DNA from: Dehalobacter sp. DCA
GTDB taxonomy: Bacteria > Bacillota > Desulfitobacteriia > Desulfitobacteriales > Syntrophobotulaceae
Assembly (NCBI RefSeq): GCF_000305775.1
Contig: NC_018866.1
Coordinates: 2,809,001-2,873,000, forward strand
Length of the DNA stretch: 64,000 nucleotides
Direction: 5' to 3'
In this document: in pieces, positions 1 to 64,000 of the stretch
How the letters are laid out: the number at the start of each line of letters is the position of its first letter
How positions within the stretch are numbered: the stretch's first letter is position 1
Made by a program: the position numbers and the translations under genes
The notes under the pieces: generated by a model
Database searches by the model: none
Seen by the model: the letters and a program-made list of their open reading frames with translations, nothing else
Told to the model about the DNA's origin: nothing

Positions 1-978
1 ACGGTCGTGCTTGATGAAGCAGACGAAATGCTCAGTATGGGTTTCGTGGAAGATATTGAAAATATTCTGAAGGAAGTTCCTGAACAAAGGCAGACACTGC
101 TTTTCTCTGCAACGATGCCAAAATCGATTCTGGATCTGGCCCAGCGCTTTATGCAGAATCCGGAATATATCAGCATGAAAACCAAAGAGATCATAGTTCC
201 TCAAATCGAACAGTGTTACGTGGAAGTCCAGGAAAAACAAAAGTTTGATGTACTCTGCCGCCTGCTGGATATTCAGTCTCCCGATCTGGCCATTGTCTTT
301 GGACGGACAAAGCGGCGGGTCGATGAGCTGTTTGAGGCTTTAAGCAAAAGAGGTTATTCCGCCGAGGGAATCCACGGCGACCTGACCCAGGCCAGGCGCG
401 ATATGGTTATGCGTCATTTTAAAGAAGGTTTAACGGAGATTCTGGTTGCTACGGACGTTGCGGCCAGAGGTCTCGATATTAGCGGCGTGACGCACGTCTA
501 CAATTTTGACGTTCCCCAGGATCCAGAAAGTTATGTCCACAGAATCGGACGTACCGGCCGAGCCGGCAAAGGCGGACAGGCAATTACATTTGTTACTCCA
601 AGAGAGATCGGCCATTTAAGACTGATTGAGCAGGTCGCCAAAAGAAGAATTACGCGCAAGCCCTTGCCAACCTTTAATGACGTACTGGTCGGTCAGCAGC
701 GCCTGACCATGGATAAAATTCTTAAAGCGGCCGAGGACGAAGATATTTTACGCTACAAGGAAATGGCGGAAGAATTGTTGGAGGACAACGATTCCATCAC
801 TTTGTTATCCGCTGCACTGAAACTACTGACGAAGGAGCCAAGTACTGCTCCGATCGTGCTGACTGAGGAAGCGCCTTTGCGTAGTAGGCAGCCCCGCAGG
901 TTTGATCAGCAGCAAGGATTCCACCGAAACCGCGATAACAGCAAATATCCTTCAAGGTTTCCGAAACGGAAATTCTAA
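1..978 (+). CDS. DEAD-box ATP-dependent RNA helicase, C-terminal part (5' end outside window)
   Basis: RNA-remodelling helicase of the DeaD/CshA type acting in ribosome assembly or mRNA turnover. The reading frame is open from base 1, and an in-frame GTG at 7 is not a real start because it encodes the valine of motif II (VLDEADEM). Visible in order: motif II DEAD, motif III SAT (LLFSATMP), motif V ([10 protein letters not shown]) and motif VI ([10 protein letters not shown]) around residue 180. After the second RecA-like domain comes an acidic helical stretch and a short basic Arg/Lys/Gln-rich tail ending RFPKRKF, typical of RNA-contacting tails. The N-terminal RecA part (Q motif, motif I) lies upstream of the window. 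Family is certain; the choice between CshA, DeaD and other paralogues is not made. Confidence 0.93.
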
Positions 979-1032
979 ACGAATATACCCATAAGATGGT
1001 TTACAATTTATAAACATTTTGGTAGCATTTAA

Positions 1033-1065
1033 AAAATCCTTTCCGTTTTTAGCGGGAAGGATTTT
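1033..1065 (+). terminator. Rho-independent terminator after the helicase gene
   Basis: A 13-bp stem (AAAATCCTTTCCG paired with CGGGAAGGATTTT, one G-U pair) with a 7-nt loop, 55 bases after the helicase stop. It ends in a T run on both strands, so it may also stop readthrough from the convergent mod genes. Confidence 0.75.
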
Positions 1066-1101
1066 GCGATTTATTCAAAAAACAGGTGACAGGGTTAGCC
1101 T

Positions 1102-1767
1102 TTAATGTCTCCAAAGCTTTGTCTTCTCATTGGAAACGCTTTGGTCTCTATCCATGCGGATGATCTGATCCCCCAGCAGTTCTGCTTCAGCAAGATCATG
1201 AGTAACCAAAACAAAAGGAATTTTCCACTGTCTTTGGATTTTCTTTAGTTCCTGCTGCAGTCCGCTTCTCGTTTCCTGGTCAAGAGCTGACAAAGGCTCA
1301 TCAAGCAGCATGATCTCAGGTTCAGTCATTAACGCCCTGGCCAAAGCGACCCGTTGCTTTTCTCCTCCCGAAATATGCTGCGGATAATGGTTCTGGAGGT
1401 GAAGAATACCAAACATCTCCATCATCTCCTCAGCCGCCCGCGGTTTGGCATGACGCTTTTCCTTGCTTACTCCGTACAAGATATTCCTTCTGACCGACAT
1501 ATGAGGAAACAAGGCATACTCCTGGAATACGTATCCCACCCTTCTCTCTTTTGAAGGACAATTAATTTTATTCTCCGAGAAGTAGACGATACGATCGTTG
1601 ATTTGAATGATCCCCTGGGCAGGAGCTTTCAGTCCAGCCAGGCATTTTAAGATCGTCGTTTTTCCCGAGCCCGAGGGTCCAACAAGGACCAGTATTTCAT
1701 TTTCAGCTTCTAATTCGGCCTTAAGCTCAAAATGGCGAAGCGTTAAACTGAATTTAGCCTTTAGCAT
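1102..1767 (-). CDS. modC: Molybdate ABC transporter ATPase ModC (short form)
   Basis: ATP-hydrolysing subunit of a molybdate (or tungstate) importer on the cytoplasmic face of the membrane. Walker A is GPSGSGKTT near residue 31, the Q-loop is VFQEYALFP, the signature ISGGEKQRVALARA and Walker B IMLLDEP, followed by the switch histidine (VTHDL). At 221 residues it is only the nucleotide-binding domain: the C-terminal MOP/TOBE oxyanion-binding domain of about 130 residues found in E. coli ModC is absent. The start codon lies 2 bases past the modB stop, so the two are translationally close. Identification as molybdate rather than sulfate transport rests on the adjacent ModB and ModA. Confidence 0.9.
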   Translation of the reverse strand: MLKAKFSLTLRHFELKAELEAENEILVLVGPSGSGKTTILKCLAGLKAPAQGIIQINDRIVYFSENKINCPSKERRVGYVFQEYALFPHMSVRRNILYGVSKEKRHAKPRAAEEMMEMFGILHLQNHYPQHISGGEKQRVALARALMTEPEIMLLDEPLSALDQETRSGLQQELKKIQRQWKIPFVLVTHDLAEAELLGDQIIRMDRDQSVSNEKTKLWRH

Positions 1768-1769
1768 AC

Positions 1770-2462
1770 TTACTCACCCCCCTCTTCCTGAATAAATCCT
1801 TTTTGCTGCCTTTTTGACCAACGGTTCAGCCAAAAGATCACCAAAAAGCTGAATACCGTCATGATCACAACCAGGATCATCGCCGTTGCAGCATCCCCGC
1901 CTTCATTGGCCATATAAATCGCAATCGGCATGGTTTGCGTTCTGCCGGGAATATTGCCCGCGATCATTAGTGTGGCTCCGAATTCCCCAAGAGAACGCGC
2001 AAAGGATAGGATGAATCCCGAGACAATACCCGGCCAGGAAAGTGGGATCGTGATGGTAAGAAAAACGCGCAGTTCACCTGCACCCAAAGTACGGGCAGCA
2101 TTCTCCAGCGTTTTGTCGACTCCTTCCATTGCCGCTTTGGCCGATTGATACATCATAGGAAATGACACCACAGCCGCAGCAATGACTGCTCCTGCCAGAT
2201 TGAACACGACACTGACATGAAAAACACCGGTCAGAAATTGACCTAAAGGCCCATTCTTACCGAACAGCCAAAGCAGGATAAAGCCAACGACCGAAGGAGG
2301 AAGAACCAGCGGCAAAGTGACAAAAGCCTCTACCAGATCCTTCCCCGGAAAATTTCGTCTGGCCATGTGACCAGCTAAAGGGATCCCCAACAAGACAACA
2401 ATGATAACTGCTGCCGTTGCAACTTTTAGGGATAAGATAATTGGTGTGTAGTCAAAGCCCAT
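1770..2462 (-). CDS. modB: Molybdate ABC transporter permease ModB
   Basis: Membrane channel subunit of the molybdate/tungstate importer. About five hydrophobic segments are visible. The EAA coupling loop appears as AARTLGAGELRVFLTITIP near residue 145, and LGEFGATLMIAGNIPGRTQT downstream is characteristic of ModB. The 230-residue length matches the family. A ribosome binding site (GGAGAG) precedes the ATG. It lies 271 bp downstream of modA, an unusually long gap for subunits of one transporter, and that gap holds a long hairpin (2540-2597). Confidence 0.92.
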   Translation of the reverse strand: MGFDYTPIILSLKVATAAVIIVVLLGIPLAGHMARRNFPGKDLVEAFVTLPLVLPPSVVGFILLWLFGKNGPLGQFLTGVFHVSVVFNLAGAVIAAAVVSFPMMYQSAKAAMEGVDKTLENAARTLGAGELRVFLTITIPLSWPGIVSGFILSFARSLGEFGATLMIAGNIPGRTQTMPIAIYMANEGGDAATAMILVVIMTVFSFLVIFWLNRWSKRQQKGFIQEEGGE

Positions 2463-2539
2463 TAGCGTCTCTCCTGATCCGTACAGAAAAATATCCTAGT
2501 TACTGTAACTCTATCAAGCCAAAATATGAAATACATGAC

Positions 2540-2597
2540 AGCAGATTTTAAGCAATACTGCGTTAACATACCGCTCCTTTACTGCTAAAAATCTGCT
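2540..2597 (-). other. Long imperfect hairpin in the modA-modB intergenic region
   Basis: Two 18-base arms (2540-2557 and 2580-2597) pair with one mismatch and one G-U pair around a 22-nt loop. There is no T run after either arm, so it is not a normal terminator. The position between modA and modBC suggests an RNA stabiliser or processing site setting the ratio of binding protein to membrane subunits, but this is inference. The rest of the 2463-2733 gap is AT-rich and holds a direct repeat of AACTAAATAT near 2669-2692. Confidence 0.5.
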
Positions 2598-2733
2598 CGC
2601 CATAATTTGATAATTTGACATATTTATTTCGGGCAAGTATTATCATATCTATTATTTAGATATAAAACAACTAAATATCAACAACTAAATATTTATCATG
2701 CTATCAAATTCCATTGAATGTTGATGATTCTTC

Positions 2734-3540
2734 TTATTTGATTATTTTGAAACCGTATTTCACAAAAATTTGTTGAGCATTGTCACCGCTTAAGTAACTT
2801 AAAAAATCCTTCGCTTCAGTCAGATTTTTGGTATTGGCAATTACAGATGCAGGATAAACAATGGTACTATGGCTGTCAGTCGGTGCAATTGCAATGACTT
2901 TTACTTTATCAGATCCCTGAGCATCAGATTGATAGACGATACCAGCATCAACGTTCCCGCTTTCTACGTATGTCAGTACTTGTGTGACATCTTTGGCCAA
3001 AACCAATTTGGCTTGCAGCGTGCCCCATAATTTCATACTGGTTAAAGCTTCCTGGGCATATTTCCCTGCCGGCACACTGTCGGGAGTACCAATACTGATT
3101 TTACCTGCCTTGGCAAGATCCTGAAAACTGGTAAAACCTTTATTATCTTTCCCTGCAATCAGCACAAGATCGTTCCCAAGCAGGTCAATCCGGGTCCCTT
3201 CCGCTAAAAAATTCCCTTTTTCTAATGCATCCATTTGTTTTTTTCCTGCTGAAATAAATAAATCGGTCGGCGCGCCTTGCTCAATCTGCTGCTGCAAAGA
3301 ACCAGATGAACCATAGTTAATCGTCAGATTAATCCCTGCGTTTTTCGCTTCGTACTGTGTTTCTATTTCCGTCATGGCATCTTTTAAACTGGCCGCTACT
3401 GATACAAGAATCTCTTTTTTCTCGACCGGAACCGTTTCTTTTTGTTCAGTACGATTTGTTGAACTACCCGAACTGCTGCAGCCAACAAGTACCAAACATG
3501 CAACCAAAACCATAATCAGAATTCCACCAAACTTTTTCAT
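2734..3540 (-). CDS. modA: Molybdate-binding lipoprotein ModA
   Basis: Extracellular substrate-binding protein of the molybdate/tungstate importer, anchored to the membrane by lipid. The N-terminus is a lipoprotein signal with lipobox LVGC near residue 21, followed by a Ser/Thr/Lys-rich linker. The mature part opens with VSVAASLKDAM, a ModA hallmark whose serine binds the oxyanion, and has NYGSSGSLQQQIEQGAPTDL, the second ligand-binding segment. The 268-residue length is normal. AGGAG lies upstream of the ATG. It is first of the mod genes on this strand and is transcribed away from the divergent HTH/PBP-domain regulator at 3902, its probable controller. Confidence 0.93.
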   Translation of the reverse strand: MKKFGGILIMVLVACLVLVGCSSSGSSTNRTEQKETVPVEKKEILVSVAASLKDAMTEIETQYEAKNAGINLTINYGSSGSLQQQIEQGAPTDLFISAGKKQMDALEKGNFLAEGTRIDLLGNDLVLIAGKDNKGFTSFQDLAKAGKISIGTPDSVPAGKYAQEALTSMKLWGTLQAKLVLAKDVTQVLTYVESGNVDAGIVYQSDAQGSDKVKVIAIAPTDSHSTIVYPASVIANTKNLTEAKDFLSYLSGDNAQQIFVKYGFKIIK

Positions 3541-3759
3541 TGAATTTTTCTCCTAAAAATAAATAATATGTTGACTTTCCTATTATTATCCAAGATAAAC
3601 AAACATAAGCCAAATTAAACTAACATAAATGATTATACAGTATATAATTCGGCCCTTCAATATTAATTTAAAACCAATATAGACCAATATAATTATTTAA
3701 CATAACCTAACATCCCATTGCTTTCTGTCTTATGCTATTTATTATATTACGTTATAATG

Positions 3760-3782
3760 CGCCTAAATCTGTATAATAGGCG
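3760..3782. promoter_or_regulatory. Candidate operator between modA and its divergent regulator
   Basis: Perfect inverted repeat CGCCTA (3760-3765) / TAGGCG (3777-3782) with an 11-bp spacer, in the AT-rich 361-bp region between modA (left, minus) and the regulator (right, plus). Dyad symmetry fits a dimeric HTH regulator. It does not match the E. coli ModE consensus in detail. Apart from this repeat and the promoter at 3842, nothing else is seen in 3541-3901. Confidence 0.35.
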
Positions 3783-3841
3783 TAATTTTTTATCTACGCG
3801 ACTGAACTCTTCCGTGTTTAGTTTAGTTTTGTTCTTTTATT

Positions 3842-3870
3842 TTGAGTACTGTTTTGTCCTGTGATATAAT
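3842..3870 (+). promoter_or_regulatory. SigmaA-type promoter of the molybdate-type regulator
   Basis: TTGAGT (3842-3847), a 17-bp spacer, then TATAAT (3865-3870) preceded by an extended -10 TG. It lies 32 bp before the start codon. Confidence 0.6.
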
Positions 3871-3901
3871 AAACAATATCATTAAATTGAGGTGACTGGC
3901 A

Positions 3902-4855
3902 TTGCTCGAAAGCACTTCCTATACTCCTGAAGAAGTAGCCCAGAAACTTAAAATATCCAAGTATACCGTCTATGAATTGATCAAACGCGGGGATCTTGCT
4001 GCATACCGGGTTGGACGTAAGGTAAGAGTAGAGGACAAAGATATCGAAGCCTATATTCAGAAAAGCAAAGGTGCCTCAATGACGACCGACGTTTTTACTT
4101 ATCCAGTCTTAGAGCGCTCTTCAGAACCCGGCCGCTCTCCGGATGTCTCTATATCGGATACGGTCGTTATTTGTGGCCAGGATATCATACTGGATATTCT
4201 AACCCGTCATCTTCTGAAACAATATCCGAATATCAAATTCTTAAGAAGCTATATCGGCAGCATTGATGGTCTGCTGGCACTCTACAGAGGTGAAGCTAAC
4301 ATTGTTACTGTCCATCTCTGGGACAGTGATGCCGATGATTATAATCTTCCTTATATCCGAAGACTTATGCCCGGACACCAAACAATCGTGATTAATCTGG
4401 TCTATCGCCAGGAAGGCTTTTATATTTCCCGCGGCAATCCTAAAGATATTACATCCTGGAAAGACCTGACCAGACCGGACGTCCGGTTTATTAACCGCGA
4501 ACGCGGGTCGGGAGCCCGAGTCTTGCTTGATGAAAAATTGCGCATTGAGAGTATCCCACATCACTTGATCAATGGCTACTACGATGAAGAAATGAGCCAT
4601 ATGGCCGTGGCCAGCAACGTTGCGCGGGGAGAAGCCGATGTAGGGCTGGGCATTGAAAAAGCAGCTATGCAGGTGTCAGGTCTTGACTTTATTCCACTGA
4701 AAACGGAAAGATATGACCTCGTGATGCGCCAGGAAGACCTGAATAAACCGCATTTCCAGGCCCTGCTGGCTATTATCCGTTCTGAAGCCTACCGTAAGGA
4801 AGTCAAGGGATTAGGCGGCTATGATGTCTCGCGGATGGGCGAAATGATGGAGTAG
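3902..4855 (+). CDS. HTH regulator with periplasmic-binding-protein-like ligand domain (molybdate-type)
   Basis: One-component cytoplasmic DNA-binding regulator. Residues 5-52 form an excisionase/MerR-like helix-turn-helix (TPEEVAQKLKISKYTVYELI, then RVGRKVRV). Residues about 85-310 resemble the PBP-like domain found in molybdate/tungstate-responsive regulators, with ERGSGARVLLDEKL as the ligand-binding segment and GEADVGLGIEKAA near the C-terminus. The start is TTG at 3902, fixed by GAGGTG seven bases upstream. It is divergent from modA, so it probably senses molybdate or tungstate and controls the mod genes. This is inferred from domain order and location. A strong terminator follows directly. 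Confidence 0.82.
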   Translation: MLESTSYTPEEVAQKLKISKYTVYELIKRGDLAAYRVGRKVRVEDKDIEAYIQKSKGASMTTDVFTYPVLERSSEPGRSPDVSISDTVVICGQDIILDILTRHLLKQYPNIKFLRSYIGSIDGLLALYRGEANIVTVHLWDSDADDYNLPYIRRLMPGHQTIVINLVYRQEGFYISRGNPKDITSWKDLTRPDVRFINRERGSGARVLLDEKLRIESIPHHLINGYYDEEMSHMAVASNVARGEADVGLGIEKAAMQVSGLDFIPLKTERYDLVMRQEDLNKPHFQALLAIIRSEAYRKEVKGLGGYDVSRMGEMME

Positions 4856-4874
4856 TCAAAACATATAAACAAAG

Positions 4875-4922
4875 AAAAAAGACTTCCTGCTGCCTTTCGA
4901 AAGGCAGCAGGAAGTCTTTTTT
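4875..4922. terminator. Strong symmetric terminator
   Basis: A perfect 24-bp palindrome centred at 4898/4899 with six A's at one end and six T's at the other, 20 bp after the regulator stop. It can work in both directions. Confidence 0.85.
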
Positions 4923-4936
4923 CTTCAAAATTTACT

Positions 4937-5097
4937 AGTACCTTGTAACCCCTAAAATTGTAATATAATGGTGAGCAGATTTCTTTTAAGACAAGGCGGA
5001 GGATTGAGCCATACCGAGTGTATGGCGATTGACGACAACGCAGTATGAAAAGAAATCCGCCGCCAGGATATATAAGATTTAGGGGTCACATGGTACT
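4937..5097. repeat. 161-bp nested palindromic element (MITE- or REP-like)
   Basis: Outer arms of about 21 bases (from AGTACC at 4937 to GGTACT at 5097) pair imperfectly. Inside them a perfect 10-bp pair GATTTCTTTT (4978-4987) / AAAAGAAATC (5048-5057) encloses a hairpin GCCATAC / GTATGGC (5008-5014 and 5020-5026), itself flanked by direct copies of GATTGA. There is no good ORF and no clear target duplication. It sits between a terminator and the 3' end of the degV gene. I see no second copy in this window. A non-autonomous mobile element or a structured RNA are both possible. Confidence 0.55.
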
Positions 5098-5122
5098 TGA
5101 CAGATGTCGTATTGTCACCCGG

Positions 5123-5965
5123 TTACTCCAGCTGGATAGCTGCTCCAACTGTTCCCGGTCCTGTATGGGCACCTATTACGGCTCCAACCTGCGCAAACAT
5201 CTCTGCCGGTTTTTGAAAAGCATTCTCCAGTTCTTCTTTCAAATATAGTCCTGCCTGGGGAGCCGCTCCATGCGCAACGGCAAATTTAATATTTGTCCTT
5301 TTCCCAGCAAAGTCCTGAAATGCCTTGACAATGCTTTTTAAAGCTTTCTCCTGACTCCGGACTTTGCCAAAATTCTGGTAAACTCCGTCATCACCTACCC
5401 GGATTACCGGTTTGATATTCAGCAGTGTCCCCATAAACCCTGATACTCTGCCGATTCTTCCGCCTTTTTGGAGGTATTCCAGCGTATTTAAGGTAAAAAG
5501 CGTTTCAATGCTATTTCTGGCCTGTTGAAGCTTATCCAAAACTTGAACTGATTCCAAACCCTCTTTGATAGCTTTGGATGCCTCCATTACCATCAAGCCC
5601 AGACCGAGGCTTATGGTCTTAGAATCCACTAGATGAATGGCACCTTTTATTTTCTCTTTGGCCAGATGGGCCGCGTTCAACGTACCGCTTAAGCCGGAAG
5701 AAATATGAATGGAAATAACCTCCTGATATTCTTCAAGAAGCATCGAGTATAACGAAACAAACTGTTCCGGGGAAGGCTGAGAGGTTTTCGGAAGCTCTTC
5801 TTCCTGTTCTAGACACCGATAAAATTCTTTGGGGCTAATTTCTCCATCCACAAAACTTTTTTCCCCAAATAGAATTTTAAGAGGAATAACATGGGCCAGA
5901 CATTTTTTCGATAGTTCGTCCGGCAAATCCGCAGTGCTGTCAGTGACCAAAGCAATTTTTTTCAT
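5123..5965 (-). CDS. DegV family fatty-acid-binding protein
   Basis: Cytoplasmic lipid-binding protein of the DegV/FakB type, which holds a fatty acid for phosphorylation by a FakA-type kinase. It begins KKIALVTDSTADLP (family N-terminal motif) and carries ISSGLSGTLNAA with the fatty-acid head-group-binding serine region, LDTKTISLG-like text (VDSKTISLGLGLMV) and a C-terminal IGAHTGPGTVG. An upstream in-frame ATG at 6055 exists, but the GGAG-preceded ATG at 5965 gives the normal 280 residues and a canonical start. No fakA-like kinase is adjacent. Confidence 0.9.
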   Translation of the reverse strand: MKKIALVTDSTADLPDELSKKCLAHVIPLKILFGEKSFVDGEISPKEFYRCLEQEEELPKTSQPSPEQFVSLYSMLLEEYQEVISIHISSGLSGTLNAAHLAKEKIKGAIHLVDSKTISLGLGLMVMEASKAIKEGLESVQVLDKLQQARNSIETLFTLNTLEYLQKGGRIGRVSGFMGTLLNIKPVIRVGDDGVYQNFGKVRSQEKALKSIVKAFQDFAGKRTNIKFAVAHGAAPQAGLYLKEELENAFQKPAEMFAQVGAVIGAHTGPGTVGAAIQLE

Positions 5966-6215
5966 ACTTCTCCTACTTTCTCTCTTGAAATATAATCTGT
6001 TCCATCTCTTTATATGTCTCTTCTTATATCTCTCCATATCATCCCAATATATCAATCACGGAAGATTCACTGCCGCAACATTAGATTCCCCGACCCGGGC
6101 ACCTCTGACAATGATAAACTTAAGCTCATACGTTTGTCCGTTTGTATTATTCTCTGTATTCCGCCATTATCCCTTTAAAATCGAGCAATCCGTTTGGAAT
6201 AAATCGGTGTCAAAA

Positions 6216-6245
6216 GGGATGCATCCTTGTGATTGGATGTATCCC
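6216..6245 (-). terminator. Terminator after the lipoprotein gene
   Basis: An 11-bp stem (GGGATGCATCC / GGATGTATCCC, one mismatch), ending in a T run on the minus strand, 60 bp past the lipoprotein stop. The rest of 5966-6304 shows no gene. Confidence 0.65.
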
Positions 6246-6304
6246 TCACTTTTTTGATTCGAAAGCAAACCAAATTTCTTTCGCTCGCAAAGCCTATTTC
6301 TGAC

Positions 6305-6820
6305 TTACGTCGTTTGCTGCGACGTTAATTCCACGTATACTGCGTTGGATTCTTCTGAAGTATTCAGTTCATTCACCCATATTCTCAGGATATCGCCTGC
6401 TTTTAAATCACTCAGATTAATGCTGGTTTCCTGAGCGCTATCTGCGCCCGCCGTTCTACTGAAAATTGGTGTATCTTCAGCAATGACAATTGTATAGTTC
6501 ATTCCGGTCGCCTTATCATTCATTTCCCGTGCCGGCGAAGTTCCTGCACTCGTATCTCCTTGTTCCAGCGGCGCCGCTTTCTGTTCGCTTTGTGAAGAAT
6601 CCGAAGATTGCAGTTCTGCGACGACCAGCTGTTTTTCACCCACACTGACCACTTTTCCGAGTAAATCCATCTGCCGGGTTGGCCGGACTCCCTCGGTCTG
6701 TGTGCTTTCCATCTGTGCTGTTACCGTGTCGTCCGTCGCCGTCGAAGAAGTACTTGCTGAACACCCTGTCAACACGATCAGTAAGGTAACAAGTCCCACA
6801 ACCAATAACTTCTTTTTCAC
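6305..6820 (-). CDS. Lipoprotein of unknown function, linked to a two-component system
   Basis: A 171-residue predicted lipoprotein. A hydrophobic signal segment ends in lipobox LTGC near residue 20, followed by a Ser/Thr-rich linker. The rest has two beta-rich stretches, MDLLGKVVSVGEKQLVVAE and LSDLKAGDILRIWVNEL, resembling small OB/SH3-like extracytoplasmic modules, but no family is claimed. The start codon is 22 bp beyond the kinase stop, so it is the third gene of the regulator-kinase-lipoprotein operon (9012 to 6305). It may modulate the kinase or be an envelope accessory protein; this is inference from position. Confidence 0.75.
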   Translation of the reverse strand: MKKKLLVVGLVTLLIVLTGCSASTSSTATDDTVTAQMESTQTEGVRPTRQMDLLGKVVSVGEKQLVVAELQSSDSSQSEQKAAPLEQGDTSAGTSPAREMNDKATGMNYTIVIAEDTPIFSRTAGADSAQETSINLSDLKAGDILRIWVNELNTSEESNAVYVELTSQQTT

Positions 6821-6842
6821 TCACAAATTCCTCTTTTCTTGT

Positions 6843-8321
6843 TTATTCCGCTAGATCTACTTCAAACCAAAACTCGACGCCATTTTCCACGTTTTGAACC
6901 CCATATGCATTGCCATGCTGTTCCTGAGTGGCCCGGACGATCGACAAGCCAAGGCCTGTGCCGCCATAAGAGCGGGTTCTTGCTTTGTCTACCTTATAAA
7001 AGCTGGTCCAAATCTTATCCAGAGCTTCTTCAGGAATGGGAGTGCCGGAGTTGAAAACACTTACTCTGGCTTTTTGTCCTGTTTTTTCGAGCTTGACTTT
7101 AATTTCTTTGCGCTGGTCTGCATGATTGATCGCATTGACCAGATAGTTCACGATGATCTGTTCAATCCTGTCGATATCGGCATTAACCGTAAATTTATCC
7201 TGAATTTCCTGGGTCAGCTGAATATTTTTCTCTTTGATCAGCAGTATATTCTTTCTGAGGACAAATTCAACCAGTTCGTTTAAGTCAAAATCTGTTTTTT
7301 CCAGTCGGGTGTAGCCCGCATCGATCTGCGATAACTCCAGAAGTTGTTTGACAAGCTTATTCATCTTGGCGCTTTCATCAATGATCACATTACAATAGAA
7401 GTCTTTATCCTCTTCACTTTCATTGACATTGACCTTGAGCCCCTCGGCATAACCCCGGATCAGTGCAATCGGCGTCTTTAGCTCATGTGAAACATTGGAA
7501 ATAAATTCTTTTCTCATGTCGTCTATTTTTCTTTCTCTTTCGATATCCTCCATGAGCTTTTCATTGGCCTGCCGGAGTTCATTGATCGATTTCTCCAATT
7601 GGGTGGAAAGCGAGTTAATGCTTGACCCAAGTTCGCCAATTTCGTCGTAGGTCCGCACTGGGTATTTTTTGCCAAAATCCAGTTTGACCATGGCCTGGGC
7701 GATCTCATTCAGACGAAGAATGGGTTTGGTAAATCTATCTGTAAAGAAAAATACGATCAGCACCCCGATAACCATAATAAACAAACCCGTAATAAGAGAA
7801 AACTTATTGGCAATTGCCGCACTTTCCTCGATTGCGACCACCGGAGTGTTTAGGTACAGATAATCTCCGTTATTTAACTGTCCAACCAGATTAATAAAAT
7901 CGGAATTCAGTCTGCGGTCAGTGGATTTAACAATCACGGGCTGCGTGGAATTCTGGGCATCTTTAAGGATCGAAATATCAGGAATAAACGAATAATCCGA
8001 GCCTCCGGGCTTTTTTAGCGGCTCATGAAAAAATCCTTCTTCTTTTAATGAAGAAATATATTTGATATACATGGATGAATCAAGAATCGTAATGTTCAGA
8101 CCCTCGGTCCTCTCAATTTTCTCCAGATTGAGTAAAATATCGAATGGCTCGCCATCGTAGTTTTCATTGATCTCATGGTAGTACTCCTTCAAGGTGCTTT
8201 CCTTGTTCAAGTAGTAATACTTCGCAAGAAACTGGTCGTTTAAAAACCACGAAAGCAAAACATACAATACAGTCAGGCAGCTTATGGCAGTGAATAATTT
8301 TAGTTTGATTGATGATTTCAT
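6843..8321 (-). CDS. Membrane sensor histidine kinase (OmpR-pair type)
   Basis: 492 residues. TM1 near 9-28, an extracellular sensor region to about 165, TM2 about 172-194, HAMP about 195-248, then the dimerisation/phosphoacceptor helix with ISNVSHELKTPIALIRGY (phosphorylated His) and an ATPase domain with NYLVNAINHAD (N box) and GGTGLGLSIV (G2 box). It autophosphorylates and passes phosphate to the regulator encoded 16 bp upstream (8338-9012). The regulator's promoter shares a phased operator with htrA and a glycosyltransferase gene, so an envelope or secretion stress sensor (CssS-like role) is plausible, though the sensor region itself gives no ligand clue. Confidence 0.92.
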   Translation of the reverse strand: MKSSIKLKLFTAISCLTVLYVLLSWFLNDQFLAKYYYLNKESTLKEYYHEINENYDGEPFDILLNLEKIERTEGLNITILDSSMYIKYISSLKEEGFFHEPLKKPGGSDYSFIPDISILKDAQNSTQPVIVKSTDRRLNSDFINLVGQLNNGDYLYLNTPVVAIEESAAIANKFSLITGLFIMVIGVLIVFFFTDRFTKPILRLNEIAQAMVKLDFGKKYPVRTYDEIGELGSSINSLSTQLEKSINELRQANEKLMEDIERERKIDDMRKEFISNVSHELKTPIALIRGYAEGLKVNVNESEEDKDFYCNVIIDESAKMNKLVKQLLELSQIDAGYTRLEKTDFDLNELVEFVLRKNILLIKEKNIQLTQEIQDKFTVNADIDRIEQIIVNYLVNAINHADQRKEIKVKLEKTGQKARVSVFNSGTPIPEEALDKIWTSFYKVDKARTRSYGGTGLGLSIVRATQEQHGNAYGVQNVENGVEFWFEVDLAE

Positions 8322-8337
8322 TAGAATTACCTCAAAT

Positions 8338-9012
8338 TCAGATTATCTCAAATCTGTATCCCAGTCCTCTGACGGTTTGAATAAAGTCTCCTTTGATCCC
8401 TAATTTGTACCTTAACCGTTTGATGTGGGTGTCCACAGTTCTGGCGTCGCCATAATAATCGTAATCCCAGACTGAATTCAAGATCTGTTCCCTCGATACA
8501 GCCAGGCTTTCATTATCTACCAGATATAAAAGCAGTTCATATTCCTTCGGGCTTAAATCTACCCGTTCTCCGTCAATACTTACGACCCGCCTGTTTTTAT
8601 CGATCTCCAGGCCGTCAAGGTTTTTAACGCTAGCCTTCGGATCACTGGTTCTGCGAAGAAGGGCCTGCACCCGCGCGACCAGGATCAGCGGACTGAAAGG
8701 TTTCGTAATATATTCATCTGCGCCCAGATCAAAACCGAACAGCTCATCCGATTCCTCAGATCTTGCCGTCAGCATGATGACCGGAGTCTGGCCGCTCTTT
8801 CGGATTTCCCTGCATACCGTCCATCCATCCGTCTCGGGCATCATGACATCCAGGATAGCCAGGCTGATATGCTGTCCGGAATGAATAATATCCAGGGCCT
8901 GTTTCCCATCTTCCGCTTCGATGACGGTATACCCTTCCTTTTTTAAAAAATCAGCAACCAGTTTCCTCATTCTGATTTCATCGTCTGCGATAAGTATATT
9001 CCCTGCAGTCAT
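8338..9012 (-). CDS. OmpR-family response regulator
   Basis: 224 residues. The receiver domain (1-120) has acidic pair DDE at its start, the phosphoacceptor Asp in LAILDVMMPETDG, and the switch lysine in DEYITKPFSP. The C-terminal winged helix includes LSPKEYELLLYLV and the recognition segment RTVDTHIKRLRYKLG. It is first in the operon with the kinase and lipoprotein. Its own promoter region holds 11-bp-phased GTTCAC-type repeats also found before htrA and the GT2-GtrA gene, consistent with autoregulation and a small envelope regulon. Family is certain; targets are inferred. Confidence 0.93.
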   Translation of the reverse strand: MTAGNILIADDEIRMRKLVADFLKKEGYTVIEAEDGKQALDIIHSGQHISLAILDVMMPETDGWTVCREIRKSGQTPVIMLTARSEESDELFGFDLGADEYITKPFSPLILVARVQALLRRTSDPKASVKNLDGLEIDKNRRVVSIDGERVDLSPKEYELLLYLVDNESLAVSREQILNSVWDYDYYGDARTVDTHIKRLRYKLGIKGDFIQTVRGLGYRFEII

Positions 9013-9086
9013 TGCCTAACCCCCTTTAGGTTTTCCCAACAGTCCATGATTCTATTGTTTCAGGAGGGATTGTATCCCTGGATGAT

Positions 9087-9141
9087 ATTCTAAGGAATGA
9101 ATGTGTACATTTCGTGAACAATCGATTAATATTCTGTGAAC
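9087..9141 (-). promoter_or_regulatory. Autoregulatory promoter with phased OmpR-type repeats
   Basis: Minus-strand half-sites: GTTCAC (9141-9136), GTTCAC (9119-9114) and GTACAC (9108-9103), spaced 22 and 11 bp. The -10 box TAGAAT is at 9092-9087, 27 bp after the second GTTCAC start. Same geometry as at 13114-13146 and 17319-17351. Confidence 0.6.
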
Positions 9142-9142
9142 T

Positions 9143-10321
9143 TCAGATCTTTGAGCCGACATGGCTTATTGCGTTCTTACCGACCCTTTTGGACTGATAC
9201 AGGCCAGCATCGGCGGTCTCAATCAGATTCTGGGCTGTCCTGCCATCTTCCGGATAAGCAGCTAGTCCTATAGAAACCGAAATATCCGGTTCTTCACTGA
9301 CTCTCTTTCTGAACCGTTCGGCGATAATCAGGGCATCCGTTATTTTAGTTTTCGGCAAAATGACCAGGAACTCATCTCCGCCGTAACGACCAAGTATGTC
9401 AAACTCCCTGATATTTTCCTTGGCAATACTTACGACCTTTTTGAGAACCATGTCCCCGACAACATGTCCCCGGTTATCATTAATTCTTTTAAAATTATCA
9501 ATGTCAAAAAGCATGAGAGTGAATTCTCCTGCCTTGGGATCATCAATCAGGTTTTTAAAATAATTCATAATCCCCTTTTTATTATATGCATCGACCAGGG
9601 GATCTCTCTGGACCATGTTGAGCAGGTGTTCATTGTGCAATTCCATTTCCAGCATTTTTCTCTTTACTTCGTAGTTGATGGTCTTATTGATGTTCACTAG
9701 CTTCTCTTCAGCGTTCGCCAATTTTAAACGATACGGCTCCTTTAATGTTTTTTGGATATAACAGTAAAACAGCAGGTACCCGGCAAACTGACATAACGGA
9801 ATCAAGAAAGAGGAATTGGTAGGAAACTCATATTGGAGCAGCTGTCCAAAACCCATAAATATGACTCCCCAGGTCAATGATATCTGCTTTTCACCGAGGA
9901 ATTTATGCAGCAATATAATAATGCCGGCGGCCAGGACGACAGCCGCTCCGCTTAAGAATTCCGTCATCGTCAGAATAACCGGCAGGTGGTCCGCATTCAT
10001 GACCGTGAAAAGTACCAGAAAGGGGAAAATCACGCTCAAAGCGGCAGATGCAGCGTAATTCTTCCACCGCCACGATAATATCAGTATAAGCAACAAGCAA
10101 AGAAAAGCAAAATTTGTATGATGAAGCACTTTTATACGCAGTACCATATCAGGATAGGCTATACTAAGCAGCGCCAAGAGAAACGGCGCAATAAAACTGA
10201 ATCCAAAAAGAGCCGAAAAACTCTTCTCCTTGTTCATGGTAAATACAAATGCCAAATTCAGAAAAGAAAAACATAAAATAATAATGACTGCAGCCTGATC
10301 ATTTAAATAGGCATAGAACAT
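9143..10321 (-). CDS. Membrane-bound diguanylate cyclase (GGDEF)
   Basis: 392 residues. Residues 1-190 contain about seven or eight hydrophobic helices, forming a membrane sensor domain. A coiled linker (about 195-225) leads to the GGDEF domain, with RYGGDEFLVIL near residue 308 and an intact inhibitory I-site REFD five residues before it. It therefore should make cyclic di-GMP from GTP and be product-inhibited. AGAGGG precedes the ATG. The gene stands alone between the two-component operon and the divergent aminotransferase. The signal sensed is unknown. Confidence 0.9.
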   Translation of the reverse strand: MFYAYLNDQAAVIIILCFSFLNLAFVFTMNKEKSFSALFGFSFIAPFLLALLSIAYPDMVLRIKVLHHTNFAFLCLLLILILSWRWKNYAASAALSVIFPFLVLFTVMNADHLPVILTMTEFLSGAAVVLAAGIIILLHKFLGEKQISLTWGVIFMGFGQLLQYEFPTNSSFLIPLCQFAGYLLFYCYIQKTLKEPYRLKLANAEEKLVNINKTINYEVKRKMLEMELHNEHLLNMVQRDPLVDAYNKKGIMNYFKNLIDDPKAGEFTLMLFDIDNFKRINDNRGHVVGDMVLKKVVSIAKENIREFDILGRYGGDEFLVILPKTKITDALIIAERFRKRVSEEPDISVSIGLAAYPEDGRTAQNLIETADAGLYQSKRVGKNAISHVGSKI

Positions 10322-10524
10322 TTTAATCCCTCTAATCTTTTCTCGTCTGATTAACTGTAAAATTCGACATTTTCTTCTATATTCCTGTTTCCTTTTATTC
10401 CTGACGTTTTTTTCATCGATACGAACATTTTGCCGGACTTCAGCAAATAGACTTTTTTGTCAAGATGAAATGAGGTAAAATAATACCAGTAACAATATGA
10501 TGATGTCCTAAAGGAGAAATGTGC

Positions 10525-11712
10525 GTGTTTTCGGAAAAAGTAATCAATAATTTAAAGAATGCCTCCTGGATTAGAGCAATGTTTGAGGAAGGCGAAAGAC
10601 TCGCCAAAATTTATGGACGCGAAAACGTCTATGACTTCAGTTTGGGTAATCCCTTTTCTGAGCCGCCAGAAGAGGTCATTGAATCTCTGAAAAATTATGT
10701 CACCGGGAATTATAAGGGAATCCATAAATACATGAACAATGCCGGCTATCCCGAAGTCAGAGAAAAAATTGCCCAGTCGCTCCAGGGTGACAGCCAGATC
10801 GGACTTACACAAGATAATATCACTATGACTGTCGGGGCTGCCGGCGGGCTGAATGTTATCCTGAAAGCACTTCTGAATCCCGGTGAAGAAGTAATTATCT
10901 TTGCACCTTATTTTGTGGAATATATTTTCTATACGGATAACCATGGTGGGAAACCGGTCATTGTGCCGCCGGACCCCCGGACACTCGAGCCGGACCTAGA
11001 TGCCCTAGAAAAAGCGATTTCGCCCAAAACAAAGGCGATTATTATTAATACCCCGAACAATCCCACCGGTATTGTCTACAGCAAGGAGAAGCTGGAACAA
11101 ATCAAAGAAGTCCTGCGAAAAAAAGAAAACGAATACAGTACGATCATTTATATCATCTCCGATCAGCCCTACGACCAGATTGTCTATGACGGGATGATAG
11201 TCCCAAACATCCTGTCCATTTTTGAAAACAGCATCATTGTCAATTCCTTCAGTAAATCGCTCGGCCTTGCCGGAGAAAGAATAGGATATATTGCATCGAG
11301 CAGCCGAATTAAAGACGCTGACATACTGAATAACGCTTTAAGCTTTTGCAACCGAACACTTGGGTTTGTCAATGCTCCCGGATTGTTCCAGAGAGTGATC
11401 GGTGATTCCCTTGATGTCAAAACAGATGCCGCGGATTATCAAAAGAAAAGAGATTATTTATATGAGCATTTGACTGCGCTTGGTTTCGAATGCGTCAAAC
11501 CGCAGGGAGCCTTTTACCTTTTCCCGAAAGCACTGATCGAGGACGATGTTGAATTTGTCAAAAGAGCCGTTAAATATAATTTACTGCTTGTCCCAGGAAG
11601 AGGATTTGGCTGTTCCGGTCATATCAGAATCTCTTATTGCGTCAGTATGGATACCATCGTAAATTCCATTTCCGCGTTCGAAAAACTGGTGCAGGAATTC
11701 AGATCTCGATAA
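10525..11712 (+). CDS. PLP-dependent class I/II aminotransferase (aspartate-aminotransferase-like)
   Basis: 395 residues, cytoplasmic, fold-type I. The pyridoxal-phosphate lysine is in SIIVNSFSKSLGLAGERIGY, with the upstream NTPNNPTG motif and PYDQIVYDG. The C-terminal arginine region is GFGCSGHIRISYC. Typical of the broad aspartate/alanine/aromatic aminotransferase group; the substrate cannot be told. Start choice: ATG at 10519 is only two bases from AAGGAG, whereas the in-frame GTG at 10525 has an 8-base gap, so GTG is preferred. It is monocistronic, with a strong terminator 48 bp downstream. Confidence 0.88.
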   Translation: MFSEKVINNLKNASWIRAMFEEGERLAKIYGRENVYDFSLGNPFSEPPEEVIESLKNYVTGNYKGIHKYMNNAGYPEVREKIAQSLQGDSQIGLTQDNITMTVGAAGGLNVILKALLNPGEEVIIFAPYFVEYIFYTDNHGGKPVIVPPDPRTLEPDLDALEKAISPKTKAIIINTPNNPTGIVYSKEKLEQIKEVLRKKENEYSTIIYIISDQPYDQIVYDGMIVPNILSIFENSIIVNSFSKSLGLAGERIGYIASSSRIKDADILNNALSFCNRTLGFVNAPGLFQRVIGDSLDVKTDAADYQKKRDYLYEHLTALGFECVKPQGAFYLFPKALIEDDVEFVKRAVKYNLLLVPGRGFGCSGHIRISYCVSMDTIVNSISAFEKLVQEFRSR

Positions 11713-11760
11713 CTGATCGAAACGAGTTCCTGTAAAGGAATTGCTTTCGTATAAGCGACA

Positions 11761-11812
11761 TAAGAATAAACCTCGCATCGTTCCATAAGAAACGGTGCGA
11801 GGTTTATTCTTA
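11761..11812. terminator. Bidirectional terminator between aminotransferase and htrA
   Basis: A near-perfect 52-bp palindrome (about 23-bp arms running from TAAGAATAAA to TTTATTCTTA, one or two mismatches). It serves both convergent genes. Confidence 0.8.
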
Positions 11813-11834
11813 TCTCATCGCTAAGGCCGGCTGC

Positions 11835-13049
11835 TCAGGATTTTAATTCTGTCAGTGTAACCTTAACGTCTTTTGTGTTCCCCTCACGGTAATAGGTAAT
11901 GGTGACCGTCTTTCCGACCTCAGATTTAAACAATTCATGGGTCATTTCAAGAGAACTGGTGATCTCAACCCCATTGACTTTCGTAATGACGTCTCCGGCA
12001 CGAATCCCGGCTTTATAGGCAGGCCCTCCGGTTGAGACCGCTGAGATATAGGCGCCAGCAGGCCAGCCCTGCTGAGAAGCCCATTCAACAGTATACCGTT
12101 CGTCGATCGAGACCAGGATGCCTGGATGAGCAGCATAGCCTTTCTTGATCAGCTGTTGGATCGTCGGCCAGGCGTCCGTAATCGGGATCGCGAAACCCAT
12201 TCCTTCATAACCAGCATCTTGGTTCTTGGCTGCATTAATACCAACGACCTTTCCATGATAATCTACCAGCGGTCCTCCGCTGTTTCCGGGGTTGATCGCC
12301 GCATCGGTCTGAATCAGATTAAAACTTGCTTCTCCCTGCAGCTCCAGAAAACGGTTCGTCGCTGAAATCACACCCGTCGTCACAGAGCGGGCAAAATCTT
12401 CTCCACCTGGATTTCCAATCGCAACCACAGGTTCACCGACCTGGAGCTTGCTGGAATCTCCGAGACTGACTGCGGTGAGATTATCAGCTGATATTTGAAC
12501 GACGGCCAGATCCGTTCGTGAATCTCCTCCTACGAGTTTTCCGGTGATATTACGTCCGTCAGCGAGACTTACCACCAGTTTTTCGGCCCCTTCAATAACG
12601 TGATTGTTGGTCACAATAAGCCCTTTCTGCGCATCAACAATAAAGCCCGATCCACTGGCTACTTCGGCAAGTTCACTTGACCGGCCAAATAGATTACCGC
12701 CGCTCTGAAAATTGGCGATCCCCACGACAGCCGGGCCTATTGTTTTCGAAATTTCTACCACCGGATACGTGTTGCCATTACCGTCTGTACTGGTGTTCGC
12801 GACCGCCGAGGTTGTGACGAGTGAATTTGTGTTAGCCGAACTGCCACTCTGGTTCTGGATACTCATGATTTCCGGATAGATTACCGGGGCTAAAGTGAGA
12901 GAGGCTGTCCCACCCAACAAGGCGCTGACGATCGCGACAACCGCAATAACCATAACCCCTGGTTTCTTTCTCTGCGGCCGCTCCCCATTGTACGGATAGT
13001 CGTGATAAGCGTTATAGTCTTTATAATGGTTATCGTTGTTAAAGTTCAC
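11835..13049 (-). CDS. htrA: HtrA/DegP-like membrane serine protease
   Basis: Surface quality-control protease. A cytoplasmic Asn/Tyr/His-rich N-terminus is followed by one TM helix near residues 33-58 and a Ser/Thr-rich linker. The trypsin-like domain has the catalytic His (VTNNHVIEGAE), Asp (DSRTDLAVVQI) and Ser (INPGNSGGPL), and one PDZ domain covers about 300-400. Length and order match Firmicutes HtrA. The start is probably GTG at 13049, eight bases from AAGGTGG; GTG at 13061 overlaps that ribosome site. Its promoter shares phased GTTCAC-type repeats with the 9.0-kb response regulator, as expected if that system is a CssRS-like envelope-stress circuit. Confidence 0.92.
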   Translation of the reverse strand: MNFNNDNHYKDYNAYHDYPYNGERPQRKKPGVMVIAVVAIVSALLGGTASLTLAPVIYPEIMSIQNQSGSSANTNSLVTTSAVANTSTDGNGNTYPVVEISKTIGPAVVGIANFQSGGNLFGRSSELAEVASGSGFIVDAQKGLIVTNNHVIEGAEKLVVSLADGRNITGKLVGGDSRTDLAVVQISADNLTAVSLGDSSKLQVGEPVVAIGNPGGEDFARSVTTGVISATNRFLELQGEASFNLIQTDAAINPGNSGGPLVDYHGKVVGINAAKNQDAGYEGMGFAIPITDAWPTIQQLIKKGYAAHPGILVSIDERYTVEWASQQGWPAGAYISAVSTGGPAYKAGIRAGDVITKVNGVEITSSLEMTHELFKSEVGKTVTITYYREGNTKDVKVTLTELKS

Positions 13050-13113
13050 GTCATTCCCCACCTTTTAAATTAAACTTGCTTATGCAAAATAATCGGGTTA
13101 CAGATTATTTATT

Positions 13114-13146
13114 ATTATAATCATTATTTATGACAATTCTGTGAAC
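13114..13146 (-). promoter_or_regulatory. htrA promoter with phased OmpR-type repeats
   Basis: Minus-strand half-sites GTTCAC (13146-13141) and TGTCAT (13135-13130) lie 11 bp apart, with a weaker GTAAAC (13156-13151) 10 bp upstream. The -10 TATAAT is at 13119-13114, 27 bp after the GTTCAC start. The site overlaps the last codons of cbiO. Confidence 0.6.
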
Positions 13147-13919
13147 TTTTGTTTACAAAATTGTGAAAAAACAGCACCGCATTTCGGACATCTTTGCAAT
13201 GAAATCGGCACCTCAAGCCCGCATTGGTTAAGCAGTTCAGCATCTGCCAATATCTCGGCAGCCTCTCCGTCGGCAGCAATTTCGCCGTCTTTGATCACGA
13301 TGACTCTCTGGCTGATGTCCAGGATCATATCGAGATCGTGGCTCGTAATGATTTTGGTATGTTCAAAACAATTCAGTAGATTGATGACTCTGCGGCGGGA
13401 TCTCGGGTCAAGCGATGCAGTTGGCTCGTCCATGATCAGGACATCGGGCTGCATGGAAAGAACAGACGCAATCGCCGCTGCCCTTTTTTCGCCGCCGGAC
13501 AGTTTAAAAGGCGGCCGGTCTTTCAGATGTAGGATGCCGACCATTTGCAAAGCTTGAAGAACCCTGCTTTCTACTTCCTTTTCATCATAACGGTAATTCC
13601 GGGGACCAAAGGCCACATCGTCATAGACCGTCGACATAAAAAGCTGGTCATCCGGGTCCTGGAAAACCATTCCGAGTCTTTGGCGGATTAACGGCAGTGT
13701 TCTTTTGGTAACGTGAATATCGCCTACCAGCACCTCTCCGCTGCTAGGAAAAAGAACGCCCATCAGTAGCATGAGCAGGGTGGATTTTCCTGCGCCGTTT
13801 GCACCGACAATGCCGACCGACTCCCCATGATGAATCGTGAACGAGATATCCTTAACCGCCTTGTTACCGTCTGGATAAACATAATTAATTGTTCTGGCCT
13901 CTAACTTATGATGGCTCAT
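13128..13919 (-). CDS. cbiO: Cobalt/nickel ECF transporter ATPase CbiO
   Basis: Energy-coupling ATPase of the CbiMQO metal importer. Walker A GANGAGKST near residue 39, Q-loop VFQDPDDQLF (ECF hallmark), signature LSGGEKRAAAIASVLS, Walker B VLIMDEPTASLDP and switch His (ITSHDLD). The ATG follows the cbiQ stop directly. Oddity: the last 35 residues carry CPKC then a further Cys (CGLEVP...CPKCGAVFSQFC), a zinc-ribbon-like tail not part of the ATPase core, which may bind or sense metal. The htrA promoter overlaps its 3' end. Confidence 0.92.
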   Translation of the reverse strand: MSHHKLEARTINYVYPDGNKAVKDISFTIHHGESVGIVGANGAGKSTLLMLLMGVLFPSSGEVLVGDIHVTKRTLPLIRQRLGMVFQDPDDQLFMSTVYDDVAFGPRNYRYDEKEVESRVLQALQMVGILHLKDRPPFKLSGGEKRAAAIASVLSMQPDVLIMDEPTASLDPRSRRRVINLLNCFEHTKIITSHDLDMILDISQRVIVIKDGEIAADGEAAEILADAELLNQCGLEVPISLQRCPKCGAVFSQFCKQKFTELS

Positions 13920-14729
13920 TTAGCTTATCACTCCTGATATTAATAGACCGATCATCAATGGGATATTAATCATTCTAGCAAAAATAAAAAACAACAGCCA
14001 GCCGCCAAAATAAGCTCCGTCCCTTACAGTTATCCTGGTGTCGGCTCCTGCATAGTATTCTCCTGTAAAACCACGTACACACATTGCCTGATACACTCTC
14101 TCCGCCCTGTCAATGGTCCGCAGGAGCAGCTGACCAACGAGCGTTCCCCAAGCACTGGGGTGAATGCCTTTTTGCTGGGGGGCCCGAAGCTTATATGCCC
14201 TTATGCTTCTGGATACTTCTTCGATTAATACGGAAATATACCTGTATGTCAGCAGCAGCTGCAAAACAAAAAGCCGCGGAACTTTCAGCATACGCAAACC
14301 GGCGGCAAGTTTATCCATTCCTGTCGTACAAATAAGAATTAGAGCAGCTGTGATCGTTAAGAGACTTTTCAGCAGGATTGAAGCGAAAGTAATCCACCCT
14401 CTGGACAATGCAAGTCCACCCACTGTAATGACTTGAGAATCAAAAAACGGGTTTAAAATACCGATTGCAATAATAAACGGTTCGATCAGGAGTAATCTTG
14501 CCAGCACCTGTTTGACCGGCAGCTCTGCAAGAAAAAAAACTACCACCGGATAGAAAATCATGGGCAGCAAACCGATAATTTCGTGCCTGTCATATGAGAC
14601 CACGACGAATAAGTAGGCGATAGTCGTCAATATCTTAATCAGCGGATGAAGCTTATGGACAAACGTGTCCTTACAGGCCAGTTCATCCATAAGCCTCATG
14701 TTGTACAATGAACTTGTAAAGTCAGCCAT
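13920..14729 (-). CDS. cbiQ: Cobalt/nickel ECF transporter T component CbiQ
   Basis: 269-residue transmembrane coupling protein of the CbiMQO importer. Hydrophobic segments are near residues 35-70, 105-140 and 240-265. Between them are two ATPase-contact helices typical of T components, seen as RLLLRTIDRAERVYQAMCVRGF (ends 'AMCVRGF', matching the AxxxRGF signature). Order on the minus strand is cbiM, cbiQ, cbiO, with an 82-bp gap from cbiM. Confidence 0.92.
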   Translation of the reverse strand: MADFTSSLYNMRLMDELACKDTFVHKLHPLIKILTTIAYLFVVVSYDRHEIIGLLPMIFYPVVVFFLAELPVKQVLARLLLIEPFIIAIGILNPFFDSQVITVGGLALSRGWITFASILLKSLLTITAALILICTTGMDKLAAGLRMLKVPRLFVLQLLLTYRYISVLIEEVSRSIRAYKLRAPQQKGIHPSAWGTLVGQLLLRTIDRAERVYQAMCVRGFTGEYYAGADTRITVRDGAYFGGWLLFFIFARMINIPLMIGLLISGVIS

Positions 14730-14811
14730 TATTGCTTTTCAATCCTACTTCCGGAATATACTAGTTTAAGGCAAGGATATCGTTTGATATCGTTCCCCGC
14801 CTCAGGATAGT

Positions 14812-15870
14812 TCATGCAGTAACTTTCTTCTTCCTTCTCTTCATGGAACGGATAAAGAACCCTATCATGACCGCTAATATGAGTGTCATCGCACCGCCCA
14901 CCAATCCGGATACGGTTGTTCCTGCATCTACAGCTGGCCATGCGACCTCAGCGCTTGTCTCTGAGACCTGTTCTTCGCTCACGCTGCTATCATTTTTGAA
15001 ACTGTAATCCGGCAAAAATGCTGTTTTGCTTTGAATATCGGCCAATATGCCATAAATTCCGCCAGACTCTGCCAGTTCCGTGGTCCCGGCGGTCTTTTCC
15101 ATAGACCATTCCAAGCCGTCCGGATTTGACGATGCAAACCAGGAAAGTCCTCCACCGATAATAACTGCTGCAATAGCAAGTCCGTATATGATCCTTTTTA
15201 TGGAAGTATTGCCTGAGATTTTTCCCGATACCTGCTTCTCAATAAGTTCAGGCCTCGCTTTCCATACAAAAGTGAGCACTGCGGCCGTAACCAACCCTTC
15301 TACAATCCCGATTGCAAGATGAATAGGCTGCATCATAAGTACAAAAGTTGAAAACGGAAGCTCAGTCTTTCCAGAAAAAACCGTCTCCAAGACAACGCTG
15401 AAAGCCCCCAGCTGAAGCCCGACAACCGCTGCAATCATCGAGCCGGCCATAATACGTTTAGCCGAAATCCCTTTCTTAATAAACCACTTGGATATCAGCG
15501 GATAAGCAATAAAACAGGTATAGAATCCCAGGTTGAATACATTGCAGCCGTAGGCCAAAAGTCCGCCATCGCCAAAAAACAAGGCCTGTATCAACAGTAT
15601 TGATGCCATGGCCAGGAACCCGGCGTACGGTCCAAGCATAGCAGCTAGAATCAGCCCTCCTCCAAGATGTCCGCTGGAACCCGTTCCTGGAATCGAAAAA
15701 TTAATCATCTGGGCTGCAAAAACAAAAGCTCCCATAACTCCCATCAAAGGAACCTTTTTTTCCTCCATATCGTCTTGAATTTTTTTTATCGAATAAGCCG
15801 CTACCCCTACGGTAGCAACCCACATGGTTCCACCAATGACCGGCGAAATCAAAGCATCTGCCATATGCAT
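14812..15870 (-). CDS. cbiM: Cobalt/nickel ECF transporter substrate component CbiM fused to a PDGLE (CbiN/NikN-like) domain
   Basis: Metal-specific membrane subunit. It starts MHMADALIS: in this family the His at position 2 and neighbouring N-terminal groups bind Co2+ or Ni2+. Residues 1-215 contain the CbiM helices with the conserved GTGSSGHLGGG segment. After a linker and another TM (about 230-250) comes NPDGLEWSMEK, the PDGLE motif of the CbiN/NikN helper, followed by a last TM (about 318-340) and a basic tail. It is a natural fusion of the two parts that other species encode separately. Whether cobalt or nickel is the substrate cannot be told. No cobalamin riboswitch was found upstream. 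Confidence 0.9.
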   Translation of the reverse strand: MHMADALISPVIGGTMWVATVGVAAYSIKKIQDDMEEKKVPLMGVMGAFVFAAQMINFSIPGTGSSGHLGGGLILAAMLGPYAGFLAMASILLIQALFFGDGGLLAYGCNVFNLGFYTCFIAYPLISKWFIKKGISAKRIMAGSMIAAVVGLQLGAFSVVLETVFSGKTELPFSTFVLMMQPIHLAIGIVEGLVTAAVLTFVWKARPELIEKQVSGKISGNTSIKRIIYGLAIAAVIIGGGLSWFASSNPDGLEWSMEKTAGTTELAESGGIYGILADIQSKTAFLPDYSFKNDSSVSEEQVSETSAEVAWPAVDAGTTVSGLVGGAMTLILAVMIGFFIRSMKRRKKKVTA

Positions 15871-15966
15871 TCCCCAACACCTCTATATTTCTGTATATTT
15901 TTCACAGACTTTTCAACAAGGCATCAATTTCTGCTTTGTAATCGCAAAGCAATCTTGCTTAGATCA

Positions 15967-15994
15967 ATTATAAATTACTCTTCAATTTTTACAA
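15967..15994 (-). promoter_or_regulatory. Candidate cbiMQO promoter, with a short hairpin in the leader
   Basis: Minus strand TTGTAA (15994-15989), 16-bp spacer, TATAAT (15972-15967). The roughly 90-nt leader holds a small hairpin GCTTTG / CAAAGC (15933-15950). The rest of the 15871-16229 gap shows no supported gene. Confidence 0.45.
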
Positions 15995-16229
15995 TCCTGG
16001 TAGGGGGGATACATCGCATATCTTCTTCATCATTTATTCTATTTGTGCGTTGAACTAAGAATAAACCCTATATCCAGCTGTTCAATTAATTACGCAGGAG
16101 GTCCTATGTTCAAACCAATGCCCATTAAGGTATCAAACCTTGCACAAAAACAAAAAAACCGGGCGTGGCCACGGACTGCAAAGCAAATCTTCTTTTTCCT
16201 TTTTATGAACATTCGTCAGTGGGTCAGTG

Positions 16230-17279
16230 TTATTTTTTATTTGCCGTGATCAGGGGTTTCTTTTCCGAACTAAACACAAAGTTGCGCTGAGACCAGTAAC
16301 TGAATAAGAAAAGTGTTAATTCGGTGATGATTTTGGCAAAGACTAACGGTGCGCCGATCAGAATGTGGAAGAGATACATCAGCCCATAATTGCAGGCCAT
16401 GATAAATACGACGAGTGAAAAATATTTCGGGGCGGATTTATGATGTTCCGTGCTTTTGTTCCGGGAAAAGACAAAGTAATGGTTCATGCTGTAATTGAAA
16501 ATAGAACTGCAGACTCTTGCCCCGACTACAGCGATCAGCAGATTTGATGTAGAGAATTGAAACAACAGCAGCAGAGCAAAGTCAAGCGCTCCGGACATCA
16601 AAGAAGAGGTACAAAATTTAAGGATCGGGTAATATACTCTGGCTGAATCTGAAAAGGTCCGAAAATGGGAAGACCTGTTTTTTTCGTCATATACTGTATT
16701 AATCCATACTTCGTAGAACAAATAGCCCGCTGCCTTCGCTTCGAGCAGAATGTTCATTTCATATTCAAATCTTTTCCCCTGGATGCTGCCTAACCAGTCG
16801 AGCATATCGGCTGAATACCCTCTTAAACCTGTTTGCGTATCCGTCAAATGCGAACCCGAAGAAACAGAAAATACTGCCCGGGTTACCGTATTTCCAAAAC
16901 GGCTGCGCGGAGGAACTTTGCCGCAAAACTTCCGGGAGCCAAGAACGATAAATTCGCGGCGTTCTTTGGCAACCTGGGCAACTCTGATGATATCTTCAGG
17001 CAAATGCTGTCCGTCACTGTCGGCACAGATAACCCCTTCTTTTTCACCTTTTTCCTTGATATATCGAAATCCCGTCTTCAGGGCAGCCCCTTTGCCTTCA
17101 TTGGCCGGATGTGTTAACACGGTGCAGCCCAATTTGCCTGCGGCCTGGAATATCTTGCTATAAGGCTTACCGCTGCCGTCGTCTACAATCACAATCTGAA
17201 AATCGCACTTTTCTTTTATATCCTCTATCAACCTGAGAAGCCGTTCATCCGGTTCATAGGCCGGTATAAGTATCGTCAT
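16230..17279 (-). CDS. Bifunctional family 2 glycosyltransferase / GtrA-like membrane protein
   Basis: 349 residues. Residues 1-200 are a GT-A fold transferase (MTILIPAYEPDERLL start, VDDGSG, and metal-binding DSD in VICADSDGQHLP), similar to dolichol/undecaprenyl-phosphate sugar transferases. Residues about 220-345 contain four hydrophobic helices of the GtrA/DPMS type, which translocate lipid-linked sugars. Probably makes and flips a polyprenyl-phosphate sugar for cell-wall or teichoic acid glycosylation (inference). GGAGGG lies upstream of the ATG. It is monocistronic, and its promoter carries the same phased repeats as htrA and the 9.0-kb regulator. Confidence 0.88.
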   Translation of the reverse strand: MTILIPAYEPDERLLRLIEDIKEKCDFQIVIVDDGSGKPYSKIFQAAGKLGCTVLTHPANEGKGAALKTGFRYIKEKGEKEGVICADSDGQHLPEDIIRVAQVAKERREFIVLGSRKFCGKVPPRSRFGNTVTRAVFSVSSGSHLTDTQTGLRGYSADMLDWLGSIQGKRFEYEMNILLEAKAAGYLFYEVWINTVYDEKNRSSHFRTFSDSARVYYPILKFCTSSLMSGALDFALLLLFQFSTSNLLIAVVGARVCSSIFNYSMNHYFVFSRNKSTEHHKSAPKYFSLVVFIMACNYGLMYLFHILIGAPLVFAKIITELTLFLFSYWSQRNFVFSSEKKPLITANKK

Positions 17280-17318
17280 CGAATTCCCTCCTTACATAAC
17301 TGCACGATAATATCTATT

Positions 17319-17351
17319 ATTGTAAGGATTCATTATGTCCGTTTCGTGAAC
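17319..17351 (-). promoter_or_regulatory. Glycosyltransferase promoter with phased OmpR-type repeats
   Basis: Minus-strand half-sites GTTCAC (17351-17346) and GGACAT (17340-17335), 11 bp apart. The -10 TACAAT is at 17324-17319, again 27 bp from the GTTCAC start. Confidence 0.55.
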
Positions 17352-17441
17352 TTTCAATTACGGTTTTATGAATTCAAACGTCAATATCATTGGTAAAACA
17401 ATAGTAAATGCCTTACCTTTTTCGAGTATGCTCGAATGATT

Positions 17442-18944
17442 TTATTCAAATGTTGAAGCAACTTCCTTAGCCATTTGTTCGAAATCAGACAGCTGGTGGA
17501 TGAATTTTTCAACCACTTCCACATCGAATTGGGTCCCGGATCCCTGAATAAGCTGATTCCTAGCTTCCTCAAACTTCAGTCTGGAGCGGTAGCGACGGTC
17601 AGAAATCATCGCATCAAAAGCATCGGCAACAGAAATAATTCTCGCCAGGAACGGGATTTCATCTTTTGTCAGCCCTTCCGGATATCCTTTGCCGTCCATG
17701 CGTTCATGGTGGCATTTGACAATCGGAACCACCTCTTTGAACATCGATACAGCCGACAGGATCCTCGCCCCTTTCAAGGGGTGTTTTTTAATTTCTTCAT
17801 ACTCTTTCTCGTTCAGCTTCTGGGACTTAAACAAAATATCATCTGAAGTACCGATTTTCCCAACATCATGGAAAATACCGCTGATCCGCAGCAACTCAAG
17901 CTCCTCCTTGGAGAAATCAAAAGCCTCTCCGATCTTAACGGCAAAATAGGCCACTCTGTCGGAATGACCGCGGGTATAAATATCCTTCGCATCGACGACC
18001 ATTCTCAGGGCTTCAATCGTATCCATGTAGGTTTCTCTGAGCTGGTCATACGTTTTGTTCAGCTCATCATTTTTAATATTCACCAGGGAATGCAGAAACG
18101 CATTATTGATGGACGAGGAGGCCTGGTTGGAATAGATCTCAAGCAGTTTCAGTCCATCCTCAAGATCGTCCCCTTCTACAAAAATGATGCCAATGTCCTG
18201 AAGATATTCGTTGATCAGAGGAATAATTACTTTTTTATCAAGCTTAACGACCTTTTTATTGATCCTGGCGCTGCCGATAAACTCCATCAGTTCCGGATCA
18301 AGCATTTCCATGAAATCGGCCACTTTTTTCTTATATTTCCCGATCCCTTTAAATATGCTGTTATTGCCGGAACTAATCCTGGTGATATCATCGATCAGAA
18401 TAAAAGCATTCTTGCTATTGACCAAAGGCAGAATTTCAGCCAGGATATCCTCCAGAATGTTATCTATCGGCTGAAGCTGATAGATTTTAGGAACAGACTG
18501 CAGAATTTTGTTCAGGCCTTCCTGGAACTTCTTGATCGTCCGCATTTGGGAAATCGATTTGATCCCGGATTCAACGAGCAGGAGCAGCTGGTCAAAGCGG
18601 TCACCTTTTTCACAGTAACCTTGGATTTCCAATGCTTTGATGGTTTCCAGCGGCGGAGCAAGATCCTTGTGTCCTGTCAGCAAAAGAATATACAGTTCGT
18701 TGTTGAACTCTCTGATTCTCTCTACGACCTTGTCTCCATGGATCGGATACATTAAATAGTCAAGAATCAACAAATCGTACTTCTCTTCACGGACTTTTTC
18801 GATAGCCTCCAGTGGATCGGTCAGGCCGACGAATTGGTAGCCGCTTCTTTTCAGGACGACGGACAGCGAATCAATGATTCCTGGTTCGTCATCAACTATT
18901 AAGATTTTGTAGTCTAGATTAACGCGATTAGTTGAACGTCTCAT
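17442..18944 (-). CDS. Response regulator with HD-GYP cyclic di-GMP phosphodiesterase output
   Basis: 500 residues. The receiver domain begins KILIVDDEPG with phosphoacceptor Asp in LLILDYLMYPIHGD. A central region (about 150-300) is possibly GAF-like. The HD-GYP domain holds HSDRVAYFAVKIG, the HD pair in GIFHDVGKIG and HHERMDGKGYPEG with the GYP signature, all metal-binding residues present. It should hydrolyse cyclic di-GMP when phosphorylated. AGGAGG six bases before ATG 18944 fixes the start; a longer frame to 19022 lacks a site. The start overlaps the end of the kinase gene by 17 bp, so it is the output partner of the IS-disrupted kinase and the last gene of the NRPS operon. Confidence 0.92.
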   Translation of the reverse strand: MRRSTNRVNLDYKILIVDDEPGIIDSLSVVLKRSGYQFVGLTDPLEAIEKVREEKYDLLILDYLMYPIHGDKVVERIREFNNELYILLLTGHKDLAPPLETIKALEIQGYCEKGDRFDQLLLLVESGIKSISQMRTIKKFQEGLNKILQSVPKIYQLQPIDNILEDILAEILPLVNSKNAFILIDDITRISSGNNSIFKGIGKYKKKVADFMEMLDPELMEFIGSARINKKVVKLDKKVIIPLINEYLQDIGIIFVEGDDLEDGLKLLEIYSNQASSSINNAFLHSLVNIKNDELNKTYDQLRETYMDTIEALRMVVDAKDIYTRGHSDRVAYFAVKIGEAFDFSKEELELLRISGIFHDVGKIGTSDDILFKSQKLNEKEYEEIKKHPLKGARILSAVSMFKEVVPIVKCHHERMDGKGYPEGLTKDEIPFLARIISVADAFDAMISDRRYRSRLKFEEARNQLIQGSGTQFDVEVVEKFIHQLSDFEQMAKEVASTFE

Positions 18945-19274
18945 CGTTAGCCTCCTGTACGTGTGCGGATAGATAAGGAATCGTGATATAGAATGTAGTG
19001 CCAACGCCTTCCTGCGATTCAAACTTCATATTGCCCGAAAATCGTCCTTTAATTGTAGAATACGACATGTATAGTCCAAGACCTGTCCCATTTTTACCTT
19101 TGGTCGTAAACATTTCCTTGAACAGTCTTTTCTGCACTTCCTCAGGAATACCCTTACCATGATCGCTTAAAGCAAATTTGAGGTTATGTCTTTCTTTGTA
19201 AATGCTGAAACCGATTTCTCCGGTTTGCCCTTCATAGGCATGCATTGCGTTGATGATTAGATTGTCAAATACTT
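18928..19274 (-). pseudogene. Histidine kinase, C-terminal fragment (cut off by IS insertion)
   Basis: ATPase-domain remnant of the kinase whose N-terminal 568 codons lie at 20936-22640. It reads VFDNLIINAMHAYEG (N box), SDHGKGIPEEVQ (G1) and GTGLGLYMS (G2), then stops 17 bp inside the next gene. Removing the IS and one copy of the 6-bp duplication joins LVQV to FDNL in frame. The fragment has no start of its own at the junction; an internal ATG at 19245 has no ribosome site. The kinase is therefore almost certainly inactive here. Confidence 0.9.
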
Positions 19275-20935
19275 CTGAAGTTTCGCACCCCTCAAAACCC
19301 TTGTATCTCTAATTTAAAGGTATCCTAATGCCAGTGGTTCCTTCTGATTATTACCGATTAACTGGCATTTTTAAGGGCTATAAGCTGATTACTAAGAAAA
19401 GAATTCTCAAATAGTTCTTTCAAATGTTCATATTCACTGGAATTCCTAAATTCCAAAATGTCCACTAAACCAGACTTGGCGATGCTGGTGATCACCACTT
19501 GCAGCAAATCATCAAATAATTCCCAGAGCCGCTCCGCTACATTCTTCTCTATGAGTTCGTCCTTGATTTCCGCAAATAATCCTTCTAAGGATTCGTAGGC
19601 GTTTACTCGTCGAAAATAGGCTAGGAGTGTATAGAGGAGATAGCAGGTCGTGATATGGGCAATCTGCGCATCGAAATCCCTCGATTGACAAGTCCCGAGC
19701 TTCAAATGCTGCTTGGCTTCCTTAAAAAAGACTTCGATGGTCCAACGGATACTGTAAATCTCCAACATACTCAATAAACTAAGAGATATATCCGTCGAGA
19801 GGAACAGTCTAAATTTCTTTTGATAGGGAAACCGGCAAAAATACAGTTTGATTTGTCCGATTCCTTCATAATCAACAAGGACTTCGAAATAACGGATATT
19901 CCGTTTCCTACAGCGTTTTTCGTTTCCCTCACTTTTGAGGACCGATTTTAATTGGCTGGCATTAAGGGAAGTCTCTTTGTAGCGATACTTCCTCGTATCT
20001 TGCCGAACACCACAGACCAAATGCATCGATTTTTTGTCTAATCCTCGAATCGTTTGAATGAACTCGTAACTGCTGAACCAGCTGTCAACCAGGACATATT
20101 TAGCCTTAAACCCCTGTTTTACCGCCCGTTTTATCATATCCAGACCGTTCGAAATTTTGCTAACATGGCATTCTCTGATCCGTTTAGCCCCAGCAGATTT
20201 GGGGTCTCGTTGCTTTTTGAACCGTTCTTTACGGTGCCTTGCCTTTTTTAAGGGCTTTTCCACTTGTAAAGTGAAGTCTATAGGCGTGAGGCTTTTACCA
20301 TCGAAGAAACCAAGGGTTAAATTTTTAAAGCCTAATTTGCTACCTTTCTTCCCTGCAACATGGTCAAACACCTGGGTCATTTGTTCAATTCTTCGACCTG
20401 TCTTAGCAAGAGTTGTATCATCTAGAATGAAAGCGGACTTTTCATCCACTTCGTTCGTAGGATTAACCAATCGTTGAAACTGTTTGGATATACCGATCAG
20501 CAATGCTCTCCAAGGCATTTTTTCATTGTTCTTCAGTCGATATATGGAATCTTTCTTCATAGTAGTAACCTTTTGGAAATCGCTTTTATATAACGCGTGG
20601 ACACTTTTCAGTAACATTAGGGGCAACATCAACATTAGTGAGAGGATTTCCGCGGAACTGTAACCATCCTGTTTCAGAAAACCAACTTTGCGGCAAAGCG
20701 TTTTAAGCTTGAACGTCTTCATAACTTCACATATAATATTGTTAATCGAATAGCCGTGATTTTGGAGTACGTTTTCAATTTCTTTGACAGGTTTCCGCAT
20801 GATAACACCTCATTTTTGGTTGATTTGGAGTAGCATCTTATTATACCAAAAACCTAGTGTTCATGCGGATTTTTATCGTTTTTTCGTCTTATTCTAAGCC
20901 GAATTTTCGGCTGTTTTATGGGTGCGAAACTTCAG
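19275..20935 (-). mobile_element. IS4-superfamily insertion sequence, copy 1 (1661 bp)
   Basis: Ends are perfect 16-bp inverted repeats CTGAAGTTTCGCACCC. A 6-bp target duplication ATACTT flanks it (19269-19274 and 20936-20941). It carries one transposase gene on the minus strand, a hairpin at the 3' end of that gene (AATGCCAGT / ACTGGCATT, 19327-19369) and a GCCGAATTTTCGGC palindrome near the other end. It interrupts a histidine kinase gene. The second copy at 24886 is in the opposite orientation. Confidence 0.93.
19358..20800 (-). CDS. Transposase, IS4 superfamily DDE type (copy 1)
   Basis: 480-residue DDE transposase. Candidate catalytic residues: first Asp in FILDDTTLAKTGRR, second Asp in KYVLVDSWFSSYEF, and Glu in the IS4-type YREK signature IRWTIEVFFKEAKQ (Tyr, Arg, Glu, Lys at the right spacing). 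Its protein sequence is the same as in copy 2, so both are recent and look intact. AGGTG precedes the ATG at 20800. Confidence 0.93.
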   Translation of the reverse strand: MRKPVKEIENVLQNHGYSINNIICEVMKTFKLKTLCRKVGFLKQDGYSSAEILSLMLMLPLMLLKSVHALYKSDFQKVTTMKKDSIYRLKNNEKMPWRALLIGISKQFQRLVNPTNEVDEKSAFILDDTTLAKTGRRIEQMTQVFDHVAGKKGSKLGFKNLTLGFFDGKSLTPIDFTLQVEKPLKKARHRKERFKKQRDPKSAGAKRIRECHVSKISNGLDMIKRAVKQGFKAKYVLVDSWFSSYEFIQTIRGLDKKSMHLVCGVRQDTRKYRYKETSLNASQLKSVLKSEGNEKRCRKRNIRYFEVLVDYEGIGQIKLYFCRFPYQKKFRLFLSTDISLSLLSMLEIYSIRWTIEVFFKEAKQHLKLGTCQSRDFDAQIAHITTCYLLYTLLAYFRRVNAYESLEGLFAEIKDELIEKNVAERLWELFDDLLQVVITSIAKSGLVDILEFRNSSEYEHLKELFENSFLSNQLIALKNAS

Positions 20936-22640
20936 ATACTTGTACCAGGCTGTTCAGTTCTCCTCGTATTTCTGTCTGCAGATCAATTTGAAAATCAGGT
21001 TTAAGCTTGCAGTGGTATTTTTTCAGCTCATGCTTCATCAAAACATCAATTCTTTTGACCAAATCTTCCACGGTAAACTTATCTGAGCCTGCGTAGTTCA
21101 TCTGTACCGCCTGACCCTTAACTGCACTGATAATGTCTGTCATATAGGAACAGTATGGCTTCATCTTATCGAGCCATTCCTGCATCTCTTTCGCAATCTC
21201 ATAATGATCGGCAGGTGATACAGCTTGATCTTCAATAGATTCCTTGTATTCATTCGTTAAATCCTTGAGTGCTTCGATACCTCCGGCAATCGACATAATC
21301 GGTGTTTTCAGGTTATGGGCGATTCCGCCGATCAGCTGGCCAAGCGAAGCCAGCCTCTCCTGTTCCAGAATGATAGCCTGATTTTCTTTCATCGATTCAA
21401 TATTCGCTTTTTCTTTTTCCTGGATTTTATTGAAGGCAATAATTAGATCTCCGATTTCGTCATTGGAGGTGATCGCCAGCTTCTGATCGAGGTCAACGTT
21501 AACGCCATGCGAAATGTCGGAGAGGTTTTTGGCCACCCTTGAAACGTCTTCACCGAGGGACCTGGAAAAGTAGTTTAAGACGATAAAGTTAATCATGAAC
21601 AGCAGGATGAAGCTTACAGAAAAATAAACAATCGTATTATAGGAAGAAATGTCATATTTAATACCAATAATATAATCGCCGTTAGGACCTGGAACTCTTA
21701 CAGATGTTCCCTGAGACTCGACTGTATAGTCTTCATAAATTCTTCCCTCGTAATTGCTCGATACTTCAATGGCATATTTAATAAAGAAATCACTCGCATT
21801 TTTATCATCTAGGGAAATATATTCTCCCGCCGGTGTAATAATAAATCTGGAATCATGTTCTTTATTCAACAAGACAATCTGGCTTAAAGCCTCTTTTACC
21901 TTTTTTTCATCATAAGTCTTCATGGTGACATTCGTTTTTAGCTTCTCTGAATACATTCTATAGATAAGATCGCCTTTTTCAGTGATCAATCTGGAATAAC
22001 CCACTAGAGATGTGAATAATATTGCAATGATAATTGTTGGCAAAACGTGAAGCATGATTTTTCTTCGAATGCTTAGATTGATTCCTTGAAGCTCATTATT
22101 GACAGAAGTTTTTAAAAGGACATTGGTAAACATCCTTTTAGAGAAAATAAAAGAAAAAAGTGCTGCCAGTGTTGCGAAAGAAAACACCAGAATAACAATT
22201 CTATAGATCAGTGTTAACGGGTGGCTTCCTGTTATAAATAGTATGATAAACAAGACAATTAGCGATACGACGATTTGCCCGAAATAAATAGTATAGGGCA
22301 TGTTAATACATTTTTTCCTGATTTTCTGCAGTTTCAGACGTGACTCCTCAGAATTATTTGCTGCTAAAGAATCCCACTGATCAATATTGGAAAGTGACAA
22401 TTTAAAAAATATGAAGCTTGGAATAATAATTAAGAACGTAATGATAATGAACTGGGTATTATAGGATATATACGATACGTCAACATCAAAGTTAGAATTT
22501 ATGGACCCTGGCGGATAGTTGAATATAAATGGAATGAGGAAATATAACGCGAGTACCGTGCAAAGAATGACGAGCGTATAGATAAGCGTTATCTGCAGAC
22601 TTATCCTCTTTTGAAAAGATTCTTTCATCTTTTTTAACAT
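20936..22640 (-). pseudogene. Membrane histidine kinase, N-terminal part (truncated by IS copy 1)
   Basis: About 568 authentic codons, then the frame runs into the IS and stops at 20916. About five TM helices lie within residues 15-215, then an extracellular domain of roughly 110 residues, a last TM near 345-365, a HAMP region and a phosphoacceptor helix LIGGIAHNLKTPIMSI with the phosphorylated His. The ATP-binding domain is cut off (18928-19274). The start overlaps the NRPS stop by 7 bp. Intact length would be about 680 residues. It was presumably the sensor for the HD-GYP regulator downstream. The number of TM helices before the sensor domain is unusual for a simple kinase. Confidence 0.88.
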
Positions 22641-24885
22641 ACAATATTCCTTCTGATCTGATTTTTATTTAGATAATTGATCTTGCTCATATAACGAATA
22701 ATTTGTGAAATATAAGCCTGATCAATATCCGGCCAGTCAAAATCCGCTTGACCCAATACATTCCGAGTGATTTCTGATTTAACATTGACTGTCTGAGAAT
22801 AAGCAGAAAGATTTCCCTTTAGCAGCTCGTTGACAGCAGGACTGATGTTATGCTCTTTCATATTCTTTTCAACAATTTGAACAAAAACATCATTTGGAAC
22901 AACTTCAATATCAATGCCCAGGCTATTTAACATCTCAACTATATTGGTAAGGCTGACCGTTTTATGATTAAACAAATGGAAAATACGTGTTCCGGCAGAT
23001 AAATTGATTAGCCTGGCTATCGCTTCACTGCAACAATCAACCGGAGTAAATTCCAATTGTTCATCCGCCCAGATTCTCGGAACAAAACCAAGCTCAGTAA
23101 TTGCTTTGATCCTCTCGTAGAAACCATTCTCCTGAATGTTTTTCTGAAACTGTCCGTCATTGTAACGACCAGTCAAAACGCCGATGCGATAAACATCCGC
23201 CTTCAAACCATTTTTGACGTTCTGGTAAATAAATCGTTCCGATTCAAACTTGCTTTTTACGTAAACGTTCCCGCTGTAATCCTGTCCGATATATAAATCA
23301 GATTCTGTAAAATCTACCTTTTCCTCGTGGATATTATTTGTAAGATAGTTTCCGGAGACTGTGATCGAGGAAATATAATTCAAACGGATATTCCCCTGCA
23401 GACAGAAGGCCGCCACTCTTTCCGTACCTTTAATGTTGACATCCATATAGTCTTCATAAAATCCGTAATGTTTCACGATTGCGGCCGAATGAATGACCAG
23501 ATCAATCTTTTCCAGAAGGTATTGATAACTATTGCCGTCTAGCCCAAACTGATCCTGCGCAATATCACCGGGAATAATAATAATCCGTTGGTTTATCTCC
23601 TGACTGTATCTTCCGTTGAAATAAAAGTCCAGTTGTTTCCGCAGTTTATCTTCCGCTTCGTAAATCGTTTTTCCTCTCAGTAAACAGTAAATATTACAGT
23701 CTTTTTGCTTAAGAAGCTGTTCAAGCAAATGTATCCCTAGAAAGCCGGTAGCTCCAGTAAGCAGGACATGTTGTGCCTTCTTGATGCAGGGCTTAATATC
23801 ATAATCAAGTGCAATATCTTTGACAGGATCATCCTTGATTTTCATGCTATCTATGATGTTTTTAGCTGATTCCATGCCATCGGATATTTGTCTGATCGTC
23901 TGATATTCATAAAGATCCTGAATCCCGATATGAATCCCTTTTTTCATCAACAGGACTTGAAGCTGGACAACCGTAAGTGAGTCTCCACCTAGATCAAAAA
24001 AATTATCATCAATACCAACAGATTTTCTGCCCAGCAAAGAGCACCAGACTTTCGCAATTGTCCTTTCTGTTGAATTTCTTGGCGGAACAGGTTTTGCTGC
24101 ATTTTCTTCATACTCAGGCAGTGAATTCCTGTCAATCTTATTATTTGGGGTTTTGGGAATAAAATCAACCGGGATAATATAACTTGGGATCATATAGTCA
24201 GGCAGATACTGTGCTAAATAGGCCTTTAGCTCAATACTGCCTATTTCAGTATCTGCAATAATATAAGCACATATTACTTTACTATTGTTTGAATTTTCTT
24301 TGACAACCGCAACTGCTTCCCTGATATTAGGATGTTGAAGAAGTTTGTCTTCAATTTCACCAAGCTCGATTCGGTATCCTCTGATTTTTATTTGATAATC
24401 AGTCCTTCCCAGATATTCAATATCCCCTTCCGGGTACCACCTGGCAAGGTCCCCTGTTTTATAAATTCTTTCTCCGGGAAGAAAAGGATTGGCAATAAAG
24501 CGTTCAGCGGTTATATCGTCTTTTCCAAAATAGCCTTTCGAGACACCCGTTCCACTGATAAACAGATCCCCTGGAATTCCAATTGGCAGTAAATTCATAT
24601 GGTGGTCAAGGATATAAACTTGCGTATTAGCAATAGGTTTACCGATATGAGGCTTCCTTTCATAAGTAACATCGGCCATAGTCGACCAAATCGTAGTTTC
24701 GGTCGGCCCATATAAATCATATATTTTTGCTGAGGACGATACGACTCTTTTTAAATCGTTTAATACAGCACCAGACATTGCTTCCCCAGTCACTAAAATA
24801 TCAGTAAGATTTCTTATCCCCGTAAGATCCAGATCGCTGCTCAGCAGCAGCTGAATCCTCGAAGGTGTAGCTTGAAATATATTAA
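22634..24885 (-). pseudogene. One-module NRPS, C-terminal part: end of A domain, PCP, thioester reductase
   Basis: About 750 codons after IS copy 2. It contains adenylation motifs A5 (YDLYGPTETT), A7 (YKTGDLARW), A8 (KIRGYRIELGEIE) and A10 with catalytic Lys (NKIDRNSLP). A carrier domain follows with phosphopantetheine Ser in FFDLGGDSLTVVQ near residue 330 of the fragment. The rest is a reductase of the thioester-reductase/SDR type: LLTGATGFLGIHLLEQ for NADPH and YVKSK as the YxxxK pair. Such a domain releases the product as aldehyde or alcohol instead of acid. The frame upstream of 24885 is IS sequence, so there is no proper start. Together with 26548-28618 it formed a protein of about 1440 residues. 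Confidence 0.92.
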
Positions 24886-26547
24886 CTGAAGTTTCGCACC
24901 CATAAAACAGCCGAAAATTCGGCTTAGAATAAGACGAAAAAACGATAAAAATCCGCATGAACACTAGGTTTTTGGTATAATAAGATGCTACTCCAAATCA
25001 ACCAAAAATGAGGTGTTATCATGCGGAAACCTGTCAAAGAAATTGAAAACGTACTCCAAAATCACGGCTATTCGATTAACAATATTATATGTGAAGTTAT
25101 GAAGACGTTCAAGCTTAAAACGCTTTGCCGCAAAGTTGGTTTTCTGAAACAGGATGGTTACAGTTCCGCGGAAATCCTCTCACTAATGTTGATGTTGCCC
25201 CTAATGTTACTGAAAAGTGTCCACGCGTTATATAAAAGCGATTTCCAAAAGGTTACTACTATGAAGAAAGATTCCATATATCGACTGAAGAACAATGAAA
25301 AAATGCCTTGGAGAGCATTGCTGATCGGTATATCCAAACAGTTTCAACGATTGGTTAATCCTACGAACGAAGTGGATGAAAAGTCCGCTTTCATTCTAGA
25401 TGATACAACTCTTGCTAAGACAGGTCGAAGAATTGAACAAATGACCCAGGTGTTTGACCATGTTGCAGGGAAGAAAGGTAGCAAATTAGGCTTTAAAAAT
25501 TTAACCCTTGGTTTCTTCGATGGTAAAAGCCTCACGCCTATAGACTTCACTTTACAAGTGGAAAAGCCCTTAAAAAAGGCAAGGCACCGTAAAGAACGGT
25601 TCAAAAAGCAACGAGACCCCAAATCTGCTGGGGCTAAACGGATCAGAGAATGCCATGTTAGCAAAATTTCGAACGGTCTGGATATGATAAAACGGGCGGT
25701 AAAACAGGGGTTTAAGGCTAAATATGTCCTGGTTGACAGCTGGTTCAGCAGTTACGAGTTCATTCAAACGATTCGAGGATTAGACAAAAAATCGATGCAT
25801 TTGGTCTGTGGTGTTCGGCAAGATACGAGGAAGTATCGCTACAAAGAGACTTCCCTTAATGCCAGCCAATTAAAATCGGTCCTCAAAAGTGAGGGAAACG
25901 AAAAACGCTGTAGGAAACGGAATATCCGTTATTTCGAAGTCCTTGTTGATTATGAAGGAATCGGACAAATCAAACTGTATTTTTGCCGGTTTCCCTATCA
26001 AAAGAAATTTAGACTGTTCCTCTCGACGGATATATCTCTTAGTTTATTGAGTATGTTGGAGATTTACAGTATCCGTTGGACCATCGAAGTCTTTTTTAAG
26101 GAAGCCAAGCAGCATTTGAAGCTCGGGACTTGTCAATCGAGGGATTTCGATGCGCAGATTGCCCATATCACGACCTGCTATCTCCTCTATACACTCCTAG
26201 CCTATTTTCGACGAGTAAACGCCTACGAATCCTTAGAAGGATTATTTGCGGAAATCAAGGACGAACTCATAGAGAAGAATGTAGCGGAGCGGCTCTGGGA
26301 ATTATTTGATGATTTGCTGCAAGTGGTGATCACCAGCATCGCCAAGTCTGGTTTAGTGGACATTTTGGAATTTAGGAATTCCAGTGAATATGAACATTTG
26401 AAAGAACTATTTGAGAATTCTTTTCTTAGTAATCAGCTTATAGCCCTTAAAAATGCCAGTTAATCGGTAATAATCAGAAGGAACCACTGGCATTAGGATA
26501 CCTTTAAATTAGAGATACAAGGGTTTTGAGGGGTGCGAAAACTTCAG
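24886..26547 (+). mobile_element. IS4-superfamily insertion sequence, copy 2 (1662 bp)
   Basis: Same element as at 19275, in the opposite orientation. Its target duplication is TATTAA (24880-24885 and 26548-26553). The right terminal repeat has one extra A (GCGAAAACTTCAG instead of GCGAAACTTCAG), which explains the extra base. It interrupts an NRPS gene inside the adenylation domain between motifs A4 and A5. Confidence 0.93.
25021..26463 (+). CDS. Transposase, IS4 superfamily DDE type (copy 2)
   Basis: 480 residues with the same protein sequence as the transposase at 19358-20800: candidate DDE residues in ILDDTTLAK, VLVDSWFSS and the YREK segment. ATG preceded by AGGTG. It appears functional, so further movement, or excision from the host gene, is possible. 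Confidence 0.93.
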   Translation: MRKPVKEIENVLQNHGYSINNIICEVMKTFKLKTLCRKVGFLKQDGYSSAEILSLMLMLPLMLLKSVHALYKSDFQKVTTMKKDSIYRLKNNEKMPWRALLIGISKQFQRLVNPTNEVDEKSAFILDDTTLAKTGRRIEQMTQVFDHVAGKKGSKLGFKNLTLGFFDGKSLTPIDFTLQVEKPLKKARHRKERFKKQRDPKSAGAKRIRECHVSKISNGLDMIKRAVKQGFKAKYVLVDSWFSSYEFIQTIRGLDKKSMHLVCGVRQDTRKYRYKETSLNASQLKSVLKSEGNEKRCRKRNIRYFEVLVDYEGIGQIKLYFCRFPYQKKFRLFLSTDISLSLLSMLEIYSIRWTIEVFFKEAKQHLKLGTCQSRDFDAQIAHITTCYLLYTLLAYFRRVNAYESLEGLFAEIKDELIEKNVAERLWELFDDLLQVVITSIAKSGLVDILEFRNSSEYEHLKELFENSFLSNQLIALKNAS

Positions 26548-28618
26548 TATTAATATCATGATCATACATTACCTTATTAAGTTCTTCCGGAATAATCTGC
26601 TGCTTTTCGTTCGCGATTACGATTGTGAGCCCCCTGCTGAGAGGCAGTAAAGATTCCGCAACAAAAATATCAAACGAAATGGTTGTGACTGACAGCATGA
26701 CCTTCTCGGGAGAAAAGTCAATCTTTGCCGTTATTGCTGAAATCAGATTCACGACGGCTGAATGCTGGACCATGACACCCTTGGGCTTTCCAGTCGAACC
26801 GGAGGTATAAATCAGATAGGCAATATCCTGTGGTGTATTGACTTTCTGCAGGTTAGCTACTCCGGTCAGTTGTTCATTGTTACTAAAAACGTCGATAATT
26901 TCCCCGTTGAAATGGATCTCTTTCATGAGTTTCTGACAGGTTAACAGAATAGCAGTATGGCTATCCTCGAGCATATAATCAATTCGCTGGGACGGATAGT
27001 CCGGATCAATCGGCAGGTAAGCACCGCCTGCTTTCAGTACTGCCAGGATCGCTATCATCATCTCCAGAGAACGCGGAACAAAGATTCCTACAAATTTGTT
27101 AGGCCCAACGCCTTTGTCCCTGAGCACTTTAGCAAGCCGGTTCGCTCTTTGATTCAACTCATAGTAGGAAATACTGCTCTCCTCAAAAACCAATGCTGTC
27201 TTGGCCGGCGTTTTTTCTGCTTGTTCTTCGAATAACTGGGCAACCGTTTTGTTGTGAGGGAAGAATAATCCGGTGTCATTGAACTCACACAGGATTCTCT
27301 GCTTTTCCTTCTCTGAAATCATCTCTAGTCTGGAGATTTTTTTCAGGGAATTGTCCAGCGCATGCCAGAGAATCCTCAGCACATGGTCATGAATAAATTC
27401 AATTTCCTTACTATAGAAAAGATCCGTCAGATAGTCATAGTCAATAATGATATTGCCGTCGTCTTCGCGTTCGTTAATATGAATATAAAGTGATTCTGTC
27501 TGGTGACCGCAAAAATGCCATCTGCCCTCACAGCTATTGATATCACTATTCTTAATAAATTTGGCATTTTGGTAAGATACGGCAATTTCATATAATTTTT
27601 CGATACTTCTGTTGTGTTTTCTGACATGTTTTAAAATTTCATCATACGGATATTTTTGATGCCTCAGAATATCCATCCAGTTTCTGGTCAGCTTATGGCA
27701 GAAATCCTGAAAATTCGTATCATTATCGATATTAACCCTAAGCGGTATCGTGCTGATGAACATTCCGACTGTTTTCTTTTCCCGAGCATTGGCTCGGTTC
27801 AGTACTGGCACCCCAAGAACAATATCTTCTTTATTGGATATTCTGTTGATATAAATACAGAGCGCGGAAATATAAAGGGTAAAAATCGATGTTTTATTTT
27901 CCAGGCAGTATTGAGAAATTTTTCTGGACAATTTATTTGGAATTTTAAACGTTTTTCTGACAGCTTCAGTATGGTTCATCTTGGCTGCTTTGCTTTTCAG
28001 CGTGGTCATTTCTGGTGTATCCGTAAAGACATTCTCCCAGTATTCCTTATCTTTGATATACCTGGGAGAATGCAGATATTCAAGCTCACTATTGACATAT
28101 TCTAAATAAGAAGGATCATTTTCCTGTTCATAGGAAACGCCTTCTTCCAGCATATTGTAATTCTCCATAATTTTATTGCCTATATAAACAACAGTCCACC
28201 CATCAGAAATCAGATGGTGGATTTTGCAGTATATCACATTCTCTTTTTCGCTGATTTTAATGATAGAAAAATAAACCAGTGGGCTGTCGTTAATGGTAAA
28301 TGGTTTTTTGGTTTCCTCCTGATCCCAGGCATACAGCCGTTTGAGGCCGCCGCCTTCGCTGAAATCGAATAAATCTATTTTCGCATATGCAAATTCGGCA
28401 ACATATTGGAATACCTGTCCGTCTTTTTCCCTAAACCTGAGCCTGAGCGCTTCATTTTTCTCGATCACAAGGTTGATGGACTTTTCGAGAAGCCTGAGAT
28501 CTATGCTGTCTTTAATTTTCAGGGTTGAAGCAATATTGCCGATACTGGTTCCTGGATGAAGTTTCTCTAAATACCAAATACTTCTTTGCGGGATTGATAA
28601 TGGATAATACTCGACCAT
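26548..28618 (-). pseudogene. One-module NRPS, N-terminal part: condensation domain and start of A domain
   Basis: About 690 codons before IS copy 2. The condensation domain (about 1-430) has the catalytic HHxxxDG motif intact (KIHHLISDGWTVV) and begins YPLSIPQRSIWYLEK. The adenylation domain starts near 460, with A2 (LKAGGAYLPIDPDYP), A3 (LIYTSGSTGKPKGVMV) and A4 (FDIFVAES); the Asp in A4 that contacts the alpha-amino group is present, so an amino acid is the expected substrate. The start is ATG 28618, ten bases after GGAGGG; the longer frame from 28636 contains that site. An N-terminal condensation domain in a one-module enzyme suggests acylation of the amino acid by a fatty acyl or other partner-supplied group (inference). 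Confidence 0.92.
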
Positions 28619-28662
28619 AAAACAGCAGCCCTCCATAAATCTGCAAATTTCCCCTTACTCTG

Positions 28663-29334
28663 TCAGCCATAAAAATCTGAATATCGGATGGTTACTACAT
28701 GAACCTTGGGACTGAATTCTTTTTCGCAGCCGCATGCTGCCACAGCGTAACCTGGATCAAATGGGTAAATATGAAAGTACAGCCCTTCATTCGGATAAGA
28801 AAAACTGGCTCCGGCCATACTGGAAAAATCAGCTTCTTTAAGATTACCCGCAAGGCCTGTACCCTTTGCTTTAAAATAGCTTTCTTTAAGCGTCCAAAGT
28901 TTAAAAAAGTATTCTGTTTTCCTGTCCAGGCTAAGGTTCGTTAGGAAACTGTTCTCTTGTTCGGTAAAATGCTGCCTGGCGATCTCTGGGTCAACCGGTC
29001 TGATTCGTTCGAGATCAACACCTACTTCTTGACTGCTTGTCGCACAAACAACCCATTTCCCGGAATGGGCAACACTGAAATGAAATGCATCCAGATCTTT
29101 AACATAAGGCTTGCCATAATCGTTTACACCAAAAGAAATTTCAGCATTTCCTCGAAAATAATTTTCCCTGACGATTTTGCGAATAAGCAGTTCTCCCAGT
29201 AAAGATCTTTTTACATCATCTATGTACTTCAACCTGGCCAAACTGCTTTTTCTTTTTCCCGAGATCAATTGCGTATAGGCATTAATCTCATTTTCGCAGA
29301 TACATGCTAAATTACAACCAAATAGGTTAATCAT
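28663..29334 (-). CDS. 4'-phosphopantetheinyl transferase, Sfp type
   Basis: 223 residues. Transfers phosphopantetheine from coenzyme A to the serine of carrier proteins. Mg-binding and catalytic motifs are present: VGVDLERIRP near residue 100 and FKLWTLKESYFKAKG (WxxKES) near 145. It ends 44 bp before the NRPS start on the same strand, so it is very likely the dedicated activator of that NRPS. It is intact although its target gene is broken. No good ribosome site is seen before the ATG at 29334. The upstream 327-bp gap holds a hairpin (29555-29594) and AT-rich sequence, with no other gene. Confidence 0.9.
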   Translation of the reverse strand: MINLFGCNLACICENEINAYTQLISGKRKSSLARLKYIDDVKRSLLGELLIRKIVRENYFRGNAEISFGVNDYGKPYVKDLDAFHFSVAHSGKWVVCATSSQEVGVDLERIRPVDPEIARQHFTEQENSFLTNLSLDRKTEYFFKLWTLKESYFKAKGTGLAGNLKEADFSSMAGASFSYPNEGLYFHIYPFDPGYAVAACGCEKEFSPKVHVVTIRYSDFYG

Positions 29335-29554
29335 GGAACATTAATTCTTTATTTTTCCGGAAATTCCTTTAACAAAATCCATATTACGTGTAATTTTCAA
29401 GTATATAATTAGGTAGTAAACTTTCTAAAAACCTGTAAATCAAAAAAAGCAGGACGCCCTGAGTCATATTCTAACATTTGAAAATGTGATAAGCAATTTT
29501 TTTCGACAATATAAGTCATTTTTTACATTTTCCTTGAAGTTGCTGCAGAAGGTC

Positions 29555-29594
29555 AGAAAGACAGCGTGGCGCTTATGGCTCATGCTGTCTTTCT
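29555..29594. terminator. Hairpin, probable terminator between the YjcZ-like genes and the NRPS operon
   Basis: A perfect 11-bp stem AGAAAGACAGC (29555-29565) / GCTGTCTTTCT (29584-29594) with an 18-nt loop, about 70 bp past the stop of the small peptide gene. No long T run follows, so efficiency is uncertain. Confidence 0.5.
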
Positions 29595-29661
29595 GTCTAT
29601 CGAAGAATCGTTGATTGCCCAACCATCTTAGATTGAATAAGAAAAATGTTATTCAGATCAT

Positions 29662-29778
29662 TTAGAAAACGATCCCCATTGCAATTAAGAGGAGAATGAT
29701 AACCACTACGATCGCGATGCCGCAGAGGCAACCGCCACCGCCGAATGTTCCGCCGAAAGTACCTGCTCCAACTGCCAT
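29662..29778 (-). CDS. YjcZ-like small glycine-rich membrane peptide (38 aa)
   Basis: A 38-residue peptide with a Gly-rich head (AGTFGGTFGGGGCLCG) and one TM helix (IAIVVVIILLLIAMGIVF). It resembles the YjcZ/SscA-type sporulation-associated peptides of Firmicutes, which share a Gly/Tyr head and a single helix. A strong AGGAGGTG lies 6 bases before the ATG. It is a tandem paralogue of the next gene, and the shared length, head and helix support both being real. The Cys pair CLC is a distinguishing feature. Confidence 0.72.
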   Translation of the reverse strand: MAVGAGTFGGTFGGGGCLCGIAIVVVIILLLIAMGIVF

Positions 29779-29834
29779 GTTTTTCACCTCCTGGTCAAAG
29801 AATATCTGATGAACACTGCATGCCAAAATTCAAT

Positions 29835-29939
29835 TTAGAAAATAACGCCCAGAGCAATCAGGATCAGTACTGCAATAGCGATTATGCCAACCCCGGCACC
29901 CATTCCGCAACCACGGCCATAACCATAAGAACCGTACAT
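29835..29939 (-). CDS. YjcZ-like small glycine-rich membrane peptide (34 aa)
   Basis: A 34-residue peptide: head MYGSYGYGRGCGMGAGVG, then helix IIAIAVLILIALGVIF. The Tyr-Gly head is closer to classical YjcZ than its neighbour. GAGGAGGGGG lies upstream of the ATG. It shares the order of head and helix and the ending (LG/MG-IVF or VIF) with the downstream peptide, so the pair arose by duplication. Function in the family is not settled; a spore or membrane role is an inference. Confidence 0.75.
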   Translation of the reverse strand: MYGSYGYGRGCGMGAGVGIIAIAVLILIALGVIF

Positions 29940-30064
29940 ATTTTTCCCCCTCCTCGTATCTTAACTTCTTAAGAACTGACTTCGAGATATCTTATTCAGA
30001 AGCCAGGTAAATTGCAACCTTAATTTTCCAATATTTCTATTAATTACTTTATGCATAGTAAAAA

Positions 30065-30086
30065 GGGAAAGACATATGTCTCCCCC
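30065..30086 (-). terminator. Terminator after the 30-kb two-component operon
   Basis: Minus-strand stem GGGGGAGACAT / ATGTCTTTCCC (two G-U pairs) followed by a T run, 43 bp past the kinase stop. Confidence 0.6.
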
Positions 30087-30128
30087 TATCTCTCGGGTTA
30101 GTACTATTGTAAATCACGTATTGTCGTG

Positions 30129-31553
30129 CTAGGAGAGCAGAATAATAAATTCAGAACCTTCTCCGACTTTGCTTCGGACTGTTATTCTACCATTGTGGCC
30201 CAGGATAATGACCTTGGCAATCGCGAGTCCCAAGCCATAACCACCCCGCTCCTTCGTTCTGGACTGGTCGGAGCGGTAGAAACGGTCAAAGATGTGCTTC
30301 AACTCTTCATTTGTCATACCTGCGCCGGTATCCTTGATACTTATCGCAATGGACTCACCTTCTTTGCTAAGACAAACCGTTATCTGCCCGCCAGCCGGTG
30401 TATATTTCATCGCATTGTCCATAAAGATCCGACAGGCCTGTTTCATTAGGTTTCGATCGCCAAACATAGAGATCTCCTGATTGAGCTCATCATTGATTTG
30501 ATGCCCGGAATCGATGATCTGGGTCTCTTTGATGACTTCCAGGAGCATTTCCGTGAGGCTGAATTCTTCCTTTTGATAGGCGAGCGTACTGTTGTCATGT
30601 CTGGCAAGAAACAGCAGTTTGTCAATCAGCTCCTGCATATTCCCGGCTTCATTTTTGATAGCCGTTATTGATTCCTGAAGAACTTCCTGATCGTTTTTTC
30701 CCCAGCGGTCCAGCATAACTGCATAGCCCTGTATCACGGCAATCGGTGTCCTTAGCTCATGCGAAGCATCGGATACAAACTGTTTCTGCCTATTATATTG
30801 GTCCTCTATTCTGTTCATCATTTCATTAAAAGTAAGTGCCAGTTCCTTCAGTTCATTTTTTGACCCGCCTACATTTAGCCTTAAGTTCAAATTCTGTTCG
30901 GAAATTCCCGTTACCGTCTGGGTCATTTCGCGTATCGGTTCAAAAATTCCTCTCCCTGATAAGGCAATCGCAATCAGAGCCAGGAACAAGGACGGTAAAA
31001 AGACGAAGAGCATAATCCTGGTGATGAACAGGATATCTGTAATTTCATCCTGAATGTTGGAAAAGATAATCATTCTGCCTGAAGTTCCGGCTGTTTCAAA
31101 ATCCCTGTTAACGGATATGTAGATGTTTCCTTGATCCTTGGCCAATCCGAGCCAGTACTCAGAACCATATTCCCTCAAATTCTGGTCCGTAGCCATGAGC
31201 GTCTGCTGGCCCCGTTCAAAGATACGAAGCGGGGTCTGATGCTCCCGGGAATAGGTTTCCAGTTCTGAAAAACCGCTGCTGTCCGTGCTGAGCACCTTCT
31301 GGATCTCCAAATAATCCTGCTTAACCGTTTCCTGGATTCTAAATCCGCCATAGATCAAAATAACGATAAGGCCGGCTCCCAACACTGTCCGCAAAAGTAT
31401 GCCTGTATACCTCAAGGAAAGCTTTAAGCGAATGGAATAAGCGATCCTTTCCTGGATAAACGCATAAAGAAGCATAAAAAGATAAACCGGGAAAAAGATC
31501 ACCTTGAGAATGTTTTTGGATATGCCCTTATCCGCTTTATTTTTCGTCTTCAT
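30129..31553 (-). CDS. Sensor histidine kinase with HAMP domain
   Basis: 474 residues. Two hydrophobic segments near 13-30 and 45-67, an extracellular region to about 165, a further TM about 178-200, HAMP about 200-255, phosphoacceptor helix VSDASHELRTPIAVIQGY, N box CRIFMDNAMKYTPAGG and G2 box YGLGLAIAKVI. Partner of the regulator encoded just upstream, whose end it overlaps by 17 bp. The architecture resembles ArlS/CssS/BaeS-type kinases, but the signal is unknown. The extra N-terminal hydrophobic segment is slightly unusual. Confidence 0.92.
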   Translation of the reverse strand: MKTKNKADKGISKNILKVIFFPVYLFMLLYAFIQERIAYSIRLKLSLRYTGILLRTVLGAGLIVILIYGGFRIQETVKQDYLEIQKVLSTDSSGFSELETYSREHQTPLRIFERGQQTLMATDQNLREYGSEYWLGLAKDQGNIYISVNRDFETAGTSGRMIIFSNIQDEITDILFITRIMLFVFLPSLFLALIAIALSGRGIFEPIREMTQTVTGISEQNLNLRLNVGGSKNELKELALTFNEMMNRIEDQYNRQKQFVSDASHELRTPIAVIQGYAVMLDRWGKNDQEVLQESITAIKNEAGNMQELIDKLLFLARHDNSTLAYQKEEFSLTEMLLEVIKETQIIDSGHQINDELNQEISMFGDRNLMKQACRIFMDNAMKYTPAGGQITVCLSKEGESIAISIKDTGAGMTNEELKHIFDRFYRSDQSRTKERGGYGLGLAIAKVIILGHNGRITVRSKVGEGSEFIILLS

Positions 31554-32226
31554 ATTTAAAAAGATACCCGACCCCTCTTACGGTGTGAATCAGTACGGCA
31601 TTATATTTTTGGTCAATTTTATTGCGCAGGTACTTGATATAGACATCGGTGACATTGGTGTCTCCATAGTAGTCATATCCCCAGACATGGTCGAGAATTT
31701 TTTCGCGCGACAATACAATGCCTTTATTCTCCATCAAATATTTTAGAAGCTCAAATTCTTTCTTGGAGAGGGATATGTCTACCCCCTGATAGGTAACCCG
31801 ATATTCATCCTTAAACAAAATCAACGGCCCAGCCGTGATCACATTATTCTGATCTTCCTTTTTTCCTCTACGCTTCAGGATCACTCTGATTCTGGCTAGC
31901 AGTTCTTCTATCGCAAATGACTTGGTCATGTAATCATCTGCCCCACTATCAAGCCCCATCACTTTGTCGGAAACATCATCTTTGGCTGTCAGCATAATAA
32001 TTGGCATATCTGATACCCGCCTTACTCTCCGGCAGATTTCAATACCGCTGAGGCCGGGAAGCATCAGGTCCAGAATGATCAAATCTGCCTTTCCCGAGAC
32101 TGCTTTTTCATAGCCTTCTCTTCCATCGTGAGCAAGCTCTACCTCATAACCTTCATGAGCAAGCTCTAGCTCCAGGAACCTGGCTATTTTCACTTCATCT
32201 TCAATGACCAGAATTCTGGTTTTCAT
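31537..32226 (-). CDS. OmpR-family response regulator
   Basis: 229 residues from the preferred ATG at 32226 (preceded by GGAGG; a longer frame to 32244 runs through that site). Receiver: VIEDE acidic cluster, phosphoacceptor in LIILDLMLPGLSG, switch Lys in DYMTKSFAIEE. C-terminal winged helix with LSKKEFELLKYLM and TDVYIKYLRNKI. It is cotranscribed with the kinase at 30129. Note the Ser after the switch Lys (TKSF rather than TKPF), a mild deviation from consensus. Confidence 0.92.
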   Translation of the reverse strand: MKTRILVIEDEVKIARFLELELAHEGYEVELAHDGREGYEKAVSGKADLIILDLMLPGLSGIEICRRVRRVSDMPIIMLTAKDDVSDKVMGLDSGADDYMTKSFAIEELLARIRVILKRRGKKEDQNNVITAGPLILFKDEYRVTYQGVDISLSKKEFELLKYLMENKGIVLSREKILDHVWGYDYYGDTNVTDVYIKYLRNKIDQKYNAVLIHTVRGVGYLFKYEDEK

Positions 32227-32265
32227 CCTTTCCTCCGCCCTCAATCAAAGTATTACGACGACTCC

Positions 32266-32294
32266 ATTATAATCGGAAATGAACCTGCAAACAA
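32266..32294 (-). promoter_or_regulatory. Candidate promoter of the 32-kb regulator/kinase operon
   Basis: Minus strand TTGTTT (32294-32289), 17-bp spacer, TATAAT (32271-32266). It overlaps a 12-bp stem GAAATGAACCTG / CAGGTTCATTTC (32276-32308), which may terminate the upstream DUF4342 gene or occlude the promoter. Confidence 0.4.
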
Positions 32295-32354
32295 CACAGG
32301 TTCATTTCTCATCAGCTCCTATCTCATCACTGGCACCCTGACCATTCATTGATA

Positions 32355-32924
32355 CTAACCAATCGTGATCTCATTGTAGCCGTCTTCTTTTTTATCTTCA
32401 TTCTTGGGGCCGGCCTCGGCCTGCGGACTGTTTTCTTGTTCTGCAGTCGGCTTTTCCCTCATTTTATCAGCCGCGGTTCTCACTTTGCTGCCAATACCGT
32501 CGACAAACTCGTTGATATTAACATCCTGCCCCTTTTCCTTTCTGATCCTAATCCGGTAGCCCATTACGTACAGCAGGATAAAAGCTGCAACATACAGCCC
32601 TATGATCGGCATTGTGATCAACACCGCCACAATCAGAATAATGATCGGTATATTTAGGATAATGTTCTGATCCTTTTCAATTATAAATCTTGTGACGCAA
32701 CCTTTTTGAATCAGTGCCTTCACTTTTTTGCCAAAGCTCTGTTCTTTTTGACAGGTTTTCTGATTGGAGCTTGAATTTGATTTATTCCCATGCATTTTTT
32801 CAAAGGCAATGATCGCATCAATCAAATCCCCATCATACTTTTCTAATAATTCTTTGGCTTCCTGATAACTGCAGTTGGTCCTTTTTCTCATCTCATCAAT
32901 TTGTTCCATACTGATACTCATCAT
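32355..32924 (-). CDS. DUF4342-type protein with UBA-like N-terminus and membrane segment
   Basis: About 189 residues. The N-terminus (MEQIDEMRKRTNCSYQEAKELLEKYDGDLIDAIIAFEK) is split here for reading: it forms a UBA-like three-helix bundle seen in DUF4342 and NAC/EF-Ts proteins. Around residues 95-125 is a hydrophobic pair INIPIIILIVAVLI and IGLYVAAFILLYVMG. The C-terminus is charged and disordered, rich in Lys/Glu/Gln. The start is set at 32924, six bases past GGAG; an ATG at 32936 contains that site. Function unknown. Adjacent to, but separated by a hairpin from, the regulator operon. Confidence 0.75.
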   Translation of the reverse strand: MMSISMEQIDEMRKRTNCSYQEAKELLEKYDGDLIDAIIAFEKMHGNKSNSSSNQKTCQKEQSFGKKVKALIQKGCVTRFIIEKDQNIILNIPIIILIVAVLITMPIIGLYVAAFILLYVMGYRIRIRKEKGQDVNINEFVDGIGSKVRTAADKMREKPTAEQENSPQAEAGPKNEDKKEDGYNEITIG

Positions 32925-33130
32925 TTTCATCTCCATTTCTAAACTATAGCTCTATTGTAATAACGTCAGATGAGACTACGCTTAATTCAGGATTAAAACT
33001 TGATTAGAATTTTGCATACACAGTATTATGGTTATGGTATAAACAAGGCACTTCGCTCATGAATGATCTTCGTTCGGCATTAGTCCAACCATGGACGTCA
33101 AAATAAGACAAAATAGTCTTCGAAATATAG

Positions 33131-33159
33131 TTGACAACATTTTCCCGGATCAATATAAT
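33131..33159 (+). promoter_or_regulatory. SigmaA promoter of the marR-ABC exporter operon
   Basis: Consensus TTGACA (33131-33136), 17-bp spacer, TATAAT (33154-33159). About 70 bp of leader precede the marR start. Confidence 0.72.
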
Positions 33160-33228
33160 AATTTCTATGCGAAACATTTGCATGAGAAATATCAGTATTT
33201 TTATACGGGTTTAAGGAGGCCTGTTTCT

Positions 33229-33660
33229 ATGCAGAATAACCCCAGCGAAGTGGAAATTGTTCAACTTTTTTCCGAAATTGGCAGATCTCTGAAGAAAACA
33301 ATGCGTAAAAGTTTTGAATGCAACGGTTTAACGATGCCGCAAGGCATGGTGATGAGCACCCTGATAAAACGCGGTGAAATGAAGATATCCGAAATAAGTA
33401 GCGAACTGCATCTTTCCAACAGCACGATCTCAGGTATTATTGACCGTCTGGAAAAGCATGATTTGGTCATTCGGACCAGAAGCGAACAGGACAGACGCAT
33501 TGTCTATGTAAAAGTGAGTCCAAAGTATGTTGACTTTCACCGGGAATTTCATCACCAAGCCGAAAAAGACTTGCAGAAAATACTGAGCAGAGCTACCCCT
33601 GAAGATATGAGAAAAATATTAGAGGGTTTGACTGCTTTAAAGAAGATCCTGGGTCAATGA
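33229..33660 (+). CDS. MarR-family transcriptional regulator
   Basis: 143 residues from ATG 33229, preceded by AAGGAGG. The frame stays open upstream to 33091 but that part contains the promoter at 33131, so the longer start is rejected. Winged helix with LTMPQGMVMSTLIKRGEMKISEIS-type region (shown in part), recognition helix LHLSNSTISGIIDRLEKHDLV and wing RTRSEQDRRIVYV. Dimeric repressor type. It is followed 64 bp later by two ABC exporter genes, which it most likely represses and releases upon binding a drug or metabolite. Confidence 0.9.
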   Translation: MQNNPSEVEIVQLFSEIGRSLKKTMRKSFECNGLTMPQGMVMSTLIKRGEMKISEISSELHLSNSTISGIIDRLEKHDLVIRTRSEQDRRIVYVKVSPKYVDFHREFHHQAEKDLQKILSRATPEDMRKILEGLTALKKILGQ

Positions 33661-33724
33661 TGTACCTGATCTTCTTAAACAAAAGACACTCTAAACATTA
33701 ATAAGTGAGAAAGGATTTTTGGTT

Positions 33725-35452
33725 ATGCTGAAATTATACCGTTATTTAAAACCTTTTAGACATCTGGTTTACGGCGTATTGATCCTCGTTTTTCTCCAAA
33801 CGCTCGGTGATCTGTATCTGCCTACGCTGATGTCAGATATCATCAATGACGGCGTCATGAATGGTGATACGCAGAAGATTTTGCATATAGGAGGAGTCAT
33901 GCTTCTGGTCGCCGGAGTAGCCGCTGTATTTTCCATCCTGGCCAGCTTTTTATCCGCCAAGGCTGCCGTAGGGTTAGGAACCGTTTTGCGGAGCAAAATT
34001 TTTGGGAGAATCGAAAGTTTTTCTTTACATGAATTTGATAAAATCGGTACCGCGACGCTCATTACCCGGACGACAAATGACATCAACCAGGTCCAGACAG
34101 TTACCATCATGATTATGCGCCTGATGATCAGCGCCCCGATCATGGCGATCGGCGGAATCATCCTGGCTTACCGGGAAGATAAGGCCCTTACTTGGGTACT
34201 TGCTGTCGCCATACCGGTTCTAGCAATTGTCATTGTGATGATTGCTTCCAAAATGATACCGCTGTTTCGATTAGTCCAGGTAAAAATTGACAGGATCAAC
34301 CTGGTACTCAGGGAAAAACTTACCGGCGTCCGGGTCATCCGCGCCTTTAATACGATTGAACATGAAAAAAAGCGTTTTGATGCCGCCAACGTCGATCTCA
34401 CAGACAACTACATTAAAGTAAATAAAATCATGGCATTTATGATGCCGACGATTATGCTGATTATGAACTTAACTTCATTGGCAATCCTTTGGTTTGGAGG
34501 CATCCGCATCAGTATCGGCGATATGAACCTGGGAGCCCTTTCCGCATTTACGCAGTATGCGATGCAGATTATGATGTCCATGTTGATGCTGGCCATGATG
34601 TTCATTATGGTTCCCCGGTCTCAGGCTGCAGCTGTCAGAATCAATGAAGTCCTGGAAACCGTACCTGAAATTGAAGATGCCAAGGACCTGAAGGATACTT
34701 TCAGCGGTAAAGGCTATGTGGAATTCAAGGATGTCACCTTTAGTTACCACGGCGCAGAAGAACCCGCTATCCGGGATATATCTTTCGCCGCCCGGCCTGG
34801 TGAAATCACAGCGATCATTGGCAGCACCGGTTCAGGGAAATCAACGCTTATCAACCTAATACCAAGGTTTTATGATGTCGACAGCGGCTCCGTCCTGATC
34901 GACGGCGTGGATGTCCGGGATATATCCCAGGAAAACCTTCGTCAGAAAATTGGTTTTGTGCCGCAAAAAGCGGTCCTCTTTTCGGGAACGATTGCCGAGA
35001 ATATCCAGTTTGGCGGCAAACAGGCCACTGAAGAAGAAATTCAGCATGCTGCAGAAGTTGCCCAAGCCGCTGAATTTATCACCAAAATGGACGGTGGGTA
35101 TGACCATGTCATCGCCCAAGGCGGCACTAATGTTTCCGGCGGTCAGAAACAGCGGTTGGCTATTGCGCGGGCCTTGGTCCGCAAGCCGGAAATCTATATT
35201 TTTGACGACAGTTTTTCTGCCCTGGATTTTAAAACGGATGCGCGTCTGCGAGCAGCCCTGAAACAGGAGATTGCCGAGGCAACCGTCCTTATTATCGCCC
35301 AAAGAGTAGGCACCGTCATGGACGCGGATCGAATCATTGTCCTGGACAATGGTCAAATCGCAGGCATTGGGACGCATAAGGAACTGTTGAATAGCTGCGA
35401 AGTCTATCGTGAAATTGTCTCATCCCAGCTGTCAGAGGAGGAAATCGCATGA
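33725..35452 (+). CDS. ABC exporter half-transporter, degenerate-site subunit (BmrC/YheI-like)
   Basis: 575 residues: six TM helices (about 1-310) and an ATPase domain. Walker A GSTGSGKST, signature VSGGQKQRLAIARA, and Walker B IYIFDDSFSALD, where the catalytic Glu is replaced by Asp. In heterodimeric exporters such as BmrCD and LmrCD this marks the subunit with the non-hydrolysing site. Start is ATG 33725; an in-frame TTG at 33719 is less well placed. The stop overlaps the start of the next gene by 4 bp. Multidrug or peptide export is the usual role; the substrate is unknown. Confidence 0.9.
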   Translation: MLKLYRYLKPFRHLVYGVLILVFLQTLGDLYLPTLMSDIINDGVMNGDTQKILHIGGVMLLVAGVAAVFSILASFLSAKAAVGLGTVLRSKIFGRIESFSLHEFDKIGTATLITRTTNDINQVQTVTIMIMRLMISAPIMAIGGIILAYREDKALTWVLAVAIPVLAIVIVMIASKMIPLFRLVQVKIDRINLVLREKLTGVRVIRAFNTIEHEKKRFDAANVDLTDNYIKVNKIMAFMMPTIMLIMNLTSLAILWFGGIRISIGDMNLGALSAFTQYAMQIMMSMLMLAMMFIMVPRSQAAAVRINEVLETVPEIEDAKDLKDTFSGKGYVEFKDVTFSYHGAEEPAIRDISFAARPGEITAIIGSTGSGKSTLINLIPRFYDVDSGSVLIDGVDVRDISQENLRQKIGFVPQKAVLFSGTIAENIQFGGKQATEEEIQHAAEVAQAAEFITKMDGGYDHVIAQGGTNVSGGQKQRLAIARALVRKPEIYIFDDSFSALDFKTDARLRAALKQEIAEATVLIIAQRVGTVMDADRIIVLDNGQIAGIGTHKELLNSCEVYREIVSSQLSEEEIA

Positions 35453-37863
35453 GCGGCGAAAATAAAAACCAAAACACGATGCGCAATCGGCAGGGCCAAA
35501 GAGGGCCGGGGGGACCGGGGGGACCGGGCAGCCACTTTGGTGCTCCCGTAGAAAAAGCTAAGAATTTCCGCGGAAGTCTGGCAAGGCTCCTTCAGTATTT
35601 AAAACCCCATAAAGTCCATTTAATTGTTGTATTGATCTTTGCAATCGCCAGTACATCTTTTACAATTGCAGCTCCTAAGGTAAGCAGTAAAGCAATCAAC
35701 AAACTGCAGGATGCTTATATGGCGAGAATGATGCTGCAAAAAATGTCTGAGGCGCAGGAAAAGGGCGTTGACAGCATTTATACCCAGATGGCCGATGTCC
35801 AGCTGAAAGCAGTCGACCAGATCAGCAAGCAGATCGCAAACCCCGCAACCAGTAAACCCACCAACCCTGAATCTTTGAATACAGTCAAAGCGCTGATCAC
35901 GCTACCTGCAATTAATACAATTCAAGATCCGCAGGAAAAAGCCAATACCGTCATTAAAATGTTGGATCTCCTCAATGCACTGCCAAATATGGGAGAAAGC
36001 AGTCTCAACAACACGCAGGATGGGACAGTTAGAAAGATTGATGCGGACAGCATAAATACGATCAAAACCTTCCTGCAATTACCGATGCTGAGTTCGGTGA
36101 CGAATGCCGAAGAAAAAGCGGATGTTTGCCAAAAGATTATTGATTTAGGGGAAAAGATGTCCGCAACCAGCGCGACAGGCTTGGATATGCCGAATACCCA
36201 GCAAAATGTCGAGTTTACCGATGATCAAATCAATGGCGCCATTACAGCGATCAGAGAAACGAACGGTGAATACGATTTCCATTATATCGGTATGATCGCC
36301 TTGATCCTGATCGGCATGTATCTCATCAGCGCCTTGTTCAGCCTGATCATGGGTCTTGTGATGTCAGGCGTTTCCCAGCGTACAGTCCGGGATCTACGCC
36401 GGGTAGTAGATAACAAGCTGGCCAAATTGCCCTTAAAATATTACGATATGCACCCTTATGGCGATATCTTAAGCCGCGTGACCAACGATATCGACACCAT
36501 TGCCACTACCCTACAGCAAAGCTTAACCCAAATCATTACCTCCGTGATAACAATCATAGGTTATATTATCATGATGCTCACAATCAGTCCGGTTCTCACC
36601 CTGATTATTATCGCCTCATTGCCGCTGTATATGCTGTCCACCACAATGATCGCCAAGAAATCCCAAAAATACTTTGCCGTCCAGCAAAAAGAGCTGGGGG
36701 ACCTCAGCAGCCATGTGGAAGAGATGTACACCGGGCATAAGATCGTTAAGGCTTTTGGCCATGAAAAGGATGCCATCGAAAAATTCGAATCCATCAATAA
36801 CCGGCTTTATGGCGCAGGTTGGAAAGCCCAGTTCGTTTCCGGGATTATGTTCCCGCTGATGAACTTTATTAGTAATCTCAGTTATGTCGGCATCAGCATT
36901 GTCGGGGGCATCTGGATCACGCGCAATCTGTTAGGATTAGGTGATATTCTGGCCTTTATCCAATATTCACGTTCATTTACTATGCCGATCATCCAAACTG
37001 CCAATATCGCCAACGTTATCCAGTCTACTATTGCCTGCGCTGAACGCGTCTTTGAAGTTCTAGACGAACAGGAAGAAATTCCAGACAGTCCTGAAGCTGT
37101 GATTCTGGATATGCCCAAAGGAAATATCCGCATCGACCATGTCAGCTTCCGCTATACAGAAGATGTCCCGCTGATTGAAGATATGAACCTTGAAGTGAGG
37201 CAGGGAGATACCATCGCCATCGTCGGACCAACCGGTGCAGGTAAAACTACCCTGGTCAACCTCCTGATGCGGTTTTACGAGATCAGCTCAGGCAAAATCA
37301 GTATTGACGGTGTGGACATCAAGGATATGCCGCGCAGCGAGCTGCGTAAACTCTTTGGGATGGTCCTTCAGGATACTTGGCTGTTTAACGGCAGCATTAA
37401 AGATAATATCACCTACTCCAAAGAAGGCGCGACGATGGAACAAATCGTCCGCGCGGCCAAAGCAGCCCATGCCGACCATTTTATCCGGACACTTCCTGAT
37501 GGCTATGATACGATTCTGAATGAGGAAGCGACCAATATCTCGCAGGGACAGAAGCAGCTGCTCACTATCGCCCGGGCTATTTTGGCCGATCCGGCAATAT
37601 TGATTCTCGATGAAGCAACCAGCAGCGTGGACACCCGGACTGAAGTATTGATCCAGAAAGCAATGAAGAACCTGATGAAAGGCCGAACGAATTTTGTAAT
37701 TGCTCACAGGCTTTCCACCATACGCGATGCTGAACTTATTCTGGTCATGAATAACGGCAGTATCATTGAAACAGGCAATCACAAAGAACTGCTGGCTAAA
37801 GGCGGATTCTACGCCGAATTATATAACAGCCAGTTCTCAGAAGACACGGATATTGCGGGATAA
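35449..37863 (+). CDS. ABC exporter half-transporter with large extracellular insertion (BmrD-like)
   Basis: 804 residues, about 200 longer than a usual half-transporter. A Gly/Pro-rich cytoplasmic N-terminus (GPGGPGGPG near 20-30), TM1 about 60-80, then an insertion of roughly 190 residues, polar and helical, with repeated 'KA...INTI' segments, before TM2 near 275. ATPase domain: Walker A GPTGAGKTT, signature ISQGQKQLLTIARA (SQGQ instead of SGGQ) and normal Walker B ILILDEATSSVD. The degenerate signature pairs with the Asp-type Walker B of its partner, so the two form one consensus and one degenerate ATP site, as known for heterodimeric exporters. BmrD has a smaller extracellular domain in the same place. 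Confidence 0.9.
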   Translation: MSGENKNQNTMRNRQGQRGPGGPGGPGSHFGAPVEKAKNFRGSLARLLQYLKPHKVHLIVVLIFAIASTSFTIAAPKVSSKAINKLQDAYMARMMLQKMSEAQEKGVDSIYTQMADVQLKAVDQISKQIANPATSKPTNPESLNTVKALITLPAINTIQDPQEKANTVIKMLDLLNALPNMGESSLNNTQDGTVRKIDADSINTIKTFLQLPMLSSVTNAEEKADVCQKIIDLGEKMSATSATGLDMPNTQQNVEFTDDQINGAITAIRETNGEYDFHYIGMIALILIGMYLISALFSLIMGLVMSGVSQRTVRDLRRVVDNKLAKLPLKYYDMHPYGDILSRVTNDIDTIATTLQQSLTQIITSVITIIGYIIMMLTISPVLTLIIIASLPLYMLSTTMIAKKSQKYFAVQQKELGDLSSHVEEMYTGHKIVKAFGHEKDAIEKFESINNRLYGAGWKAQFVSGIMFPLMNFISNLSYVGISIVGGIWITRNLLGLGDILAFIQYSRSFTMPIIQTANIANVIQSTIACAERVFEVLDEQEEIPDSPEAVILDMPKGNIRIDHVSFRYTEDVPLIEDMNLEVRQGDTIAIVGPTGAGKTTLVNLLMRFYEISSGKISIDGVDIKDMPRSELRKLFGMVLQDTWLFNGSIKDNITYSKEGATMEQIVRAAKAAHADHFIRTLPDGYDTILNEEATNISQGQKQLLTIARAILADPAILILDEATSSVDTRTEVLIQKAMKNLMKGRTNFVIAHRLSTIRDAELILVMNNGSIIETGNHKELLAKGGFYAELYNSQFSEDTDIAG

Positions 37864-37869
37864 CGCATC

Positions 37870-38145
37870 CTAGTGGTCTGAAGTCCCCAATTCGTAATCT
37901 TTTAGGGAGATGGTTTCAAAGAAGAATTTTTGGATTTTTTCGAGATTGCATTCCGTAGAAAACCTGATTCTTAACCCTTCTTCCTTGATGATTTCTGCAC
38001 TCTGATGATTGCTGCCGATATCTTTCGGATAAAACTCAATGATGTTTGCGATCTTTTTCAAGCTGGAAATCACGGCTAGAGCTTTATAATCTTGTGTTTC
38101 GCTTCCCTCTTCAAAATAGATGACGACATCATGAACGCAGCTCAT
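37870..38145 (-). CDS. Small protein resembling the CheA P2 (regulator-binding) domain
   Basis: 91 residues, no signal or TM. The pattern of helix LAVISSLKKIANIIEFYP, a short acidic loop and a final strand/helix resembles the P2 domain of CheA, which docks response regulators; this is a visual match only. It lies downstream of the LytTR-kinase-HDOD operon on the same strand, after a terminator. If the match holds it could be a stand-alone docking module for those receivers. Otherwise a hypothetical protein. Confidence 0.55.
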   Translation of the reverse strand: MSCVHDVVIYFEEGSETQDYKALAVISSLKKIANIIEFYPKDIGSNHQSAEIIKEEGLRIRFSTECNLEKIQKFFFETISLKDYELGTSDH

Positions 38146-38233
38146 TTAGAACTTCTCCCGCCTTTCCTTGTAACTCGCTTCTGTCAATAGCATACCATGG
38201 CATTTTGTTCAGATGGACAATTTGCCGCAAAAT

Positions 38234-38266
38234 GTAAAAAAACAACCTGAATGGTTGTTTTTTTAC
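38234..38266 (-). terminator. Terminator overlapping the stop of the HDOD regulator gene
   Basis: A perfect 14-bp stem GTAAAAAAACAACC (38234-38247) / GGTTGTTTTTTTAC (38253-38266) with a 5-nt loop. It nearly matches the terminator at 42999-43027, including flanking bases. Confidence 0.75.
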
Positions 38267-39456
38267 GATGGATGGCGAATCCCAGCCTCGTCCAAAAAAC
38301 GATCAGGATCGTCTTTGTTAATACCTAGGAAATCAAGCACCTGCGGATCGACTTGTGCAGACTCCGCCTTGTGGATGCTTTTCCAGGAATAAATATCGGC
38401 AATATGCACTAAGGCAACCATTTCCTTGTCGATAACCTTTTCATCAAGCGGACAGTGGTGAAATAGAGCGGACTCCACAATCGAATATGGAAGCTCCCAC
38501 CAATCCAACAAATGGCCGCCAATCTCCCCATGGGATACATCCGTAAATTCGATTTGCTCATAATAGTGGAATAAATCCCGGTTACCCATGTTCTTCTCAA
38601 CTGCCCGCATATATTCGTCCCAAAAATTATTCAGCAGAACCACTTTGCCGACATCATGCAGTAATCCGGCCATTGAACTCGATTCTGGCATTTTCTTGTG
38701 ATGGATCTTCTGGTAAAAAACATTCAGAATGGTATTGGTCGTTACGGCATGAAGCCAAAGCATCGCGATATCTCTTTGGTAACGCGCATTCTTTTCTCCT
38801 TTGGTTTCCTGATGCAGACAGGCGCTTAAAACAATATTTTTGACATCCGTTAGCCCCAAATAATTAATAGCCTGGATGACCGAACCTGTTTTTACCCCTA
38901 AGTGGGCAGAGTTTGCTACCTGTAATACTTTCGCCGTTATGGAAGGATCACTTTCAATCGTTTTGGCAATTTCCTTCATGCCCGCATCCTGTTCGATCAG
39001 AAAATTAAATTTATTGAAGACATTCTGAGGGGATGGCAGAAATTCAATTTTATTGATTACTTCCAGCAGGTTTCGGTTTTTCAAGATCTTTTCCACTTCG
39101 AAGATTTGTTCCATGGTCCTAAGCAGATCCTTGTTTTGCCATGGCTTAAACAGATAATGTTTGGCCAGACAACTTTGCTGTATTTTCAGAAGCATGTTTT
39201 TATCGACATGCCCGCTAAGAACTAATCTGATCGTAGATGGATATTTTTCTTTGACTTGTGTTAAAAGTTGAAAGCCGTCCATACCCTGCATTTTGACATC
39301 CGTTACAAGAAGATCAATTTTCTTCCTTTGAAGAGTCTCCAGAGCCTCTTCACCGCTTTCCGCAGTAAGGACTTCGTAGCCGCTGCTAAAAAAAGCTCTG
39401 TTCAGTGCCCGCAAGATTGCTCTTTCATCATCTACAAACAAAATCGCTTCATTCAT
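38263..39456 (-). CDS. Response regulator with HDOD output domain
   Basis: About 397 residues. The receiver (1-120) carries FVDDE and the phosphoacceptor in LLVTDVKMQGMDG. An HDOD domain spans about 140-340 (VANSAHLGVKTGSVIQAINYLG; GLLHDVGKVVLL; HGEIGGHLLDWWELP), a non-catalytic relative of HD phosphohydrolases found in signalling proteins. ATG 39456 is preferred, six bases from AGGTG; a GTG at 39465 is the alternative. It overlaps the kinase stop by 8 bp and is third in a LytTR-kinase-HDOD operon. Its effect on the cell is unknown; HDOD regulators are linked to motility and c-di-GMP control in other bacteria. Confidence 0.88.
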   Translation of the reverse strand: MNEAILFVDDERAILRALNRAFFSSGYEVLTAESGEEALETLQRKKIDLLVTDVKMQGMDGFQLLTQVKEKYPSTIRLVLSGHVDKNMLLKIQQSCLAKHYLFKPWQNKDLLRTMEQIFEVEKILKNRNLLEVINKIEFLPSPQNVFNKFNFLIEQDAGMKEIAKTIESDPSITAKVLQVANSAHLGVKTGSVIQAINYLGLTDVKNIVLSACLHQETKGEKNARYQRDIAMLWLHAVTTNTILNVFYQKIHHKKMPESSSMAGLLHDVGKVVLLNNFWDEYMRAVEKNMGNRDLFHYYEQIEFTDVSHGEIGGHLLDWWELPYSIVESALFHHCPLDEKVIDKEMVALVHIADIYSWKSIHKAESAQVDPQVLDFLGINKDDPDRFLDEAGIRHPS

Positions 39457-41014
39457 TTTCTTCACCTGCTTCGGCTTCCGGCTGCTGCCTGACAGGCAGC
39501 AGGATGATAAACCTCGTACTTACGCCCGGCGTGCTTTGAACGGAAATCTGCCCCCCGTGCGTATTAACAACAATATCGTAGGTAATACTGAGCCCAAGGC
39601 CTGTACCCTGCCCAACAGGTTTTGTCGTAAAGAATGGATTAAAAATCTCTTTCAGGTTCTCCTTATTGATCCCTGTCCCATTGTCTTCGATCTGACACCG
39701 CACAAAATTACCCGCGACTTCTGTACTAACCATGATAGAGCCAAGTGTCTTCGGTTCTTTTGTTTTTATGGCGTAGACTGCATTCAGGATGATGTTCAAG
39801 AGCACCTGATTAATTTGATTGCCCTTCGCCTGGATCAAAGGAAGCTCCCCAAACAGTTCAATTACCCTGGCATGGTGCTTAATCTCATTTCTGGCCACCA
39901 AAAGCGTATTCTTCAGGCCGTTATTCAGATCATAATCTTCAAACTCGTTGCCTTGATCCGCTCTGGAAAAGGTTTTAAGTCCGGTTACAATTTCACTGAT
40001 CCGTTTGAGGCCATCCTCAATATCAAAAAACAAATCTTCCAGGTCTGTTGAGATATACTTCAGGTTGTTGGTTTCTTCAAGCTTTCTCAAGTTCTCTATC
40101 TGCGAGGCAAGCAAATCCTTCTCGTTTGGGTGCAGCTGCTCCAAAAAGCTGTGATAGGCGCTGATCATATTCGTATACTGATTGAAATAAAGACGAGAGG
40201 TCTCAAAGTTACTGGAAATATAACCAAGCGGATTATTGATTTCATGAGCAACCCCGGCAGCTAGCTGTCCAATCGCAGCAAGCTTCTCTTGTTGGACAAG
40301 CTGTTCCTGCGTTCTCTTTAAACGGCTGATCGTTGTTTTCAATTCTTCATCTGAGGCAACGTTTTGTTTAAACAATCCGGTAATTTTTTCATTCTGGCGG
40401 ATTGCTTCCTGAAGCTGTTTTTCCAGCCTGCGGTAACGGCCGATACTGACATTATTTATAGCCGCCATAACGACCACTAAGACCATAAACAGGATCAGCT
40501 GGGAAACATAAGACAATGTCGTCATCTGGTAGAACTGAACATGATAGGAATGGAAAATGACATAGCATATCGAAAACAGTATGGCGACCGTTGTTGTGAC
40601 CATCATAACCCGGGTAACCCGGATCGTAGCCAGTATAAGCTGTATATACGCAAAAGTGTACAAAGCCGGTCCGATGAGATCATACATTCTGACCGTTAAA
40701 AACAGAAGTGTCAGGGCGGTCAGCCCCGAGATCATCCAGGTAGCATATCTCATCTCAAAGTCTAATTTCGGAACAATGTTAAATCCCAGAGCCAAAACCA
40801 GCAAAATTAAACTGTCTACGAAACACGTCTGCCAGTCACTGGCAAGATAAAAATAACGGGGAAAAAAACTAACAAATGCTGCCAGAAAGAGCAGCACAGA
40901 CATATACATACTGACCATGGTATTTTCATAATAGCTTGTCAGGTTATCATCTTCCGTTTCACGAAGGGCGGATAAAACACCAGGTATCGTTCTTTTTTTT
41001 AGATATTGATTCAT
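39449..41014 (-). CDS. Membrane histidine kinase (HisKA, HAMP-less)
   Basis: 521 residues. Residues 30-205 hold six hydrophobic helices with no large extracellular loop, followed by a coiled coil (205-245). Phosphoacceptor helix GQLAAGVAHEINNPLGYISS, ATPase domain with INQVLLNIILNAVYAI (N box), DNGTGI (G1) and GQGTGLGLSITYDI (G2). The HEINNPL form of the H box is typical of NtrB/ResE-like soluble-signal kinases. It lies between two response regulator genes of different output (LytTR and HDOD), both probable partners, so one kinase may branch to two outputs. Confidence 0.9.
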   Translation of the reverse strand: MNQYLKKRTIPGVLSALRETEDDNLTSYYENTMVSMYMSVLLFLAAFVSFFPRYFYLASDWQTCFVDSLILLVLALGFNIVPKLDFEMRYATWMISGLTALTLLFLTVRMYDLIGPALYTFAYIQLILATIRVTRVMMVTTTVAILFSICYVIFHSYHVQFYQMTTLSYVSQLILFMVLVVVMAAINNVSIGRYRRLEKQLQEAIRQNEKITGLFKQNVASDEELKTTISRLKRTQEQLVQQEKLAAIGQLAAGVAHEINNPLGYISSNFETSRLYFNQYTNMISAYHSFLEQLHPNEKDLLASQIENLRKLEETNNLKYISTDLEDLFFDIEDGLKRISEIVTGLKTFSRADQGNEFEDYDLNNGLKNTLLVARNEIKHHARVIELFGELPLIQAKGNQINQVLLNIILNAVYAIKTKEPKTLGSIMVSTEVAGNFVRCQIEDNGTGINKENLKEIFNPFFTTKPVGQGTGLGLSITYDIVVNTHGGQISVQSTPGVSTRFIILLPVRQQPEAEAGEENE

Positions 41015-41036
41015 AATTGATTCCTATACTCTTATT

Positions 41037-41768
41037 TTATAACCCAAATAAACTTTTCAGTTTTTTAGTAGAGTTTCTGCTGACAGGAATAGTTTCTTTC
41101 GTGTCCTTCAACTTTAAATTATACGCACTGTTGAACCAGGGACTGATTTTTTCAATTTTATCGATATTGACAATATAGCTTCGATGGCACCGAAAAAAGC
41201 TGCCGGATCCAAGCTTCTTCTCCCACGAATTTAAAGAGTCAGGACTTTGATATCTTCCTTTTTCGGTGATAACAACAACATCCCCTTCAGCTGCCGTTAA
41301 ATAAATAACCTCCGACAGGTCAATCAAAATAATGGTCTCATCTTCCCATACAGGGATTTTTTTGATCTCCTGTTCCTTTTTGCGTTCCGGATAGAAGTGT
41401 TCAGGTTTATCGGCAAGGGCTTTTTCGACCACTGAAATAACTTCTTCGTTTTCCCAAGGCTTGGCGAGGTAATAATAAATGCTGCCTTCGTTAATCGCTG
41501 AAATTGCAACATTAATGTCTGACGAACCAGTGATCAAAATTCTGACGGCATCCGGGTACTCTTCTCTTGAACGTTTTAACAGATCAATACCCAGCATTCC
41601 CGGCATATTTTGGTCACAAATGATCACGTCTATCGCGCTTTTTTGCAGAAAATCCAGCGCTTCTTCCGAGGTCGTTGCGGCAAACAGCTCGTATCCCCGC
41701 GAATGTAGGATACGCTTTAAAGCGTTGAGCACCATCGGTTCATCATCAACCAAAAGTATTCTTGCCAT
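41037..41768 (-). CDS. LytTR-family response regulator
   Basis: 243 residues. Receiver with LVDDEP start and phosphoacceptor Asp in VIICDQNMPGMLG, switch Lys in YYLAKPWENEE. A linker of about 25 residues leads to a LytTR DNA-binding domain (about 150-240), with IYLTAAEGDVVVITEKG and FFRCHRSYIVNIDKI, the conserved strand-helix signature. LytTR regulators bind direct repeats and often control wall, toxin or peptide genes. It is the first gene of the 41768-38263 operon. Targets unknown; no LytTR direct repeat pair was recognised upstream. Confidence 0.9.
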   Translation of the reverse strand: MARILLVDDEPMVLNALKRILHSRGYELFAATTSEEALDFLQKSAIDVIICDQNMPGMLGIDLLKRSREEYPDAVRILITGSSDINVAISAINEGSIYYYLAKPWENEEVISVVEKALADKPEHFYPERKKEQEIKKIPVWEDETIILIDLSEVIYLTAAEGDVVVITEKGRYQSPDSLNSWEKKLGSGSFFRCHRSYIVNIDKIEKISPWFNSAYNLKLKDTKETIPVSRNSTKKLKSLFGL

Positions 41769-41980
41769 ATCTTCCTTTCTATTTTATCTGTCCGGACCAG
41801 AAAATGAATAATTTTCCTTTTTATCCTCGGGTATATTCGACATTTTCTTTTTTATTCCTTTTTTGAGTTCTTTTTTAGCTTTATTTATTTTCCCTTTCAT
41901 CTTAAACGATCAATGGCAAATATTCATTCTAGTACTGCGCATTTTAAATAAATGGGCAACCATATACAGTATGCTTTGTA

Positions 41981-42874
41981 TTAATTTTTATAAAGCTGGA
42001 TTGTGTTTCTGCCCTGATATTTGGCCCGGTAAAGGGCAGCATCAGCCTGGGTAATCAGTTGATCTTTATTTTCCGCCAGATCAGGAAAAATTGAGAAACC
42101 GACCGAAAGCGTTAAAGTTCTTGTAACGTGACAATCCGGAAAAGAAAATCGCAGACTGTAAAATGCTTCTTTAAGTCTTTCCATGACAAAATGGACTTCT
42201 TCGACGCCGGAATCAGGCAAAATTACTGCAAATTCGTCCCCGCCGTAGCGGCAGGCAATATCTGACTTTCTCGTTGTGTTTTGGATCAGCCCGGCTGTTT
42301 TCCTTAGTATTTCATCACCGAAATAATGGCCATAGGAATCATTGTACATCTTAAAGTTATCAATATCGATCATACACAAGACAAGCGTACGATTTGCTCT
42401 GATCGCCCTCGCAATTTCTTCGTCAAGCTTTTGCTGAAAATACCTGTGATTGTAGATCTCTGTCAGACCGTCTGTTACAGAAAGGGTCTCAAGTACTTTT
42501 TGGGTCTTTTTATTGCGTTCAACTTCAATGGCAATAATCGCAGATCCCAAAAAGTTAGCCAGGATGAACACGGCAATAGCAAAATAATATGGGTCACCTT
42601 GCATTATTCCGAATCTGAATGGAGCAGTGATTCCTATGATGCTGTATATCAGCGTAACCATAAGGCCGGTATACCCAAAGATCAGCGGCATCAGCAACGT
42701 GACGACAGCCATTATACTCCCTATAATAATTCCCGGAGCTGTATTTAAATTACCAAAAAACAGCACCAAAACCAGGATCCCAATAAATAACAAGCAGATG
42801 ATAAATTTGTTTTTCTGACTCAGTCTATGTTTGTCTAAAAAATCATGATCATCTTTTCGATTAACTAAATTCAT
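41981..42874 (-). CDS. Membrane-bound diguanylate cyclase (GGDEF)
   Basis: 297 residues from the ATG at 42874, with GGGGG upstream; the open frame continues to 43009 but lacks a site and reaches into the terminator of the next gene. About four hydrophobic helices (30-125), a linker, then the GGDEF domain with CRYGGDEFAVILP near residue 218 and I-site RKSD five residues before it. Cyclic di-GMP synthase, expected to be product-inhibited. Second such enzyme in the window (the other is at 9143), with a shorter membrane part. Confidence 0.9.
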   Translation of the reverse strand: MNLVNRKDDHDFLDKHRLSQKNKFIICLLFIGILVLVLFFGNLNTAPGIIIGSIMAVVTLLMPLIFGYTGLMVTLIYSIIGITAPFRFGIMQGDPYYFAIAVFILANFLGSAIIAIEVERNKKTQKVLETLSVTDGLTEIYNHRYFQQKLDEEIARAIRANRTLVLCMIDIDNFKMYNDSYGHYFGDEILRKTAGLIQNTTRKSDIACRYGGDEFAVILPDSGVEEVHFVMERLKEAFYSLRFSFPDCHVTRTLTLSVGFSIFPDLAENKDQLITQADAALYRAKYQGRNTIQLYKN

Positions 42875-42998
42875 TATATGACCCCCTATATAAACCTTAC
42901 TTTTCAGCAAAAGCCGTTGTATGATTCTTTCAATTACATTGCAATAACATAAGATTATCTCATTAAGTCTTCTGTTGGGAGAATCTTCTACAGAATGT

Positions 42999-43027
42999 AA
43001 AAAAAACAACCTAAATGGTTGTTTTTT
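42999..43027 (-). terminator. Terminator after corA
   Basis: An 11-bp stem AAAAAACAACC / GGTTGTTTTTT with 5-nt loop TAAAT. Near-copy of the terminator at 38234-38266. Confidence 0.75.
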
Positions 43028-43067
43028 CTCAATGAATGGATTTGGTTTTCCATGCGTGCATCGGATT

Positions 43068-43997
43068 TCATCTCAGCCAGTGTTTACGCCAAAACAGGAT
43101 AAGTACTGCTGTCACAATCAACACGGATACACCGAAAAAGAGCGGCATCCCCAAAGGCGAGTGAATCAGCGGCATTGCTTCAAAATTCATTCCAAAGAAA
43201 GAGGTAACCAGATTAATCGGCAGCAGGATCGTGGCCAGAAGCGTCAGGACTTTCATAATATCATTGGCCCGGTTGTCAATGGCCTGCTGGTAGGCTTCCA
43301 TCAGGATTTCAATCAGCTCATGGGTCTGCCGTGCATTTTCAAGTTTCTGCTGGGTATCGGCAACCAGGTCTTTCCACGATGGTTTCCCCTGATCATGATT
43401 ATCCATGGCTGCCAGTCTGCTGAAAATCGTCTGATGTGCATTCAGTGACTTCTTTAATCCGAGTATTTTTTTGTGAAGGTTGATAATTTCACTTCTTTGC
43501 CATCTTTCAGGAGTTTCCAGGATATTTTCTTCAATCCGGTCCACATCATCTTCCAGTAATTCCAGCTGGCGCTGATGGTGTTCCAGTATTTCCATGCCGA
43601 GGAGCTGCGCCAGATCGGAAGGTGTCGTAAGCAGCCCTCTCCGGGCCCAGTCATTGATCTGCGGCAACTCAAGCCGGTCATTGCGCAATATCGTCATATC
43701 ATTCGCCGACAGAAAAAAGTAAATCGCAAATTCTTTAGTGTCATCAGCAAAATCGCTGTAACCAATAAAAAACAGAGAAGGGTGCAGACGTTCAAATCTT
43801 TGATTAAAGCTATTCCCCTGCGGATTCAGGTTTCCCAGAACACGGTCGATCCCTGCAGATCCGGCAGATGCCAAGTGCCCGTTCAGGAGCTTCCATTCCT
43901 CAGCAGCGAAGAGGGTTATGCTAAACTTTCCCTCTGCCAGAATCTGTTGTGATTCTATTTCTTTTAGGCCCTCCGGAGAGACAAAATAGTGTTGCAA
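43068..43997 (-). CDS. corA: CorA-family magnesium/divalent cation channel
   Basis: About 309 residues. A long cytoplasmic funnel (about 1-245) ends in helix INLHKKILGLKKSLNAHQTI and the pore helices (about 250-305). The selectivity motif GMN is present in SFFGMNFEAM, followed by a second TM ending in a basic tail. Length is normal. Start: TTG at 43997 lies six bases after GGAGGTG and gives LQHYFVSPEG; the upstream ATG at 44012 contains that ribosome site, so TTG is preferred. It transports Mg2+ or other divalents. Confidence 0.88.
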   Translation of the reverse strand: MQHYFVSPEGLKEIESQQILAEGKFSITLFAAEEWKLLNGHLASAGSAGIDRVLGNLNPQGNSFNQRFERLHPSLFFIGYSDFADDTKEFAIYFFLSANDMTILRNDRLELPQINDWARRGLLTTPSDLAQLLGMEILEHHQRQLELLEDDVDRIEENILETPERWQRSEIINLHKKILGLKKSLNAHQTIFSRLAAMDNHDQGKPSWKDLVADTQQKLENARQTHELIEILMEAYQQAIDNRANDIMKVLTLLATILLPINLVTSFFGMNFEAMPLIHSPLGMPLFFGVSVLIVTAVLILFWRKHWLR

Positions 43998-44175
43998 GCC
44001 CTTCACCTCCATTCACTTAACAATTCTCTGTAAACTGATCATTCGGATAACCACGGTTATATCATTCTTACAATTTATGTAATGAAATGCTATAATTAAT
44101 TCCAGATTTTTGATTTTCCAAATTTCTTGTTGAATGCCTCCTGTATCACATTACCTAACGTTAGGAGCGTTTGAT

Positions 44176-44814
44176 ATGAAGAAAACACCCTATCATTTTC
44201 ACAAAATGGTTTGGCTATTTTTTATTGCTTCTATCCTTGGTTTTGTTTTTGAATCCATCTACTGTTTTATTCTGCATGGATATATCGAAAGCAGGTCAGG
44301 TCTGATTTATGGTCCTTTCAGTCAAATCTACGGTTTTGCAGCCGTTATTGTTATTTTGCTGCTGCAAAGAACAAATTTCAAAAATAAATGGTCCTTATTT
44401 TTTATAAGCGCTTTTATAGGATGCTTGTATGAACTTATCTGCAGTCTGATACAGGAATATGCTTTTGGTTTTATATCCTGGGACTACAGTTATTCTATGC
44501 TCGATATACTTGGCAGGACATCGCTGGTATACTCATTTTTCTGGGGAACCTTGGGCGTTGTCTTCATTAAGTATATTTACCCATTTATCAGTAAAAGAAT
44601 CGAAAACTTTCCCATGAAGATGAGTACCCTTGTGACATGGATTGTCATTCTATTCATGACCTTCGATTTATCCATTTCGGCCGCTGCCGTATTCAGGGCA
44701 AACCAAAGATACGACGGCATCCCACCGACAAATTCCATTCAGACTTTTTTAGACCGTTCTTACCCTGATTCGTTCATTCACCAGGTATATCCGAACATGG
44801 TTCATGTATCGTAA
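44176..44814 (+). CDS. Putative membrane protein, ABC-transporter type IV family (PF06541-like)
   Basis: 212 residues with about five TM helices and the family signature GFVFESIYCFI...SGLIYGPFSQIYG (shown in part) near residues 20-55. Members have the look of a small integral membrane component, sometimes annotated as putative ABC permease, but no partner ATPase is adjacent. ATG 44176 is preceded by AGGAG; a longer frame from 44134 exists. Function unknown. Single gene on the plus strand between minus-strand operons. Confidence 0.75.
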   Translation: MKKTPYHFHKMVWLFFIASILGFVFESIYCFILHGYIESRSGLIYGPFSQIYGFAAVIVILLLQRTNFKNKWSLFFISAFIGCLYELICSLIQEYAFGFISWDYSYSMLDILGRTSLVYSFFWGTLGVVFIKYIYPFISKRIENFPMKMSTLVTWIVILFMTFDLSISAAAVFRANQRYDGIPPTNSIQTFLDRSYPDSFIHQVYPNMVHVS

Positions 44815-44849
44815 TTGTTCATTCCTGTCTTTGCTGTAATCTACCATAA

Positions 44850-46598
44850 TCAAACCATCAGGTCATTAATCAGGGCGAAGACTTCCGCTTTGACACGGGC
44901 CAAGGTAGCATCCGCTTCAGCTCTGGTAGAACCTTTGATACAGAAATAAAAACGTATTTTTGGTTCCGTGCCGGAAGGTCTTGCCATGACATAGCCTCCC
45001 CCTTCAAAGGAAAAGCGAAGCGCATTCTCCCGAGGAAGATTGGTTTCTTCCGTCTTTTTCTCCAGCGCATCCCATCGGACATTTTGCTGATAGTCATCAA
45101 TAAACCGTACGCTGAGCCCCGCGACAGAAAGCGGCTTTGCCGTCCGCAGTCTGTCCATTACAGCGGCAATCCGTTCCCGGCCTTCTTTGCCGCTCAGCGC
45201 AAAAGCGACCTGTTCATCGAGGAAAGTGCCGTAACGCGCAAAAAGTTCCGCCAGTATATCCGGCAAGGTTTTGTTCTCTATCTGCTTGTAATACAATGCC
45301 GCCTCAGCCAGCAGCGCAGAAGCCTGGACTGCATCCTTATCTCTGGCATACGTACCGGCCAGGTAACCATGGCTTTCTTCAAAGCCAAACAAAAATGTCC
45401 CCCCGCCCTGTACGTCCATCTCTTTGATCTTTTCTCCGATATATTTAAAGCCGACCAGCACATTCACTGTTTTGACGCCAAAATCAGCTGCAACTGCTTC
45501 GGCTAGGTCCGTAGAGGCTATCGTCTTGACGATCACGCCATTGTCCGGCAGTCTGTGGTTCCGTCTTCTTTGATCCAGGATATAATACGTCAGGATTACG
45601 CCAATCTGATTACCGGTAAAACGGCAATATTGACCATTTCTGTCCAGGGCATATGCTCCGAGGCGATCTGCATCCGGATCAGTGGCCAGTACCAGGTCCG
45701 CCTGTGTCTTCTTTGCCAGTGTTAAAGCAAACGCAAACGACTCCGGGTCTTCCGGGTTCGGGGATTTCACCGTCGGGAACTCCGGATCAGGTTGTTCCTG
45801 TTCTGCAACCATCCGGAAAGCCGTAAAGCCCATTTTGTTAAGAATGCTTTGGACAGGCCTGCCGCCGGTTCCATGAAGCGGCGTGCAGACAATGTTCAGC
45901 TTTGTACCGTAAGTTTGCGTTAGTTCTGTATTCAGCAGACTATGGAATATCTCAGCCTGATAGGCAGCATCCACCTGATCTCCGACCATCTGGACCATCC
46001 CTTCCTCCAGGGCTCTGGTTCGGTCTGCCGGCACAATCCTCCAGTCTTCTCTTTCAGCCATCTTGGTAATGATCTGCTTAGCAGGAGCAGGCGGCAGCTG
46101 CCCGCCATCCTCCCAGTAGACCTTATAGCCGTTGTATTCCTTCGGATTATGGCTGGCCGTGATATTTACGCCGGCAATTGTCCGCAGGTACCTGACAGCA
46201 AATGAAAGCTCAGGCGTCGGCCGCAGACTTTCAAACAGGTAGACTTTAATCTGATTCACTGCCAGTACCAACGCTGTTTCCAGCGCAAAATCTTTGGAAA
46301 AATAGCGGCTGTCATACGCAATGACAACCCCTCGCTGACACGCCTCCGGTCCATGCTCCAAGATCGTGTCGGCCAGCCCCTGTGTAACTTTGCGAATAAC
46401 ATAACGATTCAGACGATTGGTTCCTGCGCCGAGAACCCCTCTGATGCCGCCGGTCCCAAACTCCAGCGTCGTATAGAACCGGTCCTCCAACTCCTTCAGA
46501 TCGGTTATTTCCGCCAGTTCCCTCCTGCTGAGCTCGTCAAAGTAATCATTTTTCATCCAAAATTTCAAGGTATCGTCATATTTTTGCTCTGAATACAT
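44850..46598 (-). CDS. pgcA: Phosphoglucomutase / phosphomannomutase
   Basis: 582 residues. Interconverts glucose 1- and 6-phosphate. Phosphoserine loop TASHNPKEYNGYK near residue 145, metal-binding DPDADRLG, sugar-binding GFEESHGY and phosphate-binding RPSGTEPKIR near the C-terminus, all in the usual order for the long bacterial PgcA type. ATG 46598 with GAGGAG ten bases upstream is chosen over an in-frame codon at 46655. It starts 13 bp after the pgi stop, so the two form a sugar-phosphate operon, feeding UDP-glucose and wall polymer synthesis. Confidence 0.92.
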   Translation of the reverse strand: MYSEQKYDDTLKFWMKNDYFDELSRRELAEITDLKELEDRFYTTLEFGTGGIRGVLGAGTNRLNRYVIRKVTQGLADTILEHGPEACQRGVVIAYDSRYFSKDFALETALVLAVNQIKVYLFESLRPTPELSFAVRYLRTIAGVNITASHNPKEYNGYKVYWEDGGQLPPAPAKQIITKMAEREDWRIVPADRTRALEEGMVQMVGDQVDAAYQAEIFHSLLNTELTQTYGTKLNIVCTPLHGTGGRPVQSILNKMGFTAFRMVAEQEQPDPEFPTVKSPNPEDPESFAFALTLAKKTQADLVLATDPDADRLGAYALDRNGQYCRFTGNQIGVILTYYILDQRRRNHRLPDNGVIVKTIASTDLAEAVAADFGVKTVNVLVGFKYIGEKIKEMDVQGGGTFLFGFEESHGYLAGTYARDKDAVQASALLAEAALYYKQIENKTLPDILAELFARYGTFLDEQVAFALSGKEGRERIAAVMDRLRTAKPLSVAGLSVRFIDDYQQNVRWDALEKKTEETNLPRENALRFSFEGGGYVMARPSGTEPKIRFYFCIKGSTRAEADATLARVKAEVFALINDLMV

Positions 46599-46611
46599 GT
46601 TACTTTTCTCC

Positions 46612-48216
46612 TCACTGTTGATCAGACGCAACCTGGTATAAAGCCTCAAATTCACTGCCGCTCTTTTGACTTATAATCCTGTTTCCCCGATTCGCTTCAA
46701 GATGCTTAAGAATCTTATAGAGCATTTCGCGGTCTACTACAGACCCGTCTGCTTCAATTTCCAATGCAATTTCTTCAACCGTTAATCCTCCAGTTTTACA
46801 CGCCCTTAGAACACGCAGGGCCAGGTTCTTTAATTGAATCATTTCCTGCGCACCTTTTTTAGCCATTTCTACAGCCGGTTGGTGATAAGCATTAACATGC
46901 ACAAGCTGGGCATACATACTCACCGTACGTTCGTATAGGGCAATTAATACTCCGATCGTTACGGGGCTGAGGTCTCTCACTGTCAGCGTAATTGATTTTC
47001 GGCCCTTGTTTGACAGGGCATTCCTCGTCCCGAGCAGAAAAGCCTGCAAATAATCACCACTGGTGCTTTCCTCGGCAATCTGGATTGAGTCTCCATCCCT
47101 GTCCTTCAGTACTTCTATGAAGGTCACAAAAAAGTTACCGGGCCCATCCAGCAGCTGCTGGATATAGGAATGCTGATCACTTGTTCCTTTATTTCCGAGT
47201 ACTGTAATTCCCTGATGGACAATATTTCCGTCCAAGTCCTTTTCTTTTCCCAGAGACTCCATGATCAATTGCTGAAGATATTTCGGGAAAAGCTCCAAAC
47301 GGTCTTTATAAGGAAGGATAACCATCTGCTTCCCGCCTTTGCCTCCTGTCAAGACGTACCACGCCAAGGCAATCAGGGCAGCAGGATTGTTTTTCGCATC
47401 TGGATTCCTGGTCAGAGCGTTACACTTCTTAGCTCCATCTAAAAGACCGCTAATATCAATCCCCTGTAAAGCCAGCGGCAGCAGCCCCACAGCAGACAAG
47501 ACAGAAGTCCGCCCGCCAACCCATTCCCAAACCGGGAAAGCGTCCAGCCAGTCCTCTTTCATCCGGATCTGATCCAATCCGCTTCCTGGCTGAGTGATAC
47601 TGACCGCATGACGGCTGAAGTCCAACCCCCGGCTTACGTAAAAATGACGAACTTCTTCCATTCCGTTGCGGGTTTCAACCGTGCCGCCGCTTTTGGAGAT
47701 TACGATCGTTAATGTTGCATCCGCCTTAGCATCCAGCTCAGCAAAAATACGGTCCATACCGTCAGGATCTGTGTTATCGATAAAGTACAGCGAACACGGA
47801 TCACCTTTCTTTCCGAGTGCCTCGGAAACAAAACGCGGTCCTAAAGAAGATCCACCAATGCCGACAACAATGACGTTCCGGAAAGGGCGTCCTTTTTGAC
47901 CACATATAGTACCCGCATGAACATCCTGCGCAAAGTATAGAATACGGTGCAGGGTATCTTTGATTGCCGCGCCTATTTCCGGCTGCGGAGCTAATTCAGG
48001 ATCACTCAGCCAATAATGCCCAACCATCCGCTGCTCGTCCGGGTTGGCAACCGCTCCCTGTTCCAAGGCCTGAATCTGGCAATACATGTCCTGCAGGCGT
48101 ATTTCCATATCATCCAGATACGTATCCGAAAATCCTGAACGGCTAACATCCACTTGGATTCCCAGTTCATCATCAAAATAAAAGTATTCCCGGAATTTCT
48201 GCCATTGTGACGTCAC
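46612..48216 (-). CDS. pgi: Glucose-6-phosphate isomerase with C-terminal extension
   Basis: 534 residues. Interconverts glucose 6-phosphate and fructose 6-phosphate. Substrate-binding GIGGSSLGPRF, ISKSGGTVETRNG and the segment SDQHSYIQQLLDGPGN with the catalytic His/Gln are visible. The core ends near residue 460. The last about 60 residues (LTVEEIALEIEADGSVVDRE, then ILKHLEANRGNRI) look like a small winged-helix module, uncommon for this enzyme. The start codon is GTG at 48216 with GAGGTG eight bases upstream. Confidence 0.9.
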   Translation of the reverse strand: MTSQWQKFREYFYFDDELGIQVDVSRSGFSDTYLDDMEIRLQDMYCQIQALEQGAVANPDEQRMVGHYWLSDPELAPQPEIGAAIKDTLHRILYFAQDVHAGTICGQKGRPFRNVIVVGIGGSSLGPRFVSEALGKKGDPCSLYFIDNTDPDGMDRIFAELDAKADATLTIVISKSGGTVETRNGMEEVRHFYVSRGLDFSRHAVSITQPGSGLDQIRMKEDWLDAFPVWEWVGGRTSVLSAVGLLPLALQGIDISGLLDGAKKCNALTRNPDAKNNPAALIALAWYVLTGGKGGKQMVILPYKDRLELFPKYLQQLIMESLGKEKDLDGNIVHQGITVLGNKGTSDQHSYIQQLLDGPGNFFVTFIEVLKDRDGDSIQIAEESTSGDYLQAFLLGTRNALSNKGRKSITLTVRDLSPVTIGVLIALYERTVSMYAQLVHVNAYHQPAVEMAKKGAQEMIQLKNLALRVLRACKTGGLTVEEIALEIEADGSVVDREMLYKILKHLEANRGNRIISQKSGSEFEALYQVASDQQ

Positions 48217-48362
48217 AATGCAATCACCTCACCCGCTGGTAATGATACTCTACCCTGGACATTCCGATTCTATACCTCGCACGATGTAAGGCATAATATT
48301 TTAATTATAGCTGAAATGAATGAAAAAGTATTGCGCAATTTGTCGTGTCAAACAGCAAATAA

Positions 48363-48404
48363 AAGGTTGCTGCCTAATGATCATTTTCATTGTGCAGCAG
48401 CCTT
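48363..48404 (-). terminator. Terminator after queC
   Basis: An 11-bp stem AAGGTTGCTGC / GCAGCAGCCTT (one G-U), followed on the minus strand by TTTTATTT, 37 bp past the queC stop. The gap 48217-48440 otherwise holds only the pgi promoter region. Confidence 0.7.
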
Positions 48405-48440
48405 ATCTCATCTTGTCCATGGTTTGATTTTCAAGCTCAT

Positions 48441-49100
48441 TTATTTCACTCCGCTGCAATATCTTTGATATCCCTCTTTCCGCAGCAGGCAAGCAGGGCA
48501 TTCCCCGCACCCATCCCCTTTAATACCGTTATAACAGGTCAACGTCTCTTCTTGAATAATCGGAAGCACACCGAGATCGTCAGCCAGTTTCCAGGTTTCC
48601 GCCTTGTCGACCCACATCAGAGGGGTATGAATCACAAATTCGTAATCCATGGCGAGATTAAGGGTTACATTCAGGGACTTAACAAAAATATCCCGGCAGT
48701 CCGGATAACCGCTGTAATCACTCTGCGAAACGCCGGTAATCAAATGTCTTATTCCCCTCTGTTTGGCAAATATAGCTGCAAACGACAGAAAGAGCATATT
48801 CCTGCCATCTACAAATGTGTTTGGCAGCCGGTCGCCCGGCAGATTTTTTTCAACTTCAATCTCCGGCCTGGTTAATGAATTCGGTGCAAGCTGATTTAAT
48901 AAACCGAGATCTAGCAGATGATGCTCAATCTGATGCTTAGCACATATTTCTCTGGCACAATCCAATTCCAGCCGGTGTCTTTGCCCATAATCAAAGGACA
49001 GGGCGACGACTTCTGTAAATAACTGTCTGGCCCAAAAAAGACAGGTCGTACTGTCTTGTCCGCCGCTAAAGACGACCAAAGCTTTTTCTTTTTTTTGCAT
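48441..49100 (-). CDS. queC: 7-cyano-7-deazaguanine synthase QueC
   Basis: 219 residues. Converts 7-carboxy-7-deazaguanine to preQ0 with ammonia and ATP in queuosine synthesis. N-terminal PP-loop ATPase motif [12 protein letters not shown], and a zinc site near the C-terminus with four Cys spaced C-X8-C-X2-C-X2-C ([16 protein letters not shown]). GAGGAG precedes the ATG. Last gene of the queD-queE-queC operon, 4 bp from queE. Confidence 0.94.
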
Positions 49101-49104
49101 GAGC

Positions 49105-49773
49105 TTATACTCCTCTCTTTTCCGGATCCCAGATCACTTTATGTAGCTGGAGCTGCAGGCGCACCCCCTCCATTTTATGCTCGATCATAAATTTAACGAT
49201 CTCAGATGGCGCAATGTGTGCAAAAACAGGACTGATAAATACCGCAGTTTTCTTGATCAGGCCGTAGGTACTTATGATTTCACGCGCTCTTGCCAGGTCG
49301 CTTTGATCGCCAACCACGAATTTCACGGCATCCCGGCATGTCAAAAGCTCAAAATTCGCTAAAACCATCTTTTCCTCCATACCGCTCGAAGCAAGCTTGT
49401 AATCCATCGTAAATCCGGGACGGCGGTTAGCCTCTGTGCAAAAGGGCTTCAGGCTGACGCTGCCATTCGTTTCAATCTCGACGGAAAGTGCCGGATCCTG
49501 GCACAGCAAGTCGGTCAGGGCTGCAATACCGGGTTGTATCAACGGCTCCCCGCCTGTCAGCGTGACGTTCTTTATACCTGTGGCCAGGATCTGTTTATAG
49601 AGATCCGCTCCCGTCATTTCCCGGTAAGAAACATCCGCTTCATTAGCCCAGCGGGTGTCACAGTAAGTACATTGCAGATTGCACCCCGCAAATCTGACAA
49701 AAACAGCCAGTTCTCCTGCTCGCGGTCCTTCCCCGTTAATGCTTGAAAAAATTTCTGCAACTCTGTATTTCAT
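49105..49773 (-). CDS. queE: 7-carboxy-7-deazaguanine synthase QueE (radical SAM)
   Basis: 222 residues. Radical SAM enzyme converting 6-carboxytetrahydropterin to 7-carboxy-7-deazaguanine. The 4Fe-4S cluster cysteines are in [10 protein letters not shown] (CX3CX2C), followed by the SAM-binding [26 protein letters not shown] at the N-terminus is the QueE substrate-binding signature. Second gene of the operon, 6 bp after queD. Confidence 0.94.
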
Positions 49774-49779
49774 CTTAAA

Positions 49780-50205
49780 TCACCGTCTGCCTTCGTAGAC
49801 CGCGCAATTCGCGGGCGTTTCGAACACACTAACCCTGGTCATTTGATATCCTTTACCGGCCAAAGCCTCGTAAAAGCACCTGGCAAAATTTTCGGCTGTT
49901 GTCCTGAAAGGCACCTCAATGACCCGGAAACCGTCCCGAATAAGATGTTCCAGCGTACTTTTTTGCAGCGTTCCGTCTTCCACAAGCAAGGCATGATCGT
50001 AGTCATCCGCCAGCTGCCTGAGATCCGCTTTCAGCTGGCTAAAATCAACAATCATACCCCTGGCTTCTCCTTCATCTGCGAGTGTTTCAGATTCAATTTC
50101 CACAACCACTCGCCAGCTGTGGCCATGAATGTTCCGGCACTTGCCTGGATGGCCTGCCAGAAAGTGCGCGCTGTCAAAACCGCTTTCCACCTTCAACATG
50201 TACAT
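49780..50205 (-). CDS. queD: 6-carboxytetrahydropterin synthase QueD
   Basis: 141 residues from ATG 50205 (GGGAGG upstream; the in-frame ATG at 50223 contains that site). Makes 6-carboxy-5,6,7,8-tetrahydropterin from dihydroneopterin triphosphate. Zinc ligands: His in FDSAHFL, and HGHSW; catalytic Cys in GKCRNIHGH. First gene of queDEC, controlled by the preQ1-type riboswitch and terminators just upstream. A GTP cyclohydrolase and QueF are not in this window. Confidence 0.93.
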   Translation of the reverse strand: MYMLKVESGFDSAHFLAGHPGKCRNIHGHSWRVVVEIESETLADEGEARGMIVDFSQLKADLRQLADDYDHALLVEDGTLQKSTLEHLIRDGFRVIEVPFRTTAENFARCFYEALAGKGYQMTRVSVFETPANCAVYEGRR

Positions 50206-50234
50206 ATCATGCAACCTCCCCAAGAAACAAAAAA

Positions 50235-50277
50235 AGAGCTACTGCTCTCCAAACAAAAAACTACCCAAGACGGTAGT
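50235..50277 (-). terminator. Tandem terminators of the que riboswitch leader
   Basis: First stem ACTACC / GGTAGT (50277-50260) followed by a T run at 50259-50254. Second stem AGAGC / GCTCT (50248-50235) with loop AGTA and a run of seven T's. Both lie between the aptamer and the queD ribosome site, as expected for transcription-terminating control. Confidence 0.65.
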
Positions 50278-50279
50278 GG

Positions 50280-50320
50280 TCCTAGTTTTGTTTAGAGACA
50301 GGATGGATTTCGAACTGTCT
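50280..50320 (-). ncRNA. PreQ1-I type riboswitch aptamer upstream of queDEC
   Basis: Minus strand, 41 nt: stem P1 AGACAG / CTGTCT (perfect, 6 bp) around the loop TTCGAAATCCATC, then the A-rich tail CTAAACAAAACTAGGA. Loop TCC can pair with tail GGA to form P2 of the H-type pseudoknot. The tail resembles that of known preQ1-I riboswitches. Position before queDEC and the two terminators downstream support control by the pathway end product preQ1. I inferred the fold by hand. Confidence 0.8.
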
Positions 50321-50476
50321 TTATTTTATTCATAAATTAAGCATATCATGCCAACGCTGATCTGTAAATGAGCTTTGTTAGTATTTGGGGAAGACGGCTT
50401 TTGAAGATTGCTTCTTTTGAATTTACACTTTTTATTATACAATGATAGGATAGCATTTGTTGCTGGAGGTATCCGA

Positions 50477-50674
50477 ATGCCAAAATATAAGCATTTTAAA
50501 GGCGGAATTTATGAAGTTCTCTTCACCGCCATTCACTCAGAGACCGAAGAAAAATTGGTGATTTATAAAAATTCGGAAGGAATTATTTTTGCACGGCCTT
50601 ATGCAATGTTCTTTGAAAATGTTCTAGTGAACGGAGAACTTGTCCCCAGATTCGGGGAAATAGATTCGGAATAA
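50477..50674 (+). CDS. DUF1653 family small protein
   Basis: 65 residues, soluble. It has the DUF1653 pattern: YKHFKGGIYEVLFTAIHSE and FARPYAMFFENV, ending PRFGEI. GGAGG precedes ATG 50477; a longer frame from 50408 lacks a site. Function is unknown in the family. It is 15 bp upstream of the Mn pyrophosphatase gene and probably cotranscribed. Confidence 0.85.
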   Translation: MPKYKHFKGGIYEVLFTAIHSETEEKLVIYKNSEGIIFARPYAMFFENVLVNGELVPRFGEIDSE

Positions 50675-50689
50675 AGAGGAGGATAAAGG

Positions 50690-52327
50690 ATGGATAAATT
50701 AGTATTTGTCACCGGTCATAAGAATCCGGATACAGATTCCATATGTTCTGCAATTGCCTACGCGGAACTTAAAAAAAAGCTCGGCGTGAATGCTGTGCCC
50801 AAAAGGCTCGGCGATATTAACCGGGAAACTGAATTTGTTCTGAAGCATTTCGGCGTCGAAATTCCGGAACATCTTTTTACAGTCAAAACCCAGGTGGCAG
50901 ATTTAAACGTTGATCAGGCTTTTCCCGTATCATCGGATATTTCAATTAAAACAGCCTGGCACCTTATGAAAAAGAACAATATCAAAACGATTCCCGTTAT
51001 TGATGATCATGAGCGGCTTTTAGGAATTGTAACCCTATCCGATATTACCAATAATTATATGGATGCCTTGGACAACAACACCATCGCTTCAACGAGAACG
51101 ACCCTGCGCAATATAGCCGAAACGCTGAATGCGACATTGATCTGCGGTTCCCAAGAAGATTTCGAGACGACCGGCAAGGTTGTGGTTGCTGCTGTTGAAC
51201 CCGATGACTTGCATTCGTTTGTTGAGCCGGGTGATATTGTGATCACAGGAAACCGGCTGGATATCCAGTTGAAAGCTCTGGAATACGGTACCACCTGCCT
51301 GATCCTCACCTGCGGCGGGGATCCGTCACAGGAGCTGATCGAAGAAGCCCGCAGCAGGAATATTGTTTTGTTGACGACTCCGATTGACACCTATACGACC
51401 GTAAGACTGGTGAATCAGAGCATACCGGTAGGTGCCGTCATGACCAGCCAGAACCTTATATCGTTTAACATTGATGACTTTATTGATGATATTCAGGATA
51501 AAATGTTAAAAACCAGATATCGGAGCTATCCAATTGTTGATGACAATAACCGGATCCAAGGATTTATCTCCAGATATCATCTGATTTCACAGAGAAAGAA
51601 AAACGTAATTCTGGTGGATCACAACGAAAAATCCCAGACTGTCAATGGCATTGAAGAGGCAGAAATCCTTGAGATTATCGATCACCATCGACTCGGTGAT
51701 ATTCAGACGGCCAGTCCGATTTTCCTTCGTAACGAACCGGTAGGCAGTACCTCGACGATTGTTGCCAATATGTTTTTTGAGATGGGAATTCGTCCTTCGA
51801 AGAGCATCGCCGGAATTCTTTGCTCCGCCATCCTGTCCGATACGCTGAAATTCAAATCTCCGACCAGTACCTACGTCGACAAGATGACGGCCGAAAAGCT
51901 GGCAGAAATAGCCGGGATTGACGATATGGACAAGTACGCCAATCAAATGTTCAAAGAAGGCTCTTCTCTGCAGGGAAAAACACTAAAGGAGATATTTTAT
52001 CAGGATTTTAAAGATTATACCTTTGGCAAATACAGGGTTGGAATCGGGCAGGTCTTCACCATGGACAGGGAAAAGATCTCGGAGATGGAAGATTCGCTGA
52101 TTGCGTTCATGAAACAGCTTTGTGCCGAAAAAGGCTACCATTTGCTGATGCTTTTTGTGACCGATATTCTTGACCAGGCCTCAGAAGTCTTATTTTCCGG
52201 AGAAGAAAAAGAATTAATCTCGCTTGCTTTTAACGTTGATCTGGGTGAAAACAGCGTCTGCCTGCCCGGCATCGTTTCCAGAAAGAAACAGGTTGTTCCT
52301 TTAATTTCAGCGGCTGTTGACAAATGA
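50690..52327 (+). CDS. ppaC: Manganese-dependent inorganic pyrophosphatase with CBS and DRTGG domains
   Basis: 545 residues. DHH-family pyrophosphatase hydrolysing PPi with Mn2+. Motifs HKNPDTDSICSA near the N-terminus and IIDHHRLGD near residue 328 bind metal. Between them lie two CBS segments (about 75-120 and 245-300) and a DRTGG-like domain (about 140-230), which bind adenine nucleotides and regulate activity in the family. AGAGGAGG precedes the ATG. The C-terminal part has the usual DHHA2 fold (KLAEIAGIDDMDKYANQMF). It is convergent with DUF445. Confidence 0.92.
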   Translation: MDKLVFVTGHKNPDTDSICSAIAYAELKKKLGVNAVPKRLGDINRETEFVLKHFGVEIPEHLFTVKTQVADLNVDQAFPVSSDISIKTAWHLMKKNNIKTIPVIDDHERLLGIVTLSDITNNYMDALDNNTIASTRTTLRNIAETLNATLICGSQEDFETTGKVVVAAVEPDDLHSFVEPGDIVITGNRLDIQLKALEYGTTCLILTCGGDPSQELIEEARSRNIVLLTTPIDTYTTVRLVNQSIPVGAVMTSQNLISFNIDDFIDDIQDKMLKTRYRSYPIVDDNNRIQGFISRYHLISQRKKNVILVDHNEKSQTVNGIEEAEILEIIDHHRLGDIQTASPIFLRNEPVGSTSTIVANMFFEMGIRPSKSIAGILCSAILSDTLKFKSPTSTYVDKMTAEKLAEIAGIDDMDKYANQMFKEGSSLQGKTLKEIFYQDFKDYTFGKYRVGIGQVFTMDREKISEMEDSLIAFMKQLCAEKGYHLLMLFVTDILDQASEVLFSGEEKELISLAFNVDLGENSVCLPGIVSRKKQVVPLISAAVDK

Positions 52328-52328
52328 T

Positions 52329-53228
52329 TTATTTTAACAATAAGTTCAACAGCCCAATCACGAAACCAATCAAGGCTCCCAGATTAACAACGGCGTTCAG
52401 CTCGTTTTTCATTACCGAAAGCACAAGTCTCTCAATCTCCAGAACATCCATATCATTTACCTTTTTTTCGACAACACCGGCTATATCAAACTGTTTGATA
52501 TAGCCTCCAAGCTTTTTCTGCACGAATACCGAATAGATTCTGTCAACCATACCGGTAAGATGTTTCTCCTCAATCTCAATTTTTTGCATGAATGTCGCTA
52601 AGGGCTGATTCTCAAGAACCGCCAGTTCTTCTCTCACGATTGACCGGATCATGTCCTGACCGTTTTCCTGGATGTATGCATCTACCTTTGCTCCGATCGG
52701 AGAAGCCACGGACGCAATCAATTGGTCATTGACCATCAACGCGAGCATCGTCCCATGGATCTTTTCCTTAATTGCTCTTCTGCCCTCCCGTGCAATGATT
52801 GTCCCGATATCCATCCTGGAAACTCCGGACATGATCTTGCTGCAAATGATGTTTTCGGCTTGTTCTCTCAGAACCTGATAGGCATCCTGTGAAACAAACC
52901 CAGCGAAGATATTTTTTAGAGTATGATGCTCATCCATTTCATAAAGTGAGCTGCCAATTTCCTGAACGATTGCGTTTTTTATGTTTTCTGACAAGAACAT
53001 ATTCTCTACATCTTTACTGGTTAAAAGGTTGTTCCCGACCGCATTGCCCAATGCTTTGGCAAGCTGCCCCTTTCTCTTTGGAAAAATGCCGGGAGTAAAC
53101 GGCAATGTCCAATTCCCAATTTTAATCGGGTTGATGGGCCGAAAGAGCATCTTAACCGCAATGTAGTTTGTGACATAACCGATTATAGCGCCGATAATCG
53201 GGCCTGCTGCAATTTGAATTAGATTCAT
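52329..53228 (-). CDS. DUF445 family membrane protein
   Basis: 299 residues. A TM segment near the N-terminus with GAIIGYVTNYIAVKMLFRP and LPFTPGIFPKRKGQLAK, the family signature, then a long helical, mostly soluble middle part, and a C-terminal TM (LGALIGFVIGLLNLLL). Family function unknown; Bacillus YheB is a member. GGAG upstream of ATG. It stops 1 base from the end of the convergent ppaC, with no terminator visible between them. Confidence 0.88.
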   Translation of the reverse strand: MNLIQIAAGPIIGAIIGYVTNYIAVKMLFRPINPIKIGNWTLPFTPGIFPKRKGQLAKALGNAVGNNLLTSKDVENMFLSENIKNAIVQEIGSSLYEMDEHHTLKNIFAGFVSQDAYQVLREQAENIICSKIMSGVSRMDIGTIIAREGRRAIKEKIHGTMLALMVNDQLIASVASPIGAKVDAYIQENGQDMIRSIVREELAVLENQPLATFMQKIEIEEKHLTGMVDRIYSVFVQKKLGGYIKQFDIAGVVEKKVNDMDVLEIERLVLSVMKNELNAVVNLGALIGFVIGLLNLLLK

Positions 53229-53341
53229 TGATGATTCTCCTCTGAATAAATTGGAATAAATAAGTACGGATTCGCAATACCAATGTATATTTTAGCGATT
53301 ATTCAATTATTTGTATAGCTATAATTGTACAGCTATAATTG

Positions 53342-53394
53342 TTGACAAACAAAGGGAATTTGACGTATACTTCTTATATACCCCCTCGGGGTAT
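53342..53394 (+). promoter_or_regulatory. Promoter with CsoR/RcnR-like operator before the corrinoid-activation gene
   Basis: TTGACA (53342-53347), 18-bp spacer, TATACT (53366-53371). An inverted repeat ATACCCC-CTC-GGGGTAT (53378-53394) lies over the expected start point, the same look as GC-rich operators of the metal- or persulfide-sensing CsoR/CstR/RcnR repressors. A leader of about 135 bp follows. 53229-53341 shows nothing else. Confidence 0.55.
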
Positions 53395-53528
53395 TGGGCT
53401 GCGTTCTATACCATTTGAGGGTACCTCACCGAATCCATATCAATATTATTTCAATCAATGAAGAACATTGCAGCGGGGATAAATACCAGTAAAGAAATAC
53501 ACTCAATAACTGGGGAGGGTTTCAGCAA

Positions 53529-55424
53529 ATGAGTCAGGATAAACATCGTTCCAAGATGGTGAAAATGGTCAATGTCACTTTTCAAAAATCCGCCTGCCAA
53601 GCGGACGAATGCGTCGGGAAAGTTCCATCCGGCAGTACCATACTTCAGGCGGCAATCACTGCCGGCGTAGATCTTCATAGCGCCTGCGGCGGCAAAGGAA
53701 CCTGCGGCAAATGCCGCGTCATCCTGCCCCCGGAAGACCGTACTGAACCGCTGCCGGAAGAAAAAAAATTCTTAAGTGCTGAACAAATTGACGCTGGTGT
53801 TGTCCTGGCCTGCAAACGAACTGTCGAATCCGACAGGCAGATCATCCTGATCGAACAAAAAGATGTGTTTGACCGCAAAACACGACTTGAAGATGACAAC
53901 CGTGTCTTTGAACTTGTACCGCTGGTACACAAACATGCTGTACACGTGAGTGTTCCAAGCACTTCAGATCAGCGTTCCGATTGGGAACGTTTGGCCGCAG
54001 GACTTCCCGCATCGGCTGCTTCGCTGCGTTTTAACCGCGGGATTGCTGCCAAATTGCCCAGAATTCTGCGTGATGCTTCTTTCCAGGTTACGGCCGTTAC
54101 TTCCGGAAATGACCTGCTGGCTGTCCAATCCGGAAATACGCTGGACCGGACCTTCGGCTTGGCCATTGACATTGGAACTACGACCGTAGTGGCCTATTTG
54201 ATGAATTTAAACAACGGAAAAGTTATTGCACGTGAGGCAATAACCAATCCCCAGCAGGGAGCGGGAGCTGATGTCATTTCCAGAATCACCTATGCCTCGG
54301 ATCACCCTAACGGTTTGGTCCAATTGCAGACACAAGTTGTCGAAGGTTTAAATCAGATCATCGCCAATATGTGCAGGCAGAAAGGCATTGCCCTCGAGGA
54401 GATCTACCAAGCTGTTGTCGTCGGCAATACTACAATGAGCCATTTATTCCTCGGTATTGACCCGACCTATCTGGGCCCTGCACCTTTTATCCCGGGCTTC
54501 CGCCAGTCGGTCACTGTCAAGGCTTCCGAGCTGGGACTCCGGATTCTAAGCGATGCACCAGTCACCGTCCTGCCGATTGTCGCGGGCTATGTCGGTTCCG
54601 ATACGGTCGGTGTCATGCTTTCGGGGCAGATTGACCAATTGAAAGGCATTCATCTCTTTATCGATATCGGAACGAATGGGGAAATGGTTTTAGCTGGAAA
54701 GGGAAGGATTCTGACCTGTTCTACTGCAGCTGGTCCGGCCTTTGAAGGTGCCGGAATTAAATTTGGCATGCGGGCTGCCGACGGAGCAATCGAACGCGTT
54801 AAGATCACGGACGACGTGGAACTTGAGGTCATCGGCAAAGAAAATGAATCTGTACGCGGCATCTGTGGTTCCGGTTTGATTGATGCAATTTCCGAAATGC
54901 ACAAAGCCAGGATTATCAATTCGCAGGGACGCATCATCGACCACGCAAGCGCCTCGGAACTACCACCGGCACTTCGGGACAGAATCCTGAATGACAATGG
55001 GATTCGAGAGTTTGTCCTGGCCTGGAAAGAATCGGCCACTGGGGAAAATATCACGATCACCCAAATGGATATCCGCGCACTTCAGCTGGCCAAAGGTGCC
55101 GTGCTCGCAGGGGTCCGGATCCTGATGATCCATCTCGGTGTCAAACCGGACGATCTTGAAATGATTCATTTGGCAGGTGCGTTTGGCAACTATATCGCCA
55201 AAGAAAGCGCCCTTGGCATTGGCCTCCTGCCGCAGGTCCCCGCCGAAAAAATCCAATCCATTGGCAACGCTGCAGGCAACGGTGCCCAGATGGCCCTGCT
55301 TTCGACCATTGAAATGAGCAGAGCAGATCGTCTCGCCCGGGATGCCGAACATATCGAGCTGTCCACCGAAGAGCTTTTCCAGGATGAATACATGGAATCT
55401 CTCGCTTTAGGACAGCGTTATTGA
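53529..55424 (+). CDS. 2Fe-2S ferredoxin / ASKHA ATPase, reductive activator of corrinoid proteins (RACE-type, DUF4445)
   Basis: 631 residues. Residues about 15-115 form a plant-type 2Fe-2S ferredoxin domain with SACGGKGTCGKCRVIL and a fourth Cys in VLACKRTV. A linker (about 120-210) leads to an ASKHA-fold ATPase with DIGTTTVVAYL, VVVGNTTMSHL, FIDIGTNGEMVL and LAGAFGNYIAKE. Proteins of this architecture return oxidised cobalt in corrinoid proteins to Co(I) for methyl transfer or reductive dehalogenation-related reactions. No corrinoid protein gene is adjacent, and the cbiMQO cobalt importer is 40 kb away. GGAGG precedes the ATG. The promoter carries a metal-type operator. Confidence 0.88.
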   Translation: MSQDKHRSKMVKMVNVTFQKSACQADECVGKVPSGSTILQAAITAGVDLHSACGGKGTCGKCRVILPPEDRTEPLPEEKKFLSAEQIDAGVVLACKRTVESDRQIILIEQKDVFDRKTRLEDDNRVFELVPLVHKHAVHVSVPSTSDQRSDWERLAAGLPASAASLRFNRGIAAKLPRILRDASFQVTAVTSGNDLLAVQSGNTLDRTFGLAIDIGTTTVVAYLMNLNNGKVIAREAITNPQQGAGADVISRITYASDHPNGLVQLQTQVVEGLNQIIANMCRQKGIALEEIYQAVVVGNTTMSHLFLGIDPTYLGPAPFIPGFRQSVTVKASELGLRILSDAPVTVLPIVAGYVGSDTVGVMLSGQIDQLKGIHLFIDIGTNGEMVLAGKGRILTCSTAAGPAFEGAGIKFGMRAADGAIERVKITDDVELEVIGKENESVRGICGSGLIDAISEMHKARIINSQGRIIDHASASELPPALRDRILNDNGIREFVLAWKESATGENITITQMDIRALQLAKGAVLAGVRILMIHLGVKPDDLEMIHLAGAFGNYIAKESALGIGLLPQVPAEKIQSIGNAAGNGAQMALLSTIEMSRADRLARDAEHIELSTEELFQDEYMESLALGQRY

Positions 55425-55527
55425 TGTAAAACTATATACCTGTATATACGCTTATTCACAATTGTGTTTAAGCTGTGGATAACTTTGTAGAAAAATATCC
55501 CTCCATGCGAATTTATTCAGGAAAGCA

Positions 55528-55556
55528 AAATCTTCCCGTTTTATACGGGAAGATTT
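55528..55556. terminator. Bidirectional terminator between the RACE-type gene and phoU
   Basis: A perfect 11-bp stem AAATCTTCCCG (55528-55538) / CGGGAAGATTT (55546-55556), with A/T runs at both ends. Confidence 0.8.
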
Positions 55557-55630
55557 ATTATATCATCTACAGTTCGTATACTTTCCTTTCAATTCCATGA
55601 TAAATCAATTGCTTTATCATTCAACATCAA

Positions 55631-56308
55631 TCATTCCATATCAACAAGATTATCATCATTCAGGTCTTTTCTTTTGCCGCTGGCCAGATAGATGGTCCAT
55701 TCACCCAGATTTGTCACATGGTCGGCTACCCTTTCTAGGGAAAGCGCAACGAGCAGCAGATTGATACCCTGTGAAATATTTTTTTGGTCTTTTTGCATTA
55801 AATGCAATAGATCTTCATAGACCAACCTGTATAGTTGGTCTACTTCTTTTTCTTTCACTGCCAGGCTTTGCGCCATTTTCAAATCTTTATTCGTATACGC
55901 AATGATACTTTCTCTGAGCATCTCCCGCGCCAGCTTTGCCATCTTAGGAATATCAACCAGCGGCTTCACCAAAGGCTCATCGCTTAATTTAATCGTTACT
56001 TCCGCGATATCGACAGCGTGGTCGGCGATGCGTTCGAGGTCGGTAACAATCTTCAGCGCGGTCCCGATGGTTCTCAAATCGCCGGCCATAGGCTGCTGCA
56101 GGGCCAGCATGGTTAAACATTTGTCTTCAATCTCAAGCTGAAAATTATCCACAATGTCATCATCCGCCAGGACCTTCTCTGCCAGTTTCAAGTCTCTTTC
56201 CTCGAGTGATTTCATCGCGGAGGTGATGATGTTTTCCACGAGATTACCCATCATGAGGACATCATGGCTCAGTTCTTCCAGCGATGTTGCAAATGAATTT
56301 CGGGTCAT
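55631..56308 (-). CDS. phoU: Phosphate transport regulator PhoU
   Basis: 225 residues, helical, with the two PhoU repeats (about 15-105 and 120-215) and the acidic metal-binding residues (ERIADHAVDIAE and ERVADHVTNLGE). Acts with Pst and PhoR to keep the Pho response off when phosphate is plentiful. GGAGG lies 8 bases before the ATG. Last gene of pstC-pstA-pstB-phoU. Confidence 0.94.
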   Translation of the reverse strand: MTRNSFATSLEELSHDVLMMGNLVENIITSAMKSLEERDLKLAEKVLADDDIVDNFQLEIEDKCLTMLALQQPMAGDLRTIGTALKIVTDLERIADHAVDIAEVTIKLSDEPLVKPLVDIPKMAKLAREMLRESIIAYTNKDLKMAQSLAVKEKEVDQLYRLVYEDLLHLMQKDQKNISQGINLLLVALSLERVADHVTNLGEWTIYLASGKRKDLNDDNLVDME

Positions 56309-56322
56309 AATACGTTTCCTCC

Positions 56323-57099
56323 TTATCCGAATCTTCCGGTGACATAGTCCTCAGTCCTTTTGTCCAGAGGCTTGGTAAACAGTTCTTTCGTAACGCCGTA
56401 TTCTATGACTTCCCCGTTCAGGAAAAATGCCGTGTAGTCTGAAATCCTGGCGGCCTGCTGCATATTATGGGTAACAATAACGATGGTGTATTGTTCTTTA
56501 AGATCAAGGATCAGGTCTTCCAGCTTTGCCGTGGAAATCGGATCCAAAGCCGATGCCGGTTCGTCCATCAGCAGGACTTCAGGCTGCACTGCTAGTAAAC
56601 GCGCAATGACAAGCCGCTGCTGCTGCCCGCCGGATAATTGCAGCCCTGAACGGTTCAGCCGATCCTTGACTTCATCCCAGAGAGCTGCTTCCTTAAGGCT
56701 TTTTTCAACAATTTCACTCAGTTTCTGCCTATCTTTCAGGCCATGAGCCCGCGGTCCATAGGCGACATTGTCAAAGATCGACATCGGGAACGGATTTGGC
56801 TTTTGAAAAACCATTCCAATTCGTTTGCGGAGTGTCACCGGATCAATATCCGAGGTATAAATATCTTTATTGTCGAGATAAACATTTCCTTTGACGGTTG
56901 CTCCTTCGACCAGGTCATTCATCCGGTTTAGCGTTTTCAGGAAGCTGGACTTGCCGCACCCTGAGGGTCCAATCAGCGCAGTAACCTGATTCACAAGGAT
57001 TGGTAAGCTTATTGCGTGTAAAGCGTGAAAGCTTCCATAATACAATTCCAGGTCTTTGGTTACCATTTTATTATTTGTTTCTGTTAAGTTAGCTAACAT
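56323..57099 (-). CDS. pstB: Phosphate ABC transporter ATPase PstB
   Basis: 258 residues. Walker [21 protein letters not shown]-loop [12 protein letters not shown], signature [14 protein letters not shown], Walker [14 protein letters not shown], switch VTHNM. Typical PstB of usual length. Lies between pstA (19 bp) and phoU (14 bp). Confidence 0.95.
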
Positions 57100-57118
57100 T
57101 GATTACCACCTCTCTCTG

Positions 57119-57964
57119 TCAGTGACTCTGGCCGTTTCGCCCTGCAAGCTTCCCCATAAGACTATTGGCCAGAAAATTTATGATAATGATAACGATAATG
57201 AGCACTGTAGCACTTGCATAGGCATTCTTGGTCGATATTCCTTCCGACGCTAAGATATAGAGATGAACGGAAAGTGTCCGGGTTGGTTCAAGTATTGAAG
57301 TCGGCAATCCTAAGGAGCTGCCTGCGGTCAGGATGACTGCCGCTGTTTCTCCGATTGCCCTCCCAATCCCCAAGATAACACCGGTTGCAATTCCGGGAAG
57401 CGCCGAAGGCAAAACAACTTTTCGTATGGTATACCATTTAGTTGCACCAAGTGCAAGACTGCCTTCACGGTATGAGTCCGGCACTGTTTTGATGCCTTCT
57501 TCAGCAGCTCTGATAATGGTTGGCAGGACCATAAAAGCCAGTGTCAGCGCACCTGATAGAATGGACCATCCCATCTTCAGGGTAATGACGAGCAGGACAA
57601 ATCCAAATAAACCGAAAATAATTGAAGGTACAGCAGCCAGTGCTTCTGTGGCAAAACGGATAATTTGTACCAGCCGGCCTTTTTTTACGTATTCCGTCAG
57701 GTAGATGGCTGCACCAACTCCTATAGGTGTTGCCAGAACAATGCCTGCTACTGTCAGGTAGATGGTGCCGATAATGATGGAAAAAATTCCGCCTTCCTTG
57801 CCCATTCGCTTTGGTTCCTGGGTGATAAAATCCCAGCTTAGCCCGCTGATTCCGTTGATCAGAATATGCGCGATAATACTGAACAAAACCAGAAGCGTAC
57901 AGATCGCAAATAACCAGAGCAATAATTTTGCTATTTTTTCTTCCAGCCGGGCTGATGCTTTCAT
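57119..57964 (-). CDS. pstA: Phosphate ABC transporter permease PstA
   Basis: 281 residues with about six TM helices and the permease coupling segment GSLALGATKWYTIRKVVLPS. TTAGSSLGLPTS-like text (LTAGSSLGLPTSI) is PstA-typical. The ATG at 57964 overlaps the pstC stop (TAATG) and is preceded by AGGTGG; an in-frame GTG at 57973 is possible. Confidence 0.94.
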   Translation of the reverse strand: MKASARLEEKIAKLLLWLFAICTLLVLFSIIAHILINGISGLSWDFITQEPKRMGKEGGIFSIIIGTIYLTVAGIVLATPIGVGAAIYLTEYVKKGRLVQIIRFATEALAAVPSIIFGLFGFVLLVITLKMGWSILSGALTLAFMVLPTIIRAAEEGIKTVPDSYREGSLALGATKWYTIRKVVLPSALPGIATGVILGIGRAIGETAAVILTAGSSLGLPTSILEPTRTLSVHLYILASEGISTKNAYASATVLIIVIIIINFLANSLMGKLAGRNGQSH

Positions 57965-58830
57965 TATTGCCACCTGCCTTTTGCACCAAACTGTACGATC
58001 AGGTTTAAGATCATGATAAAGATAAACAGGATGATACCGGTGGCAAATAGCGCTTGTTGATGTTCCCCTGAGGCATACCCCATTTCCATCACGATATTTC
58101 CTGTGAGCGTACGGATCGGGTCAAATAGAGTCCCGGGTATACGCGTCACGTTGCCTGTGACCATGATGACAGCCATGGTCTCCCCGATTGCTCTTGACAT
58201 GCCAAGGACGACCCCTGTGATGATGCCCGAACGGGCTACAGGCAGTGATATCCATTTGATAGTCTGCCAGTAATTTGCTCCCAGCGCATAAGATCCGTCT
58301 TTATATTCGCTGGGAACCGCACGCAGCGCAGTCTCGGAGAGATTCAGAATGGTAGGCAGGATCATGATGGCCAGAATCAGGGATCCTGCCAAAATGCTAA
58401 AACCTGTTCCGCCAAAATGGTTCCGGATTAAAGGAACGATGACTGCCAGGCCATAAAAACCGTAGACAACCGATGGAATCCCAGCCAGCAGTTCGATTGC
58501 AGGTCTTATCAGCTTAGCAGCTTTAGGCGGGGCAATCTCAGCCATAAAGATGGCTCCTGCGACCCCGAAGGGAATTCCCAGAACAAGCGCTCCCAAGGTT
58601 ACAAGTATGGACCCGACCACCATTGGCAGGATCCCATAAATACCATGAGTCGGATCCCATGTTGTTCCGAGGACAAAATTGAAAAATCCTGTTTTCTGCA
58701 AAACAGGCCAACCCGAAATGATGACAAATACAGCGATCAGCGCAATGATAAAAATGGCAGCAACAGCACTGAGAAGAAGTATTTTTTCAACGATGATTTC
58801 ACTTTTTTTAAGGTGAATGCTTTTCTGCAT
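57964..58830 (-). CDS. pstC: Phosphate ABC transporter permease PstC
   Basis: 288 residues from ATG 58830, preceded by GGAGGAG. The open frame to 58941 runs through the promoter and Pho box and is not used. Six TM helices; segment LLAGIPSVVYGFYG and coupling loop GSYALGANYWQTIKWISLPVARS (shown as parts of one motif) match PstC. First gene of pstCAB-phoU with its own Pho-box promoter. Confidence 0.94.
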   Translation of the reverse strand: MQKSIHLKKSEIIVEKILLLSAVAAIFIIALIAVFVIISGWPVLQKTGFFNFVLGTTWDPTHGIYGILPMVVGSILVTLGALVLGIPFGVAGAIFMAEIAPPKAAKLIRPAIELLAGIPSVVYGFYGLAVIVPLIRNHFGGTGFSILAGSLILAIMILPTILNLSETALRAVPSEYKDGSYALGANYWQTIKWISLPVARSGIITGVVLGMSRAIGETMAVIMVTGNVTRIPGTLFDPIRTLTGNIVMEMGYASGEHQQALFATGIILFIFIMILNLIVQFGAKGRWQ

Positions 58831-58863
58831 GGATTGGTCTCCTCCGATGATTTTCCTAGTTAT

Positions 58864-58917
58864 ACAATAGCAATTATTTGTTGAGAAGACTTTGCGGAAT
58901 TGTAACGATTTTGTAAA
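58864..58917 (-). promoter_or_regulatory. Pho box and promoter of pstCAB-phoU
   Basis: Minus-strand half-sites TTTACA (58917-58912), GTTACA (58906-58901), GCAAAG (58895-58890), 11 bp apart. TATTGT (58869-58864) as -10 is 26 bp from the last half-site start. Almost the same as before pstS. Confidence 0.7.
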
Positions 58918-59021
58918 TGTACGATATGGAAATATACACATTAATAAAGAATAGATGCCTTATAATCAAGACATCTCTATTATTTACAATATGTTTAATT
59001 TGGAAAAAACAGAAAAGCATC

Positions 59022-59047
59022 CAGGTTAAAAGCCAAAGTTTAACCTG
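59022..59047 (-). terminator. Terminator after phoR
   Basis: A 9-bp perfect stem CAGGTTAAA / TTTAACCTG, followed within a few bases by TTTTCTGTTTTTT on the minus strand. It isolates phoPR from pstC. Confidence 0.6.
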
Positions 59048-59059
59048 ATATTCGTAGAC

Positions 59060-60829
59060 TTATGATTTTTGGGTCAGCATAAAATAGAATCGTGAGCCCC
59101 GCCCCAGCGTACTCTCCACCTGTATCCTCGTGCCATGGGTCTCCAGAATATGTTTGACAATCGCCAATCCGAGCCCCGTCCCCCCTTGTTTACGATTCCT
59201 GCCTTTATCAACCCGGTAAAACCTTTCAAAAACCCGGGGTAAATCATGCTCCGGAATTCCAGGCCCGGAATCAATTACCTCAAACAGTATTCCGTCAGAC
59301 TCTTGGGAAGCGACAATTTTGACTTTTTCCCCTATTGCGGAATATTTTATAGCGTTGTCCGTCAAATTTGTCAACACCTGCTCAATCATGCTGTAATCTC
59401 CCCAGGCATATGGCAACTTCTCTGGACAAACGACAGTAAGCTCGATTTGCCTGGCTTCAAGCTGGGGTCTTAACTTTACCTCCAGTGAATGCAGTAAAGC
59501 ACTCACATCAATTTTCTGCCATTCCACCGAATCTTTCCCGGATTCAATTCTGGATAATTCCAGCAGGTCATCAACGAGCATCCGCAGCCGTTCTGATTCT
59601 GTCAAGATGATTCTGACAAATTCTCTGGCCGTCTCAGGGTCATCAAGCGCACCATCGAGCAGTGTTTCCGCATATCCTTTGAGTGAGGTGACAGGAGTTT
59701 TTAATTCATGAGATACATTGGCAACAAAATCCCTGCGCATTGTTTCCAGTTTTCGGAGATCCGTAATATCATGAAGCACCATGACGGCTCCGATGTTGGT
59801 ATTTCCCTTTCCGAGAATTGGCGTAATATTGACTTCAATATTTTTTTCGTGCGGAGACAATATTAATAAATGATCCTTGGCGGCCTTGTGCGTTTTCAGT
59901 GCCGTATCAATCAGTGTACTTAATTGGTAATTGTTGATAATCTCAATCTGATGCCGATTGACATTTTTCGGTTCGATCTCCAGAATCTTCAGGGCTGCCG
60001 GATTAATCAAATCGATCTTACCATCTTCTCTGAGAAAAATAACGCCACTGACCATATTCGCTAAGACCGTTTCAAGCTTACTTTTCCCGGTTGAGACTTC
60101 GTCAATCATTTCTTTCAGCTGCTGGGCCATTTGATTTAAAGCCTGCCCAAGTTTCCCGATCTCATCCTGACTGGTCGTGTAGGTACGCAGGCTGAAATCA
60201 CCCCCAGCAATATTTTGAGCTGCGGCTGTCATTTCCTGAATTGGCTTTGTCAGACGCTGCGATAGCTTAAACCCTAAGATGCCGGCGATTACTGTAGCCA
60301 TTAAGAGAGCTATGAACAGCATGCTCCACAGTTTGGATAGGGCCGTCGTAATTTCGGTCATCGGAAGTGCCAGGCGAACAAAGCCCTTAATTTCCCCGTC
60401 TTTCTCAACAGGCAGCGCCAGATACATCATTTGCGTATTAAGCGTTGTACTTTCTCTCTCCGCTATCCCGACACCTTCGCTGATCGCCTGGTGGATTTCG
60501 GGACGCCCGAGATGGTTCTCCATAAGCGTCGGCAGCTGCTCAGAATCACCCAGAACAACGCCATTTGCATCGATCACCGTAACCCTGGTGCTAGTAACGT
60601 TTGCAAGATCACCGGTAATTTTTTCAATATCCGAGACCATATTCAGCGAACCAAATTCATCGATAACCATTTCTCTGACCAATTTCGCCTCAACCAAAAG
60701 TTTAGCCTGCAGATTTTCAATAAAATAGTTATCGAGCACCTTGATAAGATAAACGCCTGATACAAGCATTGAAAGCAGTGCTAGTGCAATAAAGCCAACT
60801 GTGAATTTCATTTTCAGACTTTTCAACAT
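59060..60829 (-). CDS. phoR: Phosphate-sensing histidine kinase PhoR-type
   Basis: 589 residues. TM1 about 7-29, an extracellular region to about 163, TM2 about 165-188, HAMP to about 240, PAS domain (about 250-350), phosphoacceptor helix NVSHELKTPVTSLKGY, ATPase domain with LTNLTDNAIKYS (N box) and GGTGLGLAIV (G2). The start overlaps the phoP stop (TGATG). Its role in phosphate control follows from its place between phoP and the pst genes. Confidence 0.93.
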   Translation of the reverse strand: MLKSLKMKFTVGFIALALLSMLVSGVYLIKVLDNYFIENLQAKLLVEAKLVREMVIDEFGSLNMVSDIEKITGDLANVTSTRVTVIDANGVVLGDSEQLPTLMENHLGRPEIHQAISEGVGIAERESTTLNTQMMYLALPVEKDGEIKGFVRLALPMTEITTALSKLWSMLFIALLMATVIAGILGFKLSQRLTKPIQEMTAAAQNIAGGDFSLRTYTTSQDEIGKLGQALNQMAQQLKEMIDEVSTGKSKLETVLANMVSGVIFLREDGKIDLINPAALKILEIEPKNVNRHQIEIINNYQLSTLIDTALKTHKAAKDHLLILSPHEKNIEVNITPILGKGNTNIGAVMVLHDITDLRKLETMRRDFVANVSHELKTPVTSLKGYAETLLDGALDDPETAREFVRIILTESERLRMLVDDLLELSRIESGKDSVEWQKIDVSALLHSLEVKLRPQLEARQIELTVVCPEKLPYAWGDYSMIEQVLTNLTDNAIKYSAIGEKVKIVASQESDGILFEVIDSGPGIPEHDLPRVFERFYRVDKGRNRKQGGTGLGLAIVKHILETHGTRIQVESTLGRGSRFYFMLTQKS

Positions 60830-61524
60830 CAGCCTCGCTCCTTAAACCTGTATCCGACCCCGCGAACCGTCTGGATATAAGACGGGTTTTTAGGGTCGGG
60901 CTCAATTTTTTCTCGAAGCCTGCTGATATGAACATCAACAATCCTGGTATCACCCGCGAAATCATAGTTCCATACTCTGTCTAACAGCTGATCTCGGCTT
61001 ACCACTTTTCCTCGATGGCGGATTAAATACTCCAGCAGTTCAAACTCCTTTGGCGTAAGCGGTACAATCTGATCATTCACGCTAATTTCACGTCCGGAAA
61101 AATCAACAGCCAGCCTGTCGATCAAAAAAGTCTCGTGGTCAGGTGCTGCCTGAGTCGTTTGGGCCCGCCGCAATAAAGCGCGTACCCGGGCAATAAGCTC
61201 TCTCGGACTGAATGGTTTTGTCAGATAGTCATCCCCGCCAAGTTCCAGACCAAGAATTTTATCCAGCTCATCATCTCTCGCCGACAACATAATAACAGGG
61301 AGAGAACTGTCTTCTTTCCTGACTGCTTGGCAGATTTCATAGCCATCCATTCCAGGAAGCATAATATCGAGAATAAGCAAATCTGGTTTTTCTGATCGAA
61401 TTTTCCCCAGTGCTTCAAGTCCATCTCCTGAAACCTGAACTTCAAATCCTTCTTTTTGAAGATTATAACTGATCAGGCGGGCAATCGCTTCTTCATCTTC
61501 CACAACCAAGATTCTTTTGCTCAT
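60829..61524 (-). CDS. phoP: OmpR-family response regulator PhoP/PhoB-type
   Basis: 231 residues from ATG 61524, preceded by GGAGGAC; a longer frame to 61569 is rejected. Receiver: VVEDEE, phosphoacceptor Asp in LLILDIMLPGMDG, switch Lys DDYLTKPFSP. Winged helix with LTPKEFELLEYLI and RIVDVHISRLREKI. Probable binder of the Pho boxes before pstS and pstC. Confidence 0.93.
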   Translation of the reverse strand: MSKRILVVEDEEAIARLISYNLQKEGFEVQVSGDGLEALGKIRSEKPDLLILDIMLPGMDGYEICQAVRKEDSSLPVIMLSARDDELDKILGLELGGDDYLTKPFSPRELIARVRALLRRAQTTQAAPDHETFLIDRLAVDFSGREISVNDQIVPLTPKEFELLEYLIRHRGKVVSRDQLLDRVWNYDFAGDTRIVDVHISRLREKIEPDPKNPSYIQTVRGVGYRFKERG

Positions 61525-61837
61525 ATCGTCCTCCTCGATAAATGCTTCGCATTTATAACGTTTCATCAATAAGAATAAGCCATATCTATTTCATATTATA
61601 TAACAGCATAAAAACTATTTCATCTCTATGAAAAAAACATGTATTCGTAACGGTGCAAAACGTCTGAATAAACGCTTCATCACTAAATGCAACTTTTGTT
61701 CTTTCCATCGGTGATCAATCCCCTATATTTAATCTTATTTGGCTAGCCCATTTTCATCAAAATATTTTTTAAGCGATATGAGCGATCGTGTAACCCGATG
61801 AGTGCTAATGGAGAAATCTTCGGGATAAACGTTTAAC

Positions 61838-61880
61838 TGGGTCAGACAGGGTGAAATAATTACTTACCCTGTCTGACCCA
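61838..61880. other. Perfect 15-bp inverted repeat between pstS and phoP
   Basis: TGGGTCAGACAGGGT (61838-61852) / ACCCTGTCTGACCCA (61866-61880), 13-nt loop, 78 bp after the pstS stop. No T run follows on the minus strand. It may limit readthrough or stabilise the pstS mRNA. The rest of 61525-61957 shows no gene; a possible -10 TATAAT for phoP lies near 61600. Confidence 0.55.
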
Positions 61881-61957
61881 AATTATCTTCATTTGTATTG
61901 ATTGAGTATGCTGCACTCTTTCTATGGATATAGCTGTTGCATTGGACGAATCTTGGG

Positions 61958-62800
61958 TCATTTGACCAATACAAGACCTTCTTTTTGAATGATGCTTTGT
62001 CCTTGATCCGACATGACAAAGTCAATATAGGTCTTCACTGCACCCGAAGGCGCCGCTTTGGTCAGATAGAGGAACGGACGCTGGATTTTGTACGAGCCAT
62101 TCAGGACATTCTTCGCATTGGCCTCAATACCTTCTACGGTTACTGCTTTCACAGTGTCATCAATGCTTGCCATCGAAATATAGGCAATCGCATTCACATC
62201 ACCGGCTACAGAAGTTCTCGCAGCACCAGTGGAGTTCTGGACAATTGCTTTGTCACTGATCGGATTATCTTTGCCCATGACCAGTTCTTCAAATGCTCCG
62301 CGTGTTCCGGAACCTGCTTCTCTTGTAATCACATTGATTGTCTGGCTAGCTCCGCCAACTTCTTTCCAGTTGGTGGTTTCACCGCTATAAATCTTTTTAA
62401 TCTGCTCGATACTCAGATCTTTGACTACGTTTTTGGAATTGACTACGATAGCAACGCCATCCTTACAGATAACGGTTTCCGTCAGACCGGTCTCTTCAGG
62501 TTTCAGCTCACGGGAAGAAGATCCGATATCCGCGGTGCCTTCCTGGGCAGCTTTGATTCCTGCTCCGGAACCGCCTCCCTGGACGTTAACTTTAATGTTA
62601 GGGTTTTTCGCCATGAATGCTTCTGTGAGTGCTTCGGAAATCGGCTGAACCGATGTGGATCCTGCGATGGTAATTTCTGCGGACTCAGTCTGTGCCTGCT
62701 GTTGGTCGGATTGGGAAGTGCTGTCTTTGCTTCCGCAGCCGGTGAAAGCTAAAGCCAGAATACCTACCAATATAAGCGTAAACAGTTTTTTCATTTTCAA
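61958..62800 (-). CDS. pstS: Phosphate-binding lipoprotein PstS
   Basis: 280 residues. Lipoprotein signal with lipobox FTGC near residue 22, a Gln/Ser/Thr-rich linker, then SGSTSVQPI-type phosphate-binding start (ITIAGSTSVQPISEAL), GGGSGAGIKAAQEGTADIG and TREAGSGTRGAFEEL. All phosphate-contact segments present. GAGGAAG upstream of the ATG. Delivers phosphate to PstCAB. The gene is upstream of phoPR, not next to pstC, with its own Pho box. Confidence 0.94.
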   Translation of the reverse strand: MKMKKLFTLILVGILALAFTGCGSKDSTSQSDQQQAQTESAEITIAGSTSVQPISEALTEAFMAKNPNIKVNVQGGGSGAGIKAAQEGTADIGSSSRELKPEETGLTETVICKDGVAIVVNSKNVVKDLSIEQIKKIYSGETTNWKEVGGASQTINVITREAGSGTRGAFEELVMGKDNPISDKAIVQNSTGAARTSVAGDVNAIAYISMASIDDTVKAVTVEGIEANAKNVLNGSYKIQRPFLYLTKAAPSGAVKTYIDFVMSDQGQSIIQKEGLVLVK

Positions 62801-62864
62801 TTCTTCCTCTCATTATTAAAGTTTTCAGTATAAACTGATCTCTTCCAATGTTTTTGCTATATAT

Positions 62865-62918
62865 ACAATAACAATTTATTATTGCGTAGACTTTGCGTAA
62901 TTGTAACGATTCTGTAAA
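62865..62918 (-). promoter_or_regulatory. Pho box and promoter of pstS
   Basis: Minus-strand half-sites TTTACA (62918-62913), GTTACA (62907-62902), GCAAAG (62896-62891), 11 bp apart. TATTGT (62870-62865) as -10 at 26 bp, as before pstC. Confidence 0.7.
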
Positions 62919-63033
62919 TATTGCATAAAAAAAATGCCTCCGATTTATTCTGAGTCATCTTACTATGTCCTATATTTATGTCCTATATTTATGTCTTATA
63001 TTACTTCTCTCATTCTTTCCCGCTTTTTAGGGA

Positions 63034-64000
63034 TTACCTATACTGCCATGTCTGCCAGAACAATCCCAGGTTTTTCTCAAGAGACTTGCTGTCTTTGATG
63101 TTTCTGCGCCGCATCCAGTGTTTTGGAAACAGCTTTATATATTTCTTGTTGCTGTACCGCTCGTCAATAAGCAAAACGGCACCGATATCGTTTTCGCTGC
63201 GAATCACCCTGCCGGCAGCCTGCATCACCTTGTTCATTCCGGGATACATATACGCATATTCGTAGCCGAGACCGTTTTTGCTGTTAAAGTAATCCCGAAT
63301 GATATTCTGCTGAACACTTAGCTGGGGCAGTCCCACGCTTACAATCGCCGTACCAATCAGCCTGCTTCCCTTCAGATCAATGCCTTCGGAGAATATTCCG
63401 CCGAGCACGCAGAAAGCTACATAGGTTTTCTCAGGATTCTCTTTGAAACTTAGCAGGAAACGTTCCCGTTCTTCTTCAGCCATTGAAGCTTCCTGGGCCA
63501 CAGCGGTGATATCGGGACAGGCCGAAGCAAACTCAGCAAAAACATCGTTCATATATTTATACGATGGAAAATAAACAATGTAATTCCCCGTTTTCTGGGC
63601 GACAAAGGAACCAATCATCCGGGTAATCTGGTGAGCGCTTTGTTCTCTTTCTTTATATTTGGTCGAAACAGAGTCAGCCGTCAGCACGCAAAGCTTCCGA
63701 TGATCAAATGGGGAATCGAGAGAGAGAATATGGTCTGCTTCACCTCCGCCAAGTACCTCCCGAAAATATTCCAGCGGAGACAGCGTCGCTGAAAACATCA
63801 CCGCCGAACTGCCTCTTTTAAGAGCCTCTCCCAGCAAAAACGATGGATCAAGGCAGAAAAGCTTCACGGTTACCTCATCCCGCTTGGTTTCCACAAAAGT
63901 AACGTATCTTTCATCGTAAAATTCAGTGATTGCTGTAAAACCCAGCACATCAAAATAGAGCTGAAGAAAAGCACTATCCTCGCTTAAGCTTCTGTTTTCC
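63034..64000 (-). CDS. DinG/XPD-type ATP-dependent DNA helicase, C-terminal part (5' end outside window)
   Basis: About 322 codons visible; the frame stays open to base 64000, so the GTG at 63948 is not the true start. It shows the second helicase domain of the RAD3/XPD superfamily 2 type: VMFSATLSPLEYF, YIVYFPSYKYMNDVF, FCVLGGIFSEGIDLKG and QAAGRVIRSENDIG (motif VI). The iron-sulfur cluster and Walker A parts lie outside. Role: DNA repair or R-loop/G4 unwinding is typical of the family. Last gene in the window. Confidence 0.88.
   Translation of the reverse strand, partial: ENRSLSEDSAFLQLYFDVLGFTAITEFYDERYVTFVETKRDEVTVKLFCLDPSFLLGEALKRGSSAVMFSATLSPLEYFREVLGGGEADHILSLDSPFDHRKLCVLTADSVSTKYKEREQSAHQITRMIGSFVAQKTGNYIVYFPSYKYMNDVFAEFASACPDITAVAQEASMAEEERERFLLSFKENPEKTYVAFCVLGGIFSEGIDLKGSRLIGTAIVSVGLPQLSVQQNIIRDYFNSKNGLGYEYAYMYPGMNKVMQAAGRVIRSENDIGAVLLIDERYSNKKYIKLFPKHWMRRRNIKDSKSLEKNLGLFWQTWQYR

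Follow-up and report, generated by a model that had tools for sequence, protein, structure and literature searches.

The window (the whole 64,000-nucleotide stretch of Dehalobacter sp. DCA DNA that was analyzed) carries a palindromic element of 161 bp between two convergent genes, one on the plus strand (3902–4855, with HTH and PBP-like domains) and one on the minus strand (5123–6055, DegV). A separate inverted repeat, perfect over 27 bp and terminator-like in appearance (4872–4925), ends 11 bp before the element. The preliminary description of this DNA had proposed three nested levels of symmetry (outer arms, a 10-bp middle pair and a 7-bp inner hairpin), with direct GATTGA copies flanking the hairpin and no gene inside; all three levels and both direct copies are present, and the one ORF that overlaps the element (67 aa, 5045–5248, across its end) is purely mechanical. 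The layout of the element, together with a second family copy in the window, is as follows.

4937–5097, plus strand: whole non-autonomous element, 161 bp, AG...CT, inserted at CT/AG
4935–4936: left target half, CT
5098–5099: right target half, TG in the window copy (AG in 21 of 40 copies)
4937–4956, plus strand: left tip, inverted repeat AGTACCTTGTAACCCCTAAA, pairing with 5078–5097 through covarying pairs
5078–5097, minus strand: right tip AGTACCATGTGACCCCTAAA, inverted repeat, covarying pairs
4937–4971 and 5063–5097: outer arms, 35 nt each, 74% complementary
4975–4992, plus strand: middle stem, 5' arm, 18 nt, 83% complementary to the 3' arm
5043–5060, plus strand: middle stem, 3' arm, 18 nt
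4994–5008, plus strand: conserved core, 5' loop strand AGGCGGAGGATTGAG, from the core covariance model
5027–5040, plus strand: conserved core, 3' loop strand GATTGACGACAACG, in which 5029 covaries with 5005
5002–5007 and 5027–5032: direct GATTGA copies
5008–5026, plus strand: inner hairpin GCCATAC/GTATGGC, 7 bp (5008–5014/5020–5026)
about 2516–2616, minus strand: second, decayed family copy (blastn pieces 2516–2616)

The perfect 10-bp pair (4978–4987/5048–5057) sits within the middle arms. Under RNA energy rules the plus strand of the element folds at -64.8 kcal/mol (z -8.65) and the minus strand at -63.0 kcal/mol (z -9.07), values that were equaled by 0 of 200 shuffles in either case. Across the window, 1277 tiles of 161 nt taken at a step of 50 nt average -33.7, and a single one of them (4801–4961) folds as low as the element; that tile owes its low energy to the adjoining 27-bp repeat and not to the element.

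The preliminary description had called for a search for further copies, and the element proved to be repetitive. A 231-base query returned 27 matched pieces in the window's own genome (G000, one contig of 3,069,953 bases), which by count represent 19 places, the window's included; the remaining pieces are second pieces, reversed arms and the neighboring repeat. The two best other copies in this genome are 98% identical along the entire element, and matches occur in 11 of 41 genomes (own included), among them all five searched genomes of the genus. Neither the phages nor the plasmids searched hold a match to the window element at E 1e-5, nor do the plasmids hold one to the tip consensus at E 1, and the core pattern described below was not found in viral contigs.

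Copies come in several sizes: about 161 bp, shorter decayed forms, and forms of 212–264 bp, which are enlarged by one or two inverted inserts of a repeat about 48 bp long. This repeat also occurs alone and within another palindromic repeat, and the long forms are therefore nested insertions and no parent of the family. The decayed copy in the window, which sits between minus-strand genes (1770–2462 and 2734–3540) and is matched by the covariance model at 2538–2602 (22 bits, E 0.0027), carries an apparent remnant of the nested 48-bp module, and a 27-bp fragment at 33075–33101 of the window is 93% identical to the module nested in longer copies elsewhere. The same two-hairpin module is found in another palindromic repeat of G000 (AGTCTGYGGGCCACAG..., near 1430–1610 of L136, L138 and L140); with nested copies counted, 24 matches to the module fall in G000 and 37 in G003, yet a Y1 transposase was not found in G000. 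L006 and L058 are the same chromosomal locus in two genomes, and the element there contains a different nested module in each (inserted on the left in one genome and on the right in the second), which gives the impression of modules swapped in place.

The nested hairpin is kept by compensatory change, the second point on which the preliminary description had sought evidence. In a set of 22 of the 25 complete copies, drawn from three genera (L051, L057 and L067 excluded), 17 of 48 pairs are altered on both sides, and the covariation score reaches 0.222, against 0.087 for shuffled alignments (0 of 500) and at most 0.059 for slid structures. Although 92.4% of the cells pair in this set, the structure was written from the same sequences and the figure leans toward it (one proposed pair never forms), making the double changes the stronger point. 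The letters of the middle stem vary among genera while its pairing stays, and in the inner hairpin three of eight pairs are altered on both sides in relatives.

The ends of the element were set by 40 complete copies (eight loci, comprising seven orthologues and one odd row, having been dropped first) and by orthologous empty sites in G001, G002 and G004. The terminal inverted repeats are precise, with AG at the inner end in 39 and CT in 38 of the 40 copies, and the consensus reads AGTRCC...GGYACT around a length of about 161 bp. Strong flank preference is confined to the four bases CT/AG (C in 34 and T in 31 copies on the left, A in 33 and G in 27 on the right), and 26 copies have TA on both sides. 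When the joined flanks of ten loci were compared with sister genomes, seven loci (L004, L005, L006, L007, L009, L011 and L020) were empty in at least one of them, and L002, L012 and L021 remained undecided. For L004, L006, L011 and L020, one or more of the genomes show the empty site as CTAG. The window's own locus (L009) is among the empty ones, reading CTAG in G002 and G004, where the DNA farther upstream differs, and CTAA in G001; at L007 the empty site reads CCGG, and at L005 CTAG is present with the flank shifted. The check for empty sites that the preliminary description had called for thus came out positive, and the element inserted at CTAG after related species had split.

CTAG is palindromic, and duplications of 0, 2 (TA) or 4 bp therefore look alike at such sites; imperfect flanks, in which the inner AG/CT is retained and the outer bases have changed, speak against a 4-bp duplication. 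Duplication is readable in other sub-families: a TNA duplication fits six of six copies readable at both ends among the seven of the G022 sub-family (six of which are nearly identical) and four of five copies in G064. Short, dispersed in many copies, bounded by inverted repeats, lacking a transposase gene and matched by empty sites, the element has several of the properties by which MITEs are defined.

A search for longer elements bounded by AGTACC tips found none in G000 or G003. Judged by eye, the 71 tip matches in G000 (up to three mismatches) and the exact tip 12-mers (47 in G000 and 66 in G003) form inverted pairs 0.6–6 kb apart only as outer ends of neighboring small copies; a partner that had been lost would leave the same picture. 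The pairs of this kind lie at 383766/387158 in G000 and at 1187392/1191198 and 2641780/2645125 in G003, and six of the ORFs between them, scanned with Pfam, belong to metabolic families in five cases and to no family in one. Five single-tip regions of G000 (L142–L146) showed by eye no recognizable transposase ORF. Half elements in L008 and L015 were considered as the start of a gene-carrying version and rejected (four ORFs scanned, no transposase, one without a family), and the inverted tips around host genes at L319 and L401 are separate small copies. A longer element with the G022 tips was not found in G022, nor was an IS5_3 transposase in G000. As candidate partners, the IS110 loci (compared only with the repeats themselves), the Y1 loci and the IS1182 loci do not fit; AGTRCC.TGT tips are absent alongside the Y1 and IS1182 loci, bar one stray match in L127. 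The L127 locus of G003 (877–1971) holds a Y1-transposase ORF of 279 aa, with inverted tips AGGCTTTTGTC/GACAAAAGCCT and ACGT on both sides.

The family extends further through its center. Arms that are dissimilar in sequence, but again self-complementary, surround one short shared core, AGGCGGAGGANNGAG-hairpin-GAYTGACGACAACG: matches restricted to the middle part in G007, G016, G020, G031 and G032 are elements of the same size with unrelated self-complementary arms, and the core is seen in 24 of 25 such loci (L197 is without it). Across 28 of 35 extracted cores, representing several tip types, the covariation score is 0.386 against 0.145 shuffled (0 of 500). The core covariance model matches the window at 4969–5063 with 98 bits, the window copy being among the sequences from which it was built. 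At E 0.001 the model has hits in 24 of the 82 genomes searched from the class, some of them, mostly in genus g12, weak (30–37 bits). More distant sub-families measure 158–161 bp, with one exception of 173, and some related elements (L401, the g12 and G022 families) have a changed core, so that the shared core is not indispensable everywhere. At L401 (about 6051–6215 and 7576–7740) superfamily arms surround another hairpin that replaces the core.

A pattern scan of the genome collection returned at least 120 stretches with the core. By their titles, the 120 listed matches comprise 49 from Actinobacteria (Streptomyces, Actinacidiphila, Nocardioides, Propionibacteriaceae and others) and 71 of Firmicutes type, a count that includes one titled only Bacterium D16-51 and two that look like G007 assembly records; Lachnospiraceae are the largest group among the latter. 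Ends were measurable for 83 elements among the matches listed and not for 38 (AG...CT ends only, with duplicates and contig edges dropped); the 83 have a median length of 162 bp (range 130–220), and 42 of them show TA on both sides (29 the full CTAG), 13 fit TNA and 28 fit neither. In 104 elements among the matches listed, the fold z has a median of -10.9 and lies below -4 in 93, and their outer arms retain 0.14–0.20 bits per position in an ungapped alignment. Repeats of about 160 bp lie mostly outside annotated features in the plasmid records listed; 15 of the 83 elements overlap an ORF of at least 150 aa, in part probably a spurious one in GC-rich DNA.

Within the internal loop of the core, one position per strand covaries. 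Across 115 distinct cores among the matches listed, the two positions are G and C in 62, T and T in 46 and some other combination in seven (Fisher p 2e-29, a statistic that ignores kinship); the window copy has T·T at 5029/5005, where G–C is found elsewhere. By phylum, the G–C and T·T states account for 26 and 8 of 36 actinobacterial cores and for 29 and 21 of 54 other cores. The scan pattern fixes most loop letters, so that conservation there is partly by construction; at the covarying pair, the first position was left free and the second was restricted to C or T. In our own reading, drawn and not computed, the loop could be two tandem G·A pairs around two variable pairs. The switch between G–C and U·U across the loop suggests that the core is read in a folded state.

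Actinobacterial relatives provide a link to insertion sequences. The tip AGACCGACCGGCAATTGG marks one Streptomyces sub-family (L305, L341, L358 and L396, all four of which fit a TNA duplication, with near forms at L323 and L346) and recurs as the left tip of an IS on plasmid NZ_CP109482.1 of Streptomyces sp. NBC_01450 that belongs to the IS5 family, whose right tip agrees with AGACCGACCGGCAATTGG at 17 of 18 positions and which has TAA on both sides; a second IS with tips of the AGACCGACCGGCAATTGG kind lies at L428. The tip AGGGCCTGTCGTTTGGATCA of another sub-family agrees at 16 of 20 positions with AGGCAGTTTCGTTTGGATCA of an IS5-family IS in S. tendae (L433), again set in CTAG, and further ISs of the AGGCAGTTTCGTTTGGATCA kind lie at L432 and L435. 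The four transposases that were scored all match NF033580 (IS5 family). Either tip kind is seen at seven of 11 IS loci (L404, L428, L429, L431, L432, L433 and L435, with L429 and L431 imperfect) and neither, by script, at four (L406, L430, L434 and L436), of which L406 bears decayed tips of the second (AGGGCCTGTCGTTTGGATCA/AGGCAGTTTCGTTTGGATCA) kind; L403 and L405 carry the second kind, with no annotated transposase found nearby. At the level of sequence comparison, the tips and target preference of these relatives agree with those of IS5-family ISs of the same genus, the match between ISs and miniature copies with the same tips being established within one genus. For the AGTACC tips of the window copy no IS match was found, and we do not class that copy as an IS5 MITE.

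Comparison of these two tip groups (six Streptomyces copies of the first against three copies from Actinacidiphila and one from Streptomyces of the second, 24 pairs) shows the outer 26 bases per side to be 48–67% identical and the interior 71–89%, whereas within one tip group the tips can be identical with an interior of only 83% identity. Tips diverge and the interior is kept between groups, and recombination therefore seems to have put ends and interior into new combinations in these actinobacterial relatives; the folded core looks to be shared and the ends exchangeable.

We interpret the window element as a MITE-like, non-autonomous element that was probably moved in trans by a DDE transposase of the IS5 superfamily, with the folded core possibly aiding. 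For the window's lineage and tip type we infer that such an enzyme would cut at AG...CT and paste the element into CTAG; the autonomous partner in this lineage may have been lost, have diverged or have gone unrecognized. On the simplest view, some step would involve recognition of the element in folded, single-stranded form, either by a host factor or by one associated with the transposase. With more reserve than for the transposase step, we propose that the folded core serves as a single-stranded signal, in DNA or RNA, which may make the element a good substrate for whatever transposase the tips engage, or protect the element with it; the core might then be kept when tips change because its signal would serve any tip-matched transposase. 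A broader version, which we offer tentatively and hold to be somewhat less likely than not, is that a portable folded core, selected for its single-strand structure, has repeatedly been re-equipped with IS5-type ends in Firmicutes and Actinobacteria, making it a generalist parasite of transposases and not the relic of one.

The core could instead be a functional small RNA or regulatory RNA motif for which mobility is just the means of spread. Such a role would account for the G–C/T·T covariation across the loop, for the strong folds of the 104 elements and for the presence of the core in two phyla. Against it, the orientation of the elements to their neighbors is unbiased in the 82 of 83 with a gene (here, a mechanical ORF) on both sides, at 22 (+,+), 26 (-,-), 18 (-,+) and 16 (+,-), which speaks against a cis-acting RNA of flanking genes, and no Rfam family falls on the element in the window stretch (E up to 1), nor does one at 15 loci from relatives; we consider this role unlikely. 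The preliminary description had suggested a MITE-like element or a structured RNA: copies, empty sites and covariation bear out the former, and the unbiased orientation counts against the latter in its cis-acting form.

The AGTACC tips might also belong to an IS630/Tc1-type MITE that duplicates TA inside CTAG. IS630 targets CTAG, and the copies with TA on both sides (26 of 40, and 42 of 83 among the wider relatives) are as this would predict; similar CTAG-type tips in Streptomyces, however, belong to IS5-family ISs, and we give an IS630/Tc1 origin little credence. A Y1/HUH transposase could instead act on the element in folded, single-stranded form, by REP/RAYT or IS200/IS605 logic. This would explain the hairpin, which is conserved in both loop and stem, and the lack of a clear duplication at CTAG, and Y1 genes of RAYT-like length are present in G003. 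PF01797 (Y1) is, however, unmatched in G000, G002, G004 and G007, all of which hold the element, TNA duplications occur in other sub-families and the Streptomyces tips are of IS5 kind, so that mobilization by Y1/HUH appears decidedly improbable. A chance palindrome, for which small size alone could be argued and to which the preliminary description would have reduced a single copy with no covariation, is ruled out for practical purposes by the many copies, fold z, empty sites and compensatory changes.

Some MITEs belong to IS5-family insertion sequences, the IS5 and IS630 families have target habits, and the usual view of MITEs is that they are remnants left by deletion, their fate tied to a single insertion sequence. 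The MITE-like element favored here resembles IS5 MITEs in being small and gene-free and, in Streptomyces, in having tips and a target preference that agree with a resident IS5-family element. It differs in that its interior is no remnant of one IS, a similar interior being found with other tips and targets in two phyla, and in that a partner was found for one Streptomyces tip group, a similar one for another and none for the window copy. The bcr1 repeat of the Bacillus cereus group is likewise a palindromic mobile repeat of similar size and conserved structure; the likeness is drawn from its description, and no Bacillus appears among the 120 listed titles. TIMEs, the Tn3-derived inverted-repeat miniature elements, are non-autonomous, moved in trans and form mosaic derivatives, with 38-bp Tn3 ends and 5- or 6-bp duplications; they are alike in non-autonomy, trans mobility and mosaic nature, and a shared folded core is unmentioned for them in the abstract (PMC4133298). 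REP/RAYT systems are also palindromic and dispersed, with hypothesized trans mobilization by a transposase, but measure 20–40 bp with GTAG/CGTC tags (PMC3733652), and G000 has no PF01797 match.

Literature searches, covering mainly papers outside subscription, returned nothing relevant for the core and tip letters and, by topic, no paper about such a family by title or abstract. The kind of element is thus known, as a MITE, and what looks new is the combination of a conserved folded core with different, partly IS-like ends. Here, the interior persists when the ends change, in two phyla and with covariation inside the loop. If our reading is correct, a small nucleic-acid fold would be a selected, transferable transposon part, and one could ask directly how the fold benefits a transposase or a host factor; a class of repeats of about 160 bp in Clostridia and Streptomyces would also be explained.

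Two further loci combine IS5-type elements with other DNA. On a Kitasatospora papulosa plasmid (L406, 3503–5040), an SMI1/KNR4-family gene and a broken gene for an IS5 transposase lie between decayed tips of IS5 type. In G001 (L420, 1094–2297), an IS5-like element with ends GGAAACACTGATTAA and CTAG, its tips unlike those of the window family, occupies the CTAG that borders an old window-family copy; the same old copy is free of it in G000 (compare L112), as if old copies act as landing sites.
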